A DNA stretch of 64,000 nt, taken from the NCBI GenBank assembly GCA_013414795.1, contig CP058732.1:1711950-1775949 (forward strand), in the 5' to 3' direction. Every line of letters starts with the position of its first letter. Positions within the stretch are counted from its first letter, which is position 1. Position numbers and translations under genes: made by a program. The notes under the pieces are model-generated. The model worked only from the letters and a program-made list of their open reading frames with translations, searched no databases and had not been told where the DNA came from. Of this stretch, positions 1 to 64,000 are shown one piece after another. The stretch is from Candidatus Kapaibacterium sp. Lineage in GTDB: Bacteria; Bacteroidota; Ignavibacteria; Kapaibacteriales; UBA2268.

Positions 1-333
1 TTCTGTAAAAACATCATTATCAAAAAGAGTTTCTTGATTAATTCTTTGTTTTGCAATTTCTGCGATTTGGGGTAAAAGTTCAATTCCAATTCCATTTCTA
101 CTTAATCTTTTACATTCGATCAATGTTGTTCCACTCCCCAAAAAGGTATCTAAAATGACATCCCCTTTTCGAGTAAAGCGTCTCATAAGTTGATTTGGAA
201 TTTGTGGGATAAAATTTCCGTGATAGTCACCGCGGTGGGAACCAGTCTTATCTCTTTCGCCGAAAATCCACAAACTATCGGTGATTATATCTTCATATTC
301 TTTCCAATTTTAAAGATTTAAATCGTTTATCAT
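1..333 (-). pseudogene. DNA adenine/cytosine-N4 methyltransferase, N-terminal part, interrupted by an in-frame stop; runs off the left edge
   Basis: Reading the minus strand from an ATG at 333-331 gives MINDLNL, then TAA at 312-310, then an open frame to the window edge (NWKEYEDI...). The open part holds the SAM-binding motif I (DTFLGSGTT, about residue 61) and the IECKRLxRNGIGIE stretch typical of restriction-modification type N4/N6 amino-methyltransferases; the DPPY catalytic motif would lie beyond position 1. Changing the stop to AAA would give LKNW, which looks like the family N-terminus, so a single T-to-A difference explains the break. Either this is a decaying gene, the base is a sequencing error, or translation starts downstream (for example TTG in DSLW). 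The family assignment is confident; the functional state is not. Confidence 0.75.
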
Positions 334-417
334 TGAAAATTGGTAGTATTAAATTTCTAAATTAAAAATATTTAACAACTAATAAAGATAAAATGAGGGA
401 GAAAAATATATTTTTTG

Positions 418-507
418 CGGAGAGGGCGAGATTCGAACTCGCGGTAGAGGTTTTACCCCTACGACGGTTTAGCAAACCGTTGCCTTCAGCCACTCGGCCA
501 CCTCTCC
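418..507 (-). tRNA. tRNA-Ser(GCU)
   Basis: The minus strand folds as a class II tRNA. The acceptor stem GGAGAGG pairs with CCTCTCC, there is a long variable arm, the T loop is TTCGAAT, and the anticodon loop is TTGCTAA with anticodon GCU between CGGTT and AACCG. The discriminator base is G, as expected for serine tRNAs. CCA is not encoded. It reads AGC/AGU codons. Confidence 0.97.
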
Positions 508-518
508 TTAAATCAATG

Positions 519-550
519 CAAAATTATGTAATTTTTTTCTATTAACCAAA
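519..550 (-). promoter_or_regulatory. Bacteroidota-type promoter of tRNA-Ser
   Basis: On the minus strand a -33 TTTG (550-547) is separated by 20 bases from a -7 octamer TAATTTTG (526-519), which lies 11 bases before the tRNA. This matches the known Bacteroidota sigma-A consensus TTTG-N19/20-TAnnTTTG. Confidence 0.75.
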
Positions 551-597
551 TCTATTTTTAAAATCAATTAAATCTTTATTATTTCCCTTTTTTTTCT

Positions 598-605
598 TAA
601 TTTTG
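598..605 (+). promoter_or_regulatory. -7 box TAATTTTG upstream of rpmB
   Basis: Exact TAATTTTG 20 bases before the rpmB ATG, with a near-match -33 element TTTA (575-578) at 19-base spacing. It is the same octamer as upstream of both tRNA genes, hslU, smc and others in the window. Confidence 0.6.
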
Positions 606-625
606 CTTTTTTAGTTGGTGTGAAA

Positions 626-853
626 ATGGCAAGAGTTTGTGTAATCACTGGAAAAAAACCTTTAACGGGGAACAATGTCTCGCACGCAAATAACAGAACC
701 CGAAGACGTTTTCTCCCCAATTTACAATGGAAAAAGTTCTGGATTCCCGAACAGAAACGCTGGATAAGATTGCGTGTTTCCACTCAAGCGATTAAAACAA
801 TTGATAAGCGAGGAATTACATCTGTTCTTAAAGAAGCGGGTATCCTTAAATAA
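626..853 (+). CDS. rpmB: 50S ribosomal protein L28
   Basis: Structural protein of the large ribosomal subunit, 75 residues, the usual size. It opens with [12 protein letters not shown] and carries the family signature [15 protein letters not shown], where the arginine-rich run contacts rRNA, and ends KEAGI. The ATG at 626 is chosen over an in-frame GTG at 620 because L28 proteins begin at MA(R/K)xC. There is one cysteine, so it is not the zinc-ribbon form with paired CxxC motifs. It has its own promoter and a strong terminator, so it appears monocistronic; rpmG, often adjacent elsewhere, is not next to it. Confidence 0.96.
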
Positions 854-882
854 CTTCTTTCTTAATCATCTTTAAACTTCGT

Positions 883-915
883 AACCTGTCAAATAACTTG
901 ACAGGTTATTTTTTT
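883..915 (+). terminator. Intrinsic terminator after rpmB
   Basis: A perfect 10-bp stem AACCTGTCAA / TTGACAGGTT with a 5-base loop (ATAAC), followed by a run of T. Confidence 0.9.
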
Positions 916-962
916 CAAAAACTTTTTCATAATTTTATATTACCTTATTTTGAGAAATTTTA

Positions 963-2639
963 ATGAAAGCAAAGAACGTGGTTTGGTTTACTTTAATTAT
1001 TATGGCGTTAATAGGTACAAGTTGCAGAAGTCCAAAGCCTATTTCGGAAAACTTTTCTTTTTATTCAGATGTCTATACTCTCTACACAAAAGCAAACGAA
1101 TTCGACACAAACACAAAAAAATATATTAAAAACAAGTATCTTGTCGACTTGCTGGTTAATGCAAGTAAGAATGAACAACTTGGCTTATATCATCAAGCAA
1201 TAGTAGACTTGCTCGACGCTCTTCGTTTTGATACTTCAAAAGTAATTCTCTTTGGACTTGCCCGTAACTTCTATTTTATCGAAAAGTATACCCTTGCTTT
1301 CGACTACGGCATTCGTTCCTATTTGTTAGATTCTAATTTCATTCCAACAATCGAACTACTGGCTTGGACTCTTTTAGAACGAAATCAATTCAAAGAAGCA
1401 ATTTTTTTCTCGAATCGTTTAATAAAACTAAAAGGTAGAAACCTAACACAAAATGACTTGAAATTGCATTTAAATATTCTTGACAGACTTGATAACACTT
1501 ATAAATCCTCGATAGATTTTTTAACATCGATTCAAGAGCCCAAATTTGAAGATTTTATTAATTCTCAACTTATTTATTATTATTTTCTTAACAATGATAC
1601 TAACAACATCATCAACGTTGTCGAAAAGATTTTTTCAAATAAAGAGAAAATTCAAGATGAAAGGTACATTCTTTTGGACTTGTACATTAGAAACCTTATA
1701 AACAAAGGCGAATATCAAAAGGCTTTACAGAAATTCGAAGAATTGTCAGAAAGAACTTCCTCCGAAAACAACTTAAAACTTTGCGACATTTTCATTCAAA
1801 ACCTCAAGAGAATAGACTCTACAAATCCTGGATTTATAAAGGAGTTCGATGGTCTTATAAATAGAAAATATCAGAATGATTTTAGATTTCATTTCAAGTT
1901 GCTTCAAATGTACTTTATTCTTGATGATACCTCCAAAGTTTATTCCATTTCCAATAAAATATTGAGTAATGACAATATTGACCTCGAAACATTAATCAAT
2001 GTTTCTTACATTCTATATTACAATTTGAAATTAAAAAACGAGGCAATACAAAAATTTCAAAGTTTCAAATTTAAGTTTTTGGATGAACCGATTTTTTACA
2101 ATGTTCTTGGCGAATTCTATGTAAACAACAAAGAATATGCTTTGGCAGAAAATGCATTTCTTAAGTCTTTGCAACTGGATTCGAATAATTATCAAACATA
2201 CTCAAATCTTGCTTGGTTATATTCAGAAACAGAAGAATGGGACAAGTCCGACTCATTGTATATGCGTAGTCTGGAATTATTCCCCGATAACCCAATCACA
2301 CTTAACAATTTCGCATACTCATTAATACAACGAGGCAAAAATTTAAACTATGCTGGTAAATTAATCGAAAAAGCAATAAAGTTGCGACCAGACGACCCCA
2401 ATCTGTTAGACACATACGGATGGTACTTCTACAAGATAAATGATTTTGAAAAAGCAAAAGAATACATTGAAAAATCTATTTCTTTGGACAGCAGCAGAGC
2501 GGAACCGTTTTTGCATTTAAGTTTAATATTGCGTAAATTAGGAAGAGAAGAAGAGGCAAATTACAACTTTGAAAAGGCTATTTCAATTGATCCAAACAAT
2601 AAAGAAATTTTGCAAGAACTTGAAAGACAAAAAAAATAA
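963..2639 (+). CDS. TPR-repeat lipoprotein
   Basis: A 558-residue predicted outer-membrane or periplasmic lipoprotein. A short hydrophobic signal ends in the lipobox IGTSC (Cys21). The rest is helical TPR-like repeat. The clearest units lie in the last 200 residues (for example AENAFLKSLQLDSNNYQTYSNLA and AKEYIEKSISLDSS), and the middle is more divergent. TPR proteins act as protein-binding scaffolds; no catalytic motif is visible. It lies 9 bases upstream of motA on the same strand, so it is probably cotranscribed with the stator genes and could serve in envelope assembly or motility. The exact partner is unknown. Confidence 0.8.
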   Translation: MKAKNVVWFTLIIMALIGTSCRSPKPISENFSFYSDVYTLYTKANEFDTNTKKYIKNKYLVDLLVNASKNEQLGLYHQAIVDLLDALRFDTSKVILFGLARNFYFIEKYTLAFDYGIRSYLLDSNFIPTIELLAWTLLERNQFKEAIFFSNRLIKLKGRNLTQNDLKLHLNILDRLDNTYKSSIDFLTSIQEPKFEDFINSQLIYYYFLNNDTNNIINVVEKIFSNKEKIQDERYILLDLYIRNLINKGEYQKALQKFEELSERTSSENNLKLCDIFIQNLKRIDSTNPGFIKEFDGLINRKYQNDFRFHFKLLQMYFILDDTSKVYSISNKILSNDNIDLETLINVSYILYYNLKLKNEAIQKFQSFKFKFLDEPIFYNVLGEFYVNNKEYALAENAFLKSLQLDSNNYQTYSNLAWLYSETEEWDKSDSLYMRSLELFPDNPITLNNFAYSLIQRGKNLNYAGKLIEKAIKLRPDDPNLLDTYGWYFYKINDFEKAKEYIEKSISLDSSRAEPFLHLSLILRKLGREEEANYNFEKAISIDPNNKEILQELERQKK

Positions 2640-2648
2640 AGGTGAACA

Positions 2649-3503
2649 ATGTTTGTAATTGTTGGCGCAGTTGTTGTTCTTTTTTCTATTGTTGGCGGGT
2701 TAGTGATAGCTGGGGGCAATCCTTTGGCTTTGATAGTTCCCGCGGAATATATAATTATTGGCGGAGCTGCTCTCGGTTCGCTTTTAATAGCTAATCCCTT
2801 GCCCACTCTGAAAAGAATTATCGCTGGCGTATTAGGTACACTCAAAGGTCCAAAAGTTAACAAAGCCGCATATATTGAACTTTTACAATTACTTTACGAG
2901 TTATTTCAATTTGCAAAAAGAGAAGGACTAATTGCAATCGAGTCACATATCGAAAACCCCGAGCAAAGTTCAATTTTTTCGAAATACCCAACTTTTCTCG
3001 CCAACAAACCTGCTGTTGAATTTTTAACTGATACTTTGAAAGTTGTCCTAAGTGGTGGTGTCCCCGCCCATGATTTGGAAGAACTTATGGACATAGACAT
3101 TGAAAATATTTTAGAAGAAGAGCAAGTACCAGCCCAATCACTTCAAACTCTTGCCGAAGCATTTCCAGGGCTTGGTATTGTTGCCGCAGTTATGGGTATC
3201 ATAGTTACAATGGCTTCTGTAAGTGAAGGAGCGGAGGCAGTAGGTCATCACGTGGCGTCAGCCCTGGTTGGGACATTTCTCGGTGTGTTAATGTGCTATG
3301 GAATTATAGGCCCAATTGCTTCTATTATGAACAAAATTGTCCAAAAAGAAATGAAATATCTACAAACAATTAAAGCCGCTCTTCTTGCTTTCGCAAAAGG
3401 TGCTCCTGCCTCTGTTGCAATTGAATATGGACGACGTTCAATCGATCCAGAAAACCGTCCAAGTTTCCAAGAAACAGAGCAAGCGATAAAACAAGCAAGA
3501 TAA
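2649..3503 (+). CDS. motA: Flagellar motor stator protein MotA
   Basis: Inner-membrane subunit of the proton-driven stator that turns the flagellar rotor. It has 284 residues and four membrane segments: two at the N-terminus (about 1-50) and two after the cytoplasmic loop (about 173-225). The family prolines fall at Pro173 (FPGLGIVAAVMG) and Pro222 (GPIASIM). The cytoplasmic rotor-contact charges are present as Lys90/Arg91 and Glu98. An RBS-like AAAGGTG precedes the ATG. It is followed 13 bases later by motB. Flagellar structural genes are not in the window, so whether it drives a flagellum here is inferred. Confidence 0.94.
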   Translation: MFVIVGAVVVLFSIVGGLVIAGGNPLALIVPAEYIIIGGAALGSLLIANPLPTLKRIIAGVLGTLKGPKVNKAAYIELLQLLYELFQFAKREGLIAIESHIENPEQSSIFSKYPTFLANKPAVEFLTDTLKVVLSGGVPAHDLEELMDIDIENILEEEQVPAQSLQTLAEAFPGLGIVAAVMGIIVTMASVSEGAEAVGHHVASALVGTFLGVLMCYGIIGPIASIMNKIVQKEMKYLQTIKAALLAFAKGAPASVAIEYGRRSIDPENRPSFQETEQAIKQAR

Positions 3504-3516
3504 ATAAGAGGTCAAT

Positions 3517-4437
3517 ATGGCGAATGAAGAACAAAAACACAAAGAAGAGCCTATAATAATAAAAAAGAAGAAAGGTCATCATGGACACGCTGCTCATGGT
3601 GGTTCCTGGAAAGTTGCCTATGCAGATTTCGTTACGGCTATGATGGCTTTCTTTATTGTAATGTGGATCCTCGGACAAAGCGAACAAATTCGACAAATGG
3701 TTTCTGCTTATTTCAAAGACCCAGGAGCATTCAACTTTATTACTGGTAAAAGAACAGTACCTATTAAAATAGATGTTTTCGAAAATCCCGAAACCGGAAA
3801 AGGCGAAGGAAAAGAAAAGCATCAATTTACTTTCTTTCTCCCACCCGAGCAACAGGATACTCTTGCCGAAAAGGTTTCTGAAAAATTAAAACGCCAAGCT
3901 ATACAGGATAGCATTAAAGCAGTCGAAAGAGTGAAATCCGTGGCAGAAGAATTTAAGCAAATAATACAAGAATCTGCCAATAAACTACCAAAAATCAAAG
4001 ATCTAATGAATTCAATCGAATTCGAACTTACCAAAGAAGGATTAAGAATTGAATTGATTGAATCCAAAGAATCAGTGTTTTTTGAAATTGGTAGTGCAAA
4101 ACTAAAACCCGAGGCTCGCGAAGTGCTTGCTACATTAGCAAAAGAAATCGGTAAACTCCCCAACAATGTCGAGGTTGAAGGACATACCGACAGTCGACAA
4201 TATGCCAAAGGAGCAAGTTATACAAATTGGGAACTTTCTGCCGATAGAGCAAATGCAGCCCGAAAGGTTCTTGAAGAAAATGGTTTATGGGAAGGTCAGA
4301 TAGTTCGAGTAACCGGGTTCGCCGACAAGAAATTGAAATATCCCGAAAATCCATTTGATTTCCGTAACAGAAGAACTTCAATTTTGATCAAAAACATTAG
4401 TACTCAAGAAATTTTGGAAAACTATGTAAAAAAGTGA
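3517..4437 (+). CDS. motB: Flagellar motor stator protein MotB
   Basis: Peptidoglycan-anchoring half of the stator, 306 residues. A Lys/His-rich cytoplasmic tail leads into the single transmembrane helix with the MotB signature WKVAYADFVTAMMAFF; Asp37 corresponds to the proton-binding Asp32 of E. coli MotB. A coiled linker follows (about 95-165), then an OmpA-like peptidoglycan-binding domain (about 185-300) with EVEGHTDS and FRNRRTSI. A clean GAGGT ribosome site precedes the ATG. Its stop overlaps a possible GTG start of the next gene, suggesting translational coupling. Confidence 0.94.
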   Translation: MANEEQKHKEEPIIIKKKKGHHGHAAHGGSWKVAYADFVTAMMAFFIVMWILGQSEQIRQMVSAYFKDPGAFNFITGKRTVPIKIDVFENPETGKGEGKEKHQFTFFLPPEQQDTLAEKVSEKLKRQAIQDSIKAVERVKSVAEEFKQIIQESANKLPKIKDLMNSIEFELTKEGLRIELIESKESVFFEIGSAKLKPEAREVLATLAKEIGKLPNNVEVEGHTDSRQYAKGASYTNWELSADRANAARKVLEENGLWEGQIVRVTGFADKKLKYPENPFDFRNRRTSILIKNISTQEILENYVKK

Positions 4438-4442
4438 ATACT

Positions 4443-5639
4443 ATGGAAAATTTAAACTTTCTTGTTGTAGATGACGACAAATCCACTATCTCTAACATTA
4501 GAGCAATTCTTTCTAAAGCATTTCCAAACGCGGGGCTATTAATAGCTTTCAATGGAAAAGAAGCCTGGGAACTTCTTCAAAAAAATAAATTAGATATCGT
4601 CATTGCCGACTACGACCTACCAGAAATTAATGGACTGGATCTCTGTCAAAAAATCCGTGCAAGCAAATCGTTAAGACATATTTACTTCATTATGATTACA
4701 GGGTACATTGATAAAGAATTAAAAATAAAAGCGCTTGAAAATTGTGTCGATGATTTCATTAATGAACCATTTGAATACGATGACTTTATTTCTCGTCTGA
4801 GAGCTGGGGTTCGTGTTCTAAAACTCCAGCAACAAGTAGTTGAGGAAAATAAACTATTATCTGAACTTGCACAGGCATTGGAAAAGCAAATTTCAGATAT
4901 CAAGTACTTAACTACGAAAGTCATCAGTTTGAGAATGCCCTTTGCCGCAGAATTATCGAAAAAAGTTGCAAACGGAGCAGTTTGGATTGCAAAACTTACA
5001 TCAAATTTCGATGAAGAGGAATTGCAAGACATCGAATTTGCTTCTTCACTTGTTTATGTTGGGAAGTTGTGTTTACCGGATGAACTTATTGAAAAGCCCG
5101 TGATGACAAATGGTTCCATAACCCATCAACTAATGTGTCAAGTCCCCTTGAAAGCGAAAGAGCTTTTGGAAAATATTGGCACTTTTAAAAATATTGCAAA
5201 TATTATTTTCCACATTTGGGAGAACTTCGATGGTAGCGGGATTCCGAAGAAACTGCAATCTTGGCAAATACCCGCCCAATCGAGAATAATTCGAGTTGTT
5301 TTAGATTTCGAGGAATTAAGAACTTTTAAGAAAATTTCTGCAGACGAGGCACTTGAGCAAATTAAGAAAGAATCCAGAAGACTCTACGACCCTAAAGTTG
5401 TTCTTTTTTTGGAACAGTTCCTTTTGCAATATCGCGAACTCGAGGGCAGTATAAACGAAAAACCGGTACAACTTCAAGATTTAAAAGAAGGCTTGATTAT
5501 TTCACGGGATGTTTACACCTACTCTGGTTTGAAACTTCTTCCGGCTGGGGTTATTTTAAATCAAAAGTTAATCGAAATGATTTTGTCACACAACACAACT
5601 GACCCAATAATTGGAAATATCTGGACAAAGATTAATTAA
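4443..5639 (+). CDS. Receiver-domain protein with a degenerate HD-GYP domain
   Basis: An N-terminal CheY-like receiver has the acidic pocket VVDDD (Asp10/11), a phosphoacceptor Asp56 (IADYDLP) and Thr86, but the invariant lysine before the last proline is Glu108 (NEPF where KPF is usual). The rest aligns to HD-GYP cyclic-di-GMP phosphodiesterases by the frame GKLCLPDELIEKP and ENFDGSGIPKKL. The metal-binding residues are replaced: HD by VY, the HH pair by IW, and the VaD aspartate by L. It is therefore probably a phosphorylation- or c-di-GMP-responsive binding protein rather than an enzyme. Start: ATG at 4443 preferred; GTG at 4434 overlaps the motB stop. Operonic with motAB, so motor control is a reasonable guess. 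Confidence 0.8.
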   Translation: MENLNFLVVDDDKSTISNIRAILSKAFPNAGLLIAFNGKEAWELLQKNKLDIVIADYDLPEINGLDLCQKIRASKSLRHIYFIMITGYIDKELKIKALENCVDDFINEPFEYDDFISRLRAGVRVLKLQQQVVEENKLLSELAQALEKQISDIKYLTTKVISLRMPFAAELSKKVANGAVWIAKLTSNFDEEELQDIEFASSLVYVGKLCLPDELIEKPVMTNGSITHQLMCQVPLKAKELLENIGTFKNIANIIFHIWENFDGSGIPKKLQSWQIPAQSRIIRVVLDFEELRTFKKISADEALEQIKKESRRLYDPKVVLFLEQFLLQYRELEGSINEKPVQLQDLKEGLIISRDVYTYSGLKLLPAGVILNQKLIEMILSHNTTDPIIGNIWTKIN

Positions 5640-6007
5640 TTGAATTTCGAAACCGTTTCCGTTCCCTTAATTTTAGTTTTAATTTCTGGCACTTTTCTTC
5701 CTTTGTCCATTATGTGCAAAATTGCCAAAATTGGATGATGAAATAACATTTTTGGTCCAGAAAAGCGCATAACTGTTCGAACTTTTTCTCGCATTTCCTT
5801 TTTGTAACAATGGATGGGACATTTATTGCAAACAGGTTTTTCATCACTAAATGGACAATTATCAACTCTTTGTAAAGCATAATTTAACAATTCCGTACAT
5901 TCGTTGCACAACTCTCCATTAGTGCTGTGAATTTTGTTACAGTATAAACGAATCATTTTTTCAATAGTAACTTTCTCTCGAAAAAGTCTATCGAAAAATA
6001 TTTTCAT
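5636..6007 (-). CDS. YgbA-type protein (nitrous oxide-stimulated promoter family)
   Basis: About 123 residues, Cys-rich, of the family named for NO-responsive expression of E. coli ygbA. The diagnostic segment is CPFSDEKPVCNKCPIHCYK followed by a basic RxVMRFSGPKML and HPILAILH. The clustered cysteines suggest metal or Fe-S binding; the biochemical role is not established. The ATG at 6007 is chosen; the in-frame codon further upstream is TTG. The gene converges on and overlaps the 3' end of the plus-strand receiver gene by four bases. A TAATTTTG box lies upstream. Confidence 0.85.
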   Translation of the reverse strand: MKIFFDRLFREKVTIEKMIRLYCNKIHSTNGELCNECTELLNYALQRVDNCPFSDEKPVCNKCPIHCYKKEMREKVRTVMRFSGPKMLFHHPILAILHIMDKGRKVPEIKTKIKGTETVSKFN

Positions 6008-6030
6008 AAGCAAGAATAATTGTCAAACAG

Positions 6031-6038
6031 CAAAATTA
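6031..6038 (-). promoter_or_regulatory. -7 box TAATTTTG upstream of the ygbA-like gene
   Basis: Exact TAATTTTG on the minus strand, 23 bases before the ATG. No clear -33 TTTG is seen at the expected distance. Confidence 0.5.
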
Positions 6039-6178
6039 AGATTTTTTTGTCTTTTTTAAATTGTGATGTTTACTTTTCTTTTGAGACTTTGTATTGAAGG
6101 TGTGGCTATCATTTCATTTCTTTTGGAAATTTCTTTTGAGTAGTTTGGTTCTTGATTTTCAAGGTAGGACTTATAAAC

Positions 6179-6736
6179 TTAGGTGAGTTTATTTTGAGGT
6201 TTGGTCTTTTCTTCGGTCAGTTTTGCACGCATTTGTGCTTCAATATTCGAGGCTTGTTGTGCCACACTCCTATCCTGTGGCGACGGGTCTGCAGGAGCCA
6301 GGGCAGCTCGCCGAACCTGTTGCATCTTCTGGATAGCACCTTCTGGGTCGTCGGGATTGACGCTCATATCAATTTTGACTTCACCACCAACAGCATACTG
6401 TTTGCCGTCTGGTCCAATTTCGTAGGTATAATTTGCGCCTCCTCTGACTAATCCCCCACCAGCCGCAAGATGTGCCATTTCATGGGCACGCACCTTGGCA
6501 TCTATCCTTTTTAACTCTTCTACCCTTTTTTGTTCTTCCGGTGAAAGTTCCTTTTTCCCAAACCTTTCAGTTTTTTGTTCCCCTTTGGAGGATTGATTTA
6601 ATTGAACTGTATCCTTTGTTTTAAAAATTAATTGGTTATTATTATTATTTTTTGAAAAAATATTTTTTTCCACACTACCTTCAATTTGGTAGTAAGTGGA
6701 AGAAGAGTTTGAAAATTCTACTCCTCTTATATCCAT
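6179..6736 (-). CDS. Putative metalloprotease, CJM1_0395/SprA-related family
   Basis: 185 residues. The N-terminal third is low-complexity and Asn/Ser/Lys rich. The C-terminal two-thirds hold the family core: ELKRIDAKVRAHEMAHLAAGG, with a zincin-like HExxH (HEMAH), then YTYEIGPDGKQYAVGGEVKID and a Gln/Ala-rich helix (IQKMQQVRRAALAPADPSPQD). Members are annotated as putative metalloproteases from the motif; substrate and localisation are unknown and no signal peptide is visible. It sits 53 bases downstream of lpdA on the same strand, with no obvious functional link. Confidence 0.82.
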   Translation of the reverse strand: MDIRGVEFSNSSSTYYQIEGSVEKNIFSKNNNNNQLIFKTKDTVQLNQSSKGEQKTERFGKKELSPEEQKRVEELKRIDAKVRAHEMAHLAAGGGLVRGGANYTYEIGPDGKQYAVGGEVKIDMSVNPDDPEGAIQKMQQVRRAALAPADPSPQDRSVAQQASNIEAQMRAKLTEEKTKPQNKLT

Positions 6737-6789
6737 TAAATCATTTATTGTTACAATTTAATTATCGACTTAAAATTGAAAATCTTTAA

Positions 6790-8193
6790 TTAAATATTAG
6801 GTGATTCATTATAAGCAACTGCTGCCGCCTCCATTATCGCTTCGCTCAAAGTTGGATGGGGATGAATTGTCTTAATTATGCTATGGGCTGTTGCTTCAAG
6901 ATTCCTTGCCAATGTTAATTCCGCTATCATTTCGGTAACGTCGGGTCCAATCAAATGTGCTCCCAGGATTTCCCCATACTTATTGTCGATTACTAATTTA
7001 ACGAAACCACGAGCCTCTCCAATTCCATGCGCTTTACCATTTGCAGTGTATGGAAATTTCCCAACTCTTACATCAAATCCAGCCTCACGGGCTTCTTTTT
7101 CGGTCATTCCAACGCTGGCTACTTGTGGCTGACAATATGTACATCCTGGGATATTTTTATAATTTATTGGCACTGGATTGTGACCAGCAATTTTTTCGAC
7201 TGCAACAATACCTTCTGCCGAGGCTTTATGGGCAAGCCAAGGTGGTCCTGCAACATCCCCAATTGCATAAACGTTATTAACATTGGTTTGTAGAAACTCG
7301 TCCACCTTAATAAATCCTTTTTCGATTTGAACGCCAATTGTTTCAAGACCAATTCCTTCAAGATTTGCCTGAATACCAATCGCATTTAAAGCATAGTCAG
7401 CCGTTAATTTTTCCTCTTTGCCATCTTTTTTGGCGACAACGACTTCAACCTTTGCTCCAAGATTTTTGGCGGAAACTACACGAGTATTAGTCAAAATCTT
7501 AATTCCAGCCTTTTTGAAATGGCGTTCCAATTCCTTTGATATTTCTTCATCTTCTATGGGTAAAATCCTATCCATCATTTCAACAAGAGTAACTTTCGAA
7601 CCAAAAGCATTGAAGAAATAACTAAATTCCACCCCGATTGCCCCAGCACCCATAATGATGATTTCATTAGGAATTTCGGACAAAACCATCGCTTCTTTGC
7701 TTGTAATTATTCTTTTCCCATCTACTTCAATACCAGGAAACATTTTTGGTCTTGCTCCTGTCGCAATAATCGTATATTTTGTTCTTATCACATCAGTCAA
7801 TTTACCATCTTGGTCTACTACTTCAATAGTATTTGGATCTTTAAATCGCCCCCAGCCATTCACTAATTGAACTTTATATTTCTTAAACAAAAAAGAGACA
7901 CCATTAGACATACGATTCGCAACTTCACGACTTCTTTTAATCACAGCATTAAAATCAATGTCAAATTCTTTGATATTGAAGCCAAAGTTTTTGGATTCTT
8001 TAATAAAATTCATATATTCAGCGTTTTTCAAAAGAGCCTTTGTCGGAATGCAACCCCAATTTAAGCAAATTCCGCCAAGTTCACTTTTTTCAACACAGAT
8101 TGTTTTCAATCCCAATTGCGAAGCCCTTACAGCCGCAACATAACCACCAGGACCAGAACCAATTACAACAAGATCAGCACTATGATTATTCAT
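6790..8193 (-). CDS. lpdA: Dihydrolipoyl dehydrogenase
   Basis: FAD flavoprotein disulfide oxidoreductase that reoxidises dihydrolipoamide of 2-oxoacid dehydrogenase or glycine cleavage complexes with NAD. 467 residues from the chosen ATG, which has a GGGGAT ribosome site; an upstream in-frame Met at 8226 lacks one. It shows the FAD motif VIGSGPGGYVAA, the redox pair in GGICLNWGCIPTK (Cys43/Cys48), the NAD motif IMGAGAIGVEF, the second FAD site YAIGDVAG, and the dimer-interface active-site His-Glu in HPHPTLSE. No other complex subunit lies nearby, so the complex it serves cannot be assigned. Confidence 0.95.
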   Translation of the reverse strand: MNNHSADLVVIGSGPGGYVAAVRASQLGLKTICVEKSELGGICLNWGCIPTKALLKNAEYMNFIKESKNFGFNIKEFDIDFNAVIKRSREVANRMSNGVSFLFKKYKVQLVNGWGRFKDPNTIEVVDQDGKLTDVIRTKYTIIATGARPKMFPGIEVDGKRIITSKEAMVLSEIPNEIIIMGAGAIGVEFSYFFNAFGSKVTLVEMMDRILPIEDEEISKELERHFKKAGIKILTNTRVVSAKNLGAKVEVVVAKKDGKEEKLTADYALNAIGIQANLEGIGLETIGVQIEKGFIKVDEFLQTNVNNVYAIGDVAGPPWLAHKASAEGIVAVEKIAGHNPVPINYKNIPGCTYCQPQVASVGMTEKEAREAGFDVRVGKFPYTANGKAHGIGEARGFVKLVIDNKYGEILGAHLIGPDVTEMIAELTLARNLEATAHSIIKTIHPHPTLSEAIMEAAAVAYNESPNI

Positions 8194-8252
8194 AATATCC
8201 CCATTTTTGAATAATAAAAAAAACAAAGACGGAATTTATTTCATTCAATTTT

Positions 8253-9083
8253 TTATTCTTTCAAAGCACCCTGAATTAATCCGCTAATAATTTGCTTCCT
8301 AAAAAACAAAAATAACAAAATTACTGGTAATGCCGAAAAAGAAGCACCAGCCATCAAATGCCCCCAATCAATTGATTGTTTACCTAAGTAGAATGCCAAG
8401 CCCACTGGAAGTGTTCTCATTGTCTCTTCATTAGTAAAAATGAAAGGGAACAAAAAAGAGTTCCAATTCAAAAGAAAAACATAAATGCCCAGAACGGTAA
8501 AAATTGGTTTGCTCAAAGGTAGAACAATTTTGAAAATAACTTTCCAATCTGAGCAACCATCGATTTTTGCAGCATCCTCAATTTCAACTGGAATTTGCTG
8601 GATGTATTGTTTTACCATAAAAATTCCAAACGGTGTAACCAACCAAGGTACAACCAAAGCATAATAAGTATTCATCCATTCAAAATTTACAATTAAGCGA
8701 AATAATGGTATCATCACAATATGCTGTGGTATTATCATAATTCCAAGTACTGTTAAGAAAACTATTTTGTTTATCAAATATTTCTTTCGTTCTAGTGCGT
8801 AAGCAACTAAAAAGCAAAAGAAAAGATTACCTATTGTAACAAGTGAGGCAACGACAAAGGAATTAATAAAATAAATTAAAAAAGAATCACTTTTGAATGC
8901 TTCATAGTAATTTTTTAAAGTAAATTTCGCCGTTAACAATTCATAGAAACTTGAAAATCTTTCTGGGAACTCTTTCAATGCAAGTAGAAACATCCAAAAC
9001 ATTGGAAAGAGCATAATAATAGTTAAAAGTATTAAGAACAAATAGGTTGAGAATTTTTTCACAAAATCATAGTAATACCCCAT
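8253..9083 (-). CDS. Carbohydrate-type ABC transporter permease (MalG-like)
   Basis: A 276-residue inner-membrane subunit with six predicted helices. The cytoplasmic EAA loop is clear (EDAAKIDGCSDWKVIFKIVLPLSKP), which docks the ATPase. The C-terminus LIQGALKE is typical of the MalG branch (CUT1 sugar importers). It follows dacB by three bases and is the last gene of that run. The partner permease (MalF type) and ATPase are absent from the window. The only solute-binding protein of this class starts at 32203 on the other strand, so pairing with it is speculative. Confidence 0.88.
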   Translation of the reverse strand: MGYYYDFVKKFSTYLFLILLTIIMLFPMFWMFLLALKEFPERFSSFYELLTAKFTLKNYYEAFKSDSFLIYFINSFVVASLVTIGNLFFCFLVAYALERKKYLINKIVFLTVLGIMIIPQHIVMIPLFRLIVNFEWMNTYYALVVPWLVTPFGIFMVKQYIQQIPVEIEDAAKIDGCSDWKVIFKIVLPLSKPIFTVLGIYVFLLNWNSFLFPFIFTNEETMRTLPVGLAFYLGKQSIDWGHLMAGASFSALPVILLFLFFRKQIISGLIQGALKE

Positions 9084-9086
9084 TTC

Positions 9087-10670
9087 CTACTCTTGTATGT
9101 TTGAATAGAAAAAACTTGAAAGTACTGTACAAAGTTCATCCTCAATTTTTTTGAATGAGTATGGTCTTCTACCATTGTACATAAAAACGAAAACTAACCG
9201 CTCGTTGTCCAAGGTTTTCACAAAACCTGCAAGCCCGCTTGCATTCGAATGCGTTCCAGTTTTGGCGAAAACTTTACCTTGTGCTGTTGTTCCAATCATT
9301 CTTTCTTTCAAAGTGCCATCATAACCAGCAATAGGCAACAATGAGTCAATAATTACCGAGTTTTGACTATTAATGAAATAAATTAGCAAATTCGCAATTG
9401 CTTCTGGTGTGAATCTGTTTCTACGAGACAATCCAGAACCATCAAACATTTTACATTCAAGACAGGGCATCTTTAAACTATCGAGCAAATAGAAAATGTA
9501 TCTAATTGCCTCTTTACTATTACTGGTCATTTTTTTATCGACTGCACCAATCATTTTAAAAACAGTTTCTGCAAGGTAATTGTCGCTTTCCTTAACCATC
9601 TCTTTCAAAATTTCAATTAAATCACGGTTTACTATCGATACGGGTTGAGCCTTATCAAATGGTACATTTCCAACCGAAAACGTCCCACTTACACAAATTC
9701 CAGCCGTTTCAAGCCTTCTTTTCAGAGCACCTGCCACGACGAGAGGAGGGTTTTCGATAAAATAGGTAAAGGTACGAGATGTTCCAGCAGGTAAGTTCCC
9801 AGTCACCCAAATTGTCTGAATTCCGTTACTATCCACCTCTGAACTTACTTTTAGTGCCTTCTTGGTATCTCCATTCCTACTTGATGTTGGTTTCCTCTGT
9901 GTCAACAGTTCACCACCTCCAAAACTATTTGTGTTGAACTCCTCGTAATGCTTATGGTAACCTAAACTTCGGGAAACTTTTCCACTATTATAAACTTTAA
10001 TTGCATCGGAGGAAGGAACAACTTGAACATTTACACTTCTTCCGTAAATCGAACCAGCAGTTACATAAATAGTCAAAATATTTTTCTGAATAGCAATCGA
10101 AGTTATCGGTTGGGTTTTCTGTACTACATCGAAATCTCCACTATAGATAAACCGATCTGTTTGACCATCGAAAAAAGATGGATCGGCAATGATGTTTCCA
10201 TTAATCTTTTTAATCCCGTATTTTTTTACATCTTCTACGATGTCATCTAAATCACTCACGGAGAAAAGAGCGTCACCAGTGCCGTAAATATACAAATTTC
10301 CTTCTAAAATGCCTTTTTTGACATAACCATCATAGTAAACATAAGTTTTTACTTTATAATCCTTCCCCAATTTACTCAAAGCACCAAAAGTAGTAAACAA
10401 TTTGGTTAAAGACGCTGGAATAAAACTTTTCTCCATATTATGTTTTAGATAATATTCATTTTTATCAAGGGAATAAACTACAATTCCATAATTATTTTTA
10501 TCCTCATTAAACCTTTGAAGAACTTGGTAGATTTGCTTCCGTAGGAAATTAATTGATTTTAAAGAGTCTTCTGGGGAAAAAACATCTTTTTGTGCATAAG
10601 AAAAATTGGAAAACAGCCATAATAATATAACTGAGAAAACAAAACAAGAATAAACAAAAAATTTTTTCAT
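9087..10670 (-). CDS. dacB: D-alanyl-D-alanine carboxypeptidase/endopeptidase (PBP4 type)
   Basis: Periplasmic class C penicillin-binding protein that trims or cleaves peptidoglycan cross-links. About 527 residues with an N-terminal signal peptide. The three active-site motifs appear in order: SxxK in PASLTKLF, SxN in ESDNYLAE, and KTG in FAKTGTHSNASG. The long insertion between SxxK and SxN is the hallmark of the PBP4 family. ATG at 10670 is used because it begins MKKFF before the signal; an in-frame GTG lies two codons upstream. It sits 14 bases after miaA in a run of envelope and translation genes. Confidence 0.93.
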   Translation of the reverse strand: MKKFFVYSCFVFSVILLWLFSNFSYAQKDVFSPEDSLKSINFLRKQIYQVLQRFNEDKNNYGIVVYSLDKNEYYLKHNMEKSFIPASLTKLFTTFGALSKLGKDYKVKTYVYYDGYVKKGILEGNLYIYGTGDALFSVSDLDDIVEDVKKYGIKKINGNIIADPSFFDGQTDRFIYSGDFDVVQKTQPITSIAIQKNILTIYVTAGSIYGRSVNVQVVPSSDAIKVYNSGKVSRSLGYHKHYEEFNTNSFGGGELLTQRKPTSSRNGDTKKALKVSSEVDSNGIQTIWVTGNLPAGTSRTFTYFIENPPLVVAGALKRRLETAGICVSGTFSVGNVPFDKAQPVSIVNRDLIEILKEMVKESDNYLAETVFKMIGAVDKKMTSNSKEAIRYIFYLLDSLKMPCLECKMFDGSGLSRRNRFTPEAIANLLIYFINSQNSVIIDSLLPIAGYDGTLKERMIGTTAQGKVFAKTGTHSNASGLAGFVKTLDNERLVFVFMYNGRRPYSFKKIEDELCTVLSSFFYSNIQE

Positions 10671-10684
10671 AACCACTTTAAAAG

Positions 10685-11656
10685 TTAGTTATACAAATCT
10701 TTTTTCAAAAAATTAGAAATAAACGAAAGAATGCTTTGCTCGAAATTTGTTGCGGACACGTTAAACCAATTAATATTGGCAACCTTTTTGAACCAAGTAA
10801 TTTGGCGTTTTGCATATCGTCTTGTGTTTTGTTTAATCATTTCAATTGCAACTCTTTCGGTTGTCTTTCCTTGTAGAAATTCAATTGTTTCTTTGTAGCC
10901 AACTGTATTCAAAGAATTTAATTCAGGAGAATAGCCCATATTTAGAATATCTTTTACCTCATCGACCAATCCATTTTTCCACATTTCATCAACCCGTTTA
11001 TTAATCAAAGCATAAAGAAAATCTCGATTGCAATTTAAACCAATGTAGATAGTTTTAAACTTTGGCTTTGATGAAAATTGTTTTCTATAAAATGAAATGG
11101 GAAGCCCTTTGACCAAGTAAAATTCCAGGGCACGTATAAGTCTCACATAATTTTTATCTGGATACATCTTGGCGGTTTCGGGGTCAACTTCGAGTAATTT
11201 TGAATATAAAGCCTCTCGCCCAAGGTATGAAAGTTCCTTTCGTATTTTCATTGCTTTAATCTTTTCTTGCTGGGTATATTTTTCTTCAAAAAGTCCTTCG
11301 CACAAAGCCTTAATATATAAACCAGAACCGCCAACAATTAATGGAACAGCACCTCTTTTGAAAATTTCAAGAACAACTTCGCTTGCTTCTTTACCAAATT
11401 GACCAGCACTGTAATACTCGTCTGGATTTCTAATATCTATAAAATGGTGAACTACTTTCGATCTTTCTTCCAGAGTTGGCTTGGCGGTACCAATATTTAA
11501 AAACCTATAAATTTGCCTTGAATCGGCAGAGACAATCTCTACTGGTAAAAAATCCGAGAGAAAGAGTGAGAGCCGTGTTTTTCCGATTGCCGTAGGTCCC
11601 ACTATTGCAATTGCAATGCGTTGCTCAATTAGGTCCTCAATCGGTAAATTCACCAT
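10685..11656 (-). CDS. miaA: tRNA dimethylallyltransferase
   Basis: Transfers the dimethylallyl group to A37 of tRNAs reading UNN codons. About 323 residues. It shows the P-loop AIVGPTAIGKT, the catalytic SADSRQIYRFLNIGTAKP stretch, VGGSGLYIKAL, and the C-terminal tRNA-binding segment with RRYAKRQITWFK. The ATG at 11656 overlaps the end of pcm by 20 bases; another Met seven codons upstream would overlap more. The P-loop follows soon after, so no functional sequence depends on this choice. Confidence 0.95.
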   Translation of the reverse strand: MVNLPIEDLIEQRIAIAIVGPTAIGKTRLSLFLSDFLPVEIVSADSRQIYRFLNIGTAKPTLEERSKVVHHFIDIRNPDEYYSAGQFGKEASEVVLEIFKRGAVPLIVGGSGLYIKALCEGLFEEKYTQQEKIKAMKIRKELSYLGREALYSKLLEVDPETAKMYPDKNYVRLIRALEFYLVKGLPISFYRKQFSSKPKFKTIYIGLNCNRDFLYALINKRVDEMWKNGLVDEVKDILNMGYSPELNSLNTVGYKETIEFLQGKTTERVAIEMIKQNTRRYAKRQITWFKKVANINWFNVSATNFEQSILSFISNFLKKDLYN

Positions 11657-12323
11657 TACGCCAGCCTTTTTCTCCAATTAAAGGAACAAACTTAAAATAG
11701 TTTTCTTGTTCTTGTTTGTATTGGTCTTCACCAACTTTCGTAATAATGTACATTGCTTGATAACTTCTATCTCCGACAGGAATAACAAGCCTCCCATTAA
11801 TAGCCAACTGCTCAAGTAGCGGTTCTGGAACTTTTGGTGCAGCCGCAGTAACTATTATACCGTCATAAGGTGCGAATTCTTTCCATCCAAGCGTTCCATC
11901 GCCCCATTTAGTCATAGCCTGAACACCAAGTTTTTCAAACAAATTTCTGGCTTTTAAAAACAACTCGTAAACTCTTTCAACAGTGTAGACACGCATCCCC
12001 ATCAAATATAACAACGTCGCTTGGTAGCCGCTTCCAGTTCCTATTTCAAGGACCTTGCTTCCTTCTTTTAAATTTAAACATTGTGTCATAAAAGCCACTG
12101 TATAGGGCTGTGATATTGTTTGATTACAATCAATTGGCAAGGCAGTGTCTTCATAGGCTTGGTGGATAAACGCTGGGTCGATAAAAAGTTCCCGCGGTAT
12201 TTTATTCATTGCAGAAAGAATACGTTCATCGCGAATTCCTCTTTGCCGAAGACGATCGACAAGTTGGAAGCGAGCCTCTTTAAAACGATAATAATCTGAA
12301 TAATTATCTAATTTCAAGTCCAT
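11637..12323 (-). CDS. pcm: Protein-L-isoaspartate O-methyltransferase
   Basis: Repairs isoaspartyl residues in damaged proteins using SAM. About 228 residues. It contains the family segment ALPIDCNQTISQPYTVAFM, the SAM-binding motif VLEIGTGSGYQATLL, and the later GRLVIPVG strand. ATG at 12323 is chosen because it leaves no overlap with the cdaA stop; an in-frame TTG lies two codons upstream. Cotranscribed with cdaA and miaA. Confidence 0.95.
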   Translation of the reverse strand: MDLKLDNYSDYYRFKEARFQLVDRLRQRGIRDERILSAMNKIPRELFIDPAFIHQAYEDTALPIDCNQTISQPYTVAFMTQCLNLKEGSKVLEIGTGSGYQATLLYLMGMRVYTVERVYELFLKARNLFEKLGVQAMTKWGDGTLGWKEFAPYDGIIVTAAAPKVPEPLLEQLAINGRLVIPVGDRSYQAMYIITKVGEDQYKQEQENYFKFVPLIGEKGWRNGEFTD

Positions 12324-12325
12324 AA

Positions 12326-13090
12326 TCAAGATAATTTTTCTTTAAGCAAATGTTCTATTTTATTTTTTGGAATGTTAAATTCGAGCCTTCCCGCCTCCGC
12401 TATTGAAATACCACCAGTTTCTTCCGAAACAATAAGAACAAGGGCATCTGTTTGTTCTGCCAAACCAAGAGCCGCTCGGTGCCGAGTTCCAAGGAGCCTA
12501 CCATTTAATTTGGTTACAGTAGACAAAGGCAGAATGCATTTTGCATAAAGTATTGTGGACTCGTCAATCAAAATTGCACCATCGTGTAATGGTGATTTTG
12601 GATTAAATATCGACAGGATCAACTCGCGTGACACATTCGCTCCGATTGGTACGCCAGTATCAATATTCATCTCTAAATTTTGGGAACGGACGAATACAAT
12701 CAAAGCACCAATGTGATTTTCGGACATTTCCTTAACGGCGGAGATAACTTCGTCGATAGTTTGTGTAAGATTTGTTCGAAGAAAAAATCTTAGAATGGGC
12801 AAATTGGACAGTCGAAGTAAAACTCGACGCAATTCTGGTTGAAATAAAATGATAAAGGCAAGCAACCAAACGCTCATAACTGCTTTCAACAACCAGCCAA
12901 TCGATCGAAGATTTATGAGTTCAGAGACAAAAGTCATCAAAATTAAAAGAACAAGCACAAAAAGGATTTGGACAGCAACGGTGTCTTTTAATAACTTATA
13001 CAACCAGTAGAACAAAGCAAAAAGCAAAACAAAATCAATTAAATCAATTAATGTTACATTTATAAAACCAATTTTAAAAAGTTCAAGCAT
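12326..13090 (-). CDS. cdaA: Membrane diadenylate cyclase (CdaA/DacA)
   Basis: Makes cyclic di-AMP from two ATP. 254 residues. Three N-terminal hydrophobic helices (about 10-80) are followed by the DAC (DisA_N) domain with the substrate loop DGAILID and GTRHRAALGLAEQTDA, then VSEETGGISIA. This layout is that of CdaA, the usual housekeeping cyclase. The regulator CdaR and phosphoglucosamine mutase that often accompany it are not here; instead it overlaps phoH by eight bases and abuts pcm. Confidence 0.94.
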   Translation of the reverse strand: MLELFKIGFINVTLIDLIDFVLLFALFYWLYKLLKDTVAVQILFVLVLLILMTFVSELINLRSIGWLLKAVMSVWLLAFIILFQPELRRVLLRLSNLPILRFFLRTNLTQTIDEVISAVKEMSENHIGALIVFVRSQNLEMNIDTGVPIGANVSRELILSIFNPKSPLHDGAILIDESTILYAKCILPLSTVTKLNGRLLGTRHRAALGLAEQTDALVLIVSEETGGISIAEAGRLEFNIPKNKIEHLLKEKLS

Positions 13091-14102
13091 TTCTATCTTG
13101 AGTTTTTTCTTTACCGTTAAATTTTTGCTGTTGCTTCATTTCTGCCTCTTCTTGATAGGCTTTGATAATACGAGCAACAAGTTTATGGCGAACGACATCA
13201 CGCTCGTCAAAATATACAAATCCAATTCCTTCAATATTCTGGAGTAATTTATTAGCGTTAATTAAACCACATTCTTCTGGATTCTGTAAGTCAATTTGTG
13301 TAATATCCCCAGTAACAATGACTTTTGAATTGTTTCCCATTCGAGTGAGGAACATTTTCATTTGGGTGACAGTCGCATTTTGAGCCTCATCTAAAATGAT
13401 AAACGCATTGCTAAGAGTTCTTCCACGCATATAAGCAAGTGGAATGATTTCTATTACATTTTTTTCTGAATATGCTTTTAATTTCTCAGCGCTAAGCATA
13501 TAGTACAATGCGTCAGTAAGCGGTTTTAAATATGGATCAAGTTTTTCTTTGAGATCGCCAGGTAAAAAGCCAAGAGATTCACCAGTTTCCACTGCTGGTC
13601 TTGAAAGAATGATTTTCTCAATACGATTTTTCTTCAACTCTGCAAGAGCCATCGCAACTGCCAAAAATGTTTTACCAGTCCCAGCAGGTCCTATGGCAAA
13701 AACGATGTCATTTTCCGCAACTTTCTGTACATACTCTAATTGCTTTGCGGTCTTAGTTTTAATTGGTCCTTTGGCACTGTGGTAAACGACTATCTCGTAA
13801 GATTTAGAACCTTTTTGTGGCGCTCTATAATCCTCTTCCTGCTCAGTTAGAAGTTCAAGTACGGTTGCAAGATCGTTTTCGGAAATTGTTCCGCTTCTTC
13901 TATGAATGTAGCCAAGTTCTTTGAAAATTGCTTCAATTGATTTAACTTCCGAGGGACTACCCTTCAAAATGATATTGCTTCCTCGAAGTGTAATTAAAGT
14001 ATGAAATTTATTTTCTATTGCCTGTATCAATTGGTCATTATATCCAATGAAGTAAAGAAAATCTTTATCGTCAAGATGAATTGTCTTTTCTGTTTGTTCC
14101 AT
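13083..14102 (-). CDS. phoH: PhoH-family ATPase
   Basis: A 339-residue cytoplasmic P-loop ATPase related to helicase cores, linked in the literature to RNA metabolism. An N-terminal small domain (about 1-110, KH-like ITLRGSNIILKGSP) precedes the PhoH core with Walker A AIGPAGTGKT, SRPAVETGESLGFLPGDLK, Walker B FIILDEAQNAT and GDITQIDL. A good AAGGAG ribosome site precedes the ATG. It opens the run phoH-cdaA-pcm-miaA-dacB-permease, whose members overlap or nearly abut, so they likely share one transcript. Confidence 0.94.
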   Translation of the reverse strand: MEQTEKTIHLDDKDFLYFIGYNDQLIQAIENKFHTLITLRGSNIILKGSPSEVKSIEAIFKELGYIHRRSGTISENDLATVLELLTEQEEDYRAPQKGSKSYEIVVYHSAKGPIKTKTAKQLEYVQKVAENDIVFAIGPAGTGKTFLAVAMALAELKKNRIEKIILSRPAVETGESLGFLPGDLKEKLDPYLKPLTDALYYMLSAEKLKAYSEKNVIEIIPLAYMRGRTLSNAFIILDEAQNATVTQMKMFLTRMGNNSKVIVTGDITQIDLQNPEECGLINANKLLQNIEGIGFVYFDERDVVRHKLVARIIKAYQEEAEMKQQQKFNGKEKTQDRNA

Positions 14103-14132
14103 TTCTCCTTAAATATGTTAAACATAAATGAC

Positions 14133-14163
14133 AAAAGCCCCTATCGAAAGCGACGGGGCTTTT
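14133..14163 (-). terminator. Intrinsic terminator after the LysM-domain gene
   Basis: A 9-bp stem AAAAGCCCC / GGGGCTTTT with a 13-base loop lies between the LysM gene and phoH, both on the minus strand. It should end the LysM transcript and so give phoH an independent promoter. Confidence 0.85.
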
Positions 14164-14187
14164 ACAAAAATAGTGAATAAAGTTAAA

Positions 14188-14997
14188 TTATTTCTTAACA
14201 CCAGTTTCTTTCTCTTCACCTTGTTTTTGTTCTAATGCTTGTCTTTTCATTCTCCAATATTTTCTTTCGGCTTTAATTTCATCTGTTGTTTTTGGCCCTG
14301 GCTTTGGAATAACCAAGACTTGTCCAGGATGGATAATATCTGGATTTTTAATTATGTTAGTATTTGCTTGCCAAATACGAGACCACATAAATGGATCGCC
14401 AAAAATTTCCACCTTTCCAGCAATGTTCCACAAACAGTCCCGATTTTCCGCCCAGGTTCCAACCGTGTAAGTTTTAATACTTCGCTCACGGTAAAGTCCT
14501 TTAATATCGGAAGCAAGGGAAATGATCTTATTGTAAAATTCTGGAAGAATGGAAAGCTTTACCATACGTAATTTGTTCAATGAATTTTCAAGTTCTTCGA
14601 CTTCCTTTCGTCTATCAGCAAGTTCATCATTGGAAAGTCTTTGCATTTCGCGAATTTTTCCCTCGATTTGACCCAATTTTTGTTTGAATGCTTCAACATC
14701 CTCTTTTGTGAATGGTTTTCCAGTTTCTGGGTTGATTCCGAGAAGACCAAGATACCCATCAAGGCAATCATTAAGCCTTTTATTAGTTTGGTCCAGGTCT
14801 TGTCTTAATTTTGCAACTTCATTGTCGAGCGATTGCAATGTACTTTGAAGGTTGTTTACAATATTTTGAAATTCCTGAATTCGTTGCACTGCTTCTTCTT
14901 TTGTCAACTCTTCGTCGGGCTTTTGTGCAAATGAGTTAAAAGAAAGTAAAGTAAATGTAATAACCAAAACATTTAAAATTCTTACTATTGCTTTCAT
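14188..14997 (-). CDS. Secreted coiled-coil protein with C-terminal LysM domain
   Basis: About 269 residues from the ATG at 14997, which has GGAGG upstream. A signal peptide ends FNSFAQ. A long heptad-rich region (about 25-165) is followed by a LysM-like domain (about 185-245: YTVGTWAENRDCLWNIAGK..., WQANTNIIKNPDIIHPGQVLVIP), which binds peptidoglycan glycan strands, and a charged Lys/Glu tail. It likely links envelope layers in the periplasm. It follows, by 27 bases, a small lipoprotein with its own coiled coil, so the two may form a complex. No known named family was recognised. Confidence 0.78.
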   Translation of the reverse strand: MKAIVRILNVLVITFTLLSFNSFAQKPDEELTKEEAVQRIQEFQNIVNNLQSTLQSLDNEVAKLRQDLDQTNKRLNDCLDGYLGLLGINPETGKPFTKEDVEAFKQKLGQIEGKIREMQRLSNDELADRRKEVEELENSLNKLRMVKLSILPEFYNKIISLASDIKGLYRERSIKTYTVGTWAENRDCLWNIAGKVEIFGDPFMWSRIWQANTNIIKNPDIIHPGQVLVIPKPGPKTTDEIKAERKYWRMKRQALEQKQGEEKETGVKK

Positions 14998-15024
14998 ATC
15001 CTTTTCCTCCATTATTATCAAAAC

Positions 15025-15384
15025 TTACTTTTTACGAATTTTCTTGGTTGGAGCAGGTTCAGTAGCGGGTTCGGGAGTGGGAGTAGGCTCGACATATTTC
15101 CAATCTGGCCAAACATCGGGCCATTTAGCAAGTTTGTCCTTCACAAATTGAGTGCGTTCTTCACAATCTTTCAATTCTGCTTTTCTTGCGTTCAATTCAC
15201 GCTCAAGTTTCGCTTTCTCATCTTTTTTCTTGTTAATCGATTCAGTAAGAGAACTTTGTTGCTTACGCAACTCTCGAAGTTGCATTAGTTGTTCTTGTGT
15301 TATCTTGTTCGAACAACTTGAAATAACTAAACTTGTGAAAATAAAAGCGAACAACAAAGAAAATACTTTAAAACCCTTGTACAT
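15025..15384 (-). CDS. Small coiled-coil lipoprotein
   Basis: 119 residues. The signal peptide ends in a lipobox VISSC (Cys24). Residues about 30-85 form a strongly heptad-patterned coiled coil (LMQLRELRKQQSSLTESINKK...). The tail is Pro/Thr/Glu rich (EPTPTPEPATEP) and ends in basic residues. The layout resembles Lpp-like or Pal-accessory spacers, but no family was recognised. A GGAGG ribosome site and a TAATTTTG promoter box lie upstream; it is the first gene of a two-gene unit with the LysM protein. Confidence 0.7.
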   Translation of the reverse strand: MYKGFKVFSLLFAFIFTSLVISSCSNKITQEQLMQLRELRKQQSSLTESINKKKDEKAKLERELNARKAELKDCEERTQFVKDKLAKWPDVWPDWKYVEPTPTPEPATEPAPTKKIRKK

Positions 15385-15415
15385 AAAACCTCCAAAAAAA
15401 TTAAAGTTACTTTTA

Positions 15416-15423
15416 CAAAATTA
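15416..15423 (-). promoter_or_regulatory. -7 box TAATTTTG upstream of the lipoprotein/LysM pair
   Basis: Exact octamer on the minus strand, 31 bases before the ATG, with a TTTG (15448-15445) 21 bases further upstream. Confidence 0.55.
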
Positions 15424-15450
15424 ATAAAAATATTTACAAATTTACAAATC

Positions 15451-18400
15451 CTAATCTTTTTGCAATTTGAACAACAAAAATAACGAATTATTATCTTGTT
15501 TTTCAATTTTTAAAATATAGGGTCCAGAAACAATATTTTCCAAATTAATTTTTATTATTTTTTCTAAAAATTCATTATTGTAAACTTTTCTGCCAAGAAA
15601 ATCAATCAAAGTTACTTTGACTATTTCTGCACTTTCAAGTTCAATCACAATCTCGCTTTCAAAAGGATTTGGAAAAACTTTAATTCCACTGTTGTTTAAA
15701 AATTCAACTAAAGTTGCACTCGTGGTCTGAAATTTCCAAATTTCGGACCAAGGACCAAACCCAACATTGTTTTTACCACAAACTCGCCAATAATAAATCT
15801 TTTTTGGTTGCAAGGAAGTTAAATGCTTGTATATAGTTGCTTGAAGTGTTTTCTCAATCAAAACAGTATCGAAATTCTCTTCTAAACTTAGTTGAAGAAC
15901 ATATTCTTCAACATTGTCAATTTGTTGCCAACGGAAAGTGGGTTTCAATGGTACATCGGTAGAATTATTTTCGGGAGAGGTCAACGATACAATCCCTGGA
16001 AGAAAATTTGTGCTAAAACTAAATGGGTCGGACCAAACACCATTGCCATCAGTATTTAAAGCCCTAACCCTCCAATAATACTTTGTTCCTGGTTGAAGAA
16101 TTTTGTCTTCCAAGATGAACGAAGTATCTTTTAAATCAGATTTTGTTGCAACCACATTTTGAAATTGTGCATCAGTGGCTATTTGTAGTTGAAAAGTATA
16201 TTTAACATCTAAGCCTAAGGGAAAATTTGGTTTGCCCCAGAGGAATTTTGGAGTCAAACTTAACTTCGATGAATTGTCTGCTGGCGAATAAAGTTGAACC
16301 TTCGATGGAATAGGATTTCCAGAATAGAAAGAAAAAGTTGAACTCCACTGCGAAGAATCATTCGAAGATATTGCTCTAACTTTCCAGAAATACTGCTTGC
16401 TCCGCTCAAAACCAGCAGAACTGAAATGATTTTGTCCAGTTTGGTAATTCTTGGAATTTGTAAAATTGGGATTATCAGCAATACTTATTTCATATTTTAT
16501 AGCCCCCCCAACATTTGTCCAATAAAACTCGACAGAGTCTGGAAGTCCAATCTGGTAATTTTTGGGTTGTAAACATTGCGGGGTATTCAATCTTGATTGA
16601 ATCAAATTCTGGTTGTAATTGATTATGTAGTATTTGTTTGGTTCAATATCTTTGTATGTTTTTCTAAAACCATTGGTATAAATTACAACCACACTATCAA
16701 TTTTATTGCAATTTCCAATTCCGAAATGTAACAAATTGGAATTTTGAGAGCAACGATTTCCCGATATGCTACCCATCAAATCCCGATAAAATTTCTGCGA
16801 TCCGCAATAAACAATGATTTTAGTTCCGTAGCAGTCCATATTTACATTATCTTTCGGGCTACCTCGTAATCGAAATCCTACCCAATTTCCCTTTCTTTCG
16901 AAGTCGTTTCGGAACAACCGTACCCCTTCGTGGGAACTTGCCATAAGTAAATCTAAATCCCCGTCATTATCGAAATCAATCCTAACAGCATTCCAAGGAC
17001 CGTGAACAACACAACCAAACTCCCAAGTTTTGTCAATGAGTTTAAAATCGGACGGTCCGCTGTTCATATAGATTCTACCAGGTCTTTTGGGTTCGCCTCC
17101 ATCACCTTCAGCACGGTATGAAATTTGTCCGTGCCAGAGGTCAAGATACCCATCCAAGTCGAAATCTCCCCACGTTGTTCCAGCATTCATTTCAAAGAAT
17201 TTCAAACCCATTTCTTGATGTTGTTCTTTAAATGTAAAATTCGGCGGACCTTCGTTTTTGAAAATTAAAGATGGATTTGAATACATTCCACGCCAGTCGG
17301 GATGCCCAAGATTTCCAACAACAAGGTCTGGATATCCATCGTTGTTAAAATCCCCCCACTCCGAACCCATTCCGTGACCATAATACCCAATACCAACAGT
17401 GGGCACTCCTTGAACACCCGTAACATCCCCGACATTTGTAAAAGTACCATTACCATTGTTCCGATAAAGTAAATCTCGGACAAGGCGGTAATTTGCAACA
17501 AAAATATCTATTTGTCCATCATTGTTGTAGTCATTAGCATTTGCACCATAGCAATCATAATAACCCAAGGCACTCTGGTTGGAACTAAACAACTCGTATT
17601 GCAAAATACCGCATTGTTGCGTTACATTTTTGAATTTGCCATCGGAATCTTGAATCCATAATTGGTCGGGGAAGTATCTTTCTACATAATTACCAGAAAT
17701 TGTTAACCCAACACGGTTGTTTGCAAGAAATAAATCCAATCGTCCATCATTGTTAACATCAGTCCAAAGAGGAGTAATACAACTGTATGGGTTTGGGATA
17801 GAATCTTGTTGAGTAGGTTTGCCAAGTCGAAAATCAACTCCTGGGTCGGGATAAGGCAATTTAAAAACCTCTCTTGGTTTCAATTCCGTAAATGTTTCGT
17901 TTCCATTATTCTTATAAATTCTATCTTGGGAAAAAACCATTTTTAGATTCTCGTCGTAGTTACCATTTCTCAAAGCGTAACAATCGATAAATCCATCGTT
18001 ATTGAAATCGCCCCAAGAAGTCATTCCAGCATTAATGTTAACCTTCGAACTAATATTGGAAAAGTGGCTATTACCATCGTTTTTAAAAACAAAACCTCCA
18101 ATTGCAATATCATCGAACCCATCGTTGTTTAAATCGACGACACTTGCATCACTACTTTTAATATAATTACCGTTTCCATCAACCAAGCCAACTTCCTTGG
18201 TAACATCAACAAACGCAGGGAATGTTGGTTTTGCCGAAGTGCTGTCGGAAGGATATATGTATTCTACTACAAGTCGAACAAGGTAATCTCCGTTGGAGAC
18301 ATAGTAATTTCCAGGACCACCCAAAGAATTTGTTTCGAAGGGATTCATTAAGAATGAAGAATATGGCTGGGAAATACCATCGTTATCAATGGCAAACCAA

Positions 18401-18810
18401 GGACCAGACTGATTCAATCGATGTTGAATAACAATCCTATCTAAACCACCAATCAAGATATTTTCCACATCGAATTCATACCAGCCAGGTTTACCAGGAT
18501 AATTGAAAATGATTGGTTTAGCCTTCTGGTTGTAATGAATAACCCAAAGAGTTGGTGGAAGATACCCTTCGGAAGGGTCGCCAGCAATGTAAATTGTATC
18601 AATGTTTGGAGTAGACCCAACATAGTAAATTTGGACTTTTTTCATAATGCAAGGTCCATCGGGTTTCAATATTTTACTTTCCTCCCAAAAATATCTTTCT
18701 GGATAATTGGAAAGTTGTGGGGAACCGTTATCGTTTCTGACGACCACATCCAAAGCATAAATATGTTTTACAAAAAGCAAAGATAACAGAACAATCCAAT
18801 AATTTTTCAT
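15451..18810 (-). CDS. Large secreted FG-GAP/ASPIC repeat protein, T9SS cargo
   Basis: About 1119 residues from the ATG at 18810 (MKNYWIVLL signal peptide); longer in-frame starts would overlap the upstream gene and precede the signal. After an N-terminal beta region come seven FG-GAP/VCBS-type calcium-binding repeats (DLNNDGFDD, DFNNDGFID, DVNNDGRLD, DYNNDGQID, DFNNDGYPD, DFDLDGYLD, DFDNDGDLD), then an ASPIC/UnbV-type domain (GNWVGFRLRG... SVVVIYTNGFRKTY), three fibronectin-III-like modules (YFWKVRA, YYWRVRA, YYWRVCG) and a C-terminal T9SS type A sorting domain (FPNPFESEIVIELE... GPYILKIE). A surface-attached or released beta-propeller protein, possibly adhesive or polymer-binding; no catalytic site was seen. 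Confidence 0.88.
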   Translation of the reverse strand: MKNYWIVLLSLLFVKHIYALDVVVRNDNGSPQLSNYPERYFWEESKILKPDGPCIMKKVQIYYVGSTPNIDTIYIAGDPSEGYLPPTLWVIHYNQKAKPIIFNYPGKPGWYEFDVENILIGGLDRIVIQHRLNQSGPWFAIDNDGISQPYSSFLMNPFETNSLGGPGNYYVSNGDYLVRLVVEYIYPSDSTSAKPTFPAFVDVTKEVGLVDGNGNYIKSSDASVVDLNNDGFDDIAIGGFVFKNDGNSHFSNISSKVNINAGMTSWGDFNNDGFIDCYALRNGNYDENLKMVFSQDRIYKNNGNETFTELKPREVFKLPYPDPGVDFRLGKPTQQDSIPNPYSCITPLWTDVNNDGRLDLFLANNRVGLTISGNYVERYFPDQLWIQDSDGKFKNVTQQCGILQYELFSSNQSALGYYDCYGANANDYNNDGQIDIFVANYRLVRDLLYRNNGNGTFTNVGDVTGVQGVPTVGIGYYGHGMGSEWGDFNNDGYPDLVVGNLGHPDWRGMYSNPSLIFKNEGPPNFTFKEQHQEMGLKFFEMNAGTTWGDFDLDGYLDLWHGQISYRAEGDGGEPKRPGRIYMNSGPSDFKLIDKTWEFGCVVHGPWNAVRIDFDNDGDLDLLMASSHEGVRLFRNDFERKGNWVGFRLRGSPKDNVNMDCYGTKIIVYCGSQKFYRDLMGSISGNRCSQNSNLLHFGIGNCNKIDSVVVIYTNGFRKTYKDIEPNKYYIINYNQNLIQSRLNTPQCLQPKNYQIGLPDSVEFYWTNVGGAIKYEISIADNPNFTNSKNYQTGQNHFSSAGFERSKQYFWKVRAISSNDSSQWSSTFSFYSGNPIPSKVQLYSPADNSSKLSLTPKFLWGKPNFPLGLDVKYTFQLQIATDAQFQNVVATKSDLKDTSFILEDKILQPGTKYYWRVRALNTDGNGVWSDPFSFSTNFLPGIVSLTSPENNSTDVPLKPTFRWQQIDNVEEYVLQLSLEENFDTVLIEKTLQATIYKHLTSLQPKKIYYWRVCGKNNVGFGPWSEIWKFQTTSATLVEFLNNSGIKVFPNPFESEIVIELESAEIVKVTLIDFLGRKVYNNEFLEKIIKINLENIVSGPYILKIEKQDNNSLFLLFKLQKD

Positions 18811-18814
18811 ATTT

Positions 18815-19648
18815 CTATGTAAATTGTTCAAAAATACCAACTTTCTTTGCGAGAACAAGTTGCCCAATGTATGCTCCAATTTTTTTTGCAGCATTGCCAT
18901 TACGAATTCCAAATTCCAAAAAACCACTACTTCCTATATATGCAAGAAATTCGCCTTCTTCAACATCTGAATAGGTCATACTAATATTTTTTATTTTGGT
19001 ATGACCAATTTCAAACTTCCATTTCAAATCTTGTTTCAAAATATTATGCATATTAATTCCAAGTGCATTTGAACTAAGAGAAGTTATAATATTTCCAAAT
19101 CTATCGATATGAACAACTTCACCGATAAGATTGCCGAAACTATCGTAATAACATTTCAACGCAGGTAATTGAACAATCTTAGAAAATTTAGTTTCTTCGC
19201 CAAGTTCCGAAATTTCAATATTCATTGCAAGGTAAGCCGATAGTGGAGCAAAAATGTCTCGTCCGTGAAAAGTTTTACTGGGATTTTCCAATTGATATTT
19301 CTCATTTGTGAAGAAATGAATTTTTAAATTTTTGTAATTCTGCAAAGTATATGTCAGAATTCCGTTGTCGGGTGCAACAAAATAAAATTTCCCCGCTTTT
19401 GCACACAAGGCGTTCCTATTGGACCCTACACCAGGGTCTACAACAGCAACGAAAATTGTATCCTCTGGAAAATATTTTACGCTTGTCATCAAGATAAAAG
19501 CACCTTGGCGGATGTTCCCAGGTTCTATCGAATGTGTAATGTCCACTATTTCGACATTTGGATTTATGGAAAGAATTGTTCCTTTCATTATTCCAACATA
19601 GTTATCATCTAATCCAAAATCTGTCAAAAGGGCAATAACCTTCTTCAT
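18815..19648 (-). CDS. S-adenosyl-L-methionine hydrolase (DUF62/SAM hydroxide adenosyltransferase)
   Basis: About 277 residues from MKKVIALL. The fold converts SAM and water to adenosine and methionine; relatives are fluorinase and chlorinase. Motifs seen are LLTDFGLDDNYVGIMKG, VDPGVGSNRN, APDNGILTY, FHGRDIFAP and, in the C-terminal barrel, GEVVHIDRFGNIITS. The hydrolase subgroup is preferred because the VDPGVG and HGRDIF motifs are intact and there is no halogenase context. It lies five bases upstream of the FG-GAP gene and diverges from the next plus-strand unit. Confidence 0.9.
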   Translation of the reverse strand: MKKVIALLTDFGLDDNYVGIMKGTILSINPNVEIVDITHSIEPGNIRQGAFILMTSVKYFPEDTIFVAVVDPGVGSNRNALCAKAGKFYFVAPDNGILTYTLQNYKNLKIHFFTNEKYQLENPSKTFHGRDIFAPLSAYLAMNIEISELGEETKFSKIVQLPALKCYYDSFGNLIGEVVHIDRFGNIITSLSSNALGINMHNILKQDLKWKFEIGHTKIKNISMTYSDVEEGEFLAYIGSSGFLEFGIRNGNAAKKIGAYIGQLVLAKKVGIFEQFT

Positions 19649-19756
19649 AAATTTTTTGAGAATAATGTAAAACAAAAAATAAATTTAACATTTTTAATGA
19701 ATTCATCATTGAAAATTTTTCTTAAATTTACTTTGTTTTATTAGATAATCGTTGAA

Positions 19757-21226
19757 ATGGTGAAAACTATAACAAAAATTATATTTTTTGTTTCAATCTT
19801 CTTTGTTTCACTGCAAATCCTATTTGCCCAACCAAATTATATTAAAATGCAAATTTCGCCTCTTAATAGAACCACAATTTTCTTTGATGAGTTACCGACT
19901 GAGTTTAACTCCTACCTAAGTCAAGACAAAACAATATTATCAATTGTTGTTAATAATGCAAATTCTAAAGTTCGCTCGGACAGCATCGTTTCCGATGGTA
20001 TCATAAAAAAAGTTGAGTTAAAAAAATTTTCAAACCATTTGGAGTTTAATCTTTATCTAAAATCCCCACGCGGATTTACCATCACACCACTTGAGTTTTC
20101 AAGGGCTCTTATGATAGAAGTTTTCGATTGGAATTCACTTACCCCAGCGGAAGACAATTATCGAATGGGGCAACTTTCAATTAACAATAACCTTGCCGTC
20201 GCAAGAAACTATTTTAAAAAATCTTTCGACGAGAGCATAGCAAATGCTGGTTATTTTCTGGGATATCTTTATTTAAAGGCAAATATGCCTCAACTTGCAC
20301 TTGAAACATTGGAAAAAGCAGAAAGATTTGGTTGCAATATTCCAGATATTTATGCAGCATTGGCACAAACATATTATTTATTCAATGACAAGAAAAACTA
20401 CGAGAAGTATAAAAACCAATTTTATGCAGTACAAAAAGATGTTAGTTTTAAATTTATTGAAATTATACCAGAGTTAAAAGACTCTATTCTAAAGGAATAC
20501 AGTAATATTTTTGAAATCACAGAAGAAAAAGTTATCGATACCACTTCCCCAAAAGTTGATACAGCAAAAAAAGTTACTCCAATTGTTATTAATGAAACTC
20601 CAATTGAAAATAAGACCGAAAGATTCTCAATTGTTGAAAAAGTTCTCATATTCTTGGTTGCGTCAATTTTAGTTACAACTATTCTGTTAATTTCCCTTTA
20701 CTTAAAATGGAAAAAAGAAAAGCGATTACTTGAAATTAAACAGAAGTTTGAAACTGAATTAGTGAGGCAAAGACGAAAGTCGATTTCGAACAAACTCGCT
20801 GCGGAAACTTATAAAAAAGCAGAAGAAGCCACCAAAACCGAAAAAGCACCCGAAAAATCTTCCGAGCAAACCTTAAACCCAGAAATTATAAACCTTGCCG
20901 AGCAGATTATTGACTCTAAAAGAGCAGAAGTAAACAAAGAAAAAAATGATTTGGAGAAAATTACAACAAAATCTGCAAAGATTCCCCCTCGTATCGAAGT
21001 TGCTATGCAGATTCAAAAAGAACAAGCAGAACTCATCAAGAGAAAAATCGATAAATTAGAAGTTGCTGAAATTCCTTTGGAAAAAGAAAAATTGGAAGAA
21101 CTCGCAAAAAATCTTGGAATTAACAAAACATCACTTCTTGCAAAGAAAAACATCGAAGCAATCGAAAGTAACAAAGAACTCCATAAAAAATTATTCGAAA
21201 AATTTTTCCCGCAGAAAGATGAATAG
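19757..21226 (+). CDS. Membrane protein with AMIN-like periplasmic domain, TPR region and charged cytoplasmic tail
   Basis: 489 residues, no family recognised with confidence. A signal peptide (FVSLQILFAQ) leads to a beta-rich domain (about 28-130) with the look of AMIN domains that bind peptidoglycan (TTIFFDELPTEFNSY, KKVELKKFSNHLEFNL). A short TPR-like stretch follows (about 145-230: ARNYFKKSFDESIANAGYFLGYLYLK), then a Thr/Lys linker, one transmembrane helix (about 293-315) and a highly charged Lys/Glu helical tail. The overall plan recalls FimV-like polar or envelope organisers. It overlaps the next gene's start and heads a three-gene unit. Confidence 0.6.
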   Translation: MVKTITKIIFFVSIFFVSLQILFAQPNYIKMQISPLNRTTIFFDELPTEFNSYLSQDKTILSIVVNNANSKVRSDSIVSDGIIKKVELKKFSNHLEFNLYLKSPRGFTITPLEFSRALMIEVFDWNSLTPAEDNYRMGQLSINNNLAVARNYFKKSFDESIANAGYFLGYLYLKANMPQLALETLEKAERFGCNIPDIYAALAQTYYLFNDKKNYEKYKNQFYAVQKDVSFKFIEIIPELKDSILKEYSNIFEITEEKVIDTTSPKVDTAKKVTPIVINETPIENKTERFSIVEKVLIFLVASILVTTILLISLYLKWKKEKRLLEIKQKFETELVRQRRKSISNKLAAETYKKAEEATKTEKAPEKSSEQTLNPEIINLAEQIIDSKRAEVNKEKNDLEKITTKSAKIPPRIEVAMQIQKEQAELIKRKIDKLEVAEIPLEKEKLEELAKNLGINKTSLLAKKNIEAIESNKELHKKLFEKFFPQKDE

Positions 21227-21842
21227 ACTAAAACAGAAATTTTTTTGTCTCTATTTATTGAAGAACAAAACATTGAGCGAAAAAGTATTGAAAAAGTTTA
21301 CTATTGGTTTAATTTCATCATTATTTGCTTTTATTACTTTGGCAATGCCTATTTTTAGCCAAAGTTCAGAATTTTTTTATAACATTTACAATCAAAATCA
21401 AAACCAAAATTTATACTATTTCCCTTATGATTCTTGCATTTACTTCCCAGAAAATATTTTTACCACTGGTATTTACCAAACTGGCATAAAGTTTGCACAA
21501 CCATATTTGATTAAAAACCAAAAGAAAAATAATGACAAAAACATCGAACAAAAAATTGAAAACGACACAACAACCAAAGGAAATCGTATCATTTCGATTC
21601 GTGAAACCGAAAAGGGAGATAAAATTGCTATTTATTTACAAGTAGAAAATATGGACCAAAGAATAAAAATATTTGTGTATAACTTACTGGGTAAAAAGGT
21701 CTTGGATATTTACGAAGGGAAACCCAAAGACCCATCCCAACCCTACGAGTTTTCAACGAACGAGTTACCCAAAGGTATTTTTCTACTCGTTGTTATTGGT
21801 GATAATTTTCGTTTGAGAGAAAAATTGATTATAACAAAATGA
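21219..21842 (+). CDS. Small secreted protein with a T9SS C-terminal sorting domain
   Basis: About 207 residues from the ATG at 21219, which overlaps the previous stop; longer in-frame starts fall inside the upstream gene. An internal hydrophobic stretch (about 26-47, ISSLFAFITLAMPIFSQ) is the signal sequence after an unusually long basic leader. A Asn/Gln/Tyr-rich mature segment follows, and the last 70 residues form a T9SS type A domain (IKIFVYNLLGKKVLDI... NELPKGIFLLVVIG). Little is left as a passenger, so it may be mostly a sorting module. Four-base ATGA overlap with the downstream PorV-like gene. Confidence 0.7.
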   Translation: MNRLKQKFFCLYLLKNKTLSEKVLKKFTIGLISSLFAFITLAMPIFSQSSEFFYNIYNQNQNQNLYYFPYDSCIYFPENIFTTGIYQTGIKFAQPYLIKNQKKNNDKNIEQKIENDTTTKGNRIISIRETEKGDKIAIYLQVENMDQRIKIFVYNLLGKKVLDIYEGKPKDPSQPYEFSTNELPKGIFLLVVIGDNFRLREKLIITK

Positions 21843-22879
21843 TAAAAAAAATTTTTTCGCTTAAATGCTTTATCATAATATTCATTCTCTCAATTCACAA
21901 TTGTAATCTTTTTGCTCAAGTCTCTGGTGGTGGTTACGCTGGCTCTTATCTTTTTAAAGAAAACGGAACAAGACCAATTTCCCTTGCTGGGGCATTCACT
22001 GCTGTTGCAAACGACCCAAGCACAATTTTTTATAATCCAGCGGGTCTAACCCATTGTGCTCCCGTGCCAATGATTTCTCTTTCTTATTCTTTATTGGAGT
22101 ACAGTAGAAATTTTGCAAATTTAACATATGCCCAATCCTTTGAAAAATTTGGCATTGGAGCCTCTTTGAGTTCTTACAAATCTGGAAACATAATTGCAAG
22201 GAACAGACAAGGTATTGAAATTGGTAACTACACAGATTACTTTTTCAACATAGCGGTTGGTTTCTCATATTCAACAACACTTGCAAGTTTTGGGATTGTT
22301 GCCAAATATTTAAACAATTCACTTCAAGGAAGTGGAATTTCTGGGAATGGTCTATCTTTTGATTTCGGAACAAAGTTCAATGTTTTGGATTTGTTTAACT
22401 TTGGTATTGCTGTGCAAAATGTCGGTGGTTTTGTAAAATATAATACTCGTGGGGAGAAAAGCAACATACCGTTTGCAATTCGTTCTGGAATTGCTACAGA
22501 AATCCCCCTTTCTGAACCCAAAATTATTACTTTCAGAAATGAAATCGGCTTGTTAGATACAATCGAACAACCCTCTCCAAAATATATCCTTTTCACTCTT
22601 GATGCAACGTACATACAATATCAAAAGCACCCAAATTTAATTTTGGGAACAGAAATTTCCCCCCACGAACTTTTCACCATTCGAGGAGGAATTACTATAC
22701 TTGGCGACAAAGACCAAAACTTGAAATTTTTCCCAATGACAATTTGGGGCGGTGGTGTGTCTTTCAAACCTAATTTTGAAGACTTTTACAATCTTTTCAG
22801 CGTTGACTTTTCCTTTGGAAATGATTTGTTGTCAAAAAACAAAACTTATTATTCGATTGGAATTTCGCTTCAATTCTAA
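21839..22879 (+). CDS. PorV/PorQ-family outer-membrane barrel
   Basis: 346 residues with a signal peptide ending in NLFAQ. The family opening is clear: ISLAGAFTAVANDPSTIFYNPAGL, followed by alternating beta-strands ending SIGISLQF, a C-terminal aromatic as in barrel proteins. PorV (LptO) shuttles T9SS cargo to the attachment machinery, and PorQ-like paralogues bind individual cargos. Translationally coupled to a small protein with a T9SS sorting domain, so a dedicated shuttle role is plausible. Which paralogue it is cannot be told from sequence alone. Confidence 0.85.
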   Translation: MIKKIFSLKCFIIIFILSIHNCNLFAQVSGGGYAGSYLFKENGTRPISLAGAFTAVANDPSTIFYNPAGLTHCAPVPMISLSYSLLEYSRNFANLTYAQSFEKFGIGASLSSYKSGNIIARNRQGIEIGNYTDYFFNIAVGFSYSTTLASFGIVAKYLNNSLQGSGISGNGLSFDFGTKFNVLDLFNFGIAVQNVGGFVKYNTRGEKSNIPFAIRSGIATEIPLSEPKIITFRNEIGLLDTIEQPSPKYILFTLDATYIQYQKHPNLILGTEISPHELFTIRGGITILGDKDQNLKFFPMTIWGGGVSFKPNFEDFYNLFSVDFSFGNDLLSKNKTYYSIGISLQF

Positions 22880-23043
22880 TTCATTTTAAAAATTTAATCA
22901 AAAATCTTTGCAAACTAAATCCTTGAAATAAACCACCTTCCAAGCATTCTGAAATTACTTATTAGAAAATATTCTCCAAGTTTGGTACGATTTTTTCTTC
23001 TTTGCCTACTTGATTCGAGGTTTAAAGTAGGAGTTGGTAATAT

Positions 23044-25590
23044 ATGGTAGAACTTGCGAATTCGAATTGGACGGATTTTTTATATCATTTTGTAAATAAC
23101 GAATTTCTCAAAGAGTATTACCCCACACAAACTTCTTTTATTGAACAGAACAGAACCAAATTTGAGAGCGACGACGAAGGTATTTCGGCATTTCCTTTTC
23201 CAATATTGATTTTAGAAAATAAAGATACCATAGTTAAAGCAAATGAAAAATCGCTGGAATTTTTCGAAAAGAAATTTTTCGGAGATATTATCGGTAAAAA
23301 ACTGGATGAATTAGGAATTAAACAAGATTTCTCTAATATTTCACCCATTGAGAACCAATTATTATTATTTAAAACAACTTTCGAGTTTCTACCTTTCCCC
23401 AAAAATCTTGAATTAAATACATTGTTGTTCAATTATACATTCCAACAAAATAACTATCTAATTTGGGTTATCCCCTATGACAAAGCCTTAACAAGAGAAT
23501 ATCACCAGATTTTGAAGACATTCGAGGAGTTGAAATTAATTTTAAACAACATCCCCTACATTGTCTACTTGAAAGACAAGCAAAATCGAATAATCAAAGT
23601 CAACCAAGTTTTTTGCAATAAATTCCATTTAACCCCCGAAGCGGTCGAAGGGAAATTCGCCGACTCCATTTTTTCGACAGAAGCAGTTCGCGTTTGTAGA
23701 GAAAAAGAAAAGGAATTACTCTCTACTGGAAAACCTATAACTGGAAGCGAGGAACGATTCACAATTAATTCCAAAATCGAGAACTATTTTATAGTAGAAA
23801 GAATTCCACTATTCGATGGGAATGAGATTTTCGGAATTTTAGTTTTTGCATACGACATAACTGAAAAGAAAAAGACTGAAATAGAACTTCGGAGATGGAA
23901 AAAACGTTTCGATTTTGTTACAGAAGCAACTGGACAAGCAGTCTTCGAAAGAGATTGGGAAACGGGTCAAGTTGTTTGGACAGACAATATTAAAAACTTA
24001 TTTGGCTTTTCACCCAAAGAATTAAAAACCAGAGATAAGTGGCTTGAAAAAATAATTCCAGAGGATATAGAAGCATATAAAAAGTCATTTCAAATGCATT
24101 GTGATAATCTTTCGCCCTACCATTTGACATACAGAATTCTTGATGCCGAAGGAAAGCAAAGATATGTGAAAGAAAGTGGTTTCTTTCTTACCGATGAAGG
24201 AACCATAATTTCAATTGTTGGGATTATAAGTGATTTTACAAACCAGAAAGACTTGGAGCAAAAAGTTTCCGATTACAACACCTTCTTGCACGTCCTTTTA
24301 GATACAATACCAATGCCAATCTTCTACGAAGATATGGAGGGAAGGATTATTGGTTGCAACAAAAGTTTTCAAGAAGAAATTCTAAAAACAACCAAGAAAG
24401 AATTTTTAGGTAAACGTGTCGAAGATTTTCCAAATATTTTCTCCGACGACTTCATAACAAAACACAAGGAAACCAACCAAAAACTTCTTAATAGAGAAAA
24501 AGTTGAAAGTTATGATATAAAAATACATCAAACTAACGAAGCGGAGAAAGACTTTGCCATTTTCAAATCATCATACAAGGATTTCGACGGAAATTTTGCC
24601 GGAATTATTAACATCCTGATTGATATTACTGATAGAAAAAAAGCAGAAGAAGAACTGAAAAAGTTGAATATTGAACTTGAAAAAAAGATTGAAGAACGAA
24701 CACGTGATTTGCAAACTGCATTAGAAGAATATAAATTTGAAGTTGAGGAACACCGTCGAGTACAAGAAATACTTGAACAAGCCAACTATGAATTGAAAAT
24801 ATTGAACGAAACGCTTGCAGAAGAAAGTCGAAAATTAATCGTACTAAACGAAAAACTTGCCAAATCTGAAAGTGAACTACGGGAAGCCAATTCTGCAAAG
24901 GACAAATTCTTCTCGATAATTGCACACGACTTGCGGAACCCGCTTCAATCGATACTTACTGATGCAGAAATTTTGGACAAATTTTTCGACACTTTTTCAT
25001 CAGATAAAGTTCGTGAATATGTTAACCATATATATAAAACCTCGACATTACTTAAAAACTTGCTGGAAAATCTTCTCACTTGGGCAAAGGCTCAAACTGG
25101 ACGAGTTGTTTTCCGTCCAGAATGGATAAACATAAATCTTTTAATAAATGATATTGTTCGATATATTGAACCCACAGCGAAAAACAAGGATATTGAAATA
25201 GTATACGACAAAACATTGGATTTTATGGTTTATTTAGATAGAAATATTATTACAACAGTTTTAAGGAATCTACTTTCCAACGCAATTAAATTTTCTTATA
25301 GAAATTCCAAAGTTTATTTGCAAATTGAAAACTTTTATGATGGGAATATACCATCTCTACGTGTTTCGGTTCGAGACGAGGGCATTGGTATTCCCAAAGA
25401 AGTCCGAGATAAGTTATTTAAAATTGAACACAACATTTCAAGACCTGGAACCGAAAAAGAGCACGGCACTGGTTTGGGACTTGTGCTTTGTGATGAACTT
25501 ATTAAAATCCATAGCGGGAAAATATGGGTTGAAAGCGAAGAAGGTAAAGGAACCACATTTACATTTACAATTCCTATAAATTTCGATTAA
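23044..25590 (+). CDS. Multi-PAS soluble sensor histidine kinase
   Basis: 848 residues with no transmembrane segment. Three or four PAS domains: one divergent at about 45-135, then about 165-280 (NIPYIVYLKDKQNRIIKVN), about 292-410 (PAS_3 type, VWTDNIKNLFGFSPKEL) and about 418-535 (IPMPIFYEDMEGRIIGCN). A coiled-coil signalling helix (about 540-615) leads to the HisKA domain with His628 in IIAHDLRNP, then HATPase_c with N box NAIKFS and G boxes DEGIGIP and GTGLGL. It autophosphorylates His628; no cognate regulator is adjacent. An AGGAG ribosome site supports the start. Confidence 0.92.
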   Translation: MVELANSNWTDFLYHFVNNEFLKEYYPTQTSFIEQNRTKFESDDEGISAFPFPILILENKDTIVKANEKSLEFFEKKFFGDIIGKKLDELGIKQDFSNISPIENQLLLFKTTFEFLPFPKNLELNTLLFNYTFQQNNYLIWVIPYDKALTREYHQILKTFEELKLILNNIPYIVYLKDKQNRIIKVNQVFCNKFHLTPEAVEGKFADSIFSTEAVRVCREKEKELLSTGKPITGSEERFTINSKIENYFIVERIPLFDGNEIFGILVFAYDITEKKKTEIELRRWKKRFDFVTEATGQAVFERDWETGQVVWTDNIKNLFGFSPKELKTRDKWLEKIIPEDIEAYKKSFQMHCDNLSPYHLTYRILDAEGKQRYVKESGFFLTDEGTIISIVGIISDFTNQKDLEQKVSDYNTFLHVLLDTIPMPIFYEDMEGRIIGCNKSFQEEILKTTKKEFLGKRVEDFPNIFSDDFITKHKETNQKLLNREKVESYDIKIHQTNEAEKDFAIFKSSYKDFDGNFAGIINILIDITDRKKAEEELKKLNIELEKKIEERTRDLQTALEEYKFEVEEHRRVQEILEQANYELKILNETLAEESRKLIVLNEKLAKSESELREANSAKDKFFSIIAHDLRNPLQSILTDAEILDKFFDTFSSDKVREYVNHIYKTSTLLKNLLENLLTWAKAQTGRVVFRPEWININLLINDIVRYIEPTAKNKDIEIVYDKTLDFMVYLDRNIITTVLRNLLSNAIKFSYRNSKVYLQIENFYDGNIPSLRVSVRDEGIGIPKEVRDKLFKIEHNISRPGTEKEHGTGLGLVLCDELIKIHSGKIWVESEEGKGTTFTFTIPINFD

Positions 25591-25674
25591 AATCAATGTT
25601 TTTTCTTGGGGGTCAAAAAATAATCAAATCTTCAATTTAAAAAGTTAACATATTCAATGAAACTGCTGAATAAA

Positions 25675-26082
25675 TTATTCTCCAAAGACAGTAACAACTA
25701 TTTCCCTTCTTTCTCTTGGCCCATCGAATTCACAAAAGAATATGTTTTGCCAGGTGGAAAGACCCAACTTCCCATTTATGATTGGAATAGTTTCGCTTGG
25801 ACCAATTAGACCCGACTTTAAATGAGCATCACCATTATTGTCTTGCAAATCGTGTTGCCAGACGCCCTTTGGAATTAATTTTTTCAACAAGTTGATAACA
25901 TCGTTTTGAACAGATTCGTCCCAATTCTCCTGAATCATAATCGCACAGGTTGAACCCCGAGCATAAACATTGGCTAAACCAGTATGAACTTTTGAATCTG
26001 AAACAATTTTTCTAACCTCTTCGGTAATATCATATAATCCATTATGTTTGTCAGTCTTTAAAAAAATGAACTTTTGAATCAT
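25675..26082 (-). CDS. YjbQ-family protein (UPF0047)
   Basis: 135 residues, near the usual length. Family landmarks: ITEEVRKIVSDSKVHTGLANVYARGSTCAIMIQENWD, HLKSGLIGPSETIPIINGKLGLSTWQNIFFCEFDGPR. E. coli YjbQ shows weak thiamine-phosphate synthase activity and may act on metabolite repair; the physiological role is not settled. It overlaps the upstream DUF6485 gene by four bases (ATGA), indicating coupled translation. Confidence 0.9.
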   Translation of the reverse strand: MIQKFIFLKTDKHNGLYDITEEVRKIVSDSKVHTGLANVYARGSTCAIMIQENWDESVQNDVINLLKKLIPKGVWQHDLQDNNGDAHLKSGLIGPSETIPIINGKLGLSTWQNIFFCEFDGPRERREIVVTVFGE

Positions 26083-26282
26083 ATTTTGCCTTTATTATAA
26101 AGAGAAACAAAATACTCAAAACTACGATTGTATGTTCGTTCGGCATCTTTAGGGAAAAAGCACGCTGGAAGTTCCCTATTACGCAAATGATAGCGTAGAC
26201 AGTCGCAACAAATACCCTTCCTTGGACAAGGTTCATATGTACAATTACATTTGTCTAAATTAAACTCCTGTTTGCAATCCAT
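26079..26282 (-). CDS. Cys-rich DUF6485-family small protein
   Basis: 67 residues with nine cysteines in a compact pattern (CNCTYEPCPRKGICCDC) followed by LRYHLRNRELPACFFPKDAERTYNRS. The pattern resembles a zinc or Fe-S binding knuckle; function is unknown. ATG at 26282; last bases overlap yjbQ. One base separates its start from the end of the DUF1579-like gene upstream. Confidence 0.82.
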   Translation of the reverse strand: MDCKQEFNLDKCNCTYEPCPRKGICCDCLRYHLRNRELPACFFPKDAERTYNRSFEYFVSLYNKGKI

Positions 26283-26283
26283 A

Positions 26284-26850
26284 CTATTCCTCTATCTTTT
26301 TTATTACAGAAAATTTGGAAATCATCTTTTCTTTTCCATTTATTAGAGAATATGTTTCAATAACAAGTTTGTTCTCTCTCTCGAAAAAGAATTTCATTGA
26401 AAAAGGTATTCTCTTCTTTGTTTTCTGGTCTACCGTTGTTCCAGTGAAAACAAATTCGTTCGTCTTTTTTTGATAATCCCCTTTTAGTATTTGAATTTCA
26501 TTTGTTAGACTGTTAAGTATTATTAAAAAGAATTTTTTAGTTAAACCATCATACCCAATGAGAAATTTCATTTCAAAAGGTAAACCAGCAGGGTTGTTTA
26601 AATTGAAGTTCATTTCTAAAATTCGATAGGAAAAAGTTAAAAAGGAGTTTAGTTCACCAGAAACATATTCTTCTTGATTAGCCCCGTAGTATGCAATTGT
26701 TACTTTCCATTTGCCAACAAATTGGGAAAGCAGTTCGTGCTTCGAGTTTAGAGTAAAGTATTCCTCAAAAAAATCAATATCCATCTGGGAAAACCCAGTA
26801 TGGATATTGAACAACAAGGCAAAAGCAAAAAGCCAAAACTTTTGCCACAT
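26284..26850 (-). CDS. Secreted DUF1579-like beta-barrel protein
   Basis: 188 residues. A signal peptide ends at HTGFSQ. The mature part is beta-rich with the DUF1579 opening HELLSQFVGKWKVTI, then SYRILEMNF, FLIGYDGLTKKFFLI and GDYQKKTNEFVFTGT. Such proteins form lipocalin-like barrels of uncertain ligand. It lies between acyl-CoA dehydrogenase and the DUF6485 gene on the same strand, with gaps of nine and one bases. Confidence 0.65.
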   Translation of the reverse strand: MWQKFWLFAFALLFNIHTGFSQMDIDFFEEYFTLNSKHELLSQFVGKWKVTIAYYGANQEEYVSGELNSFLTFSYRILEMNFNLNNPAGLPFEMKFLIGYDGLTKKFFLIILNSLTNEIQILKGDYQKKTNEFVFTGTTVDQKTKKRIPFSMKFFFERENKLVIETYSLINGKEKMISKFSVIKKIEE

Positions 26851-26859
26851 ATCAATTCA

Positions 26860-28002
26860 TCAAACTATTCCATTATGTTTAATGACGTCCCGAGCAATAA
26901 CTAATTTTTGAATTTCAGAAGTCCCTTCGAAAATCCTATTTATACGTGAATCACGATAGAATCGTTCAATGGGTAATTCCCTCGAATAGCCCATACCGCC
27001 GTGAATTTGCATAGCATGGTCGACACAAGTATCGAGAGCGTTTGAACTGACCAATTTCACAATTGCAGAATGGCGTGGGGTACATTCTCCCCTGTCATAA
27101 AGCCAAGCAGTACGATAGACAATACTTTCTACTTCATAAATCAAAGCAGCCATTTCAGCAAGCATAAACTGCACAGCCTGGAAATTCGCAATGGGTTCTC
27201 CAAACTGCTTGCGTTCTTTGGCAAAACGTGTGCTCATCTCCAAAAGTTCTTTGCAAGCACCAAGACAAGCAGCGCCAAGTCCCAAACGCCCAGCATCGAG
27301 GGTTTTCATTGCGGTAAGAAAGCCTTTGCCATCACGCCCAATCAAATGGTCTTTTGGAATTCGAACATTATCAAAAGTTAAAGAGGAAGTTTTGCTACCA
27401 CGAAGACCCATTTTCTTCTCGGGCGATCCTGGAGTAAAGCCTGGCGTTCCCTTTTCAACTACAAAAAGGGAAATACCCAAATTGGTACGCGCAAAAACAG
27501 AAAAAACATCTGCAAATGGTCCATTTGTTATCCATAGTTTTTGACCATTTAACACCCATTCGTTGCCGTCAAGATAGGCTCTTGTTTGAAGATTAAAAGC
27601 ATCGGAACCAGCATTGGGTTCTGTTAAGGCAAATGCAGCAATTTTTTCGCCGGAAGTTAATTGTGGAAGCCACTTTCTCTTTTGTTCCTCGCTCCCACCG
27701 ATATAAATTGCATTGGTTCCAATTGAAACGTGGGCTCCGACAAATGTAGCAGTGGAGAGACATCCACGTGCCATCTCCTCTTGAATAATACAATAGCCAA
27801 CTTCGCCAACACCACTTCCCCCATACTCCTCTGGGAATGGTGCACCAAGGATACCAAGTTCAGCAATTTTGCGAATAATGTGGTCTGGAATTTCTTCCTC
27901 TTCGTCAATTTTCGCTGCAATTGGCTTCAATTCATTGTTAACGAAATCGCGAACCATTTCGCGGAGCATATTTTGTTCTTCGGTGAAGGTAAAATCGAAC
28001 AT
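26860..28002 (-). CDS. Acyl-CoA dehydrogenase (short-chain type)
   Basis: 380 residues, FAD enzyme that forms the 2,3-double bond of acyl-CoA. Domains in order: N-terminal helical (1-115), beta (FALTEPNAGSDAF..., WITNGPFADVF), C-terminal helical with HGGMGYSRELPIERFYRD and the region of the catalytic base in IFEGTSEIQ. Closest in character to butyryl/short-chain dehydrogenases. Electron-transfer flavoprotein genes are not in view. It lies 17 bases after the FabL-like reductase gene. Confidence 0.93.
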   Translation of the reverse strand: MFDFTFTEEQNMLREMVRDFVNNELKPIAAKIDEEEEIPDHIIRKIAELGILGAPFPEEYGGSGVGEVGYCIIQEEMARGCLSTATFVGAHVSIGTNAIYIGGSEEQKRKWLPQLTSGEKIAAFALTEPNAGSDAFNLQTRAYLDGNEWVLNGQKLWITNGPFADVFSVFARTNLGISLFVVEKGTPGFTPGSPEKKMGLRGSKTSSLTFDNVRIPKDHLIGRDGKGFLTAMKTLDAGRLGLGAACLGACKELLEMSTRFAKERKQFGEPIANFQAVQFMLAEMAALIYEVESIVYRTAWLYDRGECTPRHSAIVKLVSSNALDTCVDHAMQIHGGMGYSRELPIERFYRDSRINRIFEGTSEIQKLVIARDVIKHNGIV

Positions 28003-28019
28003 ATTTCCCCTTTTATTTG

Positions 28020-28838
28020 TTATGCAGAGTGTTCAATGAAATTCAGAATGCTTTCCCCACCATCAACAGCAATCGTTTGACCATTAATCCAATAAAAGTT
28101 TTCGTCTGCCAACTTTGCAATAACCTTTGCCACATCCTCGGGTACTGTGTTTCGATTGAATGGATTATGTTCTCTTGCGTATTCCAGCATTCTTTGGAAC
28201 CCTGGTATTTTTTGTGCTGCTGGGGTGTCGGTCAGACCAGCCATAATAGCATTTGCAGTAACACGGTATGGGGCAAGTTCAACAGCAATTTGACGAATGT
28301 ATGCTTCCAATGCAGCCTTCGCAGCGGAGATAGCCCCATAGTTCATCATTGCCCGTTGCGAACCTATACTTGTCATTGCGAAAATCCGTGCATTCCGTCC
28401 AAGCAATTTTTCTTTAAACAAGTCTTGTACCCAATAGATTAGGCTATTCGCCATCACGTCCATTGTCATTTCAATTTGCTTTTTCGAAACCATTTCCTCG
28501 TGGTTTTCAGAAAAGAATTTCTTAATTGCTCCAAATGCCAAGGAATGCAAAAAAACACGCAGTTGTGGGTCTTCAAAGTTTTTAAAATCTTCTTTTATTG
28601 CTTGAATAATTTCTGCTCTCTTTTGGTCGTCGGCAGCGTTTGCATTGAAGAAACGAGCCCGAACACCGATATTTTGCAAATACCTACAAAATTCCTCTGC
28701 TTTCTCTTTGTTCGAACCAAAGTCTAAATGCACACCGTAAATATTATATCCTAACTTAGCAAGTTCGATTGCAGTGGCTTTGCCAAAACCACTTGAAACT
28801 CCTAATATTAAAGCATATTGATTGGTTGCATATTCCAT
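28020..28838 (-). CDS. SDR-family enoyl-ACP reductase-like protein (FabL/FabI type)
   Basis: About 272 residues from MEYATNQ. Rossmann dinucleotide motif LGVSSGFGKATA, VFLHSLAFGAIK (the FabI/FabL-like HS-A-F signature), catalytic Tyr-Lys in YGAISAAKAA, and a C-terminal GQTIAVDGGES. FabL is the likeliest match because of the GxxxGxG-type motif and the YxxxK spacing of classical SDRs; FabI proper uses YxxxxxxK. It would complete each elongation round of fatty-acid synthesis, or act on another enoyl thioester. A 3-oxoacyl reductase role is the main alternative. Confidence 0.78.
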   Translation of the reverse strand: MEYATNQYALILGVSSGFGKATAIELAKLGYNIYGVHLDFGSNKEKAEEFCRYLQNIGVRARFFNANAADDQKRAEIIQAIKEDFKNFEDPQLRVFLHSLAFGAIKKFFSENHEEMVSKKQIEMTMDVMANSLIYWVQDLFKEKLLGRNARIFAMTSIGSQRAMMNYGAISAAKAALEAYIRQIAVELAPYRVTANAIMAGLTDTPAAQKIPGFQRMLEYAREHNPFNRNTVPEDVAKVIAKLADENFYWINGQTIAVDGGESILNFIEHSA

Positions 28839-28954
28839 AAACTTTCTTTCGATTAACAAACAAAACAAATACTCAAATACTTAATCAGATAATTTTGTTC
28901 TTAATAAAAAATAAATAAAACTCTCCTTTGCGAGAAGGATAAATTTGATTCATA

Positions 28955-31132
28955 TCAAAAATCGCGGTAAAACTTTGCCCGATAGTCTTTGATTTTTGCG
29001 TTTTCTTTAATCTTGTTGAACCACATCATATAAGCACTTTGCCGCCAATTTGCCATAATCGATTGCATTGTTTTGCGGGTTTCGTTTTTAATTGATACTT
29101 CATCTGGCATAACTTTACGAAATACTTCAATAATGTAATAACCTCTCTCGCCACGGAAAGGCTCACTTATAGAATTTAAAGGCAGTTGGAAAACCTTTGA
29201 AGTGAATGCCCAATCTTGCCCAACCCCAGGAATGAAACCATTATTTTTTATGTCTAACCATTCAAGCACATTCAACGTTGTATCATTCTGTTTTGCAATC
29301 GCCAAAGTTCCGTAATTCTTTACTTTCGCATAAATTTCTTTTGCCTTTTTTTCTAGAATGTCGAGCTTTTTCCTCTTCATTAAGGTAAATTTTATTCTTT
29401 CGCGTAGATCTTCAAGAGGAACGTATCCACCTTTTCTTTCATCAACAATTTGAGCAACAATTATTCCCTGATTTTTTAACTCAAATGGTTCTAAAACATC
29501 CCCGACCTTACCTTCGAACGCCAATGCTGATAAATAATTCGAACCCAGAACTGGTTTATTTCTTTCAAAGAAGTCAGTTGTTCGAACAGTTACTTCTAAT
29601 TCTTTGGCAGCAGAATCGAACGGAATCCCCTTTTCAACTTTCTCTTTTAGAAGTCTGGCATTTCTATTAATTATTCTCTCGGTATTACGCGAAACCTGTG
29701 GAACAAATTTAATGTAACTATATTTAAACTCTTCGGACTTTTTATCCTGCACCCAAATAATATGGTAACCAAATTGCGATTCAATAGGACCAACAATATC
29801 CCCCACTTTTGCAGAAAAACAGGCGTCCTCGAATGGCTTGACCATCATCCCTTTGCCAAAATATCCCAAGTCCCCACCGTTAATTGCAGAACCTTTATCT
29901 TGTGAATACTTTCTTGCAAGAGAGGCGAAATCCTCGCCAGCCTTTGCTTTCTTTAAAATATCTTTTGCAACAGTGAGAGCCGAATCTTTATTGTTGCCAA
30001 ACTCAATTAAAATATGGCTTGCTTTGACAACTTCGTTTTCGCCTTTTCGAGTTTCTTCCAGTCGAATAAAATAGGTTCCGTCGTTGGTTTGAATTGGTCC
30101 AACAACTTGACCAACTGGAATACTTGTAATATAGGGTGCTAATTGTGTAGGCAAGTCCTTTGCAAGTTTAAAATCGGAAATTTCACCATTAAATTCAGTG
30201 AATTTCCTCTGGAAAAGTTTTGAGCGTTCTTCGATATCGGTCAATCTATTAAGTTCTTCGTAAAACTTATTGATATTTTTCTGAACTTGCATTGAATCTT
30301 GATGGGAAGGAACAATTTTAAAGATGGCATACTTCAATTTTCTCCGAGGCTTGTCTGGGAAAAATTGTTTATTTTCGTCATAATACTTTTTTATTTCATC
30401 TTCCGATACCTTAACTTTGTCATCGGGTACATCTTTGACATCAAGGAAAATAACCCTTGCATCTGCAACGGAATTTTCATAGATGTACTTTTCTGTAGCA
30501 TAGGAAGGGGAAACAAAAGAACCAGCGATAGCAACAAATGTTCTTACACCATTCATCAATTTTTCTTTGCGTAGAAATTTCTCGATGTTGATTAAATCTT
30601 TTTTAAATTGTTCAACAATTCGACGCTTTTCTTCTTGTGGAACTGTATTTGGAAGCCGACGATAAATAATATCTGGATTGGTTATAATTTCCAAATAAGT
30701 TTGTCGTTGGAAATTACCAGCAGAATCTGTAAAAGGTTTTCTTAAATAGTCGGGTGGGTTATCTAAAAGAACATCAAGAATTTCATCGTCAGTTACTTTT
30801 ATTCCAATTTTCTCGGCTTCTTGCTCAAGTAAAGTTTCTTCAAGAATCTCTGTCCAAATAGACTTTCGCATTTGGTTCTCATCAATTTCTAAAGATTGTT
30901 CGGGGTTTTGCGACCTTTGTTGTTCAATTCTTTCGCGAACTTGCTCTTCAAAATCCTTATACAATACCTTCTTCCCATTAATAACAGCCAGTTCAGCAGT
31001 ACGATAATCTCGCCCTTGGTTGACAAGATTTCCAATGTCAGCATCAGATGCAACCATAAAAGCAACAAAGATAATAGCAAAAGCAGCCAATGCATACGGA
31101 GATATTCTTCTTATTCGTTCAAATGTTCCCAT
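28955..31132 (-). CDS. Periplasmic peptidyl-prolyl isomerase, PpiD/SurA type
   Basis: 725 residues, membrane-anchored chaperone for envelope proteins. One N-terminal transmembrane helix (about 13-29, SPYALAAFAIIFVAFMV), a SurA_N-like chaperone region (about 45-240), a parvulin rotamase domain (about 370-470: VKASHILIEFGNNKDSA..., KYSQDKGSAINGGDLGYFGKGMMVKPFEDACFS, FGYHIIWV), then further chaperone and partial parvulin sequence. It would help fold barrel proteins such as those in this window. Its own Bacteroidota promoter is visible upstream. Convergent features and no cotranscribed neighbour. Confidence 0.9.
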   Translation of the reverse strand: MGTFERIRRISPYALAAFAIIFVAFMVASDADIGNLVNQGRDYRTAELAVINGKKVLYKDFEEQVRERIEQQRSQNPEQSLEIDENQMRKSIWTEILEETLLEQEAEKIGIKVTDDEILDVLLDNPPDYLRKPFTDSAGNFQRQTYLEIITNPDIIYRRLPNTVPQEEKRRIVEQFKKDLINIEKFLRKEKLMNGVRTFVAIAGSFVSPSYATEKYIYENSVADARVIFLDVKDVPDDKVKVSEDEIKKYYDENKQFFPDKPRRKLKYAIFKIVPSHQDSMQVQKNINKFYEELNRLTDIEERSKLFQRKFTEFNGEISDFKLAKDLPTQLAPYITSIPVGQVVGPIQTNDGTYFIRLEETRKGENEVVKASHILIEFGNNKDSALTVAKDILKKAKAGEDFASLARKYSQDKGSAINGGDLGYFGKGMMVKPFEDACFSAKVGDIVGPIESQFGYHIIWVQDKKSEEFKYSYIKFVPQVSRNTERIINRNARLLKEKVEKGIPFDSAAKELEVTVRTTDFFERNKPVLGSNYLSALAFEGKVGDVLEPFELKNQGIIVAQIVDERKGGYVPLEDLRERIKFTLMKRKKLDILEKKAKEIYAKVKNYGTLAIAKQNDTTLNVLEWLDIKNNGFIPGVGQDWAFTSKVFQLPLNSISEPFRGERGYYIIEVFRKVMPDEVSIKNETRKTMQSIMANWRQSAYMMWFNKIKENAKIKDYRAKFYRDF

Positions 31133-31165
31133 TTGCTAAATCCATTTGTGAAATAAACAAGAATT

Positions 31166-31197
31166 CAAAATTATCAAAAACTTGTCTTATTTCCAAA
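31166..31197 (-). promoter_or_regulatory. Promoter of the PpiD/SurA-type foldase gene
   Basis: TTTG (31197-31194), 20 bases, then TAATTTTG (31173-31166), 33 bases before the ATG. It has the same architecture and spacing as the tRNA-Ser promoter. Confidence 0.72.
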
Positions 31198-31287
31198 AAG
31201 TATTATGTTTAAGCAAATATCTAATATCGGTTAAGACAACTTATAAGGATAGCCAAAAAACTTAACTTAAAATCAAAGAGGTAATAA

Positions 31288-32172
31288 TTATAACCTTTTT
31301 ACAAAGCAACCTCTTTTTTTCAGAATTTCCAAAATCCCTTGCTTTCCAAAAAGATGGGCTGAACCAACAATCACAAAATGGCATTGATTGGAAGCAATAA
31401 ATTCTTCAATTTTACTTGCCATTTTCAAATTTCTTTCGTCATTCAACTTTCGATAAAAAGTTATTTCCAAACTGTCTTTTCCTTCGCTTGGGGTAATTTC
31501 ATCAAGAATTTTCAATTCATCTCCTTTCATCCAAGCATTATATAAGTCATCTATTTGCGAAGTGTTCTCGCGCTGGTGAAACAGGAAGTATTCTAAAAAG
31601 TACAAGGAATCAAGTTCATACAAACTTTTAAAGACGTCGAGTTGTTCTTTAAATGACTCAAGTTCAAGGATATTCTGTGTTGAATCAAGTTTTTTTAAAA
31701 AGTAAAACTCTATTCCGTCGGTATACTCTTCGGAATTTTTCTTCAAATCCAAATTTAAAACCAGCAAAGTTGCCATCCAAGGTTGCAACATGTTGTAAAA
31801 AAATTTTGGAAACCCATTGGCTTGGAAAGTACTATCCAATATTTTGAAATACTTGGAAGGTATTGCTTTCTCCAGTGTCATCGTATCTTTAAAAACTCCA
31901 TACGACATTATTTCAAAAGGGTTAATTTTCGAAATATTTATCTCAAAAACTATATTCTTGCAATTCTTAAAGGTAAACTCTACAATTGAATCAAGAGGAT
32001 AGGCATCCTCCTTGGCTATGTGTATTGAACCAAGGAGATAAACCTTCGCACCATTTTTTGAAACTTCATAGAAAAAGCCTTTTGCAAAAACTTGCTTGGT
32101 TCCGCAAAGGAAAACAATTGCCCACAAAAGAATAAAAACAAAGTTTTTAATGTATTTATTCACTTTATCCAT
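31288..32172 (-). CDS. TraB/GumN-family protein
   Basis: 294 residues with a signal-like N-terminus (IKNFVFILLWAIVFLCG... VFA). The family core begins VYLLGSIHIAKEDAYPLD, has a conserved FEINIS strand, and ends with the second histidine motif VIVGSAHLFGKQGILEILKKRG. The two GxxH motifs relate it to Tiki-type metallopeptidases, so a secreted peptidase role is possible but unproven. It diverges from the solute-binding protein gene with only 30 bases between the start codons. Confidence 0.85.
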   Translation of the reverse strand: MDKVNKYIKNFVFILLWAIVFLCGTKQVFAKGFFYEVSKNGAKVYLLGSIHIAKEDAYPLDSIVEFTFKNCKNIVFEINISKINPFEIMSYGVFKDTMTLEKAIPSKYFKILDSTFQANGFPKFFYNMLQPWMATLLVLNLDLKKNSEEYTDGIEFYFLKKLDSTQNILELESFKEQLDVFKSLYELDSLYFLEYFLFHQRENTSQIDDLYNAWMKGDELKILDEITPSEGKDSLEITFYRKLNDERNLKMASKIEEFIASNQCHFVIVGSAHLFGKQGILEILKKRGCFVKRL

Positions 32173-32204
32173 ATTTTTGCAGATTTAACAAATAACAAAA
32201 ATAT
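32171..32204. promoter_or_regulatory. Mirrored divergent promoter pair
   Basis: A perfect inverted repeat ATATTTTTG - 16 bases - CAAAAATAT. Each arm holds a TATTTTTG -7 box (TAnnTTTG type), one on each strand (plus 32172-32179, minus 32203-32196), and the repeat ends overlap both start codons. Expected transcription starts about seven bases downstream of each box would make the two transcripts overlap at their 5' ends. Confidence 0.55.
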
Positions 32205-33417
32205 GAAAAAAGTAACTGCATTCTTTTTACTGTTGGTTTTTGGTCTTCTTGGATGCAAGAAAGAAGAACGAGAAATTAAGTTTTGGCATTTTTGGAGCGA
32301 ACCAAATCAAGCAAGAGTTGTAAGAGAAATCATTCAGGAATTCGAAAAAATTAACAATTGCAAAATTGACGTCTCCGAACTTTCCTGGAACGATGGTAAA
32401 ATCAAATTGATACTTGCGTTCAATTCAAAAACTGCACCCGATGTTCTGGAACTTGGTTCGGATTGGGTTGCACAATTTTCATCTTCTGAAGTTCTCGACA
32501 CTCTTTCCACACAAGATTTTAAGTTTGATAAATTCTATGATTATTCACTACAACCTGGAAAATACAAAGGAAAATTCTACGCAATACCCTGGATATTAGG
32601 AACAAGAGTTCTTTTTTGCAATTTAGACTTAATGAAAAAAAGCGGAATCCAGCAACCACCCAAAACTCTTGATGAACTTCTCGAATATTCAAGACGAATT
32701 AACGACAGTGGTTTTGCTTATGGTTTCGGGGCAAATGGTTCCGACCCACACAGATTGTATAAAAAAATTCTCCCCTTGATTTGGACCTTTGGTGGCGATA
32801 TTTCAGATACAAACGGAAATATTAATATTAATAACTTTATAACCGCAAAAGCCTTCGATTATTATTTCAATCTTTCGAGGGCTGGTATCATCGAAACCCA
32901 AAAGCAAATCGATTTGTTATTTGTACAAGGCAAAGTTGCATTTTGCATTTCTGGCGAATGGTTGCTCGATTTGATTACCAAATCGAGCAACGACTTAAAT
33001 TTTACAACTTCATTAATGCCTGGGTTAGGCACTTCCGCGGGTTTTTCTTTTGCTGGTGGTGAGTATCTTGCAATTAATTCTAAATCGAAAAACAAGGAAT
33101 TGGCGAAAAAACTTATTAAGTTCTTACTTTCAGAAAAAAATTTGCTCAAACTTTGTCGGGAAATTCCTGGAGCGGGTTTTCCCGCAGATACAAATATTTT
33201 AAAGCATCCATCATTAATTTCAAATCCCAATAAACACATATTTTTAGAGCAGTTAAAATACTCCAAGATGACACCAGTGCATCCAAGATGGATTGAAATA
33301 GAACCAATCTTGGAAAATGCTCTTGTTGAAGTATTGATGCAAAAGAAAGGCGTTTACCAAGCATTAAAAGATGCTCAAAAAGAAATAGACCTTTACAATT
33401 TTAATATAACATTTTAG
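32203..33417 (+). CDS. Sugar-type ABC transporter solute-binding lipoprotein
   Basis: About 404 residues from MKKVTAFF; an earlier in-frame Met lies inside the divergent gene. The lipobox GLLGC puts the anchor at Cys18. It is a family 1 extracellular solute-binding protein: IKFWHFWSEPNQARVV at the mature N-terminus, DVLELGSDWVAQF, YAIPWILGTRVLFCN, GKVAFCISGEWLLD, and FAGGEYLAINSKS near the C-terminus. It delivers oligosaccharide or polyol to a CUT1 importer. No permease or ATPase adjoins; the only CUT1 permease in view is at 8253-9083. Confidence 0.88.
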   Translation: MKKVTAFFLLLVFGLLGCKKEEREIKFWHFWSEPNQARVVREIIQEFEKINNCKIDVSELSWNDGKIKLILAFNSKTAPDVLELGSDWVAQFSSSEVLDTLSTQDFKFDKFYDYSLQPGKYKGKFYAIPWILGTRVLFCNLDLMKKSGIQQPPKTLDELLEYSRRINDSGFAYGFGANGSDPHRLYKKILPLIWTFGGDISDTNGNININNFITAKAFDYYFNLSRAGIIETQKQIDLLFVQGKVAFCISGEWLLDLITKSSNDLNFTTSLMPGLGTSAGFSFAGGEYLAINSKSKNKELAKKLIKFLLSEKNLLKLCREIPGAGFPADTNILKHPSLISNPNKHIFLEQLKYSKMTPVHPRWIEIEPILENALVEVLMQKKGVYQALKDAQKEIDLYNFNITF

Positions 33418-33511
33418 CAACAGAAACTACACAAATTCGTTACTTAATATAATAAACAAGTTAGTTTTTATTATTTTTGTTTTTAGTTTTTTCTAAATTG
33501 TTTGTGGGTTT

Positions 33512-33754
33512 ATGTTTGATATGTTGTTAAGCGAAGCAAATAATGACCAAATTGTAAAAATTGTCTCTATTGAGGCTGGTAAAGGTGCAAAACAAAGACT
33601 ATACGCTCTTGGTATTCATCCAGACGATATTGTTCAAGTAGTTTCGAAATCAAATTTTGGACCAATTTTGGTAAAAATTTTATCGAAAGACAATGCAAGA
33701 ATTGCAATCGGGCGTGGTATTGCCCAAAAAATTAAAGTCGAAAACATCAACTAA
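33512..33754 (+). CDS. feoA: Ferrous iron transport accessory protein FeoA
   Basis: 80 residues, an SH3-like FeoA domain: EAGKGAKQRLYALGIHPDDIVQVVSKSNFGPILVKI... IAIGRGIAQKIKV. It supports FeoB activity at the cytoplasmic face. A TATTTTTG -7-like box lies at 33472-33479. Its end overlaps feoB by 62 bases if feoB starts at its first ATG. Confidence 0.92.
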   Translation: MFDMLLSEANNDQIVKIVSIEAGKGAKQRLYALGIHPDDIVQVVSKSNFGPILVKILSKDNARIAIGRGIAQKIKVENIN

Positions 33755-35666
33755 AACCATTGCCCTGGTTGGACAACCAAATTCTGGCAAAAGCACTTTG
33801 TTTAATGCATTGTCTGATGTAAAGGTATCGACAGCAAACTTTGCGGGCACTACAGTAGAATATAAAGAAACGACTATAGACATTTTTGGCAATGATGTTA
33901 AAATAATAGATTTACCTGGGATATATTCTTTAAATCCTACGGAACCTGCGGAATTTGTAACTCTGGAATTTCTTTTAAATAATAAAATTGACTTATTGGT
34001 TAACGTTATTGATTCAACCTTTGCAACACGAAGTTTCGAGTTAACCGTTGAACTTTCTGAACTTGGAATTCCTATGGTTATTGCATTAAATATGAGCGAC
34101 GAAGCCAATAGAAAAGGAATTTCAATTGACACCCAAAAACTCACTGAAATTTTGAATATCCCCGCTGTAAAAATTTCAGCTCTCTATCGTAAGGGAATCT
34201 ACGAACTGTTGCAATCAATTGAAGAACAAATATTTTTCGAGCCAAGAAAGCCAAAACAATTGAATTTTACATTCCACATTGAAAGATTGTTGCAAGAAAT
34301 ATCAGACAGTTTCGAAGTTAAAACAAATACTCAAGTTAACAAACGCTTTTACGCAATTAAAATACTTGAAAATTTCAACATAGTTAACCATTTGGTAAAA
34401 GTTTTAGACGATACAAAGATAAAATCTGCCTGCGAGCAAATCATTCATCAACATCAAACCTCGATTTTTGAAGCCTTCGCCTACGAACGACACCATTATA
34501 GTATGGAGATTTCCCATAAAGTTATTAGTTATTCCTCAACAACCAAACTGAATTTTACTGAAAAACTCGATTTGTTATTTTTGAAACCGTTAACAGGGTA
34601 TTTTTTTGCAACTTTATTTTTTGCTTTATACTTTTTCCTAATCTTCATCGTGGGGGGTTGGTTAAGTGAAATTTTCGAATCACCTTTAAATAATCTTTCA
34701 GAGGAAATCAGTAAGATCCAAAGTTCAACTCTTTTCGGTTGGTTTGTAATTGATGGTATATTTCAAGGAATATCAGGAGCAATTGGCATTGTACTACCCT
34801 ACTTTTTACCCTTGCTATTTTTAACTGCAATATTGGAAGAAACTGGTTATATGTCCAGAATTGCCTATTTGATGGATGCCATATTCCATAGGATTGGTTT
34901 GCACGGGAAATCGGTTGCTTCTTTCGTAATGGGGTTTGGTTGCACAGTGCCAGCAGTTTATGCAACAAGAATTATTGAAAGCAGACGAGACCGTCTTCTT
35001 GCCTCGGTTTTGATTAATTTCATCCCTTGTTCTGCAAGACTTACAGTAATTTTTGCATTAACAACCGCACTTACGGGACCAATTTGGGCAGTTGTGATTT
35101 TTGCATATGTACTTGTAGCCATTGCTGTTACAGCGAAGTTGCTTTCTTTATTCCTTCCGAAACCTATCGGTCTAATTATGGAAATTCCCCCGCTCAGAAT
35201 TCCTTCCATCAGCATTATTTTCAAAAAAACTTATTACAAAATATTAGAATTCTTCAAGGTTGCCTTTCCGTTTTTAATATTAGGTAGCCTTGTACTTTCA
35301 ATTTTGGATTATTTTCACATTACTCAAATAATCAACAACATATTTCAGCCGTTTATCCACAACGTTCTGGGATTACCAAAAGAATTAGGCTCGCCATTAG
35401 TCTTTGGTTTTCTACGCAAAGAATTGGCCGTGTTTATGACTGCCCAATCTTTTGGTGTAAGCAATCTAAGTGATATTCCATTAACAATACCTCAAGTTGT
35501 TACTTTTCTTATATTTATTGTTTTCTATTTACCTTGCGTTTCGACAACTGCTGTATTTTGGAAAGAATTTGGTTGGAAGCATCTTTTGGTTACCATTGCT
35601 CTTGGTTTGACGCTTTCAACTATCTCCGCTGTCTTATTTAGGTTTGCTTTAACACCATTTTTCTAA
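33693..35666 (+). CDS. feoB: Ferrous iron transport protein B
   Basis: 657-residue inner-membrane Fe(II) transporter. N-terminal G domain with G1 GQPNSGKS (about 28), G2 TTVEY, G3 DLPGIYS and G4 NMSD; then the GDI-like helical region and the membrane part with two gate repeats, including GFGCTVPAVYATR and YLPCVSTTAVFWKE, whose cysteines line the pore in homologues. The start is uncertain: ATG at 33693 lies inside feoA, and TTG/GTG codons at 33702-33720 are alternatives; only some 20 residues precede the G1 motif in any case. Likely iron-repressed through the DtxR-family gene downstream. Confidence 0.93.
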   Translation: MQELQSGVVLPKKLKSKTSTKTIALVGQPNSGKSTLFNALSDVKVSTANFAGTTVEYKETTIDIFGNDVKIIDLPGIYSLNPTEPAEFVTLEFLLNNKIDLLVNVIDSTFATRSFELTVELSELGIPMVIALNMSDEANRKGISIDTQKLTEILNIPAVKISALYRKGIYELLQSIEEQIFFEPRKPKQLNFTFHIERLLQEISDSFEVKTNTQVNKRFYAIKILENFNIVNHLVKVLDDTKIKSACEQIIHQHQTSIFEAFAYERHHYSMEISHKVISYSSTTKLNFTEKLDLLFLKPLTGYFFATLFFALYFFLIFIVGGWLSEIFESPLNNLSEEISKIQSSTLFGWFVIDGIFQGISGAIGIVLPYFLPLLFLTAILEETGYMSRIAYLMDAIFHRIGLHGKSVASFVMGFGCTVPAVYATRIIESRRDRLLASVLINFIPCSARLTVIFALTTALTGPIWAVVIFAYVLVAIAVTAKLLSLFLPKPIGLIMEIPPLRIPSISIIFKKTYYKILEFFKVAFPFLILGSLVLSILDYFHITQIINNIFQPFIHNVLGLPKELGSPLVFGFLRKELAVFMTAQSFGVSNLSDIPLTIPQVVTFLIFIVFYLPCVSTTAVFWKEFGWKHLLVTIALGLTLSTISAVLFRFALTPFF

Positions 35667-35710
35667 ACACAAAAAAATTTTTTATACTTTTTCTGTAAAA
35701 TTTTTTAATT

Positions 35711-35725
35711 TTCGATTTTATCGAA
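35711..35725 (+). terminator. Weak hairpin between feoB and the DtxR-family gene
   Basis: A 6-bp perfect palindromic stem TTCGAT / ATCGAA with a 3-base loop followed by T-rich sequence. It could end the feoAB transcript, or be an operator for the regulator 30 bases downstream. It does not match the canonical DtxR or MntR box. Confidence 0.35.
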
Positions 35726-35754
35726 TTTTTATTATTAAATTTTAGGAAAATAAT

Positions 35755-36411
35755 ATGTTAAGTCAGGCAATTCAAGATTATTTAAAAGCGATTTACAAGT
35801 TACAAGGAGACGAACCAGTCTCGACAACAGATTTGGCAAAGGAATTAAATGTTTCTGGTGCTTCAGTAACAGGAATGTTGAAAAGGTTAGCCTCTATGGG
35901 ACTTATTGAGTACAATTCTTATCATGGGGCAAAACTTACACCCGCTGGGGAAAAGGTAGCACTTGAAACAATTCGTTTCCATCGTCTACTTGAACTTTAT
36001 TTAAAAGAAAAATTGAACTATCCGCTCGATAAGGTTCACGACGAAGCCTGCAGGCTCGAGCATTTCATTTCAGAAGAGTTCATTGAACGAATAAACAAAA
36101 TCCTTGGCGAACCTAAATTCGACCCACATGGACATCCTATCCCATCGAAAGAAGGTAAAATTGAAATAGTACCCGAAAAATCACTTAATGATGCAGAACC
36201 TGGAATTATTTACACTATCAGCCACTTGGAAGATGACAACCCAGAACTATTGGCATACTTAGAAAGTTTAGGCTTACTTCCAGACACCCGAATTGAACTA
36301 ATCGAAAAACAGCCATTTTTCGGACCTATCACCTTGAAAATTGAGAAATCTAAAAAACAAATCACTATCGGCTATGAAGTTGGTAAAAGGATATATATCA
36401 AAGAAGCATAA
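35755..36411 (+). CDS. DtxR/MntR-family metal-dependent transcriptional regulator
   Basis: 218 residues. Winged helix (about 1-65: VSTTDLAKELNVSGASVTGMLKRLASMGLIEYN), dimerisation/metal domain with EACRLEHFISEEFIERI and the DPHGHPIP loop, and a C-terminal FeoA/SH3-like domain (about 145-218). Such proteins repress iron or manganese uptake when loaded with Fe(II) or Mn(II). Next to feoAB, it most likely controls ferrous uptake. Whether it senses Fe or Mn cannot be settled by sequence alone. Confidence 0.92.
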   Translation: MLSQAIQDYLKAIYKLQGDEPVSTTDLAKELNVSGASVTGMLKRLASMGLIEYNSYHGAKLTPAGEKVALETIRFHRLLELYLKEKLNYPLDKVHDEACRLEHFISEEFIERINKILGEPKFDPHGHPIPSKEGKIEIVPEKSLNDAEPGIIYTISHLEDDNPELLAYLESLGLLPDTRIELIEKQPFFGPITLKIEKSKKQITIGYEVGKRIYIKEA

Positions 36412-36416
36412 GATAA

Positions 36417-38759
36417 ATGGTTACAACAAATCCAGAAATTTCTGCTTGTCTAATTGTTAGAAATGAAGAAAAATTTATAGACAATTGCCTTCGTTCAATT
36501 TCAAAAGTTTGTAAAGAAATTATTGTCGTCGATACTGGCTCGACGGACAGAACTGTTGAAATTGCGAAAAAATATACAGACAAAATTTTCAATTATACTT
36601 GGGATAACAATTTCGCAAATGCCCGAAATTTTGCCCTTTCTTTTGCTACTTGTCCTTTTGTTCTTTCCATAGATGCAGACGAAGAACTGCAAAATCCCGA
36701 TGCTTTATTGAAAGCATTACAAAATGCTAAACCAAACACTGGCGGCTGGTTGGTAAATAATATTTCATTTGCCGCACGCAAGCAAGGGGCTGGGTTCGAC
36801 ACTTTCGCAACCAAATTGATACGAGTGTTTCGCAACCATCCAGACATACGATTCGAAGGTATTGTCCACGAGCAAATTCATGAATCGATAATACGAAATA
36901 ATCTTGAAATTGCTGACTCCGAAGTTATTCTTCTCCACTATGGATACTCGCTCAGTCCAGACCAGATGCGAACAAAACAGGTTCGGAATTTACATCTTCT
37001 GCTGGAAGCAATTCGAACTGAACCCAATAGTGCTTATTTGCATTTTCAAATAGCAAAAACATACCTTGCACTCGATAATCTTACAGAAGCAGATAAGTAT
37101 ATTGAAAAGTCCCTCAAATTGGCAAAGCCAGAAAGTTCAGTACGACCGCAAGCGTTAAACTATGGAGGAATCATTTCCTTTAAAATTGGCAATTATCAAA
37201 CTGCAATACAAAGAGCAAACGAATCTCTTTCCGTATTGCCCCATCAATCTTTTGCTCATTTTATTTTAGGCGAAACCTACTCCGCTTTAACCGACTATAA
37301 AACTGCATTGTATCACTATCAAGAAATGGAGAAGAATTTAAAAAATCCTTCTTCGCTCGCTTTGGTTGTTGGCGACTATTTTCTTCCATTTGAAAGCCTA
37401 TACTTTAGAATTGGGCGGTGTCTTGTCGGCTTGGGAAAACACAAAGAGGCTGAAAATTTCTTCCGCAAGGGTCTAAGCATTAACCCAAACGATTTTGATT
37501 GTATCCGTGGTTTGGTTAATGCACTAATTTTCCAAAACCGCTTCGATGAAGTATTTGACTTATTGTATAGTTTTAAAACGAACAACCCAAATTTAGCAAT
37601 TGAAATCGATAACTTGGTTGCACAAGTTGAGAATTATCGAGAAAAAAATTCCAAAGTTATTTCATATAATGTTCAAGATAACTTTGAGATTATTGAAAGC
37701 AAAACACAATTTGAAAAATCAAAGGAAGAAACCCCACTGGTTTCTCTTAGTATGATTGTCAAAAACGAAGAAAAATATCTTCCTGGGTGTTTAGAAAATG
37801 TAAAAGACATAGTCGACGAAATTGTTATTGTTGACACAGGTTCCACCGACAACACCAAAAAAATTGCCCAAAGTTTTGGTGCAAAAATTTATGATTTTCC
37901 CTGGCAGGACGATTTTGCCCTCGCAAGAAATGAATCTCTAAAACATTGCTCTGGAGAATGGATTATCTATCTTGACGCAGACGAACGAATTGTCCATCCA
38001 GGTCCACAAGAATTACGTGAACTTTTGAAATCCACTGACAAAAGTATAGGGGCATACTATTGCTTAATTGAAAGTGAACATTACCAAATGGATGGTAGCA
38101 CCGAAGTCCACAGAGGCGGCTATCCACGCATTTTTAGGAATTTGGGATATCCAAAAATCAAATTTATTGGAAGAGTGCACGAGCAAATTGCACCAGCGAT
38201 TTTTCAAAATGGATTAAGTATTCAGTTTTCCAACATTACAATCCAACATCTGGGCTACAATCAAAGCCGAGAGGTAATGGAGAGCAAAATTCGTCGGAAT
38301 TATCGAATGCTCATCAAACACGTACAAGAGGAGCCACTCAACGGGTACGCATGGTACCAACTGGGTCAAACACTTGCCCAAATGTCTTTGGCAAACGAAG
38401 CCGAAAAAGCAATCCGAATGGCAATCCAAACAAAAACATTATCGAAACCTGTGTTTGCAAGCGCTGCCTCTACTCTTGCAAAAATGGTCGGCAATAAAGG
38501 AAAATACGAGGAAGCATTATACTGGGCAGAAAAATCACTCGAGTTGGTTCCCGACCAAATCTATGCTCTCCATCTTAAAGCCTATGCTCTTTTGTACTTG
38601 CAAAGATTTGAAGAAGCTGAACAACTTTTCTACGAAGTTTTGAAAAGATTAAAGGAAAAGCAAGGAATTCCTTTAACTGGCTTCGACATATTAATCCCTG
38701 AACATATAGTTTTGAAGGGATTGGATATGGCGAAAAGAAAAATCAAACCGATATTATGA
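36417..38759 (+). CDS. Tandem family-2 glycosyltransferase/TPR protein
   Basis: 780 residues built as a duplicated unit. The first GT2 domain (about 8-190) has ACLIVRNEEKFIDNCL, VVDTGSTDRTVEIA and DADEE. A TPR region follows (about 200-415). The second GT2 domain (about 440-620) repeats the pattern: LSMIVKNEEKYLPGCL, IVDTGSTDNTKKIA and DADER, followed by more TPR repeats (about 635-745). Both halves keep the DxD and DTGSTD motifs, so both may be active. Relatives are SunS-like glycosyltransferases with C-terminal TPRs that glycosylate peptides. No signal peptide, so it is cytoplasmic. It starts five bases after the DtxR-family gene. Confidence 0.85.
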   Translation: MVTTNPEISACLIVRNEEKFIDNCLRSISKVCKEIIVVDTGSTDRTVEIAKKYTDKIFNYTWDNNFANARNFALSFATCPFVLSIDADEELQNPDALLKALQNAKPNTGGWLVNNISFAARKQGAGFDTFATKLIRVFRNHPDIRFEGIVHEQIHESIIRNNLEIADSEVILLHYGYSLSPDQMRTKQVRNLHLLLEAIRTEPNSAYLHFQIAKTYLALDNLTEADKYIEKSLKLAKPESSVRPQALNYGGIISFKIGNYQTAIQRANESLSVLPHQSFAHFILGETYSALTDYKTALYHYQEMEKNLKNPSSLALVVGDYFLPFESLYFRIGRCLVGLGKHKEAENFFRKGLSINPNDFDCIRGLVNALIFQNRFDEVFDLLYSFKTNNPNLAIEIDNLVAQVENYREKNSKVISYNVQDNFEIIESKTQFEKSKEETPLVSLSMIVKNEEKYLPGCLENVKDIVDEIVIVDTGSTDNTKKIAQSFGAKIYDFPWQDDFALARNESLKHCSGEWIIYLDADERIVHPGPQELRELLKSTDKSIGAYYCLIESEHYQMDGSTEVHRGGYPRIFRNLGYPKIKFIGRVHEQIAPAIFQNGLSIQFSNITIQHLGYNQSREVMESKIRRNYRMLIKHVQEEPLNGYAWYQLGQTLAQMSLANEAEKAIRMAIQTKTLSKPVFASAASTLAKMVGNKGKYEEALYWAEKSLELVPDQIYALHLKAYALLYLQRFEEAEQLFYEVLKRLKEKQGIPLTGFDILIPEHIVLKGLDMAKRKIKPIL

Positions 38760-38781
38760 CTAAAATTTTGGGGAAAATTAT

Positions 38782-38789
38782 TAATTTTG
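38782..38789 (+). promoter_or_regulatory. -7 box TAATTTTG of tRNA-Thr
   Basis: Exact octamer ending nine bases before the tRNA. No TTTG is found at the 19-20 base spacing. Confidence 0.6.
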
Positions 38790-38798
38790 CTTTTGTTT

Positions 38799-38871
38799 GC
38801 CAACATAGCTCAGCTGGTAGAGCAGCTCACTCGTAATGAGCAGGTCGGCGGTTCGAATCCGCCTGTTGGCT
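38799..38871 (+). tRNA. tRNA-Thr(CGU)
   Basis: A complete cloverleaf: acceptor GCCAACA / TGTTGGC, D arm GCTC...GAGC, anticodon stem GCTCA / TGAGC with loop CTCGTAA (anticodon CGU), T arm GGCGG TTCGAAT CCGCC, discriminator T. CCA is not encoded. It reads ACG codons. The convergent barrel gene's stop codon abuts its last base. Confidence 0.97.
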
Positions 38872-40074
38872 CTAATAATATAAATGCAACTGAAAAGCCC
38901 ACCTGGTAGATTTATTTTCCATCGATTTGAAATATCTGTATTCTGCAACCATCTCAACATATGGAACTGGGAAATACTTTACACCAATTATGCCAGATTG
39001 GTTTCTCAACTCCCAGACATTTTTTTCTGTAATGTTAATTTTAGTTTTTCCATTTTCCAAAGTAATAAAAGGAATTACACCACGAGTGAGATAATACATT
39101 AATTTGATGGTATAATTTTGGGTTTTTCTCATATCCTTTAAATCCGACAAAGCAAGTTCGCCAAAAAGCCCAAATTTCTCAAATAAATTGAGACCAACGA
39201 AAGAACTCGAATAAAGAAAATTGCCATTAATTAAGACCGAACTACCAAGAAAAGAGTAAAAAAGAAAATCTTCAATAATGAGAGGATAAATGACAATTTT
39301 TGAAGTAAATGTTGGATTGTGCTTTAATACAATTGGTTTGTCTCCAAAGATAGTAACATACGATAGAAATCGAGAGTCGAACACACCAGCATAAATGTCG
39401 AACCATTCAAAGTTTCTGAAAGAAAGTTCAAGACCAAATTCTGAGTAATCTGGTGGAAACAAAGAAGCAGTGTAATCAACGGAGGCAATTCTTCTATCAA
39501 AGCGTGTCATATCGCAATCTCGAAGCCCGAATGATGGTTGAAACTTGCCAAATTGAATTTCTGGAAGAAAGTCAATTATTTTTATATTAAAACTTGCCAT
39601 CCAGTTATCCTGTCCTTGAAAAACTTTAGGTCCAATGTTGTATTGAGCATTAAAATTGAAATTCTCCGATGGCTGAATTAGAAAATACAACCCCGATTCC
39701 ATTGGAAAGTAGCGTCGGCGGGCAAGTTCGGTTTTGTGTGAACGTATCGATTGGAAGCGAAAGTCCAATCCAAAAGCGAATTTCCAACTGACGTAATTCT
39801 CCGATGAATCACCCAAAGAGAGATTGGACCAATATTGAGACTTGTCGAATAGTTCGTAAATTTTTTGAATCTCTTCTTTTCCAATAGGTAAATGTGAAGC
39901 ATCTCTTAAAAATTTCCATCCAAATTCAGTTCTTATTCCGCCACCTTGCGGATTAATATGGCACTTAGAACATTTGTTCCCAGTCCAGATGGAAAGTTCT
40001 GGTGTGGAATACACCTGGAAAATCCCAAAAATTACTATAAAACAAATAATCGTGTAAAAAGTGAACTTTTTCAT
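38872..40074 (-). CDS. Outer-membrane barrel-like protein with one N-terminal c-type heme site
   Basis: 400 residues, signal peptide ending FQVYS. Immediately after it is a single heme-binding CSKCH within the segment NKCSKCHINPQGGGIRTEFGW. The remaining 330 residues are alternating aromatic beta-strands, ending in FQLHLYY, a typical barrel C-terminus, so the protein looks like a porin or barrel with a heme at its periplasmic mouth. The CxxCHxNPxGGG motif recurs in uncharacterised outer-membrane proteins of anaerobes. Its start overlaps the preceding cytochrome gene's stop (TAATG), so the two are coupled. A role in electron transfer across the outer membrane is inference. Confidence 0.72.
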   Translation of the reverse strand: MKKFTFYTIICFIVIFGIFQVYSTPELSIWTGNKCSKCHINPQGGGIRTEFGWKFLRDASHLPIGKEEIQKIYELFDKSQYWSNLSLGDSSENYVSWKFAFGLDFRFQSIRSHKTELARRRYFPMESGLYFLIQPSENFNFNAQYNIGPKVFQGQDNWMASFNIKIIDFLPEIQFGKFQPSFGLRDCDMTRFDRRIASVDYTASLFPPDYSEFGLELSFRNFEWFDIYAGVFDSRFLSYVTIFGDKPIVLKHNPTFTSKIVIYPLIIEDFLFYSFLGSSVLINGNFLYSSSFVGLNLFEKFGLFGELALSDLKDMRKTQNYTIKLMYYLTRGVIPFITLENGKTKINITEKNVWELRNQSGIIGVKYFPVPYVEMVAEYRYFKSMENKSTRWAFQLHLYY

Positions 40075-40508
40075 TATTTATGTGGTGGTAACTTTCCTAA
40101 TTTCCTTGCTTTAACAACATCCTGGGCTGTAACTGGTATATCCATATTATTAAATTCACGGTAAACAAACTCCAGTATCATTGCAACTTCCTCGTCGCTA
40201 AGTTTTTGGTCTATTTCTGTCAACATCACACCATAGTAAACTTCGCCATTAACAACAATTTTTCCGCTTCTCCCAAAAAGCATACCACGAAGAAGTTCAA
40301 TTTTATCTCCTTTTTGCACATAATCGGAGTTTTTCAATGGTGGATACACTCCTTTGATTCCTCTCCCATCTTTTCTATGGCATTTTGAACATTGCTCAAT
40401 GTATAATTTTTTTGCTCTTTCTTTATCGTATGCGTAAAGAATTGTTAATGAAACAAAAACAAAAGAAGTTATCAATGCGATTGATAAAGCAAATTGAAAT
40501 GTCAGCAT
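40074..40508 (-). CDS. Small mono-heme c-type cytochrome
   Basis: About 144 residues from the ATG at 40508, which gives a clean N-terminal membrane/signal helix (MLTFQFALSIALITSFVFV); longer starts would overlap the upstream gene. One CSKCH heme site follows in KKLYIEQCSKCHRKDGRG, then a class I cytochrome pattern with a candidate axial Met in YYGVMLTEID and the closing helix LSDEEVAMILEFVYREF. It resides in the periplasm or is membrane-tethered. Coupled to the heme-barrel gene, it probably passes electrons to it. Confidence 0.85.
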   Translation of the reverse strand: MLTFQFALSIALITSFVFVSLTILYAYDKERAKKLYIEQCSKCHRKDGRGIKGVYPPLKNSDYVQKGDKIELLRGMLFGRSGKIVVNGEVYYGVMLTEIDQKLSDEEVAMILEFVYREFNNMDIPVTAQDVVKARKLGKLPPHK

Positions 40509-40518
40509 TGGAAACAAT

Positions 40519-42375
40519 CTATTCGACGATTGCGTTCTTTTTGAATTTCCTTGACACTCTAATAGCATCTCTCTCTGCTTCTTCATATGTTCTATACCCC
40601 CACAAGACAACTTTGTACATCATTTGATTTCTTGAAAATAGTCTATCGTAATAAGACTTGTAACCTAACTTTTCCCAAAATTCAACTTTTCTTTCTGCTT
40701 GCTCCTCGCTTGATACCGTATCAACGACGATTGTGAAAGGCAAAATTTCTGGTAAAAGCCAACGAATTTCTACTCTTCTGTTGAACAAACTGCTGTTCTC
40801 ATCATCTTCGTTGGGATAAATGGGCTTACTAATCCCAATACCCTTTGTACGAATCTGCGAGGGATAAACCCCTTTCGAAACAAGCCTTTTTTGAACAGCC
40901 AAAGCCCGCTCCAACGACAGTTTAATTGGGTCGGAATAACTTTCACCAATACTGGCTGTACCGATTAGTTCCAAGGTCAAATTTCTGTGTGTAATCAGAA
41001 GGTTTGCTAGATTGTCTATCGTTGGCAAAAAAACATCCTTAATCGTCGTATCAGAATGTTCAAAAAGGGACACAGCCTGATAGTTTGTGTAAAACGTGCG
41101 GTCTTGAATAGGAAATGAATGTTCATCTGAAAAACTAATGTTACCAAAACTAACCGATGCTATTATATCTAAATCTTTGCATTTCAATTCCTTTCTCGAA
41201 AACTTTATTTTTGCACCGAAATAGTATTTACTGGAAAAAATGACTTCGACAAGACTTTTACCAATTTCACTTAATTTCCAGGGAAAATGGTAGAAATTTC
41301 CACCAGTCTTTGAGGACAAATATTTATACACAGATGGCGAAACTTCATTTCCAAAAGTGATACAATTTATAGCAATTTTCTTGCTTTTTGCCTTCGAAAT
41401 CACATCCTCAAGTGTGTAATTTATCGAGGAGTTATCCATACGGTTCGTAATAAGGACAACTTTTGTATTGGTTTCACCTTCTAAATTATCAATTAAACTA
41501 CATAAAGAATAAAAAACTGAACTCAATTCATTGCTTCGAGGAAATTCAAAAGCCTCCAAGTCCCACAAAAACTTGTCCGAACGCTCCAAAGGTATAACAT
41601 TTGCAACTCGAACACCAAAGAAATTTAAAGAAACCCTGTCCCCAATGTCAAGGAATTTAATTGATTCGACAATGTCTTGTTTTATTTGTGGAATTTCATT
41701 TAAAACAGAATAGTCGATAATGAAATGGACATCAATTCTTTCGTCAATCCTGAAACTTTTCGCAAGATTGAGGTACTCACTGGTAGAAAATTTCCCAGCA
41801 CATTTCTGTTCGATTTGTAATTTTATGTCGGAGGAATGCTTGGATACTTCGTAACAAAAATTACCATTTTCATCCAAAAGGACAAAATCAACCGAAAGGC
41901 TATCGAAATTTGTATCTTCTGAAAGCCTAAGTATTTTCAAACGACTAACATTTGAAATCGGGGCATCCGAGAAACCGCAGTAAAAGTTTGTTTTTTGCGT
42001 ATTTTTATAACTGAAGATATCTTCTACAAATCTTGGTCCCCTTTGTATTGTCTTTTTGGGTTCGACGGATTGATTTTCTTTACTATTTACGAGAATATAT
42101 GCAGATTGGGTAATTTGTTGATTTCCTTCACCATAAGCAACAACATCAAGACGAAGCGAAGAAACAGGTTTTAACCAAAGAGAATCAGTTGGGTTGAAGT
42201 CATAATCATAACCACTTACTCGGACGAATTTAGCATTTAAAAATTCCCAGGAAATGCAAACACTATCCCCTTTTTGAATTTCAATATAATTTGGGAACTT
42301 GTTAACAATTATACGTTCCGTAGAACAAGAAAGCAAAACCAAAAAAACGAGACAAGAAATTAAAAAAATTCTCAT
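40519..42375 (-). CDS. Lipoprotein with vWA, OmpA-like and SPOR domains
   Basis: About 618 residues from MRIFLIS; the lipobox LLSC gives Cys17. After an N-terminal beta domain comes a von Willebrand A-like region (about 210-390: DVHFIIDYSVLNEI in place of the DxSxS MIDAS, KVVLITNRMDN), then an OmpA-like peptidoglycan-binding segment (about 475-555: LELIGTASIGESY..., LSLERALAVQKRLVSKG, NRRVEIRW) and a C-terminal SPOR domain (about 565-618) that binds denuded glycan. The MIDAS is incomplete, so metal binding is doubtful. This combination ties the protein to peptidoglycan at two points. It starts four bases after the ClpB fragment and precedes the cytochrome by 10 bases. Confidence 0.78.
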   Translation of the reverse strand: MRIFLISCLVFLVLLSCSTERIIVNKFPNYIEIQKGDSVCISWEFLNAKFVRVSGYDYDFNPTDSLWLKPVSSLRLDVVAYGEGNQQITQSAYILVNSKENQSVEPKKTIQRGPRFVEDIFSYKNTQKTNFYCGFSDAPISNVSRLKILRLSEDTNFDSLSVDFVLLDENGNFCYEVSKHSSDIKLQIEQKCAGKFSTSEYLNLAKSFRIDERIDVHFIIDYSVLNEIPQIKQDIVESIKFLDIGDRVSLNFFGVRVANVIPLERSDKFLWDLEAFEFPRSNELSSVFYSLCSLIDNLEGETNTKVVLITNRMDNSSINYTLEDVISKAKSKKIAINCITFGNEVSPSVYKYLSSKTGGNFYHFPWKLSEIGKSLVEVIFSSKYYFGAKIKFSRKELKCKDLDIIASVSFGNISFSDEHSFPIQDRTFYTNYQAVSLFEHSDTTIKDVFLPTIDNLANLLITHRNLTLELIGTASIGESYSDPIKLSLERALAVQKRLVSKGVYPSQIRTKGIGISKPIYPNEDDENSSLFNRRVEIRWLLPEILPFTIVVDTVSSEEQAERKVEFWEKLGYKSYYDRLFSRNQMMYKVVLWGYRTYEEAERDAIRVSRKFKKNAIVE

Positions 42376-42379
42376 AAGA

Positions 42380-43699
42380 TTATATCTTGGAAAATACAAA
42401 TTCACCATTTTGTGCATCAATAAGAATCTTATCCCCCGAGCCAAACTTCCCTTCCAGAACCAAAAGCGCAAGTTTGTCGACGATGTGTTTCTGAAGCGCA
42501 CGCTTCAAAGGTCGAGCACCAAACTGCGGGTCAAAGCCAATGGAGGCAATCAAGTCCAGAGCATTTTGATTGACTTCAATATCAATTCCATTTTCTTTCA
42601 TCTTCTTTCGAATTTTTTCCAACTGTAGCAGTGCAATTTGGTGGATATCCTCTTTAGTCAAAGGTTTGAAAACAATAATGTCATCAATTCTGTTCAAGAA
42701 TTCTGGTCGAAGCCGTTTTTTCAACAATTCAAAAATCTCATCTTTCAATCTGTCCATTACTACATCACGATTTGATGAGGTTAAATGTTCAAGTCTGTCT
42801 TGTATTAATTCCGTCCCCAAGTTAGAAGTCATAATAATAATAGTATTTTTAAAATTAACTACCCTACCTTTGCTGTCGGTCAATCTACCATCGTCGAGAA
42901 CTTGCAGAAGTATATTGAACACGTCTGGATGCGCCTTTTCAATTTCGTCCAGAAGCACTACGGAATATGGACGCCTTCGAACTGCTTCCGTAAGTTGTCC
43001 TCCTTCTTCATAACCCACGTAACCTGGGGGAGCACCAATCAACCTTGAAACCGAAAACTTTTCCATATACTCGCTCATATCAATGCGGACCATAGCATTC
43101 TCGTCATCAAAAAGGAATTCGGCGAGTGCTCTTGCTAATTCTGTTTTTCCAACCCCAGTGCTTCCAAGAAATATAAATGAACCAATTGGTCTATTCACAT
43201 CTTGAAGACCAACCCTCGAACGGCGAATTGCATTTGCAACCGCACGCACAGCTTCCTCTTGGTCGACAAGTCTTTGATGAATACGCTCTTCCATTTTTAA
43301 AAGTTTAGTGCGCTCGCTTTCAAGCATCCTTTGAACGGGAATGCCAGTCCATTTCGAAACAATTTCAGCAATATCTTCTGCATCTACTTCTTCTTTCAAC
43401 AATTTCCCGTCCTTTTGAACCTCCTGCAATTTCGCATTAACTTCGTTCAACTTCTTATTAAGTTCGTGGAGTAACCCGTAGCGTATTTCTGCAACTTTTG
43501 CAAGGTTACCCTGGCGTTCATATTCGTCCGCCTGAATGCGTAAATTTTCAATTTGGGCTTTGTAATCACGAATTTGTTGAATAAGACTTCTTTCTAATTC
43601 CCAACGAGCACGCAAAGCCTCTCGTTTTCTTTTTAACTCTTCCAATTCATTTTCAATTTCTTTAAGTCTTTCAAAGGTTGCTTTTGTGGATTCGTCCAT
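42380..43699 (-). CDS. ClpB-like AAA+ disaggregase lacking the N-domain and NBD1
   Basis: 439 residues versus about 860 for full ClpB. It begins partway through the M-domain coiled coil ([19 protein letters not shown]), includes the conserved [16 protein letters not shown] linker, and keeps a complete second AAA+ module: Walker A GSTGVGKT (179-186), pore loop GYVG (about 226), Walker B VVLLDE (about 247), sensor 1 TSNLG, Arg finger FLNRID, sensor 2 GARPLKR. The N-domain and NBD1 are missing; upstream is a TATTTTTG promoter box and the terminator of another gene, not a decayed coding sequence. Either a functional one-ring form or a truncated paralogue; the frame is intact. Confidence 0.88.
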
Positions 43700-43733
43700 A
43701 TAATCCCAATATTTTCTTATATGTTTTAAAAAA

Positions 43734-43741
43734 CAAAAATA
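43734..43741 (-). promoter_or_regulatory. -7 box TATTTTTG upstream of the shortened clpB-like gene
   Basis: A TAnnTTTG match 34 bases before the ATG, within the 76-base gap left after the upstream terminator. It suggests that the truncated gene is transcribed on its own. Confidence 0.45.
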
Positions 43742-43774
43742 ATAATAAATTCAAAATAAGTAAACATAAATAAA

Positions 43775-43802
43775 AAAAGGCTGACAAAATAGCCAGCCTT
43801 TT
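43775..43802 (-). terminator. Intrinsic terminator of the lipoprotein gene at 43825-44502
   Basis: A 9-bp stem AAAAGGCTG / CAGCCTTTT with a 10-base loop and a T run on the minus strand, 23 bases after the stop codon. Confidence 0.88.
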
Positions 43803-43824
43803 AATTTCATAACTTCCGCTACAA

Positions 43825-44502
43825 TTACTTCTCTTCTAAATCAACTTTTTGTCCATTGTCGAGTTCAAGATACAATGGACGCCAGGAAACAAATATTTGT
43901 TGTGGATTTTCTGTTAACATTTTGATAAGGAACTCTTCATTTTTGTTTCCTTCTTCGAATTTAAATGTAGATTGAAATTGTGTAAACTGCCCACCTTTAA
44001 TAGTCTGGTCAATATTTATTCTATATGCTCTAACTAACTGGTTACCAGCAGTAAAGAATTGTAAATAGCCATAGATTTTCTTAATGTCAGTTTTAGAAAT
44101 GTTCGAAATTGTGTAAGTGAAGACATTAAACTTCGAGCCATTTATGTCTACTGGCTTCCAACCATCGTATCGGAAACGAGAGAAAGCAGTAATTGCATTT
44201 GTGGCAAGATTAATCCCGCTTTGTCGAAAGCGAAGTTTCTTCTCTTGCTCAATGATTTCCTTCACAGACTTGTTATAAAGAGAATCAATTAAATTATTGT
44301 ACCGAGCAACTCCACTGCTAAAATAATCAAGGTCTTCGATTGTCATCAAACTATCTTTTCGAGCCTTTTCAATTACTTCGAAGAAATTTTGAGCAGTAAT
44401 TTTTTCATTGAGCAACTTGGAAGTTTTTTTCTTTGGTTCACAACCATTAGAAAAAACGATAACTAATGCTAAAAACAAAACAAAGAAACTGGATGTTCTC
44501 AT
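43825..44502 (-). CDS. Uncharacterised lipoprotein
   Basis: 225 residues from MRTSSFF; a lipobox FSNGC gives Cys21. The first half is helical and charged (IEKARKDSLMTIEDLDYFSSG). The second half is a beta-sandwich-like segment (FNVFTYTISNISKTDIKKIYGYLQFFTAGNQLVRAYRI...), reminiscent of DUF-type domains for extracytoplasmic interaction. No enzyme motif and no family was recognised. It has a TAATTTTG promoter box at 44541 and its own terminator, so it is a single-gene unit. Confidence 0.7.
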   Translation of the reverse strand: MRTSSFFVLFLALVIVFSNGCEPKKKTSKLLNEKITAQNFFEVIEKARKDSLMTIEDLDYFSSGVARYNNLIDSLYNKSVKEIIEQEKKLRFRQSGINLATNAITAFSRFRYDGWKPVDINGSKFNVFTYTISNISKTDIKKIYGYLQFFTAGNQLVRAYRINIDQTIKGGQFTQFQSTFKFEEGNKNEEFLIKMLTENPQQIFVSWRPLYLELDNGQKVDLEEK

Positions 44503-44540
44503 AGAAAATCCTAATATGTTATACAAAAATTACAAATTTA

Positions 44541-44548
44541 CAAAATTA
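44541..44548 (-). promoter_or_regulatory. -7 box TAATTTTG upstream of the lipoprotein gene
   Basis: Exact octamer on the minus strand overlapping the last three bases of the proline dehydrogenase gene, 38 bases before the lipoprotein ATG. Confidence 0.5.
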
Positions 44549-45448
44549 ATTTTTTATAAATATTGCTTTGAAAATATGCCCCGCAATATCTGGATTTTCT
44601 TTCAATCTTCGAGTGGAATATCCATACCAATCCTTTCCAAACGGTACGTAAACTCTTAAACGATGCCCGTCACGTAGCATTTCATTTCGTCTTTCTTCTC
44701 GGACACCAAGAAGCATTTGAAATTCATACTGTTCACGTTCCAATTTGTATTCTTCAATAAGCCTTAATGCGTATTGAATTAAAATTTCGTCGTGAGTTGC
44801 TATTGCTGGATAAAGCCCCAAATCAAGAATCAATTTAAGTAGTTTTTTGTAATTATTTCGAATGCCCTCTTTGTCCTGTATTGCAATAGTTGGAGATTCC
44901 CTATAAATTCCTTTACATAATCGAATCGAGGGTTTATATTCGGCAAGGTTTTTAATATCATTTTCGCTACGATATAAGTAGGCTTGGATAACTATACCCA
45001 CATTCTGGTATCCTTCGCTTCTTAATTTTTTGAAAATTTCGAAAGTTTTGTCCGTGTATGGTGAATTTTCCATATCCAAACGGACAAAAATTCCCAATTT
45101 CGAGGCTTTGTCCACAAGTTCTTTAATATTAGCGTATGCAAAATCAAAGTCTACTTCCAGTCCCAAAGAAGTTGGTTTCACAGAAAGATAAGAATCGAGT
45201 TGGTGTTCTTTAATTGCATCTAACACCAAGGAACACATCTTCTTTTCGTGCAAAGCCATTTCCCTTGTCGTTACAAACTCGCCAAGCACATCAATAGTCG
45301 ACATTCCACCCAATTTCATAAGTTCTTTTGTTACACGAATTGCATCTTCCAAATTCTCCCCAGCAATATATTTACTCGATATAATTCGAATAATACTTTT
45401 GGGGACAAGAGGCATTGTCTTAATTATCAACTGATTTAACCACTCCAT
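44546..45448 (-). CDS. Proline dehydrogenase
   Basis: About 300 residues, FAD-dependent first step of proline breakdown. Barrel motifs present are SVKPTSLGLEVD, IFVRLDMENSPYTD, GIVIQAYLYR, IRLCKGIYRESPT, PAIATHDE, YEFQMLLGVREE, and the C-terminal substrate/FAD signature VYVPFGKDWYGYSTRRLKENP. This is the single-domain form, so a separate P5C dehydrogenase is needed; none is in the window. Its terminal bases overlap the next gene's promoter box. Confidence 0.94.
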   Translation of the reverse strand: MEWLNQLIIKTMPLVPKSIIRIISSKYIAGENLEDAIRVTKELMKLGGMSTIDVLGEFVTTREMALHEKKMCSLVLDAIKEHQLDSYLSVKPTSLGLEVDFDFAYANIKELVDKASKLGIFVRLDMENSPYTDKTFEIFKKLRSEGYQNVGIVIQAYLYRSENDIKNLAEYKPSIRLCKGIYRESPTIAIQDKEGIRNNYKKLLKLILDLGLYPAIATHDEILIQYALRLIEEYKLEREQYEFQMLLGVREERRNEMLRDGHRLRVYVPFGKDWYGYSTRRLKENPDIAGHIFKAIFIKN

Positions 45449-45471
45449 ACATCGCCCTCAATTAACAAAAA

Positions 45472-45503
45472 AAGTAAAGATGCAATTTCTTGCATCTTTA
45501 CTT
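45472..45503 (-). terminator. Intrinsic terminator of the metalloprotease gene
   Basis: A 14-bp stem (AAGTAAAGATGCAA / TTGCATCTTTACTT) with a 4-base loop lies 25 bases after the stop, with a T run on the minus strand side. It separates the protease from proline dehydrogenase. Confidence 0.88.
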
Positions 45504-45528
45504 GTTATTTAAATTATAATTTTCATTT

Positions 45529-48024
45529 CTATCTGACAATTACCGTTGTAACAAATTTGCTTCCACCTTCAAAGTTCAAAATTACAAACAAAATTCCTTG
45601 AGAAATACTGGAAATTTTAATTGATTTCCTATTGTTGCTATTTATGTTGTAATAAATTTTTTCGGAGTAAATAACTTGACCTAATAAATCATAAATTAAA
45701 AGTTTCGGATTTTTCAATTCCTCCAAGTTTCCAAACTCCAAAATCAACTCATTATCGTCTGGAATGTACTCAATATTTCGGATATAATCTTTGGAATTTG
45801 AATTCTCACTAATGACTCCCCCTATCGTTTGGCAAGAATCAATCGAAAAGAGGGAATCGCTTCTTGCAATTTCGTTTTCGTTAAATGTTGGACGAATCCT
45901 TACAAGGCATTCAGAGGAAATTCGGCTTGGAACTCTCCATAAATAAGAGCCAGTTTTTGCCCCAAGACTTCCAAGCGAAACTTTTCGCCAAGAGGCTCCA
46001 TTGTCGGTTGAATATTCCAAAATAATTTTGTTAACATATGATGCATTCCATTTTACCGCATAAGTTGAATTTGCACATAGAGCTTCACCCCCTTTGGGGA
46101 AAATAATCGAACCCGTCGGGTTACCAATTTTAAATAATTCACTTTCTGCAATAATCTTTCCGTCGGTAGAGGTTACTCTAAATTTACACTCATCAGATTG
46201 AATTGCTGGGGCAATCATTTCGTAAGAATTACCTTTCATTTGGGTTTCAAGCGTGTTAAACGTTTTTCCACCATCAGTTGAAAAATAAATATTAAATGTA
46301 TCAACCAGTGTTGCGGTCCAAGAAAGAGTGACCGACTCGCCTACTGCGTATTCTTCAAAAGCAGAAGGTGAAAGTACTTCAATTGACTTAGGCATTATTG
46401 AAAAAGTTTTCAAAGAGGTATCTGCCACGTTAGGATTGCCCTTATCCCTAATTAGAACAAGGGCTTGGGTAGTATAAATATTGGGTAATGTCCAAATATA
46501 AATTGAATCTGTTGCTGGCACATTATCAGCAATCAACTGCCAATTTAAACCTTTATCAGTAGTGTAGAAAATTGTTAAATAGTTAACATTAGCCGAAGTC
46601 CATCGAATTTGCAAATTTTCCCCAGCAACGTATGTTCTATCTCCCAACGGATTTAGTAAGGAAATGTATGGCGAAGAGACTTGTTTTACACAATTGGACC
46701 TTTCCGCTGCTGACCTTGCAAGAGGCAATTCACGAGGATGGAAAATTAATTGAACTGAATGAGTTGAGTTCGTAAGATGGCAATAACTCATTATAGTTCC
46801 TGGCCGGGGAATTGGATTGCCAGTTTTAATGCAAGCATCGCCTACACCGTAGGTCTCACCAGTTACGCAAGTATCAATCATATTGGGTTGCCAGTAGCAA
46901 TTATGAGTATGAGGAAGTGAAAAATTATGCCCCATTTCGTGCGTGGCAACATTAACATCCCAAGTGTAATTCAGTGTTGGATAAGTTGCATTACCACGAA
47001 TTCCTAACACACAATAACCCCAATCTTTATTGCAAAGGCTTCCGTAATATGGAGTTCCACCAAAGGAAATTCCAGCAACTGTTTCGTTAGCAGGTTGGCT
47101 GGCAAGATTTGCAAAGAGTACCGTCAAGGCTCTATCGATTGTCTTGTTCTTCCAAACACTTGGCATCTTTTGCAATTTTTCTGAAAGATTCTTTGTCCCA
47201 TAATAAGGGTCATCCCAATCGTCCTCCCAAACAACGGCATAGCCAATGTATAATCGAACATTTAAAAATTCCTGATAAATTTTAGAAGATTGAGCAATCA
47301 CTGCTGCAATGTATGCCAAAGCCCTTTGAGAATTTCCAAATATTTTAAAGTAATCTGCAGTTCCTTCGCAAGCAAGTTTGACTTCCAATAGTGGTTTATT
47401 AGCCAAAGGAACATCATCTTCTTTATAGAATCTCAACAAATCTTCAGCCTCCGTAGAGTGACCAGTGTAATCTTCTGTAAGACATTTGAAAATCTCATTC
47501 TCGTTGGAAACTTGAATGTTGGCATTGGATAAGATATGTTCGGAATTGTCTTTACTTGAAAATTTTGGAGATATCGAAAGTAGTTGAGTTTCATTCTCTT
47601 GAATAGTTCCAAGAATACCAAAATCTGTAAAACTTAAAAAGACAAAGGAATTTTCCTCGCCCTCAATTTTACCAGAAAGCACCATTAAATTTGGTGCTTT
47701 GGTCCGAATCAATCCATCCTTTGTCCCTCGATAGAACTCGGTGTTTTGGTCGAAAGGAATATAGTCCCTTTGTAATGACAAATTTACAGTTCTGCCATCA
47801 AGCAATGGAAAATCTTTAACCTTAACTAAATCATAATCGGCTGTGAAAACTTCTCTTGCAACTGAATTATTCACTTCGAATTCGATAGCATTGTAATTGT
47901 TCAAGACAAATGGAGAAGAAACGTTCCGAATTAAAAATTTTGAATCAATAACTAATTCCTTTGAAAACAAAGAAATAGACAAAAGCACAAATAAAAGCCC
48001 GAAAATGAAAAACTTAAATTTCAT
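45529..48024 (-). CDS. Secreted reprolysin-like zinc metalloprotease, T9SS cargo
   Basis: About 831 residues from MKFKFFIF with a signal peptide. After a propeptide-like region, the catalytic domain holds the extended zinc motif HEMGHNFSLPH (around residue 362) and the downstream Met-turn TIMSYCH, the M12-type metzincin pattern. Three Ig/FN3-like modules follow (IRWTSANVNYLTIFYTTDKG, LSWTATLVDTFNIYFSTDGG, VKWNASYVNKIILEYSTDNG), then a C-terminal T9SS type A domain (LLIYDLLGQVIYSEKI). An exported protease attached to or released from the surface. Confidence 0.9.
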   Translation of the reverse strand: MKFKFFIFGLLFVLLSISLFSKELVIDSKFLIRNVSSPFVLNNYNAIEFEVNNSVAREVFTADYDLVKVKDFPLLDGRTVNLSLQRDYIPFDQNTEFYRGTKDGLIRTKAPNLMVLSGKIEGEENSFVFLSFTDFGILGTIQENETQLLSISPKFSSKDNSEHILSNANIQVSNENEIFKCLTEDYTGHSTEAEDLLRFYKEDDVPLANKPLLEVKLACEGTADYFKIFGNSQRALAYIAAVIAQSSKIYQEFLNVRLYIGYAVVWEDDWDDPYYGTKNLSEKLQKMPSVWKNKTIDRALTVLFANLASQPANETVAGISFGGTPYYGSLCNKDWGYCVLGIRGNATYPTLNYTWDVNVATHEMGHNFSLPHTHNCYWQPNMIDTCVTGETYGVGDACIKTGNPIPRPGTIMSYCHLTNSTHSVQLIFHPRELPLARSAAERSNCVKQVSSPYISLLNPLGDRTYVAGENLQIRWTSANVNYLTIFYTTDKGLNWQLIADNVPATDSIYIWTLPNIYTTQALVLIRDKGNPNVADTSLKTFSIMPKSIEVLSPSAFEEYAVGESVTLSWTATLVDTFNIYFSTDGGKTFNTLETQMKGNSYEMIAPAIQSDECKFRVTSTDGKIIAESELFKIGNPTGSIIFPKGGEALCANSTYAVKWNASYVNKIILEYSTDNGASWRKVSLGSLGAKTGSYLWRVPSRISSECLVRIRPTFNENEIARSDSLFSIDSCQTIGGVISENSNSKDYIRNIEYIPDDNELILEFGNLEELKNPKLLIYDLLGQVIYSEKIYYNINSNNRKSIKISSISQGILFVILNFEGGSKFVTTVIVR

Positions 48025-48081
48025 AAAAAACCCACAAAAAACAAACAAAAATAGACAAATCAACTTTTAAAAAGTTACATA

Positions 48082-48762
48082 TCATTTTGGAATGACGACC
48101 GAATTCATCCTTCCTTGTATAAAATCTACTCTTTTTTCAATGTATGGCGTTGGAGCAATTGGTGACCATCTTCGTGGATTTGGTAATACAGCAGCAAGCA
48201 AAGCTGCTTCGCGCCTTGTCAAATCTTTCGCATCTTTGTTAAAAAAATGTTTAGAAGCAGCCTGAACACCATAGATACCTTCTCCGAATTCGATAATATT
48301 AACATAAACTTCAAGAATTCTTTTTTTGCCCCAAATAAACTCAATCAAAACAGTAAAGTATGCTTCGAGTGCCTTTCGAACGTAATTTCGTCCGTGCCAG
48401 AGAAATGCGTTTTTTGCAGTTTGCATCGAAATTGTTGATGCTCCTCGCAATTTTCTACCTTTTTTCGCTTGGTTATATCTTCTCGCTGCTTCGATTGCAT
48501 CCCAATCGAATCCCTTGTGGAACATAAAACGAGCGTCTTCCGCTGATACAACCGCTCGAAATACATTTTTAGAGATATTGTCGTAGGGAACCCATTGCTT
48601 GTTGATGCCGACGTTTTTTCCTTCGAACCATCCTTCGAACACTCGTAAAATCATTATTGGGGTTATTGGGGGAGGAATAAATTTGTATACAATTACAATT
48701 GATATGCTTGAAACAAAGAAAAAAACAACTAACTTTCCGATTAATTTGAGAATTTTAAGCAT
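48082..48762 (-). CDS. mtgA: Monofunctional biosynthetic peptidoglycan transglycosylase
   Basis: 226 residues, one N-terminal membrane helix then a GT51 domain. Motifs: AVVSAEDARFMFHKGFDW with the catalytic glutamate, KKGRKLRGASTISMQTAKNAFLW, KALEAYFTVLIEFIWGKKRILEVYVNIIEFGEGIYGVQAAS and ALLAAVLPNPRRWSP. It polymerises lipid II glycan strands without a transpeptidase domain. Downstream of the nuclease lipoprotein by one base. Confidence 0.95.
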   Translation of the reverse strand: MLKILKLIGKLVVFFFVSSISIVIVYKFIPPPITPIMILRVFEGWFEGKNVGINKQWVPYDNISKNVFRAVVSAEDARFMFHKGFDWDAIEAARRYNQAKKGRKLRGASTISMQTAKNAFLWHGRNYVRKALEAYFTVLIEFIWGKKRILEVYVNIIEFGEGIYGVQAASKHFFNKDAKDLTRREAALLAAVLPNPRRWSPIAPTPYIEKRVDFIQGRMNSVVIPK

Positions 48763-48763
48763 T

Positions 48764-49246
48764 TTACTTATCTGGTGCAGCTAAACCATTAACCCTGAGT
48801 AATGAATCGTATCGCATTCCATCTACAATTGTTATTCTTAGCAATCGACCGTAAGTATCCAGGTTTGGCTCCTTGAAATCGCGCAATAATTCTACTTTTT
48901 TATTCAAAAGCGTCTTTTTTGCAAAATCTTTTGCCATAAATCCCAAAGCGAGCGCAGAATCCTCGCTAATTCCAGCACGTCTTGCTTGGTCCGACAGCCT
49001 GCTACCCCTTGAAGTTTCAAAGCAATCAACATACAAGACACGGACTTTCCATCTTTGATTTTTGTAATAAATTGAAAAAGTATCACCATCAGAAATATCA
49101 ATTACAGTTGTCAAAAGATATGCCTCTGTTGGTGTATCGGTAGTAACTGGTTGGTTCGTATTTTCTTGGCAAGAATTTGAAATCAGTAAGAAAATAAACA
49201 TAATCAAAAAATACAGACAAAACTGCTTCAATTTTGGGTTAAACAT
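48764..49246 (-). CDS. Thermonuclease-family (SNase) lipoprotein
   Basis: 160 residues; lipobox ISNSC gives Cys26. The SNase core has ISDGDTFSIYY (calcium-binding Asp), WKVRVLYVDCFET (Arg and Glu of the catalytic centre), ALGFMAKDFAKKTLLNKKVEL and DTYGRLLRI with the second catalytic Arg. Expected to cleave DNA or RNA in the periplasm or at the surface for nutrient or defence use. The SMC gene's end abuts its start with no gap. Confidence 0.88.
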   Translation of the reverse strand: MFNPKLKQFCLYFLIMFIFLLISNSCQENTNQPVTTDTPTEAYLLTTVIDISDGDTFSIYYKNQRWKVRVLYVDCFETSRGSRLSDQARRAGISEDSALALGFMAKDFAKKTLLNKKVELLRDFKEPNLDTYGRLLRITIVDGMRYDSLLRVNGLAAPDK

Positions 49247-52200
49247 TTACGACTCCACAAGTTTAACTGACAAAACTTTTGAAATCCCATCTTCTGCCAT
49301 AGTGACCCCATACAAAGTGTTTGCAAATTCCATAGTTCTTTTATTATGTGTTATCAAAATAAATTGAACATCTTTGGAAAATCTTTTCAGAAGATTCAAG
49401 AAACGGTCGACATTGGCATCGTCCAATGGAGCATCGACTTCGTCGAGAATACAAAATGGTGACGGCTTCACTAAATAAAGAGCAAACAAGAGCGAAAGCA
49501 CTGTCAAAGTCTTTTCACCTTGCGAAAGTGTTTCAATAGAATTGACTTTTTTGCCTGCTGGCTTGACTTTTATCTCAATATCAGAATCAAGTGGATTTTC
49601 GTAATCAATCACCAATTCAGCAAAACTATCACGACCGAACAACTCTTGATATACTTTGCCAAAATTTTGATTCACTTGTTCAAAAGTTTCGAGAAACCTT
49701 TTTTCCGCTGTTTCGTTAATTTCTTTCAAAGCCTGTTTCAAAGATTTTTCCGATTGTACAAGGTCCTCGATTTGAGTTCGATAGAGTTCCAATCTTGATT
49801 TTTGTTCCTCATACTCTTGCAAAGCAAGAAAGTTCACATTTCCCAAAGAAGCAAGGCTTTTGCGTAATTCGGCAATTTTGAACTCAATTTCTTTGGATTC
49901 CATTCCCTCAAGATTCGAAGAAAGTAAATAATCATTTAAATTAACTTGATAGTTTTCCAAAGCCTTTGTGAATAAGGAATGTGCAATTTCTTTCTGGCGT
50001 GCTATCTCAATTTCATTCTGGTAAACCTTTGCAGTAAGTTTTTCCAACGCATTTTGAATTTGTTCTTTGTATTCTTCTTGTTTAAAAAGCAATTCTTCGA
50101 GTTCCCTCTTTTGCTGTTGAAGATAGCCTTTCCTTTGTTTCACTTTTTCCAACGATTGTTCCACTTGTTCAATTTGCTTCGACATTTCAACAAGTTGGTT
50201 TGTTTTTTCTTGTTTTTCGCTAATCAATTTTGAATATTCTTCTTTTAGTTTGACCAATTTTGTTTGTTGGTGCATTCTTGAGTTTTCAATCCGTTGAATC
50301 TCTTTTAAAAGTCCTTCCAATTCGGTATTCACTTTCACAAGTTGTTTTTCGATGTCCCGAAATTTGGTTTGTTCGCTTTGGTATAACTTCTGCAACTCGC
50401 TAAACTCGTCTTCTTTTTGTTTCAACTCCACTTTTAATTCTGAAAGTAGATTTTCTTTCTTAATAATCGAACTTCTAACTTTCTCGACATCTAAACTTAT
50501 TTTTTCAGATTCAATTTCAATCGCCTCAATCGATTTGACTTTGTTTTCTAAATCCTTTTGCAAATTTTCAAGCAGTAATTCTTCTCTATTAAGTAAAATG
50601 GACTTCTGATTGAGTTCTAATTCAATTTGTTTTATTTTTTCCGTGAGTTTTTTTATCTCATTAGAGATAGCATCAATCTCCTGGTCTTTTTGCCCAATTT
50701 TATTTTGTATTTCTTTTAATTCAGATAATATTTGTTCACTTTTGCTTTCTAACTTTTTTATTCTTTCAACCTTACCAATAGACAAACCTTCCATCCGTAA
50801 AATGGTTCCACGCTTTTGAATTGAACCGCCCCATATCATTTCTCCCGAAAGAGTTACCACACTTTGAATTTCACTGTCTTTTATAATTTCAAGTGCATCC
50901 TCAAAGTCTTTTGCAATTACGGAATTACCAAGAATTAGTCTAAGTACATTTCTCAACTTTTGGTCGACATTGGGAATTTCGCTTGCAACACCAATGATTT
51001 TGGGATGTGAACTCACCACTGGTTCTTTGACTTCGGATGGAACATTTTCCAAACACACGAATATGCATTTGCCTTTATGACTCTTGGACAATATCTCTTT
51101 AGCATCTTCAATATCAGATTCTTTTTCAACAATAATGACATTCTTGAATTGTCCCAGAAGAGAATCGTAAGCAATTCTAAATTGCTCCTCTATTGGAAGA
51201 ATTTCCCCAAGCAAAAAGAATTTTCTATCTTTACCCCAGTCAGATTCTTTAATCAAAAACCTTGTGCTTTCATCTACTTCCAAAATTGAATTCAGAAAGT
51301 CCAACGAAGTCTGAATTTCCCGTAAAGCAAGTTGCAATTCATTTTGCTTTTGATAAAATTCATCTCTAACTGTTTTGGCGTTCTCAAGTGCTACTTGTTT
51401 TTCTTTCAAATGATTAGATAATTCAGTTAACTCAACATTTAATTTGTTTGTTTCAACTTTATGCTTTTCAATATATTCCGTTTTTTGATTAACATTGGTT
51501 CGAATGCTTTCAACCTCTTTCAACAACTTATTCTTTCTTTCAGAAGATTGAGAAACACCAGAGTTCATCCTTTGTAGGTTCAATCCCTCGTATTTTAATT
51601 CATTTTCGATATTAAAAACCTTTTCTCTCAACTCTTGAAGTTTCTTTCTTTTTAAATTTATTTCTTCTTCAATTTTCTTAAAGCCAATTGTAACTTCTTC
51701 AAATTCCCTCTTTAAACGGTCACTCTCTTCTTTTTTCTTATTTTCAACAATTAATAGTTCTTTATGGGTTTGATTGAATCTTTCTAACAACTTGTTAACT
51801 TCTTGAATTTCAAGATGAACTTTATTTTCCGTGGCTTGTATAGAGTTTATTCTTTCTTTGGCGAGGTTGATTTGGTTTTGTAAATTGGCATACTCTTTGA
51901 AAATTGAATTCTCTTCACTCCTTACATCTTCAAGTTTTTCTTCAAAATTCGAAATTTGAGTTTGCAATTTGTCAATCTCTTCGTTGATTTCTTTGAGTTC
52001 TTTTTCGCTTACAATTCTCTTGCTATTTAAATCATCGTTTTCTTTTTGAAGTGTTTCAACTATTTTGTTCGCATTTTGAAATTGCAAAAGCCAAAAGTCA
52101 AGTTCTAATGCTTTTAGTTCCTGGTAAATCTTATTATATCTTTTGGTTTTCGCTGCTTGCCTGGAAAGGGAACGAACTTGTTGTTCAATTTCATTTACAA

Positions 52201-52780
52201 TATCATATATCCGAAGCAAATCGCTTTGTACATTGTCTAATTTTTTGGTGGTTTCTTTTTTTCTTTGTTTATATTTTGAAATGCCAGCGGATTCTTCGAG
52301 CAATCTTCTTCTCTCTTCAATACTTCCATTCAACAGTGTCTCAATCATTTTCAGTTCGATTATAGAATAGGAATTGCTTCCTAATCCTTTATCTATGAAC
52401 AAATCTTGAATGTCCTTCAATCTACATTGATTATTGTTAATGAAATATTCACTTTTCCCGTCTCGGAACAACTTCCTGGTTACTGTAAGTTCGGTGAAAT
52501 GAGAAGGCAACAAGCCCTTGTCGTTGCGAAAGGTAATAGAAACTTCTGCCATTCCTTGCGGCTTACGAGTGGCAGAACCATTAAAAATAACATTTTCCAT
52601 TACTTCACTTCGAAGGAGGGAAGTTTTCTGCTCTCCAAGAACCCAGCGAACAGCATCAACTATATTGGTTTTCCCACAACCATTGGGACCAACGATCGCA
52701 GTAATACCTTCGTTAAAATTAATAACCGTTTTATTTGCAAATGACTTAAAGCCAAAAAGTTCTATCTTGGATAAGAACAT
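49247..52780 (-). CDS. smc: Chromosome segregation ATPase SMC
   Basis: 1177 residues, standard size. N-terminal SKIELFGFKSFANKT and Walker A GPNGCGKTN; two long antiparallel coiled coils around a hinge (about 500-640); C-terminal signature LSQGEKTLTVLSLLFAL and Walker B FCILDEVDAPLDD. It acts with ScpA/ScpB in chromosome compaction; those genes are not in view. The signature reads LSQGE where LSGGE is more usual. ATG at 52780 follows GGAAGA; in-frame upstream Met codons are excluded because the family starts near SKIEL. A TAATTTTG box lies 21 bases upstream. Confidence 0.96.
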   Translation of the reverse strand: MFLSKIELFGFKSFANKTVINFNEGITAIVGPNGCGKTNIVDAVRWVLGEQKTSLLRSEVMENVIFNGSATRKPQGMAEVSITFRNDKGLLPSHFTELTVTRKLFRDGKSEYFINNNQCRLKDIQDLFIDKGLGSNSYSIIELKMIETLLNGSIEERRRLLEESAGISKYKQRKKETTKKLDNVQSDLLRIYDIVNEIEQQVRSLSRQAAKTKRYNKIYQELKALELDFWLLQFQNANKIVETLQKENDDLNSKRIVSEKELKEINEEIDKLQTQISNFEEKLEDVRSEENSIFKEYANLQNQINLAKERINSIQATENKVHLEIQEVNKLLERFNQTHKELLIVENKKKEESDRLKREFEEVTIGFKKIEEEINLKRKKLQELREKVFNIENELKYEGLNLQRMNSGVSQSSERKNKLLKEVESIRTNVNQKTEYIEKHKVETNKLNVELTELSNHLKEKQVALENAKTVRDEFYQKQNELQLALREIQTSLDFLNSILEVDESTRFLIKESDWGKDRKFFLLGEILPIEEQFRIAYDSLLGQFKNVIIVEKESDIEDAKEILSKSHKGKCIFVCLENVPSEVKEPVVSSHPKIIGVASEIPNVDQKLRNVLRLILGNSVIAKDFEDALEIIKDSEIQSVVTLSGEMIWGGSIQKRGTILRMEGLSIGKVERIKKLESKSEQILSELKEIQNKIGQKDQEIDAISNEIKKLTEKIKQIELELNQKSILLNREELLLENLQKDLENKVKSIEAIEIESEKISLDVEKVRSSIIKKENLLSELKVELKQKEDEFSELQKLYQSEQTKFRDIEKQLVKVNTELEGLLKEIQRIENSRMHQQTKLVKLKEEYSKLISEKQEKTNQLVEMSKQIEQVEQSLEKVKQRKGYLQQQKRELEELLFKQEEYKEQIQNALEKLTAKVYQNEIEIARQKEIAHSLFTKALENYQVNLNDYLLSSNLEGMESKEIEFKIAELRKSLASLGNVNFLALQEYEEQKSRLELYRTQIEDLVQSEKSLKQALKEINETAEKRFLETFEQVNQNFGKVYQELFGRDSFAELVIDYENPLDSDIEIKVKPAGKKVNSIETLSQGEKTLTVLSLLFALYLVKPSPFCILDEVDAPLDDANVDRFLNLLKRFSKDVQFILITHNKRTMEFANTLYGVTMAEDGISKVLSVKLVES

Positions 52781-52801
52781 TCTTCCAAAGTTTAAAAAAT
52801 A

Positions 52802-52809
52802 CAAAATTA
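52802..52809 (-). promoter_or_regulatory. -7 box TAATTTTG upstream of smc
   Basis: Exact octamer on the minus strand, 21 bases before the smc ATG. No clear -33 match. Confidence 0.5.
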
Positions 52810-52920
52810 AGAATTCTAATCCCATTGAAATCTGTCATTTTCTAAATTTCATAAATAGATGAAATATTGGAAAAAAAAAATCGTCAAAAACTTTGAGTTT
52901 ACGATATTTATGGAGGTAAA

Positions 52921-54450
52921 ATGAATAACAAAAAAATCAAAATCACAGTAATTTCAATTCTGAGCAGTGTTGTTCTTTTGGCTCTATTGTTTTTTACTTT
53001 TAAAGGGAAAATACTTGCCCAACCTGAAATTGGCTCTTCGAAGCCACCAGTTGAAATGAATCCAACAATTAAAGCCTTAAACGACGCATATAAAAATGCT
53101 GCAAACGCTGTGATTGAATCAGTAGTAAACATTCGAGTAAAAGTTAAACAAAAATCCCGAGGTTTCGAAGTTTTTCCATTTGATGAGGATAATCCCCTAT
53201 TCAAGGATTGGAATGACTTCTTTAAGCGACACTTCCCAGATACAGATCCAGAAATGACAGCAGCAGGAAGTGGTGTTTTTGTTACTTCGGACGGATACAT
53301 TGTTACTAACAATCACGTCGTTGAAAATGCCGATGAAATTAAAGTTACTACTTACGACAAAAAAGAATACAAAGCCGAAATCGTTGGAACAGATAAATGG
53401 ACCGACCTTGCGGTAATTAAAATTCAAGGCGAAGGTTTCAAACCTGTGCATTTTGCAAATATGGACGAAGTAAAAGTTGGGGAGCTTGTTATTGCAGTAG
53501 GCAACCCACTTGGTTTAAGTTCAACTGTTACTTCAGGTATTATAAGTGCATTAGGTCGTGGAGGGCTAAACTTAATTCGCCCTGAAGATGGAGGTAGAAT
53601 AAACTACGCTATCGAGAATTTCATTCAGACCGACGCGCCGATCAACCCTGGGAATAGTGGTGGTGGCTTGTTCAATTTGAACGGCAGTCTGGTTGGAATA
53701 AATACTGCAATTGCCACAAAGACTGGAACATATATTGGATATGGTTTTGCAATTCCTGCAGATCTTGTCAAAACCGTTGTCTCTGAAATTATTAAAAAAG
53801 GAAAATTCGAAAGAGCCTACCTTGGGGTATATATCAAATCAATTGACGAGACATATGCAAAGGCTCTTGGTTTGAAACAAGTAAAAGGTGCATTGGTAAA
53901 CGAAGTCGAATCTGGAAGCCCAGCGGAAAAGGCTGGCATCAAGCCAGAAGATGTGATACTTGAGGTGAACGGTAAATCCATAAATTCGAGCAATGAACTT
54001 CAGACTGAAATTGCAAAAAGAAAACCCGGCGAAACAGTTGAATTAACAATCTGGCGAAACAAAAAAGAAATCAAGTTACAAGTCAAGCTTGGAACCCGTG
54101 ATACAATTTTAGTTGAAAAAACCGACACTGAAACCGAAGAACCCAAACCAGGCCAGGAGGTTAAATTAGATAAACTTGGATTGGTTGTTACACCCCTCGA
54201 TGAAAAAACCAAAGAGAATTTTGATGTGAAAAATGGAGTTTATTTGAAAAATGTCACTAATAGAACGTTGATGCAAGAACGCGGATTATTGCCTGGTGGA
54301 GTAATCACAAAAGTCGACGACCAAGAAATAACTTCTGTCAGCCAACTCAAGAAAATCTTATCCTCGAAGAAACCTGGCGATGCTGTTCTATTGAGAGTAA
54401 AATATAAAGACACTTCAACCCTTGTTGCAATAGAAATTCCAGAAAAGTAA
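52921..54450 (+). CDS. htrA: Periplasmic serine protease/chaperone HtrA (DegP type)
   Basis: 509 residues, inner-membrane anchored by one N-terminal helix (about 8-28). The S1C protease domain has the triad His132 (NNHVV), Asp162 (TDLAVIKI) and Ser246 (NPGNSGGG). Two PDZ domains follow (about 300-390, KALGLKQVKGALVNEVESGSPAEKAGIKPEDVIL, and about 415-505). It degrades or refolds damaged envelope proteins, and fits with the PpiD-type foldase. A GGAGGT ribosome site precedes the ATG, and a strong bidirectional terminator follows. Confidence 0.95.
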   Translation: MNNKKIKITVISILSSVVLLALLFFTFKGKILAQPEIGSSKPPVEMNPTIKALNDAYKNAANAVIESVVNIRVKVKQKSRGFEVFPFDEDNPLFKDWNDFFKRHFPDTDPEMTAAGSGVFVTSDGYIVTNNHVVENADEIKVTTYDKKEYKAEIVGTDKWTDLAVIKIQGEGFKPVHFANMDEVKVGELVIAVGNPLGLSSTVTSGIISALGRGGLNLIRPEDGGRINYAIENFIQTDAPINPGNSGGGLFNLNGSLVGINTAIATKTGTYIGYGFAIPADLVKTVVSEIIKKGKFERAYLGVYIKSIDETYAKALGLKQVKGALVNEVESGSPAEKAGIKPEDVILEVNGKSINSSNELQTEIAKRKPGETVELTIWRNKKEIKLQVKLGTRDTILVEKTDTETEEPKPGQEVKLDKLGLVVTPLDEKTKENFDVKNGVYLKNVTNRTLMQERGLLPGGVITKVDDQEITSVSQLKKILSSKKPGDAVLLRVKYKDTSTLVAIEIPEK

Positions 54451-54462
54451 CTGTTCATAAAT

Positions 54463-54493
54463 AAAAAGGCAGGTGTGACGACCTGCCTTTTTT
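54463..54493. terminator. Bidirectional terminator between htrA and hydA
   Basis: A 12-bp stem AAAAAGGCAGGT / ACCTGCCTTTTT with a 6-base loop and A/T runs on both sides. It can serve both convergent transcripts. Confidence 0.92.
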
Positions 54494-54503
54494 TACTTCT
54501 AAC

Positions 54504-56381
54504 TTAAACAATATATTTACCTCGTTTGGTATAATGCGTATGGAGTAATTTGTGGGAGATATGTCCACAAGGTCCGTCGACCAAGAATTTTTCATAAATA
54601 TACTTAATATGCGGATTCTCGTGCGATTTTCGAATTGGCAATTCTGCATCCTCTTTGTAAATTGCCTCTATTCGTTTCTTCCGAATTTCGGGACTTGTTG
54701 GAATTGGTTGACCGCCTCCGCCAATGCAACCACCCGGGCACGCCATTATTTCAACAAAATGATAATTGTTCAACTCGCCGCGAATCAATGCTTCCATAAC
54801 TTTCTTGGCATTGGCAGTTCCGTGTGCAATCATAAATTTCAACTCAACGCCTTCAAGGAATTTCCACTCTTCTTTCACATTTTCCAATACGACCGAAGCC
54901 TCGCGAACTCCGTCAATTCCACGGCAAGGTGTAATTTCAAGATTCTTAAATGGAACTTCCCTACCAGTTACGATTTCATATACTGTTCTTAACGCCGCTT
55001 CCATAACTCCTCCAGTGGCACCAAAGATTAATCCAGCGCCTGAAGCATCACCAAAGGGTTCGTCGAAGTGGCTGGGTGGCAATTCTGGTAGATAAATTCC
55101 CGCTTCTTTTATCATTTGGGCAAGTTCTCTTGTCGTCAAACCATAGTCTATATCTTTAAAACCTGATGAATTCATTTCTGGACGATTACACTCGAACTTC
55201 TTTGCAGTACAGGGCATCACCGCAACAGTCACAATATTTGCCGGATCAATCCCCATCTCTTGGGCATAGAACGTTTTAATAACTGCTCCAAACATTTGCT
55301 GTGGTGATTTGCAAGTCGATAAGTAATCAAGATACTCCGGATAATAATGTTCTATAAACTTAATCCAACCCGGAGAGCAAGAGGTAAATTGTGGTAATTT
55401 CACATTTTCATCCCCATCGACTAGTTTCCGTTTTAATCGGAGCAGCAATTCGGTCCCTTCCTCCATAATCGTCAAATCTGCCGCAAAATTTGTGTCGAAT
55501 ACCCTATCAAATCCAATCATTCTTAAAGCAGTCGCCATCTGTCCAGTCATTGAATTTCCCGGAGGTAAACCAAACTCTTCTCCAATTGCCACCCTAATTG
55601 ATGGCGCCGTCTGAATGACCACGTGCTTTTTAGGATCGTCAATTGCTTTCCAAATTTCATCCGAAGGGTCTTTAGCCCGAAGGGCTCCAGTTGGACAACG
55701 ATTTATACATTGACCACAATTTATGCAAATCACATCAATCATCGGCTTGTCCATAAATGTAGATATTAGAGTATTATATCCCCTTCGGGTTGCCTCCAAT
55801 ACGCCGACTTCCTGTAAATCAATACAAGTTCTTACACATCGTTTGCAAAGTACACATTTATCCATATCACGAACTATTGCGTAACTGGAGCGGTCGACTT
55901 CGTACCTTTTTTGATCAACGTGTCCAAATCGATAGTAATCGACCCCGTACTCTTTGGCAAGAGTTTGCAATTCACAATTATTATTTCTAACACAAGAATA
56001 ACATTCTCCATAATGTTCGCTCAAAAGCAAGTCCAGAATATGGCGTCGAGCTTTTCGCACTTTTTCTGATGTTGTCCAAATTTTGATTTTCCCAGTAATT
56101 GGGTATGCACAAGATGCTTGCAAAGTTCTCATACCCTCGATCTCCACAACGCACACTCGGCAAACACCAGCGATACACAAATCCTCGTGATAACACAATG
56201 TTGGAATGTGAATATTATTCCTGCGACAAGCTTCTAATATGGTTATTCCAAAAGGAACTTGGTATGGGCGACCATTTATTTCTATATCAACCAAACCACC
56301 GATATCGCCAGTTACGGTTGTGTCAATCTTATGCGGCTTTTGGGCAACTGGTGCCCTTTCTTGTGATATTTTACTTTCCAT
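54504..56381 (-). CDS. hydA: [FeFe]-hydrogenase catalytic subunit (HydA of an NAD-linked HydABC)
   Basis: 625 residues from MESKISQ (ATG at 56381, overlapping the hydB stop by 11 bases). N-terminal 2Fe-2S domain with Cys63, 74, 77 and 91; a His-Cys3 cluster site (His123, Cys127, 130, 136); two 4Fe-4S sites (Cys176/179/182/186 and 219/222/225/229); then the H-cluster domain with L1 TSCSPGW (Cys335), L2 MPCTAKKFE (Cys391) and L3 MACPGGCIGGGGQP (Cys548, Cys552). In L1 the second cysteine of the common TSCCPxW is Ser336. It produces or oxidises H2. Maturases HydE, HydF and HydG are not in view. Confidence 0.95.
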   Translation of the reverse strand: MESKISQERAPVAQKPHKIDTTVTGDIGGLVDIEINGRPYQVPFGITILEACRRNNIHIPTLCYHEDLCIAGVCRVCVVEIEGMRTLQASCAYPITGKIKIWTTSEKVRKARRHILDLLLSEHYGECYSCVRNNNCELQTLAKEYGVDYYRFGHVDQKRYEVDRSSYAIVRDMDKCVLCKRCVRTCIDLQEVGVLEATRRGYNTLISTFMDKPMIDVICINCGQCINRCPTGALRAKDPSDEIWKAIDDPKKHVVIQTAPSIRVAIGEEFGLPPGNSMTGQMATALRMIGFDRVFDTNFAADLTIMEEGTELLLRLKRKLVDGDENVKLPQFTSCSPGWIKFIEHYYPEYLDYLSTCKSPQQMFGAVIKTFYAQEMGIDPANIVTVAVMPCTAKKFECNRPEMNSSGFKDIDYGLTTRELAQMIKEAGIYLPELPPSHFDEPFGDASGAGLIFGATGGVMEAALRTVYEIVTGREVPFKNLEITPCRGIDGVREASVVLENVKEEWKFLEGVELKFMIAHGTANAKKVMEALIRGELNNYHFVEIMACPGGCIGGGGQPIPTSPEIRKKRIEAIYKEDAELPIRKSHENPHIKYIYEKFLVDGPCGHISHKLLHTHYTKRGKYIV

Positions 56382-57564
56382 TATTGCCTCGAATTGAGTT
56401 GGACATAATCTCGTCTTTAAAATTTGTAACAATCGAAATAAATGGATTTGGAGAAGATTGTCCTAAACCACACTTTGATGCAATCTGCATAGTCTTTCCA
56501 AGTTCAATAAGTTCATTCAAATATCTATGTGAACATCTACCTTCCTCAAGTAACTCCACTCCCTCGAGCAACTTTTTGTTTCCAACTCGACACGGTGTAC
56601 ATTGTCCACAACTTTCTTCGACAAAGAATTCCATAAAGTTGCGAAGTACTTTCAGCATACTTCTTTCTTTGTTGAACACAATGACCGAACCACCAGTTGG
56701 AATATCCTCGAAAGAAATATTTCTATTGACTTCACTCATTGGAATACAAATTCCGGACGCTCCGCCAATTTGAACTGCTTTTGGTTCTTCGGCTCCAACA
56801 AGTTCAAGCAATTCTTTAATCGTAATGCCAAAAGGCACTTCGTAGACCCCGGGCTTTTTAACATCACCAGAAACCGAAATCAATTTCATTCCTTTGGATT
56901 TTTCTGTTCCATATTTGGAAAACCATTGAGCGCCCTTCGACATCACAATATACGCACAAGCAAAAGTCTCAACGTTATTTACAATCGTGGGATAACCAAG
57001 ATAACCAGTGTTCACCGGAAAAGGTGGTCTATTTCTGGCTTCGCCCCTGTGCCCTTCAAGCGACTCAATCAAAGCCGTTTCTTCACCACAAACGTAAGCA
57101 CCAGAACCAAGTCGAATTTCAATATCAAAAGAATAATTCGTCCCAAGAATATTATTGCCAAGCCGTTTCTCTCGGCGCATCCTCTCTAAATAAGTATTTA
57201 AATGGTCGAATAAATATGCATATTCACCTCGAAGGTAAATGAAACCTTTCTGTGCTTGAATAGCATAGCCTCCAATTACCATTCCTTCGAGAACCAACTT
57301 GGTATATTCGGAAAGTAGAACTCGGTCTTTAAATGTACCGGGTTCACCTTCATCAGCATTGCAGACAACAAATTTTTTATCTGCTTTTGCAGATAATGCT
57401 AACATCCACTTTGTTCCGGTCGGAAAACCAGCGCCGCCACGTCCACGCAAACCGGATTCACGAATTTCCATAACAACTTCTTGGGGAGTAAGTTTCAAAG
57501 CCTTCTCTAAAGCCTCCCCGTGCGCCTTCTCATCGAAAAATATTGTATCATTGATTATTGGCAT
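56371..57564 (-). CDS. hydB: NuoF-like NADH/FMN subunit of the hydrogenase (HydB)
   Basis: 397 residues. FMN site in GRGGAGFPTGTKW (41-53), NADH site in GAYVCGEETALIESLEG (155-171), and a 4Fe-4S site from Cys319, 322, 325 and 365 (SCGQCTPCRVG...KCGLGQ). It lacks the N-terminal thioredoxin-like and C-terminal ferredoxin extensions of the about 620-residue HydB of bifurcating enzymes, so it is NuoF-sized. It starts 10 bases or less from the NuoE-like gene upstream. Alone it could be complex I NuoF, but the tight unit with hydA makes a hydrogenase subunit more likely. Confidence 0.9.
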   Translation of the reverse strand: MPIINDTIFFDEKAHGEALEKALKLTPQEVVMEIRESGLRGRGGAGFPTGTKWMLALSAKADKKFVVCNADEGEPGTFKDRVLLSEYTKLVLEGMVIGGYAIQAQKGFIYLRGEYAYLFDHLNTYLERMRREKRLGNNILGTNYSFDIEIRLGSGAYVCGEETALIESLEGHRGEARNRPPFPVNTGYLGYPTIVNNVETFACAYIVMSKGAQWFSKYGTEKSKGMKLISVSGDVKKPGVYEVPFGITIKELLELVGAEEPKAVQIGGASGICIPMSEVNRNISFEDIPTGGSVIVFNKERSMLKVLRNFMEFFVEESCGQCTPCRVGNKKLLEGVELLEEGRCSHRYLNELIELGKTMQIASKCGLGQSSPNPFISIVTNFKDEIMSNSIRGNNGK

Positions 57565-57573
57565 AACTCCACC

Positions 57574-58047
57574 CTACTTAATGTTCTCAATAATTTCAAT
57601 AACTTTTGAAGGGGTTAGTTTGGTGAAAACTTGGTCGTTAATTAACATAGCAGGTCCTTGGTCGCACATTCCAATACAATGACAAAATTCCAAAGAAAAT
57701 TTTCTGTCGGCAGAGGTTTCCCCAAACTTTAAACCCAATTCTCGTTCTAAAGTTCTTGCAATTGCATCTTTTCCGGCAATATCGCAAGATATTGTTTTGC
57801 ATAAACGAATTACGTACTTGCCTTTTGGTTCTGTACTTAAAAAACTATAAAAAGTGACCACTCCATACACTTCGACTGGATGAATATCCAATCTGTGGGC
57901 AATTTCTTGCATTGCAAAATCGGAGATGAAACCAAATTTACGCTGTACCTCTTGAAGAATTGGAAGGAGATTTTCTCTTCCAAACCCATATTTTTCAACC
58001 AAATGCTCGACTTCGCTTACAATCACATTCTTGTCTGGATAAATCAT
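57574..58047 (-). CDS. hydC: NuoE-like 2Fe-2S subunit of the hydrogenase (HydC)
   Basis: About 157 residues from MIYPDKN; this start follows GTGAGG and clears the receiver gene's stop by seven bases. It has the NuoE fold: N-terminal helical bundle (VEKYGFGRENLLPILQEVQRKFGF), VEVYGVVTFYSFL, and the 2Fe-2S ligands in RLCKTISCDIAG and EFCHCIGMCDQGPA. It carries electrons between the FMN subunit and the hydrogenase. The three subunits form one transcription unit. Confidence 0.93.
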   Translation of the reverse strand: MIYPDKNVIVSEVEHLVEKYGFGRENLLPILQEVQRKFGFISDFAMQEIAHRLDIHPVEVYGVVTFYSFLSTEPKGKYVIRLCKTISCDIAGKDAIARTLERELGLKFGETSADRKFSLEFCHCIGMCDQGPAMLINDQVFTKLTPSKVIEIIENIK

Positions 58048-58054
58048 AACTGCC

Positions 58055-58426
58055 TCACCTTTGTCCAAGATACTTATTAATCTTTTCAATCAGTAGATCC
58101 GATTGAACAGGTTTTTCAATAAACTCTTCGATCGGTAGCGCTTCGCTCCCAGAATAATCAAAGCCAGTTACTTTCGAAACCGATGTTAGAAGAAAAATTG
58201 GTGTACTGATACCAATTTTCCTTAATTTCATTGCTAGGTAGAAACCATCGTCCGGTTCTTCCATCATAACATCGAGCAAAATAATATCTGGCTTTTCGGT
58301 TTCGATTAATTTCAGCCCGTCGTTTGCATTAGTTGCAGAAACAACTTGAAACCCTTTTGCAGTTAATATTAATTTAACTGCATCGACAATGTCGATATCA
58401 TCATCAACAATTGCAACTTTAACCAT
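58055..58426 (-). CDS. Stand-alone response-regulator receiver domain
   Basis: 123 residues, a single CheY-like domain with no output domain. It has the acidic pocket VDDDIDI, phosphoacceptor Asp in IILLDVMMEEPDDG (about residue 52), the Thr/Ser switch (LLTSVSK) and Lys in EFIEKPVQSD. A methionine-rich MMEEPDDGF insert follows the phospho-Asp. It lies seven bases before hydC and downstream of a histidine kinase gene, so it likely carries a phosphate from that kinase and signals by protein contact. Confidence 0.92.
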   Translation of the reverse strand: MVKVAIVDDDIDIVDAVKLILTAKGFQVVSATNANDGLKLIETEKPDIILLDVMMEEPDDGFYLAMKLRKIGISTPIFLLTSVSKVTGFDYSGSEALPIEEFIEKPVQSDLLIEKINKYLGQR

Positions 58427-58557
58427 AAATCACCATATTTTTCAAAAACACAACGGTTACAAAGGCAATTTATGAAATAGAAACATAAATTATCGATGGA
58501 ATTTGGGATTTTGTGAAATAGTGTTTTTATTTGTGTTGCAATTGAATTGATAATTCC

Positions 58558-60099
58558 CTAGGCTTCAACTTTTAATTCATTAGTTTCTTTAAGACTTCCA
58601 GAGACTTCCTTTAAAATAGGAACTGAAAATGCAAATGTTGAACCTTTACCAAGTTTACTTCGAACCCACACTTTGCCCTTCATAGCTTCAACAAGCCGTT
58701 TAACTATCCACAAACCAAGCCCGGAAGAGGGTTCGTCTCCGGTGGGTTTGGCGCTTAACCTTGCGCCACGTTGAAACGCTCTATTAATATCCTCATCAGA
58801 TAATCCTAACCCATTATCAGTTACTTCAATTACAACTTTGTCATCTTGACGCTTGGAGACAACCCTAACTTCCCCACCCTTTTGTGTAAACTTGATTGCG
58901 TTTGACATCAGATTATCCAGCACTTCATAAACTTTGTAATGGTCGAACAGAAACTCTTCCAGTTTTTCGTCAAGGTCCACAAAAACATTAATGCTTTTGT
59001 TTTTAGCATTTGGGGAGTTTGCTTTTACAACTTCTCTTATAACGTCATTTATGTTACCGGTTTCAAGGTTCAGACTCATAAGAGAAGATTCAAGCGCTAG
59101 AATTCTAGAAACTTCTTGGGAAAGAGCCACAATTCGATTTGATGTTACTAGAATATCATCAATGATTTCTTGTTGTTCTGTTGCTGTTAAATCGTACGAA
59201 CGAAGCAATTCGACCAAATTTTTTATCAAAGCTGCGGGATTTTTAATGTCGTGGATTATGACAGCAAACAATTCATCCTTTTGCTTTTGAAGTTCCTCCA
59301 ATTCCTCTTTGCTACTGGAAAGTTTTTCCACTTTTTCCTTTAGTTCAATGTTTTGTTTTCTTAATTCCTCTGCCCGTGAATTAAGAGCATCTATTTGACC
59401 TCGGAGCGCAGAAATCTCTGCCCTAAGATTACTATTTTCCAATATTAGTTGTTCATATTTTATCCTATCAATAGACATCTTATCTTTTTCTGTGGTGCTC
59501 TTTTCAACTTTGTCCCTTTTAAAACCTTTACTAAGAATCAAATAAAGAACAAAAAACAAAAGTAACCCAACAGCAAAGCCAATTCCCATAGAGACCAAAT
59601 CATATCCCCAAAATGTTTTTGATTTTTTGGTTACTTCTTTTGGCACATTTTTGAACAAAGAGGCTTTGGCTCTTAAATCTTTAATTTCTTTAACAATCGA
59701 ACTAAGTTTGTTGTTAACAAAAAATTCAATTTGTAATGGCTTTGCAACCCATTTATTTCTTGGGTCGAAGGCTTGAATTGTTAAAAGATACTGATCCTCG
59801 GGCAAGTTTTTGTAATTAATATTTTTAGCATTAATAGTATACACCGATGAATCCTTGGAATTCTTTATTGAAATTCTAAAAAGGAAAGGAGTGCGAAGGC
59901 TTGTGTCATTTGTTTGTAAATGGTAGAAAAAAGAAATAGAATCGTTTCGAGAAAAAATCATAAGTTCAGTTTCGCTACTATCGAGGGACTTCCCATTAAC
60001 TTTTACAAAATCTAAAACAACTTTTCTATCTTGAGTGAATGAATAATTTAGGCAAGCAACAAACAAATAAACAAGAATAAAAAGCACATACCTTTTCAT
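58558..60099 (-). CDS. Membrane histidine kinase with Y_Y_Y-like sensor domain
   Basis: About 513 residues from MKRYVLF; signal-like N-terminal helix, then a beta-sandwich resembling Y_Y_Y domains (about 25-135: YTINAKNINYKNLPEDQYLLTIQAFDP), a linker, one transmembrane helix (168-190), a coiled coil (about 205-270) and the kinase: His283 in IIHDIKNPAA, N box NAIKFT, G boxes DNGLGLS and SSGLGLWIV. The sensor faces the periplasm. It is upstream of the receiver gene with a 131-base gap, and the pair precede the hydrogenase genes in the same direction. Confidence 0.9.
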   Translation of the reverse strand: MKRYVLFILVYLFVACLNYSFTQDRKVVLDFVKVNGKSLDSSETELMIFSRNDSISFFYHLQTNDTSLRTPFLFRISIKNSKDSSVYTINAKNINYKNLPEDQYLLTIQAFDPRNKWVAKPLQIEFFVNNKLSSIVKEIKDLRAKASLFKNVPKEVTKKSKTFWGYDLVSMGIGFAVGLLLFFVLYLILSKGFKRDKVEKSTTEKDKMSIDRIKYEQLILENSNLRAEISALRGQIDALNSRAEELRKQNIELKEKVEKLSSSKEELEELQKQKDELFAVIIHDIKNPAALIKNLVELLRSYDLTATEQQEIIDDILVTSNRIVALSQEVSRILALESSLMSLNLETGNINDVIREVVKANSPNAKNKSINVFVDLDEKLEEFLFDHYKVYEVLDNLMSNAIKFTQKGGEVRVVSKRQDDKVVIEVTDNGLGLSDEDINRAFQRGARLSAKPTGDEPSSGLGLWIVKRLVEAMKGKVWVRSKLGKGSTFAFSVPILKEVSGSLKETNELKVEA

Positions 60100-60153
60100 A
60101 AGAATACTCAAATTAACTTTGGCAATTTAAAAACAATCAATTTAAAAATCAAA

Positions 60154-61725
60154 TCAATGTTTAAAATGTCGCATATTTGTGAATACCATTGCAATGTTAT
60201 TTTGATTCGCTGCCTCGATAACTTCATTGTCGCGAATCGAACCGCCAGGTTGTATAACAGCAGTCGCCCCAACTTTGGCTGCTTCAAGCACTCCATCTGG
60301 AAATGGGAAAAAAGCATCGGAAGCAACGACAGTTCCATTTAATTCCAAGCCCATCATTTTAGCTTTCTCTACTGCAATGCGAGAAGAGTCAACTCGGGAC
60401 ATTTGCCCAGCACCAATTCCAATAGTTCTGTCCTTTTTCGCAAAGACAATCGCATTGGATTTCACGTGTTTTACAACCTTCCATGCAAATATTAAAGCCT
60501 CGACTTCTTCATCTGTTGGTTCTCTTCGGGTTACAACTTTAAAATCTTCACTATTGAACAACATTTTATCAGCATCTTGAACTAAAACTCCATTAGTCAC
60601 ACTTCGATAATCCAATTCAATAGAGGCTTTAAATTGTTCCAAATCCACTTTGATTAGCCTCCTATCCTTCTTCATCATCAATAATTCCAACGCCTCGTTT
60701 GTAAAATCGGGAGCAATAATCACTTCTGTGAACAAAGGATGGACCTCGGTGGCAAAGTCTTTATCGACAGGGCGATTTACAACGATAATCCCTCCGAATG
60801 GGGAAACAGTATCTGTTGCAAATGCTTTGCGATATGCTTCTACAAGGTTTTCATCAGTCCCAACGCCACAGGGGTTAGTATGCTTGATAATTGCAACAGT
60901 TGGCGTGTCAAATTCAACAATCAAACGAGCAGCCGAATCTATATCCAGAATATTGTTGTAAGACAAATCTTTACCGTGCAACTTTTGGAAAATTTTGGTG
61001 AAACTACCAAAAAGCGAGGCTTTCTGTTGTGGATTTTCACCATAACGAAGGTTGAGTTCAATTGGCTGCGAAACTTGGAAAAATGAATTTGTTGTTTTCT
61101 TGGCCAATTTCTTAAAAAAGTTTGCTATCACTACATCGTAATGGGCAATGTGTTCGAAAGTTTCTGCGGCGTATTCTAATCGATAATTTTCTGGTACACA
61201 GCCACCATTATTCTTAAGCAATTGAATCAACTCGGGATATCGCATCGGATTTACAACTGGCAAAGTCCAATGATAGTTTTTAGCGGATGCCCGCAACATC
61301 GATGGACCGCCAATGTCAATCATTTCGAGTAACTCTAATACTTCAAGATTGGAAAGATTTGAAATATCCGGAAACTTTCTTAAAGTTGTCTCAAAAGGAT
61401 AAAGGTTGCAAACAACCAAGTCAATAGATTTTAGATTGTATATATCCAGTTGTTTCGTATGCTCTGCTTTGTTCATTCTTGCAAGAATCCCCGCGTAAAG
61501 TGCAGGATGAAGTGTTTTTACCCTACCATCAAGAATTTCGGGAAATTGTGTAATCTCCTCAATATTCCTAACATTTAGACCATTTTCGCTTAGATGCTTT
61601 TTAGTCCCACCAGTTGAATAAATTTCAATTCCTAAATCAACAAGGCTTTTAGCAAGTTCGACAACGCCAGTTTTGTCGAAAACAGAAATAATCGCAGTCT
61701 TGATTTTAAATTGATTTGGCTCCAT
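60154..61725 (-). CDS. purH: Bifunctional AICAR formyltransferase/IMP cyclohydrolase
   Basis: 523 residues, last two steps of de novo purine synthesis. IMP cyclohydrolase domain (about 1-200): SVFDKTGVVELAKSL, STGGTKKHL, DGRVKTLHPALYAGIL. AICAR transformylase domain follows with LNLRYGENPQQKAS, AIIKHTNPCGVGT, APDFTNEAL, LGAGQMSRVDSSRIAVEKA (reads IGAGQMSR), DAFFPFPDGV and IQPGGSIRDNEVI. A GGGTAT ribosome site precedes the ATG; nine bases after hslU, so cotranscribed with it. Confidence 0.97.
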   Translation of the reverse strand: MEPNQFKIKTAIISVFDKTGVVELAKSLVDLGIEIYSTGGTKKHLSENGLNVRNIEEITQFPEILDGRVKTLHPALYAGILARMNKAEHTKQLDIYNLKSIDLVVCNLYPFETTLRKFPDISNLSNLEVLELLEMIDIGGPSMLRASAKNYHWTLPVVNPMRYPELIQLLKNNGGCVPENYRLEYAAETFEHIAHYDVVIANFFKKLAKKTTNSFFQVSQPIELNLRYGENPQQKASLFGSFTKIFQKLHGKDLSYNNILDIDSAARLIVEFDTPTVAIIKHTNPCGVGTDENLVEAYRKAFATDTVSPFGGIIVVNRPVDKDFATEVHPLFTEVIIAPDFTNEALELLMMKKDRRLIKVDLEQFKASIELDYRSVTNGVLVQDADKMLFNSEDFKVVTRREPTDEEVEALIFAWKVVKHVKSNAIVFAKKDRTIGIGAGQMSRVDSSRIAVEKAKMMGLELNGTVVASDAFFPFPDGVLEAAKVGATAVIQPGGSIRDNEVIEAANQNNIAMVFTNMRHFKH

Positions 61726-61734
61726 AATACCCTT

Positions 61735-63138
61735 TTATAAAATGTACTTACTTAAATCGACATTTTCAATAATCTTATTTAACTTTTCTTTAACCATATT
61801 AACGGTTACAACAATCTTCTTTTCTTGAATTTTGTCTGGTGCGTTGAAAAGAATATCTTCCAACAAAGTTGTCATAATGGTGTGAAGTCTTCGGGCTCCA
61901 ATATTGGTTATTTCTTCGTTTACTTTTGCAGCGATTGATGCTATTTCACGAATTGCTTCTGGGTCGAATTCTAATTGTATGCCTTCGGTTTCCAACAGTG
62001 CCTTGTATTGCTTAATAAGAGCATTTTCTGGCAAGGTCAATATTTTCACAAAATCATCTTCCGTAAGACTTTGCAATTCCACACGAATTGGAAAACGACC
62101 TTGTAACTCTGGTATCAAATCCGAAGGTTTCGACACGTGGAAAGCACCCGATGCAATGAAAAGAATATGGTCAGTCTTAACTGGTCCATACCTTGTGTTT
62201 ACAGTTGTTCCTTCAACAATAGGGAGCAAATCTCTTTGAACACCTTCCCGAGAAACATCTGGACCGCTTGTTCTTCCTTCTGTCGATGCAATTTTATCGA
62301 TTTCATCAATGAAAATTATTCCCATATTTTCCGCACGTTCAAGTGCCTCTTTGACAACTGATTCCATATCGATTAACTTTTCGGTTTCTTCTTTTAAAAT
62401 TTGGTTCCTTGCTTCCGCAACTGTCATTTTCCTTCGTACCCTTTTCTTTGGAAACAACTGGCTCATCATATCTTGCAGTGAAGAGCCTAATTCGTCCATT
62501 CCAAAAGGACCAAGTATTTGAACTGGTGGGGCAATTTCGCTCTCCACATCAATTTCAATTATTTTATTATCAAAAAAACCACTTCGATAAAGTTCCCTGA
62601 ACTTTTCATAATTTTCGTCAGTAACTTTTTCGGAAGTTTGAACTTCAAAGGAAATGCTTCTTGGGGTACGTGGGAACAAAATATTTAGAATTCTTTCTTC
62701 TGTCGCTCGTTTCGCTTCTTCGAGTTTCTCTTGTGTTTTTTCTTGCTTAACCATTGCTACAGCACGCTCGACTAAATCACGCACCATCGACTCCACATCT
62801 CGCCCAACGTACCCAACTTCGGTGTATTTGGTTGCTTCAACCTTTACAAACGGAGCGTTAACAAGTTTAGCAAGTCGACGGGCAATCTCTGTTTTTCCAA
62901 CTCCCGTTGGTCCAATCATAATAATATTATTGGGTAATATCTCTTCTCTTAATTGGCTCATAACTTTACGCCGTCTCCATCGATTTCGAAGTGCTATCGC
63001 AACAATTCGTTTTGCTTCGTCTTGTCCAATTACATATTTATCCAACTCACGTACAATGTCACTTGGGGTTAGTTCCCAATCCATACGACCAGATTGTGTT
63101 TGGCTATCATCAGTTCCAGTTTTTACAATATCATCCAT
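61735..63138 (-). CDS. hslU: ATP-dependent protease ATPase subunit HslU
   Basis: About 467 residues from [11 protein letters not shown]+ unfoldase: [34 protein letters not shown], Walker [35 protein letters not shown] with the GYVG pore loop, Walker [39 protein letters not shown] and sensor 2 [11 protein letters not shown]. It feeds HslV protease; hslV is not adjacent (the upstream gene is divergent wecB). The N-terminus has a Gln/Thr-rich extension of some 20 residues before the family start. Shares its promoter region with wecB. Confidence 0.95.
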
Positions 63139-63165
63139 TATTAAACTTTCAGAAAATTTAAAAAA

Positions 63166-63197
63166 CAAAATTACCAAAAACCTTTGGTTTATGTCAA
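63166..63197 (-). promoter_or_regulatory. -7 box TAATTTTG and weak -33 for hslU
   Basis: Exact TAATTTTG (63173-63166), 27 bases before the ATG, with TTG (63197-63195) 21 bases upstream, a partial -33 match. Confidence 0.5.
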
Positions 63198-63253
63198 TGT
63201 TTAATAATTATTAACATAAAAAATGCAAAATTTGTGTTTTTTTAAAATCGAAT

Positions 63254-64000
63254 ATGAAAAAGAAGAAGATTCTTTTCATTTTTGGGACAAGACCAGAAGG
63301 TATCAAATTAGCCACCTTAATCAAGAAATTCAAAGAGGATAAGGACTTTGAAGCCATTACTTGCATTACTTCCCAACATCGAGAAATGCTTATGCAAGTT
63401 GTCGAATACTTTAACTTGCCAATTGACTTCGACCTACAAGTAATGATAGAAAACCAAACTCTCGATTATATTACCTCCCGTACAGTTGAAAAATTAGAGG
63501 GTGTATTTGCAAAAGTCAAACCCGATTTGGTTATTGTTCAAGGAGATGCAACCACTTCTTTCATCGGTGCACTTTCTTCCTTTTACCATAAAGTACCAGT
63601 TGCACATATTGAAGCAGGGCTTCGGACTTTCGATAAAAATTTTCCATACCCCGAAGAACTTAATCGGTGCTTGATAACTCAAATTTCTGATTTGCATTTC
63701 GCACCTACAAAGAACGCTGTAAATAATCTAAAACTTGAGCATATACCAGATGAACGTATTTTCCTTGTTGGCAACACAACTATCGACGCTCAACTACACA
63801 CAATTGGTTACGTAGAAAACAACATCGAAATTTTCAAAGATAAGTTTAAATTTATCGATTTCAACAAAAAAGTCATTCTTGTTACTTGTCATCGACGTGA
63901 AAATTTTGGACAACCATTTATCGAAATTTGCAATGCACTCTCGGAAATTGCACAAAAGTTCAAAGAAATTGAAATCGTATTTCCAGTTCATCTTAATCCG
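63254..64000 (+). CDS. wecB: UDP-N-acetylglucosamine 2-epimerase, N-terminal part
   Basis: An open frame from ATG at 63254 to the window edge (249 codons, 3' end missing). N-terminal GT-B type domain with FGTRPEGIKLATLI, CITSQHREMLMQVVEYF, IVQGDATTSFIGALSSFY, VAHIEAGLRTFDKNFPYPEELNR, LHFAPTKNAVNNL, VGNTTIDAQ and VTCHRRENFG. It converts UDP-GlcNAc to UDP-ManNAc for surface polysaccharide. The usual PEAIKM motif reads PEGIKL here. About two-thirds of a typical 360-380 residue protein is visible. Confidence 0.94.
   Translation, partial: MKKKKILFIFGTRPEGIKLATLIKKFKEDKDFEAITCITSQHREMLMQVVEYFNLPIDFDLQVMIENQTLDYITSRTVEKLEGVFAKVKPDLVIVQGDATTSFIGALSSFYHKVPVAHIEAGLRTFDKNFPYPEELNRCLITQISDLHFAPTKNAVNNLKLEHIPDERIFLVGNTTIDAQLHTIGYVENNIEIFKDKFKFIDFNKKVILVTCHRRENFGQPFIEICNALSEIAQKFKEIEIVFPVHLNP

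What the first reader, a model, noticed from the sequence alone, without database searches (positions are those of the whole stretch)
42380..43699. ClpB reduced to half an M-domain and the second AAA+ ring, at the head of an envelope operon
Seen: an intact 439-codon frame with Walker A, pore loop GYVG, Walker B, sensors and Arg finger of NBD2, starting inside the coiled-coil M-domain; no N-domain or NBD1 sequence upstream, where there are instead a TATTTTTG promoter box and another gene's terminator. Known: ClpB normally needs both rings and the DnaK contact surface of the M-domain. Inference: either a recent rearrangement left an expressed 3' half, or this is a one-ring disaggregase. Its stop lies four bases before a peptidoglycan-binding lipoprotein gene, an unusual partner.
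Basis: partly seen in the sequence, partly recalled or inferred. Interest (0 to 1): 0.6.

Follow-up and report, generated by a model that had tools for sequence, protein, structure and literature searches.

The report
ClpB disaggregase split into two genes
A protein-rescue machine that is one long chain in most bacteria is made here as two separately encoded chains, cut at one surface turn, and green sulfur bacteria and many of their relatives carry the same cut, so the joined chain seems not to be needed for the machine to work.

Summary
The frame at 42380-43699 (minus strand) is real, but it is neither a lone remnant nor shown to be a one-ring enzyme. The same 2.66-Mb contig carries the missing half as an intact 440-codon gene about 70 kb away, outside the window. 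The halves tile E. coli ClpB as residues 3-433 and 430-849, and no full-length ClpB was found. In the window's order, 0 of 103 genomes have a full-length ClpB and 93 show both halves at least in pieces. In 74 genomes of families identified as green sulfur bacteria the figures are 0 and 68. All 31 aligned pairs break at one place, a predicted four-residue turn at the tip of M-domain wing 1. Catalytic motifs are kept and selection is purifying. Most likely the chains re-associate into an ordinary two-ring ClpB; separately made parts of T. thermophilus ClpB are reported to do so. Complex formation is inferred, not shown. Gene trees reject one clade of all split forms, but junction residues hint at a shared origin. 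Ten searches of an open-access library found no description of a natural split.

The parts
42380..43699 (-). clpB C-half: M-domain from the wing-1 turn onward, last NBD1 helix, NBD2 and D2-small (439 aa)
   Evidence: ORF; TIGR03346 427-852; PF07724 and PF10431; aligns to E. coli ClpB 430-849 and T. thermophilus 428-846; predicted helix from residue 3. The partner N-half gene (440 aa, TIGR03346 1-428) lies outside the window at genome C1:1825147-1826469 (+), i.e. window-equivalent 113198-114520.
40519..42375 (-). lipoprotein-like gene with OmpA domain and sub-threshold VWA and SPOR matches, four bases behind the C-half stop
   Evidence: PF00691 E 3.6e-10; PF00092 and PF05036 below their cut-offs; homologue downstream of the C-half, same strand, in 13 of 17 order genomes and 0 of 14 split genomes outside the order
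43734..43741 (-). TATTTTTG box, candidate promoter element 35 bases before the start codon
   Evidence: read from sequence; likeness to the Bacteroidota TAnnTTTG element is recalled; that pattern is in 2 of 31 N and 7 of 31 C upstream regions against shuffle means of 3.5 and 3.4, so weak evidence
43778..43803 (-). hairpin followed by T-run: likely terminator of the upstream gene 43825-44526
   Evidence: read from sequence

Best explanation
clpB is split into two separate genes. The N-half makes the N-domain, NBD1 and the first M-domain helix; the C-half makes the rest of the M-domain, the last NBD1 helix and NBD2. Shown: both genes exist, fit end to end, break at the same turn in all 31 pairs aligned, keep their catalytic motifs, are under purifying selection and largely co-occur. 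Inferred: the two chains associate because the cut removes only a four-residue turn. Helix L1 (N-half) can still pack on helix L2 (C-half), and the NBD1 small domain is completed by the C-half's last NBD1 helix. This would rebuild a two-tier hexamer (six N + six C chains) that works with DnaK as ordinary ClpB does.
For: Complementary halves in one genome: TIGR03346 1-428 and 427-852, E. coli 3-433 and 430-849. No full-length ClpB: 0 of 60 genomes (own plus 59 relatives), 0 of 103 order genomes, 0 of 74 genomes of the green-sulfur families. Both halves traceable in 93 of 103 and 68 of 74. Same break in 31 of 31 pairs; it falls in a predicted loop, residues 433-436, between helices 412-432 and 437-493 of a full-length ClpB. 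Walker A1, Walker B1, Arg pair, Walker A2, pore loop 2 (29 GYVG, 2 GYIG) and sensor 2 recognisable in 31 of 31; aromatic pore loop 1 in 30 of 31. dN/dS under 0.06 in 12 genus comparisons. A CGTCT box precedes both genes in 14 of 37 order genomes (N 17, C 18) against 8 of 121 other ORFs. Literature: separately made T. thermophilus NBD1-M and NBD2 (passage, PMC4239642); complex formation when NBD2 keeps the last NBD1 helix (passage, PMC2689388).
Against: No direct evidence of a complex: no two-chain model was made and no experiment exists here. Seven of 103 order genomes and six of 74 green-sulfur genomes show one half only (order: N G034, G378, G014; C G188, G350, G343, G376; green sulfur: N G122, G166; C G284, G330, G231, G288); draft assembly may explain these but does not have to. 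The two genes are apart in every genome whose positions I have, so equal dosage is not guaranteed. The window's own genome lacks the CGTCT box, and in the first 31 pairs the box was not beyond shuffles. The engineered T. thermophilus cut was in a different place.
Confidence: 0.85

Rival explanations
1. The C-half works alone as a one-ring disaggregase or unfoldase, and the N-half does something else.
For: C-half is a complete NBD2 with most of the M-domain, including the motif-2 tyrosine (30 of 31). It sits beside a lipoprotein-like gene in 13 of 17 order genomes. C-only genomes exist: 4 of 103 and 4 of 74. Human CLPB/Skd3 is a one-ring relative (one-ring nature recalled).
Against: The N-half co-occurs in most genomes, has lower dN than the C-half in the same pairs and keeps NBD1 catalytic motifs. 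The C-half carries the last NBD1 helix, of no obvious use without NBD1. Both genes share an upstream box in part of the order.
Confidence: 0.05
2. The halves have diverged into two proteins with separate partners (for example the C-half with the neighbouring envelope lipoprotein), and no longer form ClpB.
For: Separate loci, a conserved C-half neighbour in 13 of 17 order genomes, some single-half genomes.
Against: No new domains: 3-13 residues follow the E432 equivalent on the N-half and 6-14 residues precede the conserved RL on the C-half. Motifs and constraint as in full-length ClpB. The lipoprotein neighbour is absent in the 14 split genomes outside the order.
Confidence: 0.07
3. A recent rearrangement, assembly error or decaying pseudogene in this genome.
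For: On the single contig the halves lie on opposite strands, divergent, about 70 kb apart, as an inversion with one breakpoint in clpB would leave them.
Against: Same break in 31 of 31 pairs from many families, both frames intact, low dN/dS, 0 of 103 order genomes with a full-length gene.
Confidence: 0.01
4. The two products are joined after synthesis, by a split intein or trans-splicing.
For: None found.
Against: Only 3-13 and 6-14 residues flank the junction, too few for an intein half (size rule recalled); Pfam shows none in the window's two halves.
Confidence: 0.01

Closest known systems
ClpB / Hsp104 (single-chain, class I Hsp100)
   Same: The domains and catalytic motifs are present across the two chains; the C-half model matches E. 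coli 4ciu and T. thermophilus 1qvr
   Different: Two genes, two chains, cut at the wing-1 turn of the M-domain; neither chain reaches the family cut-off (679 and 636 bits against 1232)
Engineered two-chain T. thermophilus ClpB (Beinker et al. 2005, JBC; title and citing passages seen in PMC4239642 and PMC2689388, paper itself not read)
   Same: [quoted passage not shown] a citing passage says the complex forms when NBD2 keeps the last NBD1 helix, as here
   Different: There the M-domain is on the NBD1 part (NBD1-M); here the cut is inside the M-domain and most of it is on the NBD2 part
Separately annotated ClpB 1 and ClpB 2 half-proteins of Chlorobaculum tepidum in UniProt (recalled, not checked)
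   Same: Probably the same split, in a green sulfur bacterium
   Different: Recalled as two probable chaperones, not as two parts of one machine
Human CLPB/Skd3
   Same: A mitochondrial AAA+ disaggregase (starts of abstracts); one ring of the NBD2 type (recalled)
   Different: Ankyrin domain at its N-terminus (start of abstract) and no NBD1 partner (recalled); here the NBD1 half is encoded elsewhere

Membership tests
ClpB (TIGR03346) | Single chain scoring over the curated 1232-bit cut-off | tested here: not met
   679.2 bits (N-half), 636.3 bits (C-half); 0 of 103 order genomes over the cut-off
ClpB (TIGR03346) | N-domain with two Clp_N repeats | tested here: met
   two PF02861 stretches in the N-half
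ClpB (TIGR03346) | NBD1 with Walker A, Walker B and arginine pair | tested here: met
   G[ED]PGVGKT 31 of 31, LFIDE 31 of 31, ERRFQ 31 of 31
ClpB (TIGR03346) | Long coiled-coil M-domain with both wings | tested here: met
   met only when both chains are counted: E. coli about 409-433 on N, 430-524 on C (M-domain limits recalled); helices 3-62 and 66-97 in the C-half model
ClpB (TIGR03346) | NBD2 with Walker A, Walker B, pore loop and sensor 2, plus D2-small | tested here: met
   G.TGVGKT 31 of 31; Walker B 31 of 31 with minor variants, GY[VI]G 31 of 31, GARP.[KR]R 31 of 31; PF10431 E 4.4e-24 for the window's C-half
ClpB (TIGR03346) | No ClpP-binding tripeptide in the NBD2 loop (unlike ClpC) | tested here: met
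   window's protein only, by reading: the stretch between SNLGTEL and RPEFLNRID has no IGF/LGF; the genome's ClpC-like protein has LGF there. Rule recalled.
ClpB (TIGR03346) | Covalent continuity of both rings | tested here: not met
   two genes about 70 kb apart
ClpB (TIGR03346) | DnaK-dependent disaggregation by a hexamer | not testable with these tools
   needs purified proteins
TssH/ClpV | TIGR03345 over 885 bits | tested here: not met
   448.6 (N-half) and 393.9 bits (C-half)

The most novel reading that the evidence does not exclude
A natural two-chain Hsp100 disaggregase that arose at least twice by gene fission at the same M-domain turn (once in green sulfur bacteria, once in the window's class). 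The open turn lies beside the regulatory residue E432 (its mutant is repressed), so the split may itself change how the M-domain switches the machine, and the N:C ratio may be a new control point.
Probability: 0.35. Interest if true: 0.75.

Novelty: new variant of a known kind. Interest (0 to 1): 0.62.

Why it matters
ClpB/Hsp104 is a central model for two-ring AAA+ machines, and the work I found on whether its rings must be covalently joined used engineered pieces. Here nature has kept the rings apart across an order and in green sulfur bacteria, at a site beside a known switch residue. Green sulfur bacteria would be a culturable place to test it. It also corrects annotation: by single-chain criteria these bacteria look ClpB-less, and a 2007 paper calls C. 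phaeobacteroides the only Chlorobi species containing ClpB (passage, PMC1887533).

Tried and rejected
One-genome accident, pseudogene: rejected by relatives. Split intein: no room. Full-length ClpB hidden in the order: the extra full-length matches of about 740 bits were checked in two genomes (L016, L018) and are TssH/ClpV, over that family's cut-off; the others (G051, G353, G354, G355) were not checked one by one. G238 looked like an adjacent, younger split; it is a full-length-type clpB with a frameshift in an A-rich stretch, so it was dropped before all counts of pairs (32 fetched, 31 counted). G263 and G266 looked like other truncations; they are partial matches of 1-535 and 1-580, G263 starting at base 3 of its contig; not counted as split. 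A C-terminal piece in G026 could have been the end of ClpC; it matches C-halves best, and ClpC is not among its best 12 hits.

CIRCE heat-shock operator: no match with five mismatches or fewer in about 180 bases upstream. Conserved neighbours between full-length clpB loci and split loci: one weak hit only. TAnnTTTG box: 2 of 31 N and 7 of 31 C against shuffle means of 3.5 and 3.4. CGTCT box in the first 31 pairs: 5 N and 6 C against shuffle means of 2.0 and 2.1 with maxima of 6 and 7, not significant there; it stood out only with 20 more order genomes and the other-ORF control.

Number of origins: the concatenated quick tree of 66 rows (31 split, 20 full from the phylum, 15 named outgroups) rejects all split rows as one clade (AU p 0.0012); the 22 split rows of the window's class as one clade are not rejected (p 0.079). 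The separate N and C trees agree on the main groups but place some class rows differently (G230, G180, G215/G256), with weak support. Against several origins: C-halves share Ile at one column (30 of 31; 13 of 35 in full-length) and Thr at another (21 of 31; full-length has Ser in 18 of 21 filled). Left open.

Literature: ten searches of an open-access library only; passages read in seven papers, no paper read whole.

Full report
WHAT IS IN THE WINDOW. The minus-strand frame 42380-43699 is an intact 439-codon gene. It matches the ClpB model TIGR03346 from position 427 to 852 only and carries AAA_2 and ClpB_D2-small domains. The open frame runs 17 codons upstream of the ATG and stops; nothing of NBD1 lies upstream. 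The next gene, four bases behind the stop, starts with a lipoprotein-like signal and has an OmpA domain, with VWA and SPOR matches below their cut-offs.

THE MISSING HALF. The window lies in one contig of 2,660,650 bases, 97.65% complete. A search of that genome with TIGR03346 finds a second intact frame at 1825162-1826445 (+), matching positions 1-428, an ORF of 440 aa ending seven residues beyond the match. The only other two-ring Clp protein found is ClpC-like (856 aa). So the genome has a complete set of ClpB domains in two genes about 70 kb apart on opposite strands, and no single-chain ClpB was found. Against solved structures the N-half aligns to E. coli ClpB 3-433 and the C-half to 430-849; in T. 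thermophilus 1-424 and 428-846.

HOW WIDESPREAD. Of 60 genomes (own plus 59 relatives), 0 have a match over the ClpB cut-off. In the order, 103 genomes at 90% completeness or more were searched: 0 over the cut-off; 87 with two or more matches at 1e-165, 12 with one, 4 with none. The listing was cut, so not every two-match row was typed as N plus C; in G046 the second match is TssH and its C-half is in pieces. A looser search of those 16 and four more found pieces of the second half in six of the 16 (G026, G031, G037, G054, G352, G366; the G026 piece checked), leaving 93 of 103 with traces of both, 3 N only (G034, G378, G014), 4 C only (G188, G350, G343, G376) and 3 with neither (G036, G359, G030). 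In G037, a single contig, the C-half is broken into two overlapping frames. In the phylum, 183 of 296 genomes have full-length ClpB over the cut-off; the split is in the window's order, in five genomes of four further families of its class (f16, f18, f20, f22) and in f26, f28, f41 and f53. The last four are inferred to be green sulfur bacteria: all 14 genomes tested have the Fenna-Matthews-Olson protein and none of 12 others does (that this protein marks them is recalled). In 74 genomes of these four families, 0 have full-length ClpB, 68 have both halves, 2 N only and 4 C only. The names of the window's order and class are not known to me; a Kapabacteria or Ignavibacteria lineage is a guess.

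WHERE IT IS CUT. I fetched 32 genomes with halves and 20 with full-length ClpB. One (G238) proved to be a frameshift and was dropped. In all 31 pairs the N-half ends 3-13 residues after the glutamate equivalent to E. coli E432, and the C-half starts (by the start codon chosen) 6-14 residues before a conserved R/K-L/I. A model of a full-length ClpB (L067; mean pLDDT 85.4, pTM 0.58, five models 85 to 67) puts this site in a four-residue loop, 433-436, between helices 412-432 and 437-493. The C-half model (pLDDT 85.5, pTM 0.68, five models 86 to 66) starts its first helix at residue 3 and matches ClpB structures. According to passages of PMC4023160, E432 and Y503 sit at opposite ends of the M-domain coiled coil; E432A is repressed, and cysteines at 431 and 499 crosslink neighbouring subunits. 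So the natural cut opens the tip of wing 1, beside a switch residue.

ARE BOTH HALVES WORKING GENES? NBD1 and NBD2 motifs are recognisable in all 31 pairs, apart from one pore loop 1 that lost its aromatic residue. Within the genus, dN is 0.06-0.17 while synonymous sites are saturated in 11 of 12 comparisons; taking dS as 3 there, dN/dS is under 0.06. N and C distances correlate (r 0.84, 465 pairs), near the 0.89 for halves of full-length proteins; shared ancestry alone gives high values, so this is weak. A CGTCT box, noticed in four of the first genomes where it was not beyond shuffles, was then counted in 20 freshly fetched ones: over all 37 order genomes it lies before the N gene in 17 and the C gene in 18, both in 14, against 8 of 121 other ORFs (Fisher p 2e-7 and 4e-8; association p 2e-4; relatedness not corrected). 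One of the C hits (G058) lies on the coding side. That CGTC is typical of ECF sigma -10 boxes is recalled. The window's genome lacks this box.

NEIGHBOURS. A homologue of the lipoprotein gene follows the C-half in 13 of 17 order genomes, not in G006, G020, G023 and G053, and in 0 of 14 split genomes elsewhere. So the partner is conserved in much of the order but is not part of the split itself. For the N-half I saw no neighbour shared across the order; in the four genus members examined it is followed by a response regulator with an HD domain, and in the window's genome then FlbD.

HOW OFTEN DID IT HAPPEN? The gene tree broadly follows the group codes, with the green-sulfur rows beside full-length rows of other classes rather than beside the window's class. 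All split rows as one clade is rejected (AU p 0.0012); the 22 split rows of the window's class as one clade is not (p 0.079). Most full-length members of that class keep a D-x-x-S linker shared with outgroups, which a re-fusion would hardly recreate. This favours at least two fissions at one site. Against it, the new C-half starts share residues, and separate N and C trees place some class rows differently. I leave it open. An inversion with one breakpoint in clpB is a plausible mechanism: the halves lie divergently in this genome (70 kb), in G023 (11 kb), in G314 (34 kb), and in seven genomes of one green-sulfur genus at 21-34 kb. Others are not so arranged: G001, G024, G215, G317, G354, G108, G159 and G130 have both halves on one strand.

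HOW IT WOULD WORK. Inference: the two chains meet through L1/L2 pairing and through the NBD1 small domain, to which the C-half gives the last helix. Citing passages report that NBD1-M and NBD2 of T. [quoted passage not shown] The natural C-half keeps it. Complex formation, stoichiometry and DnaK dependence are not shown.

NOVELTY. Ten searches of an open-access library found no description of a naturally split ClpB. One paper states that only one Chlorobi species contains ClpB (passage, PMC1887533). From memory, UniProt lists two ClpB half-proteins for Chlorobaculum tepidum, so the sequences themselves are not new to databases.

Noticed in passing
G036 (order genome, 100% complete, 20 contigs): Lacks both ClpB halves while keeping ClpC; G359 and G030 also show neither, but are less complete.
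   Followed up: partly
window 40519-43699: C-half and an OmpA/VWA-like lipoprotein gene stay together in 13 of 17 genomes of the order, from families f1, f2, f4, f5, f6, f8 and f10; reason unknown.
   Followed up: partly
L008:2808-4228: N-half is followed at once by a response regulator with an HD domain and a FlbD homologue; the regulator is next to the N-half in all four genus members examined and in no other genome of the set.
   Followed up: partly
L146 (G238), wing-1 helix of clpB: Frameshift in a full-length-type clpB of a single-contig genome, about a dozen codons before the split site of the others; likely a sequencing indel.
   Followed up: yes
G037:C1:984725-986009: C-half in two overlapping frames in a single-contig genome; error or decay not decided.
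   Followed up: no
G003:C24:24777-26060 and G003:C4:82269-83552: Two copies of the N-half in one genome (contamination 5%).
   Followed up: no
L016, L018: Some order members carry TssH/ClpV, the type VI secretion ATPase.
   Followed up: partly
G118, G173, G089, G093, G205, G242, G318: In one green-sulfur genus (g98) the two halves lie divergently about 21-34 kb apart in these seven, as after an inversion that cut the gene; G108, G159 and G223 of the same genus differ.
   Followed up: no
L049: A locus whose record is titled Candidatus Kuenenia groups inside Bacteroidota full-length ClpB in the tree; probably a mislabelled or contaminated bin.
   Followed up: no
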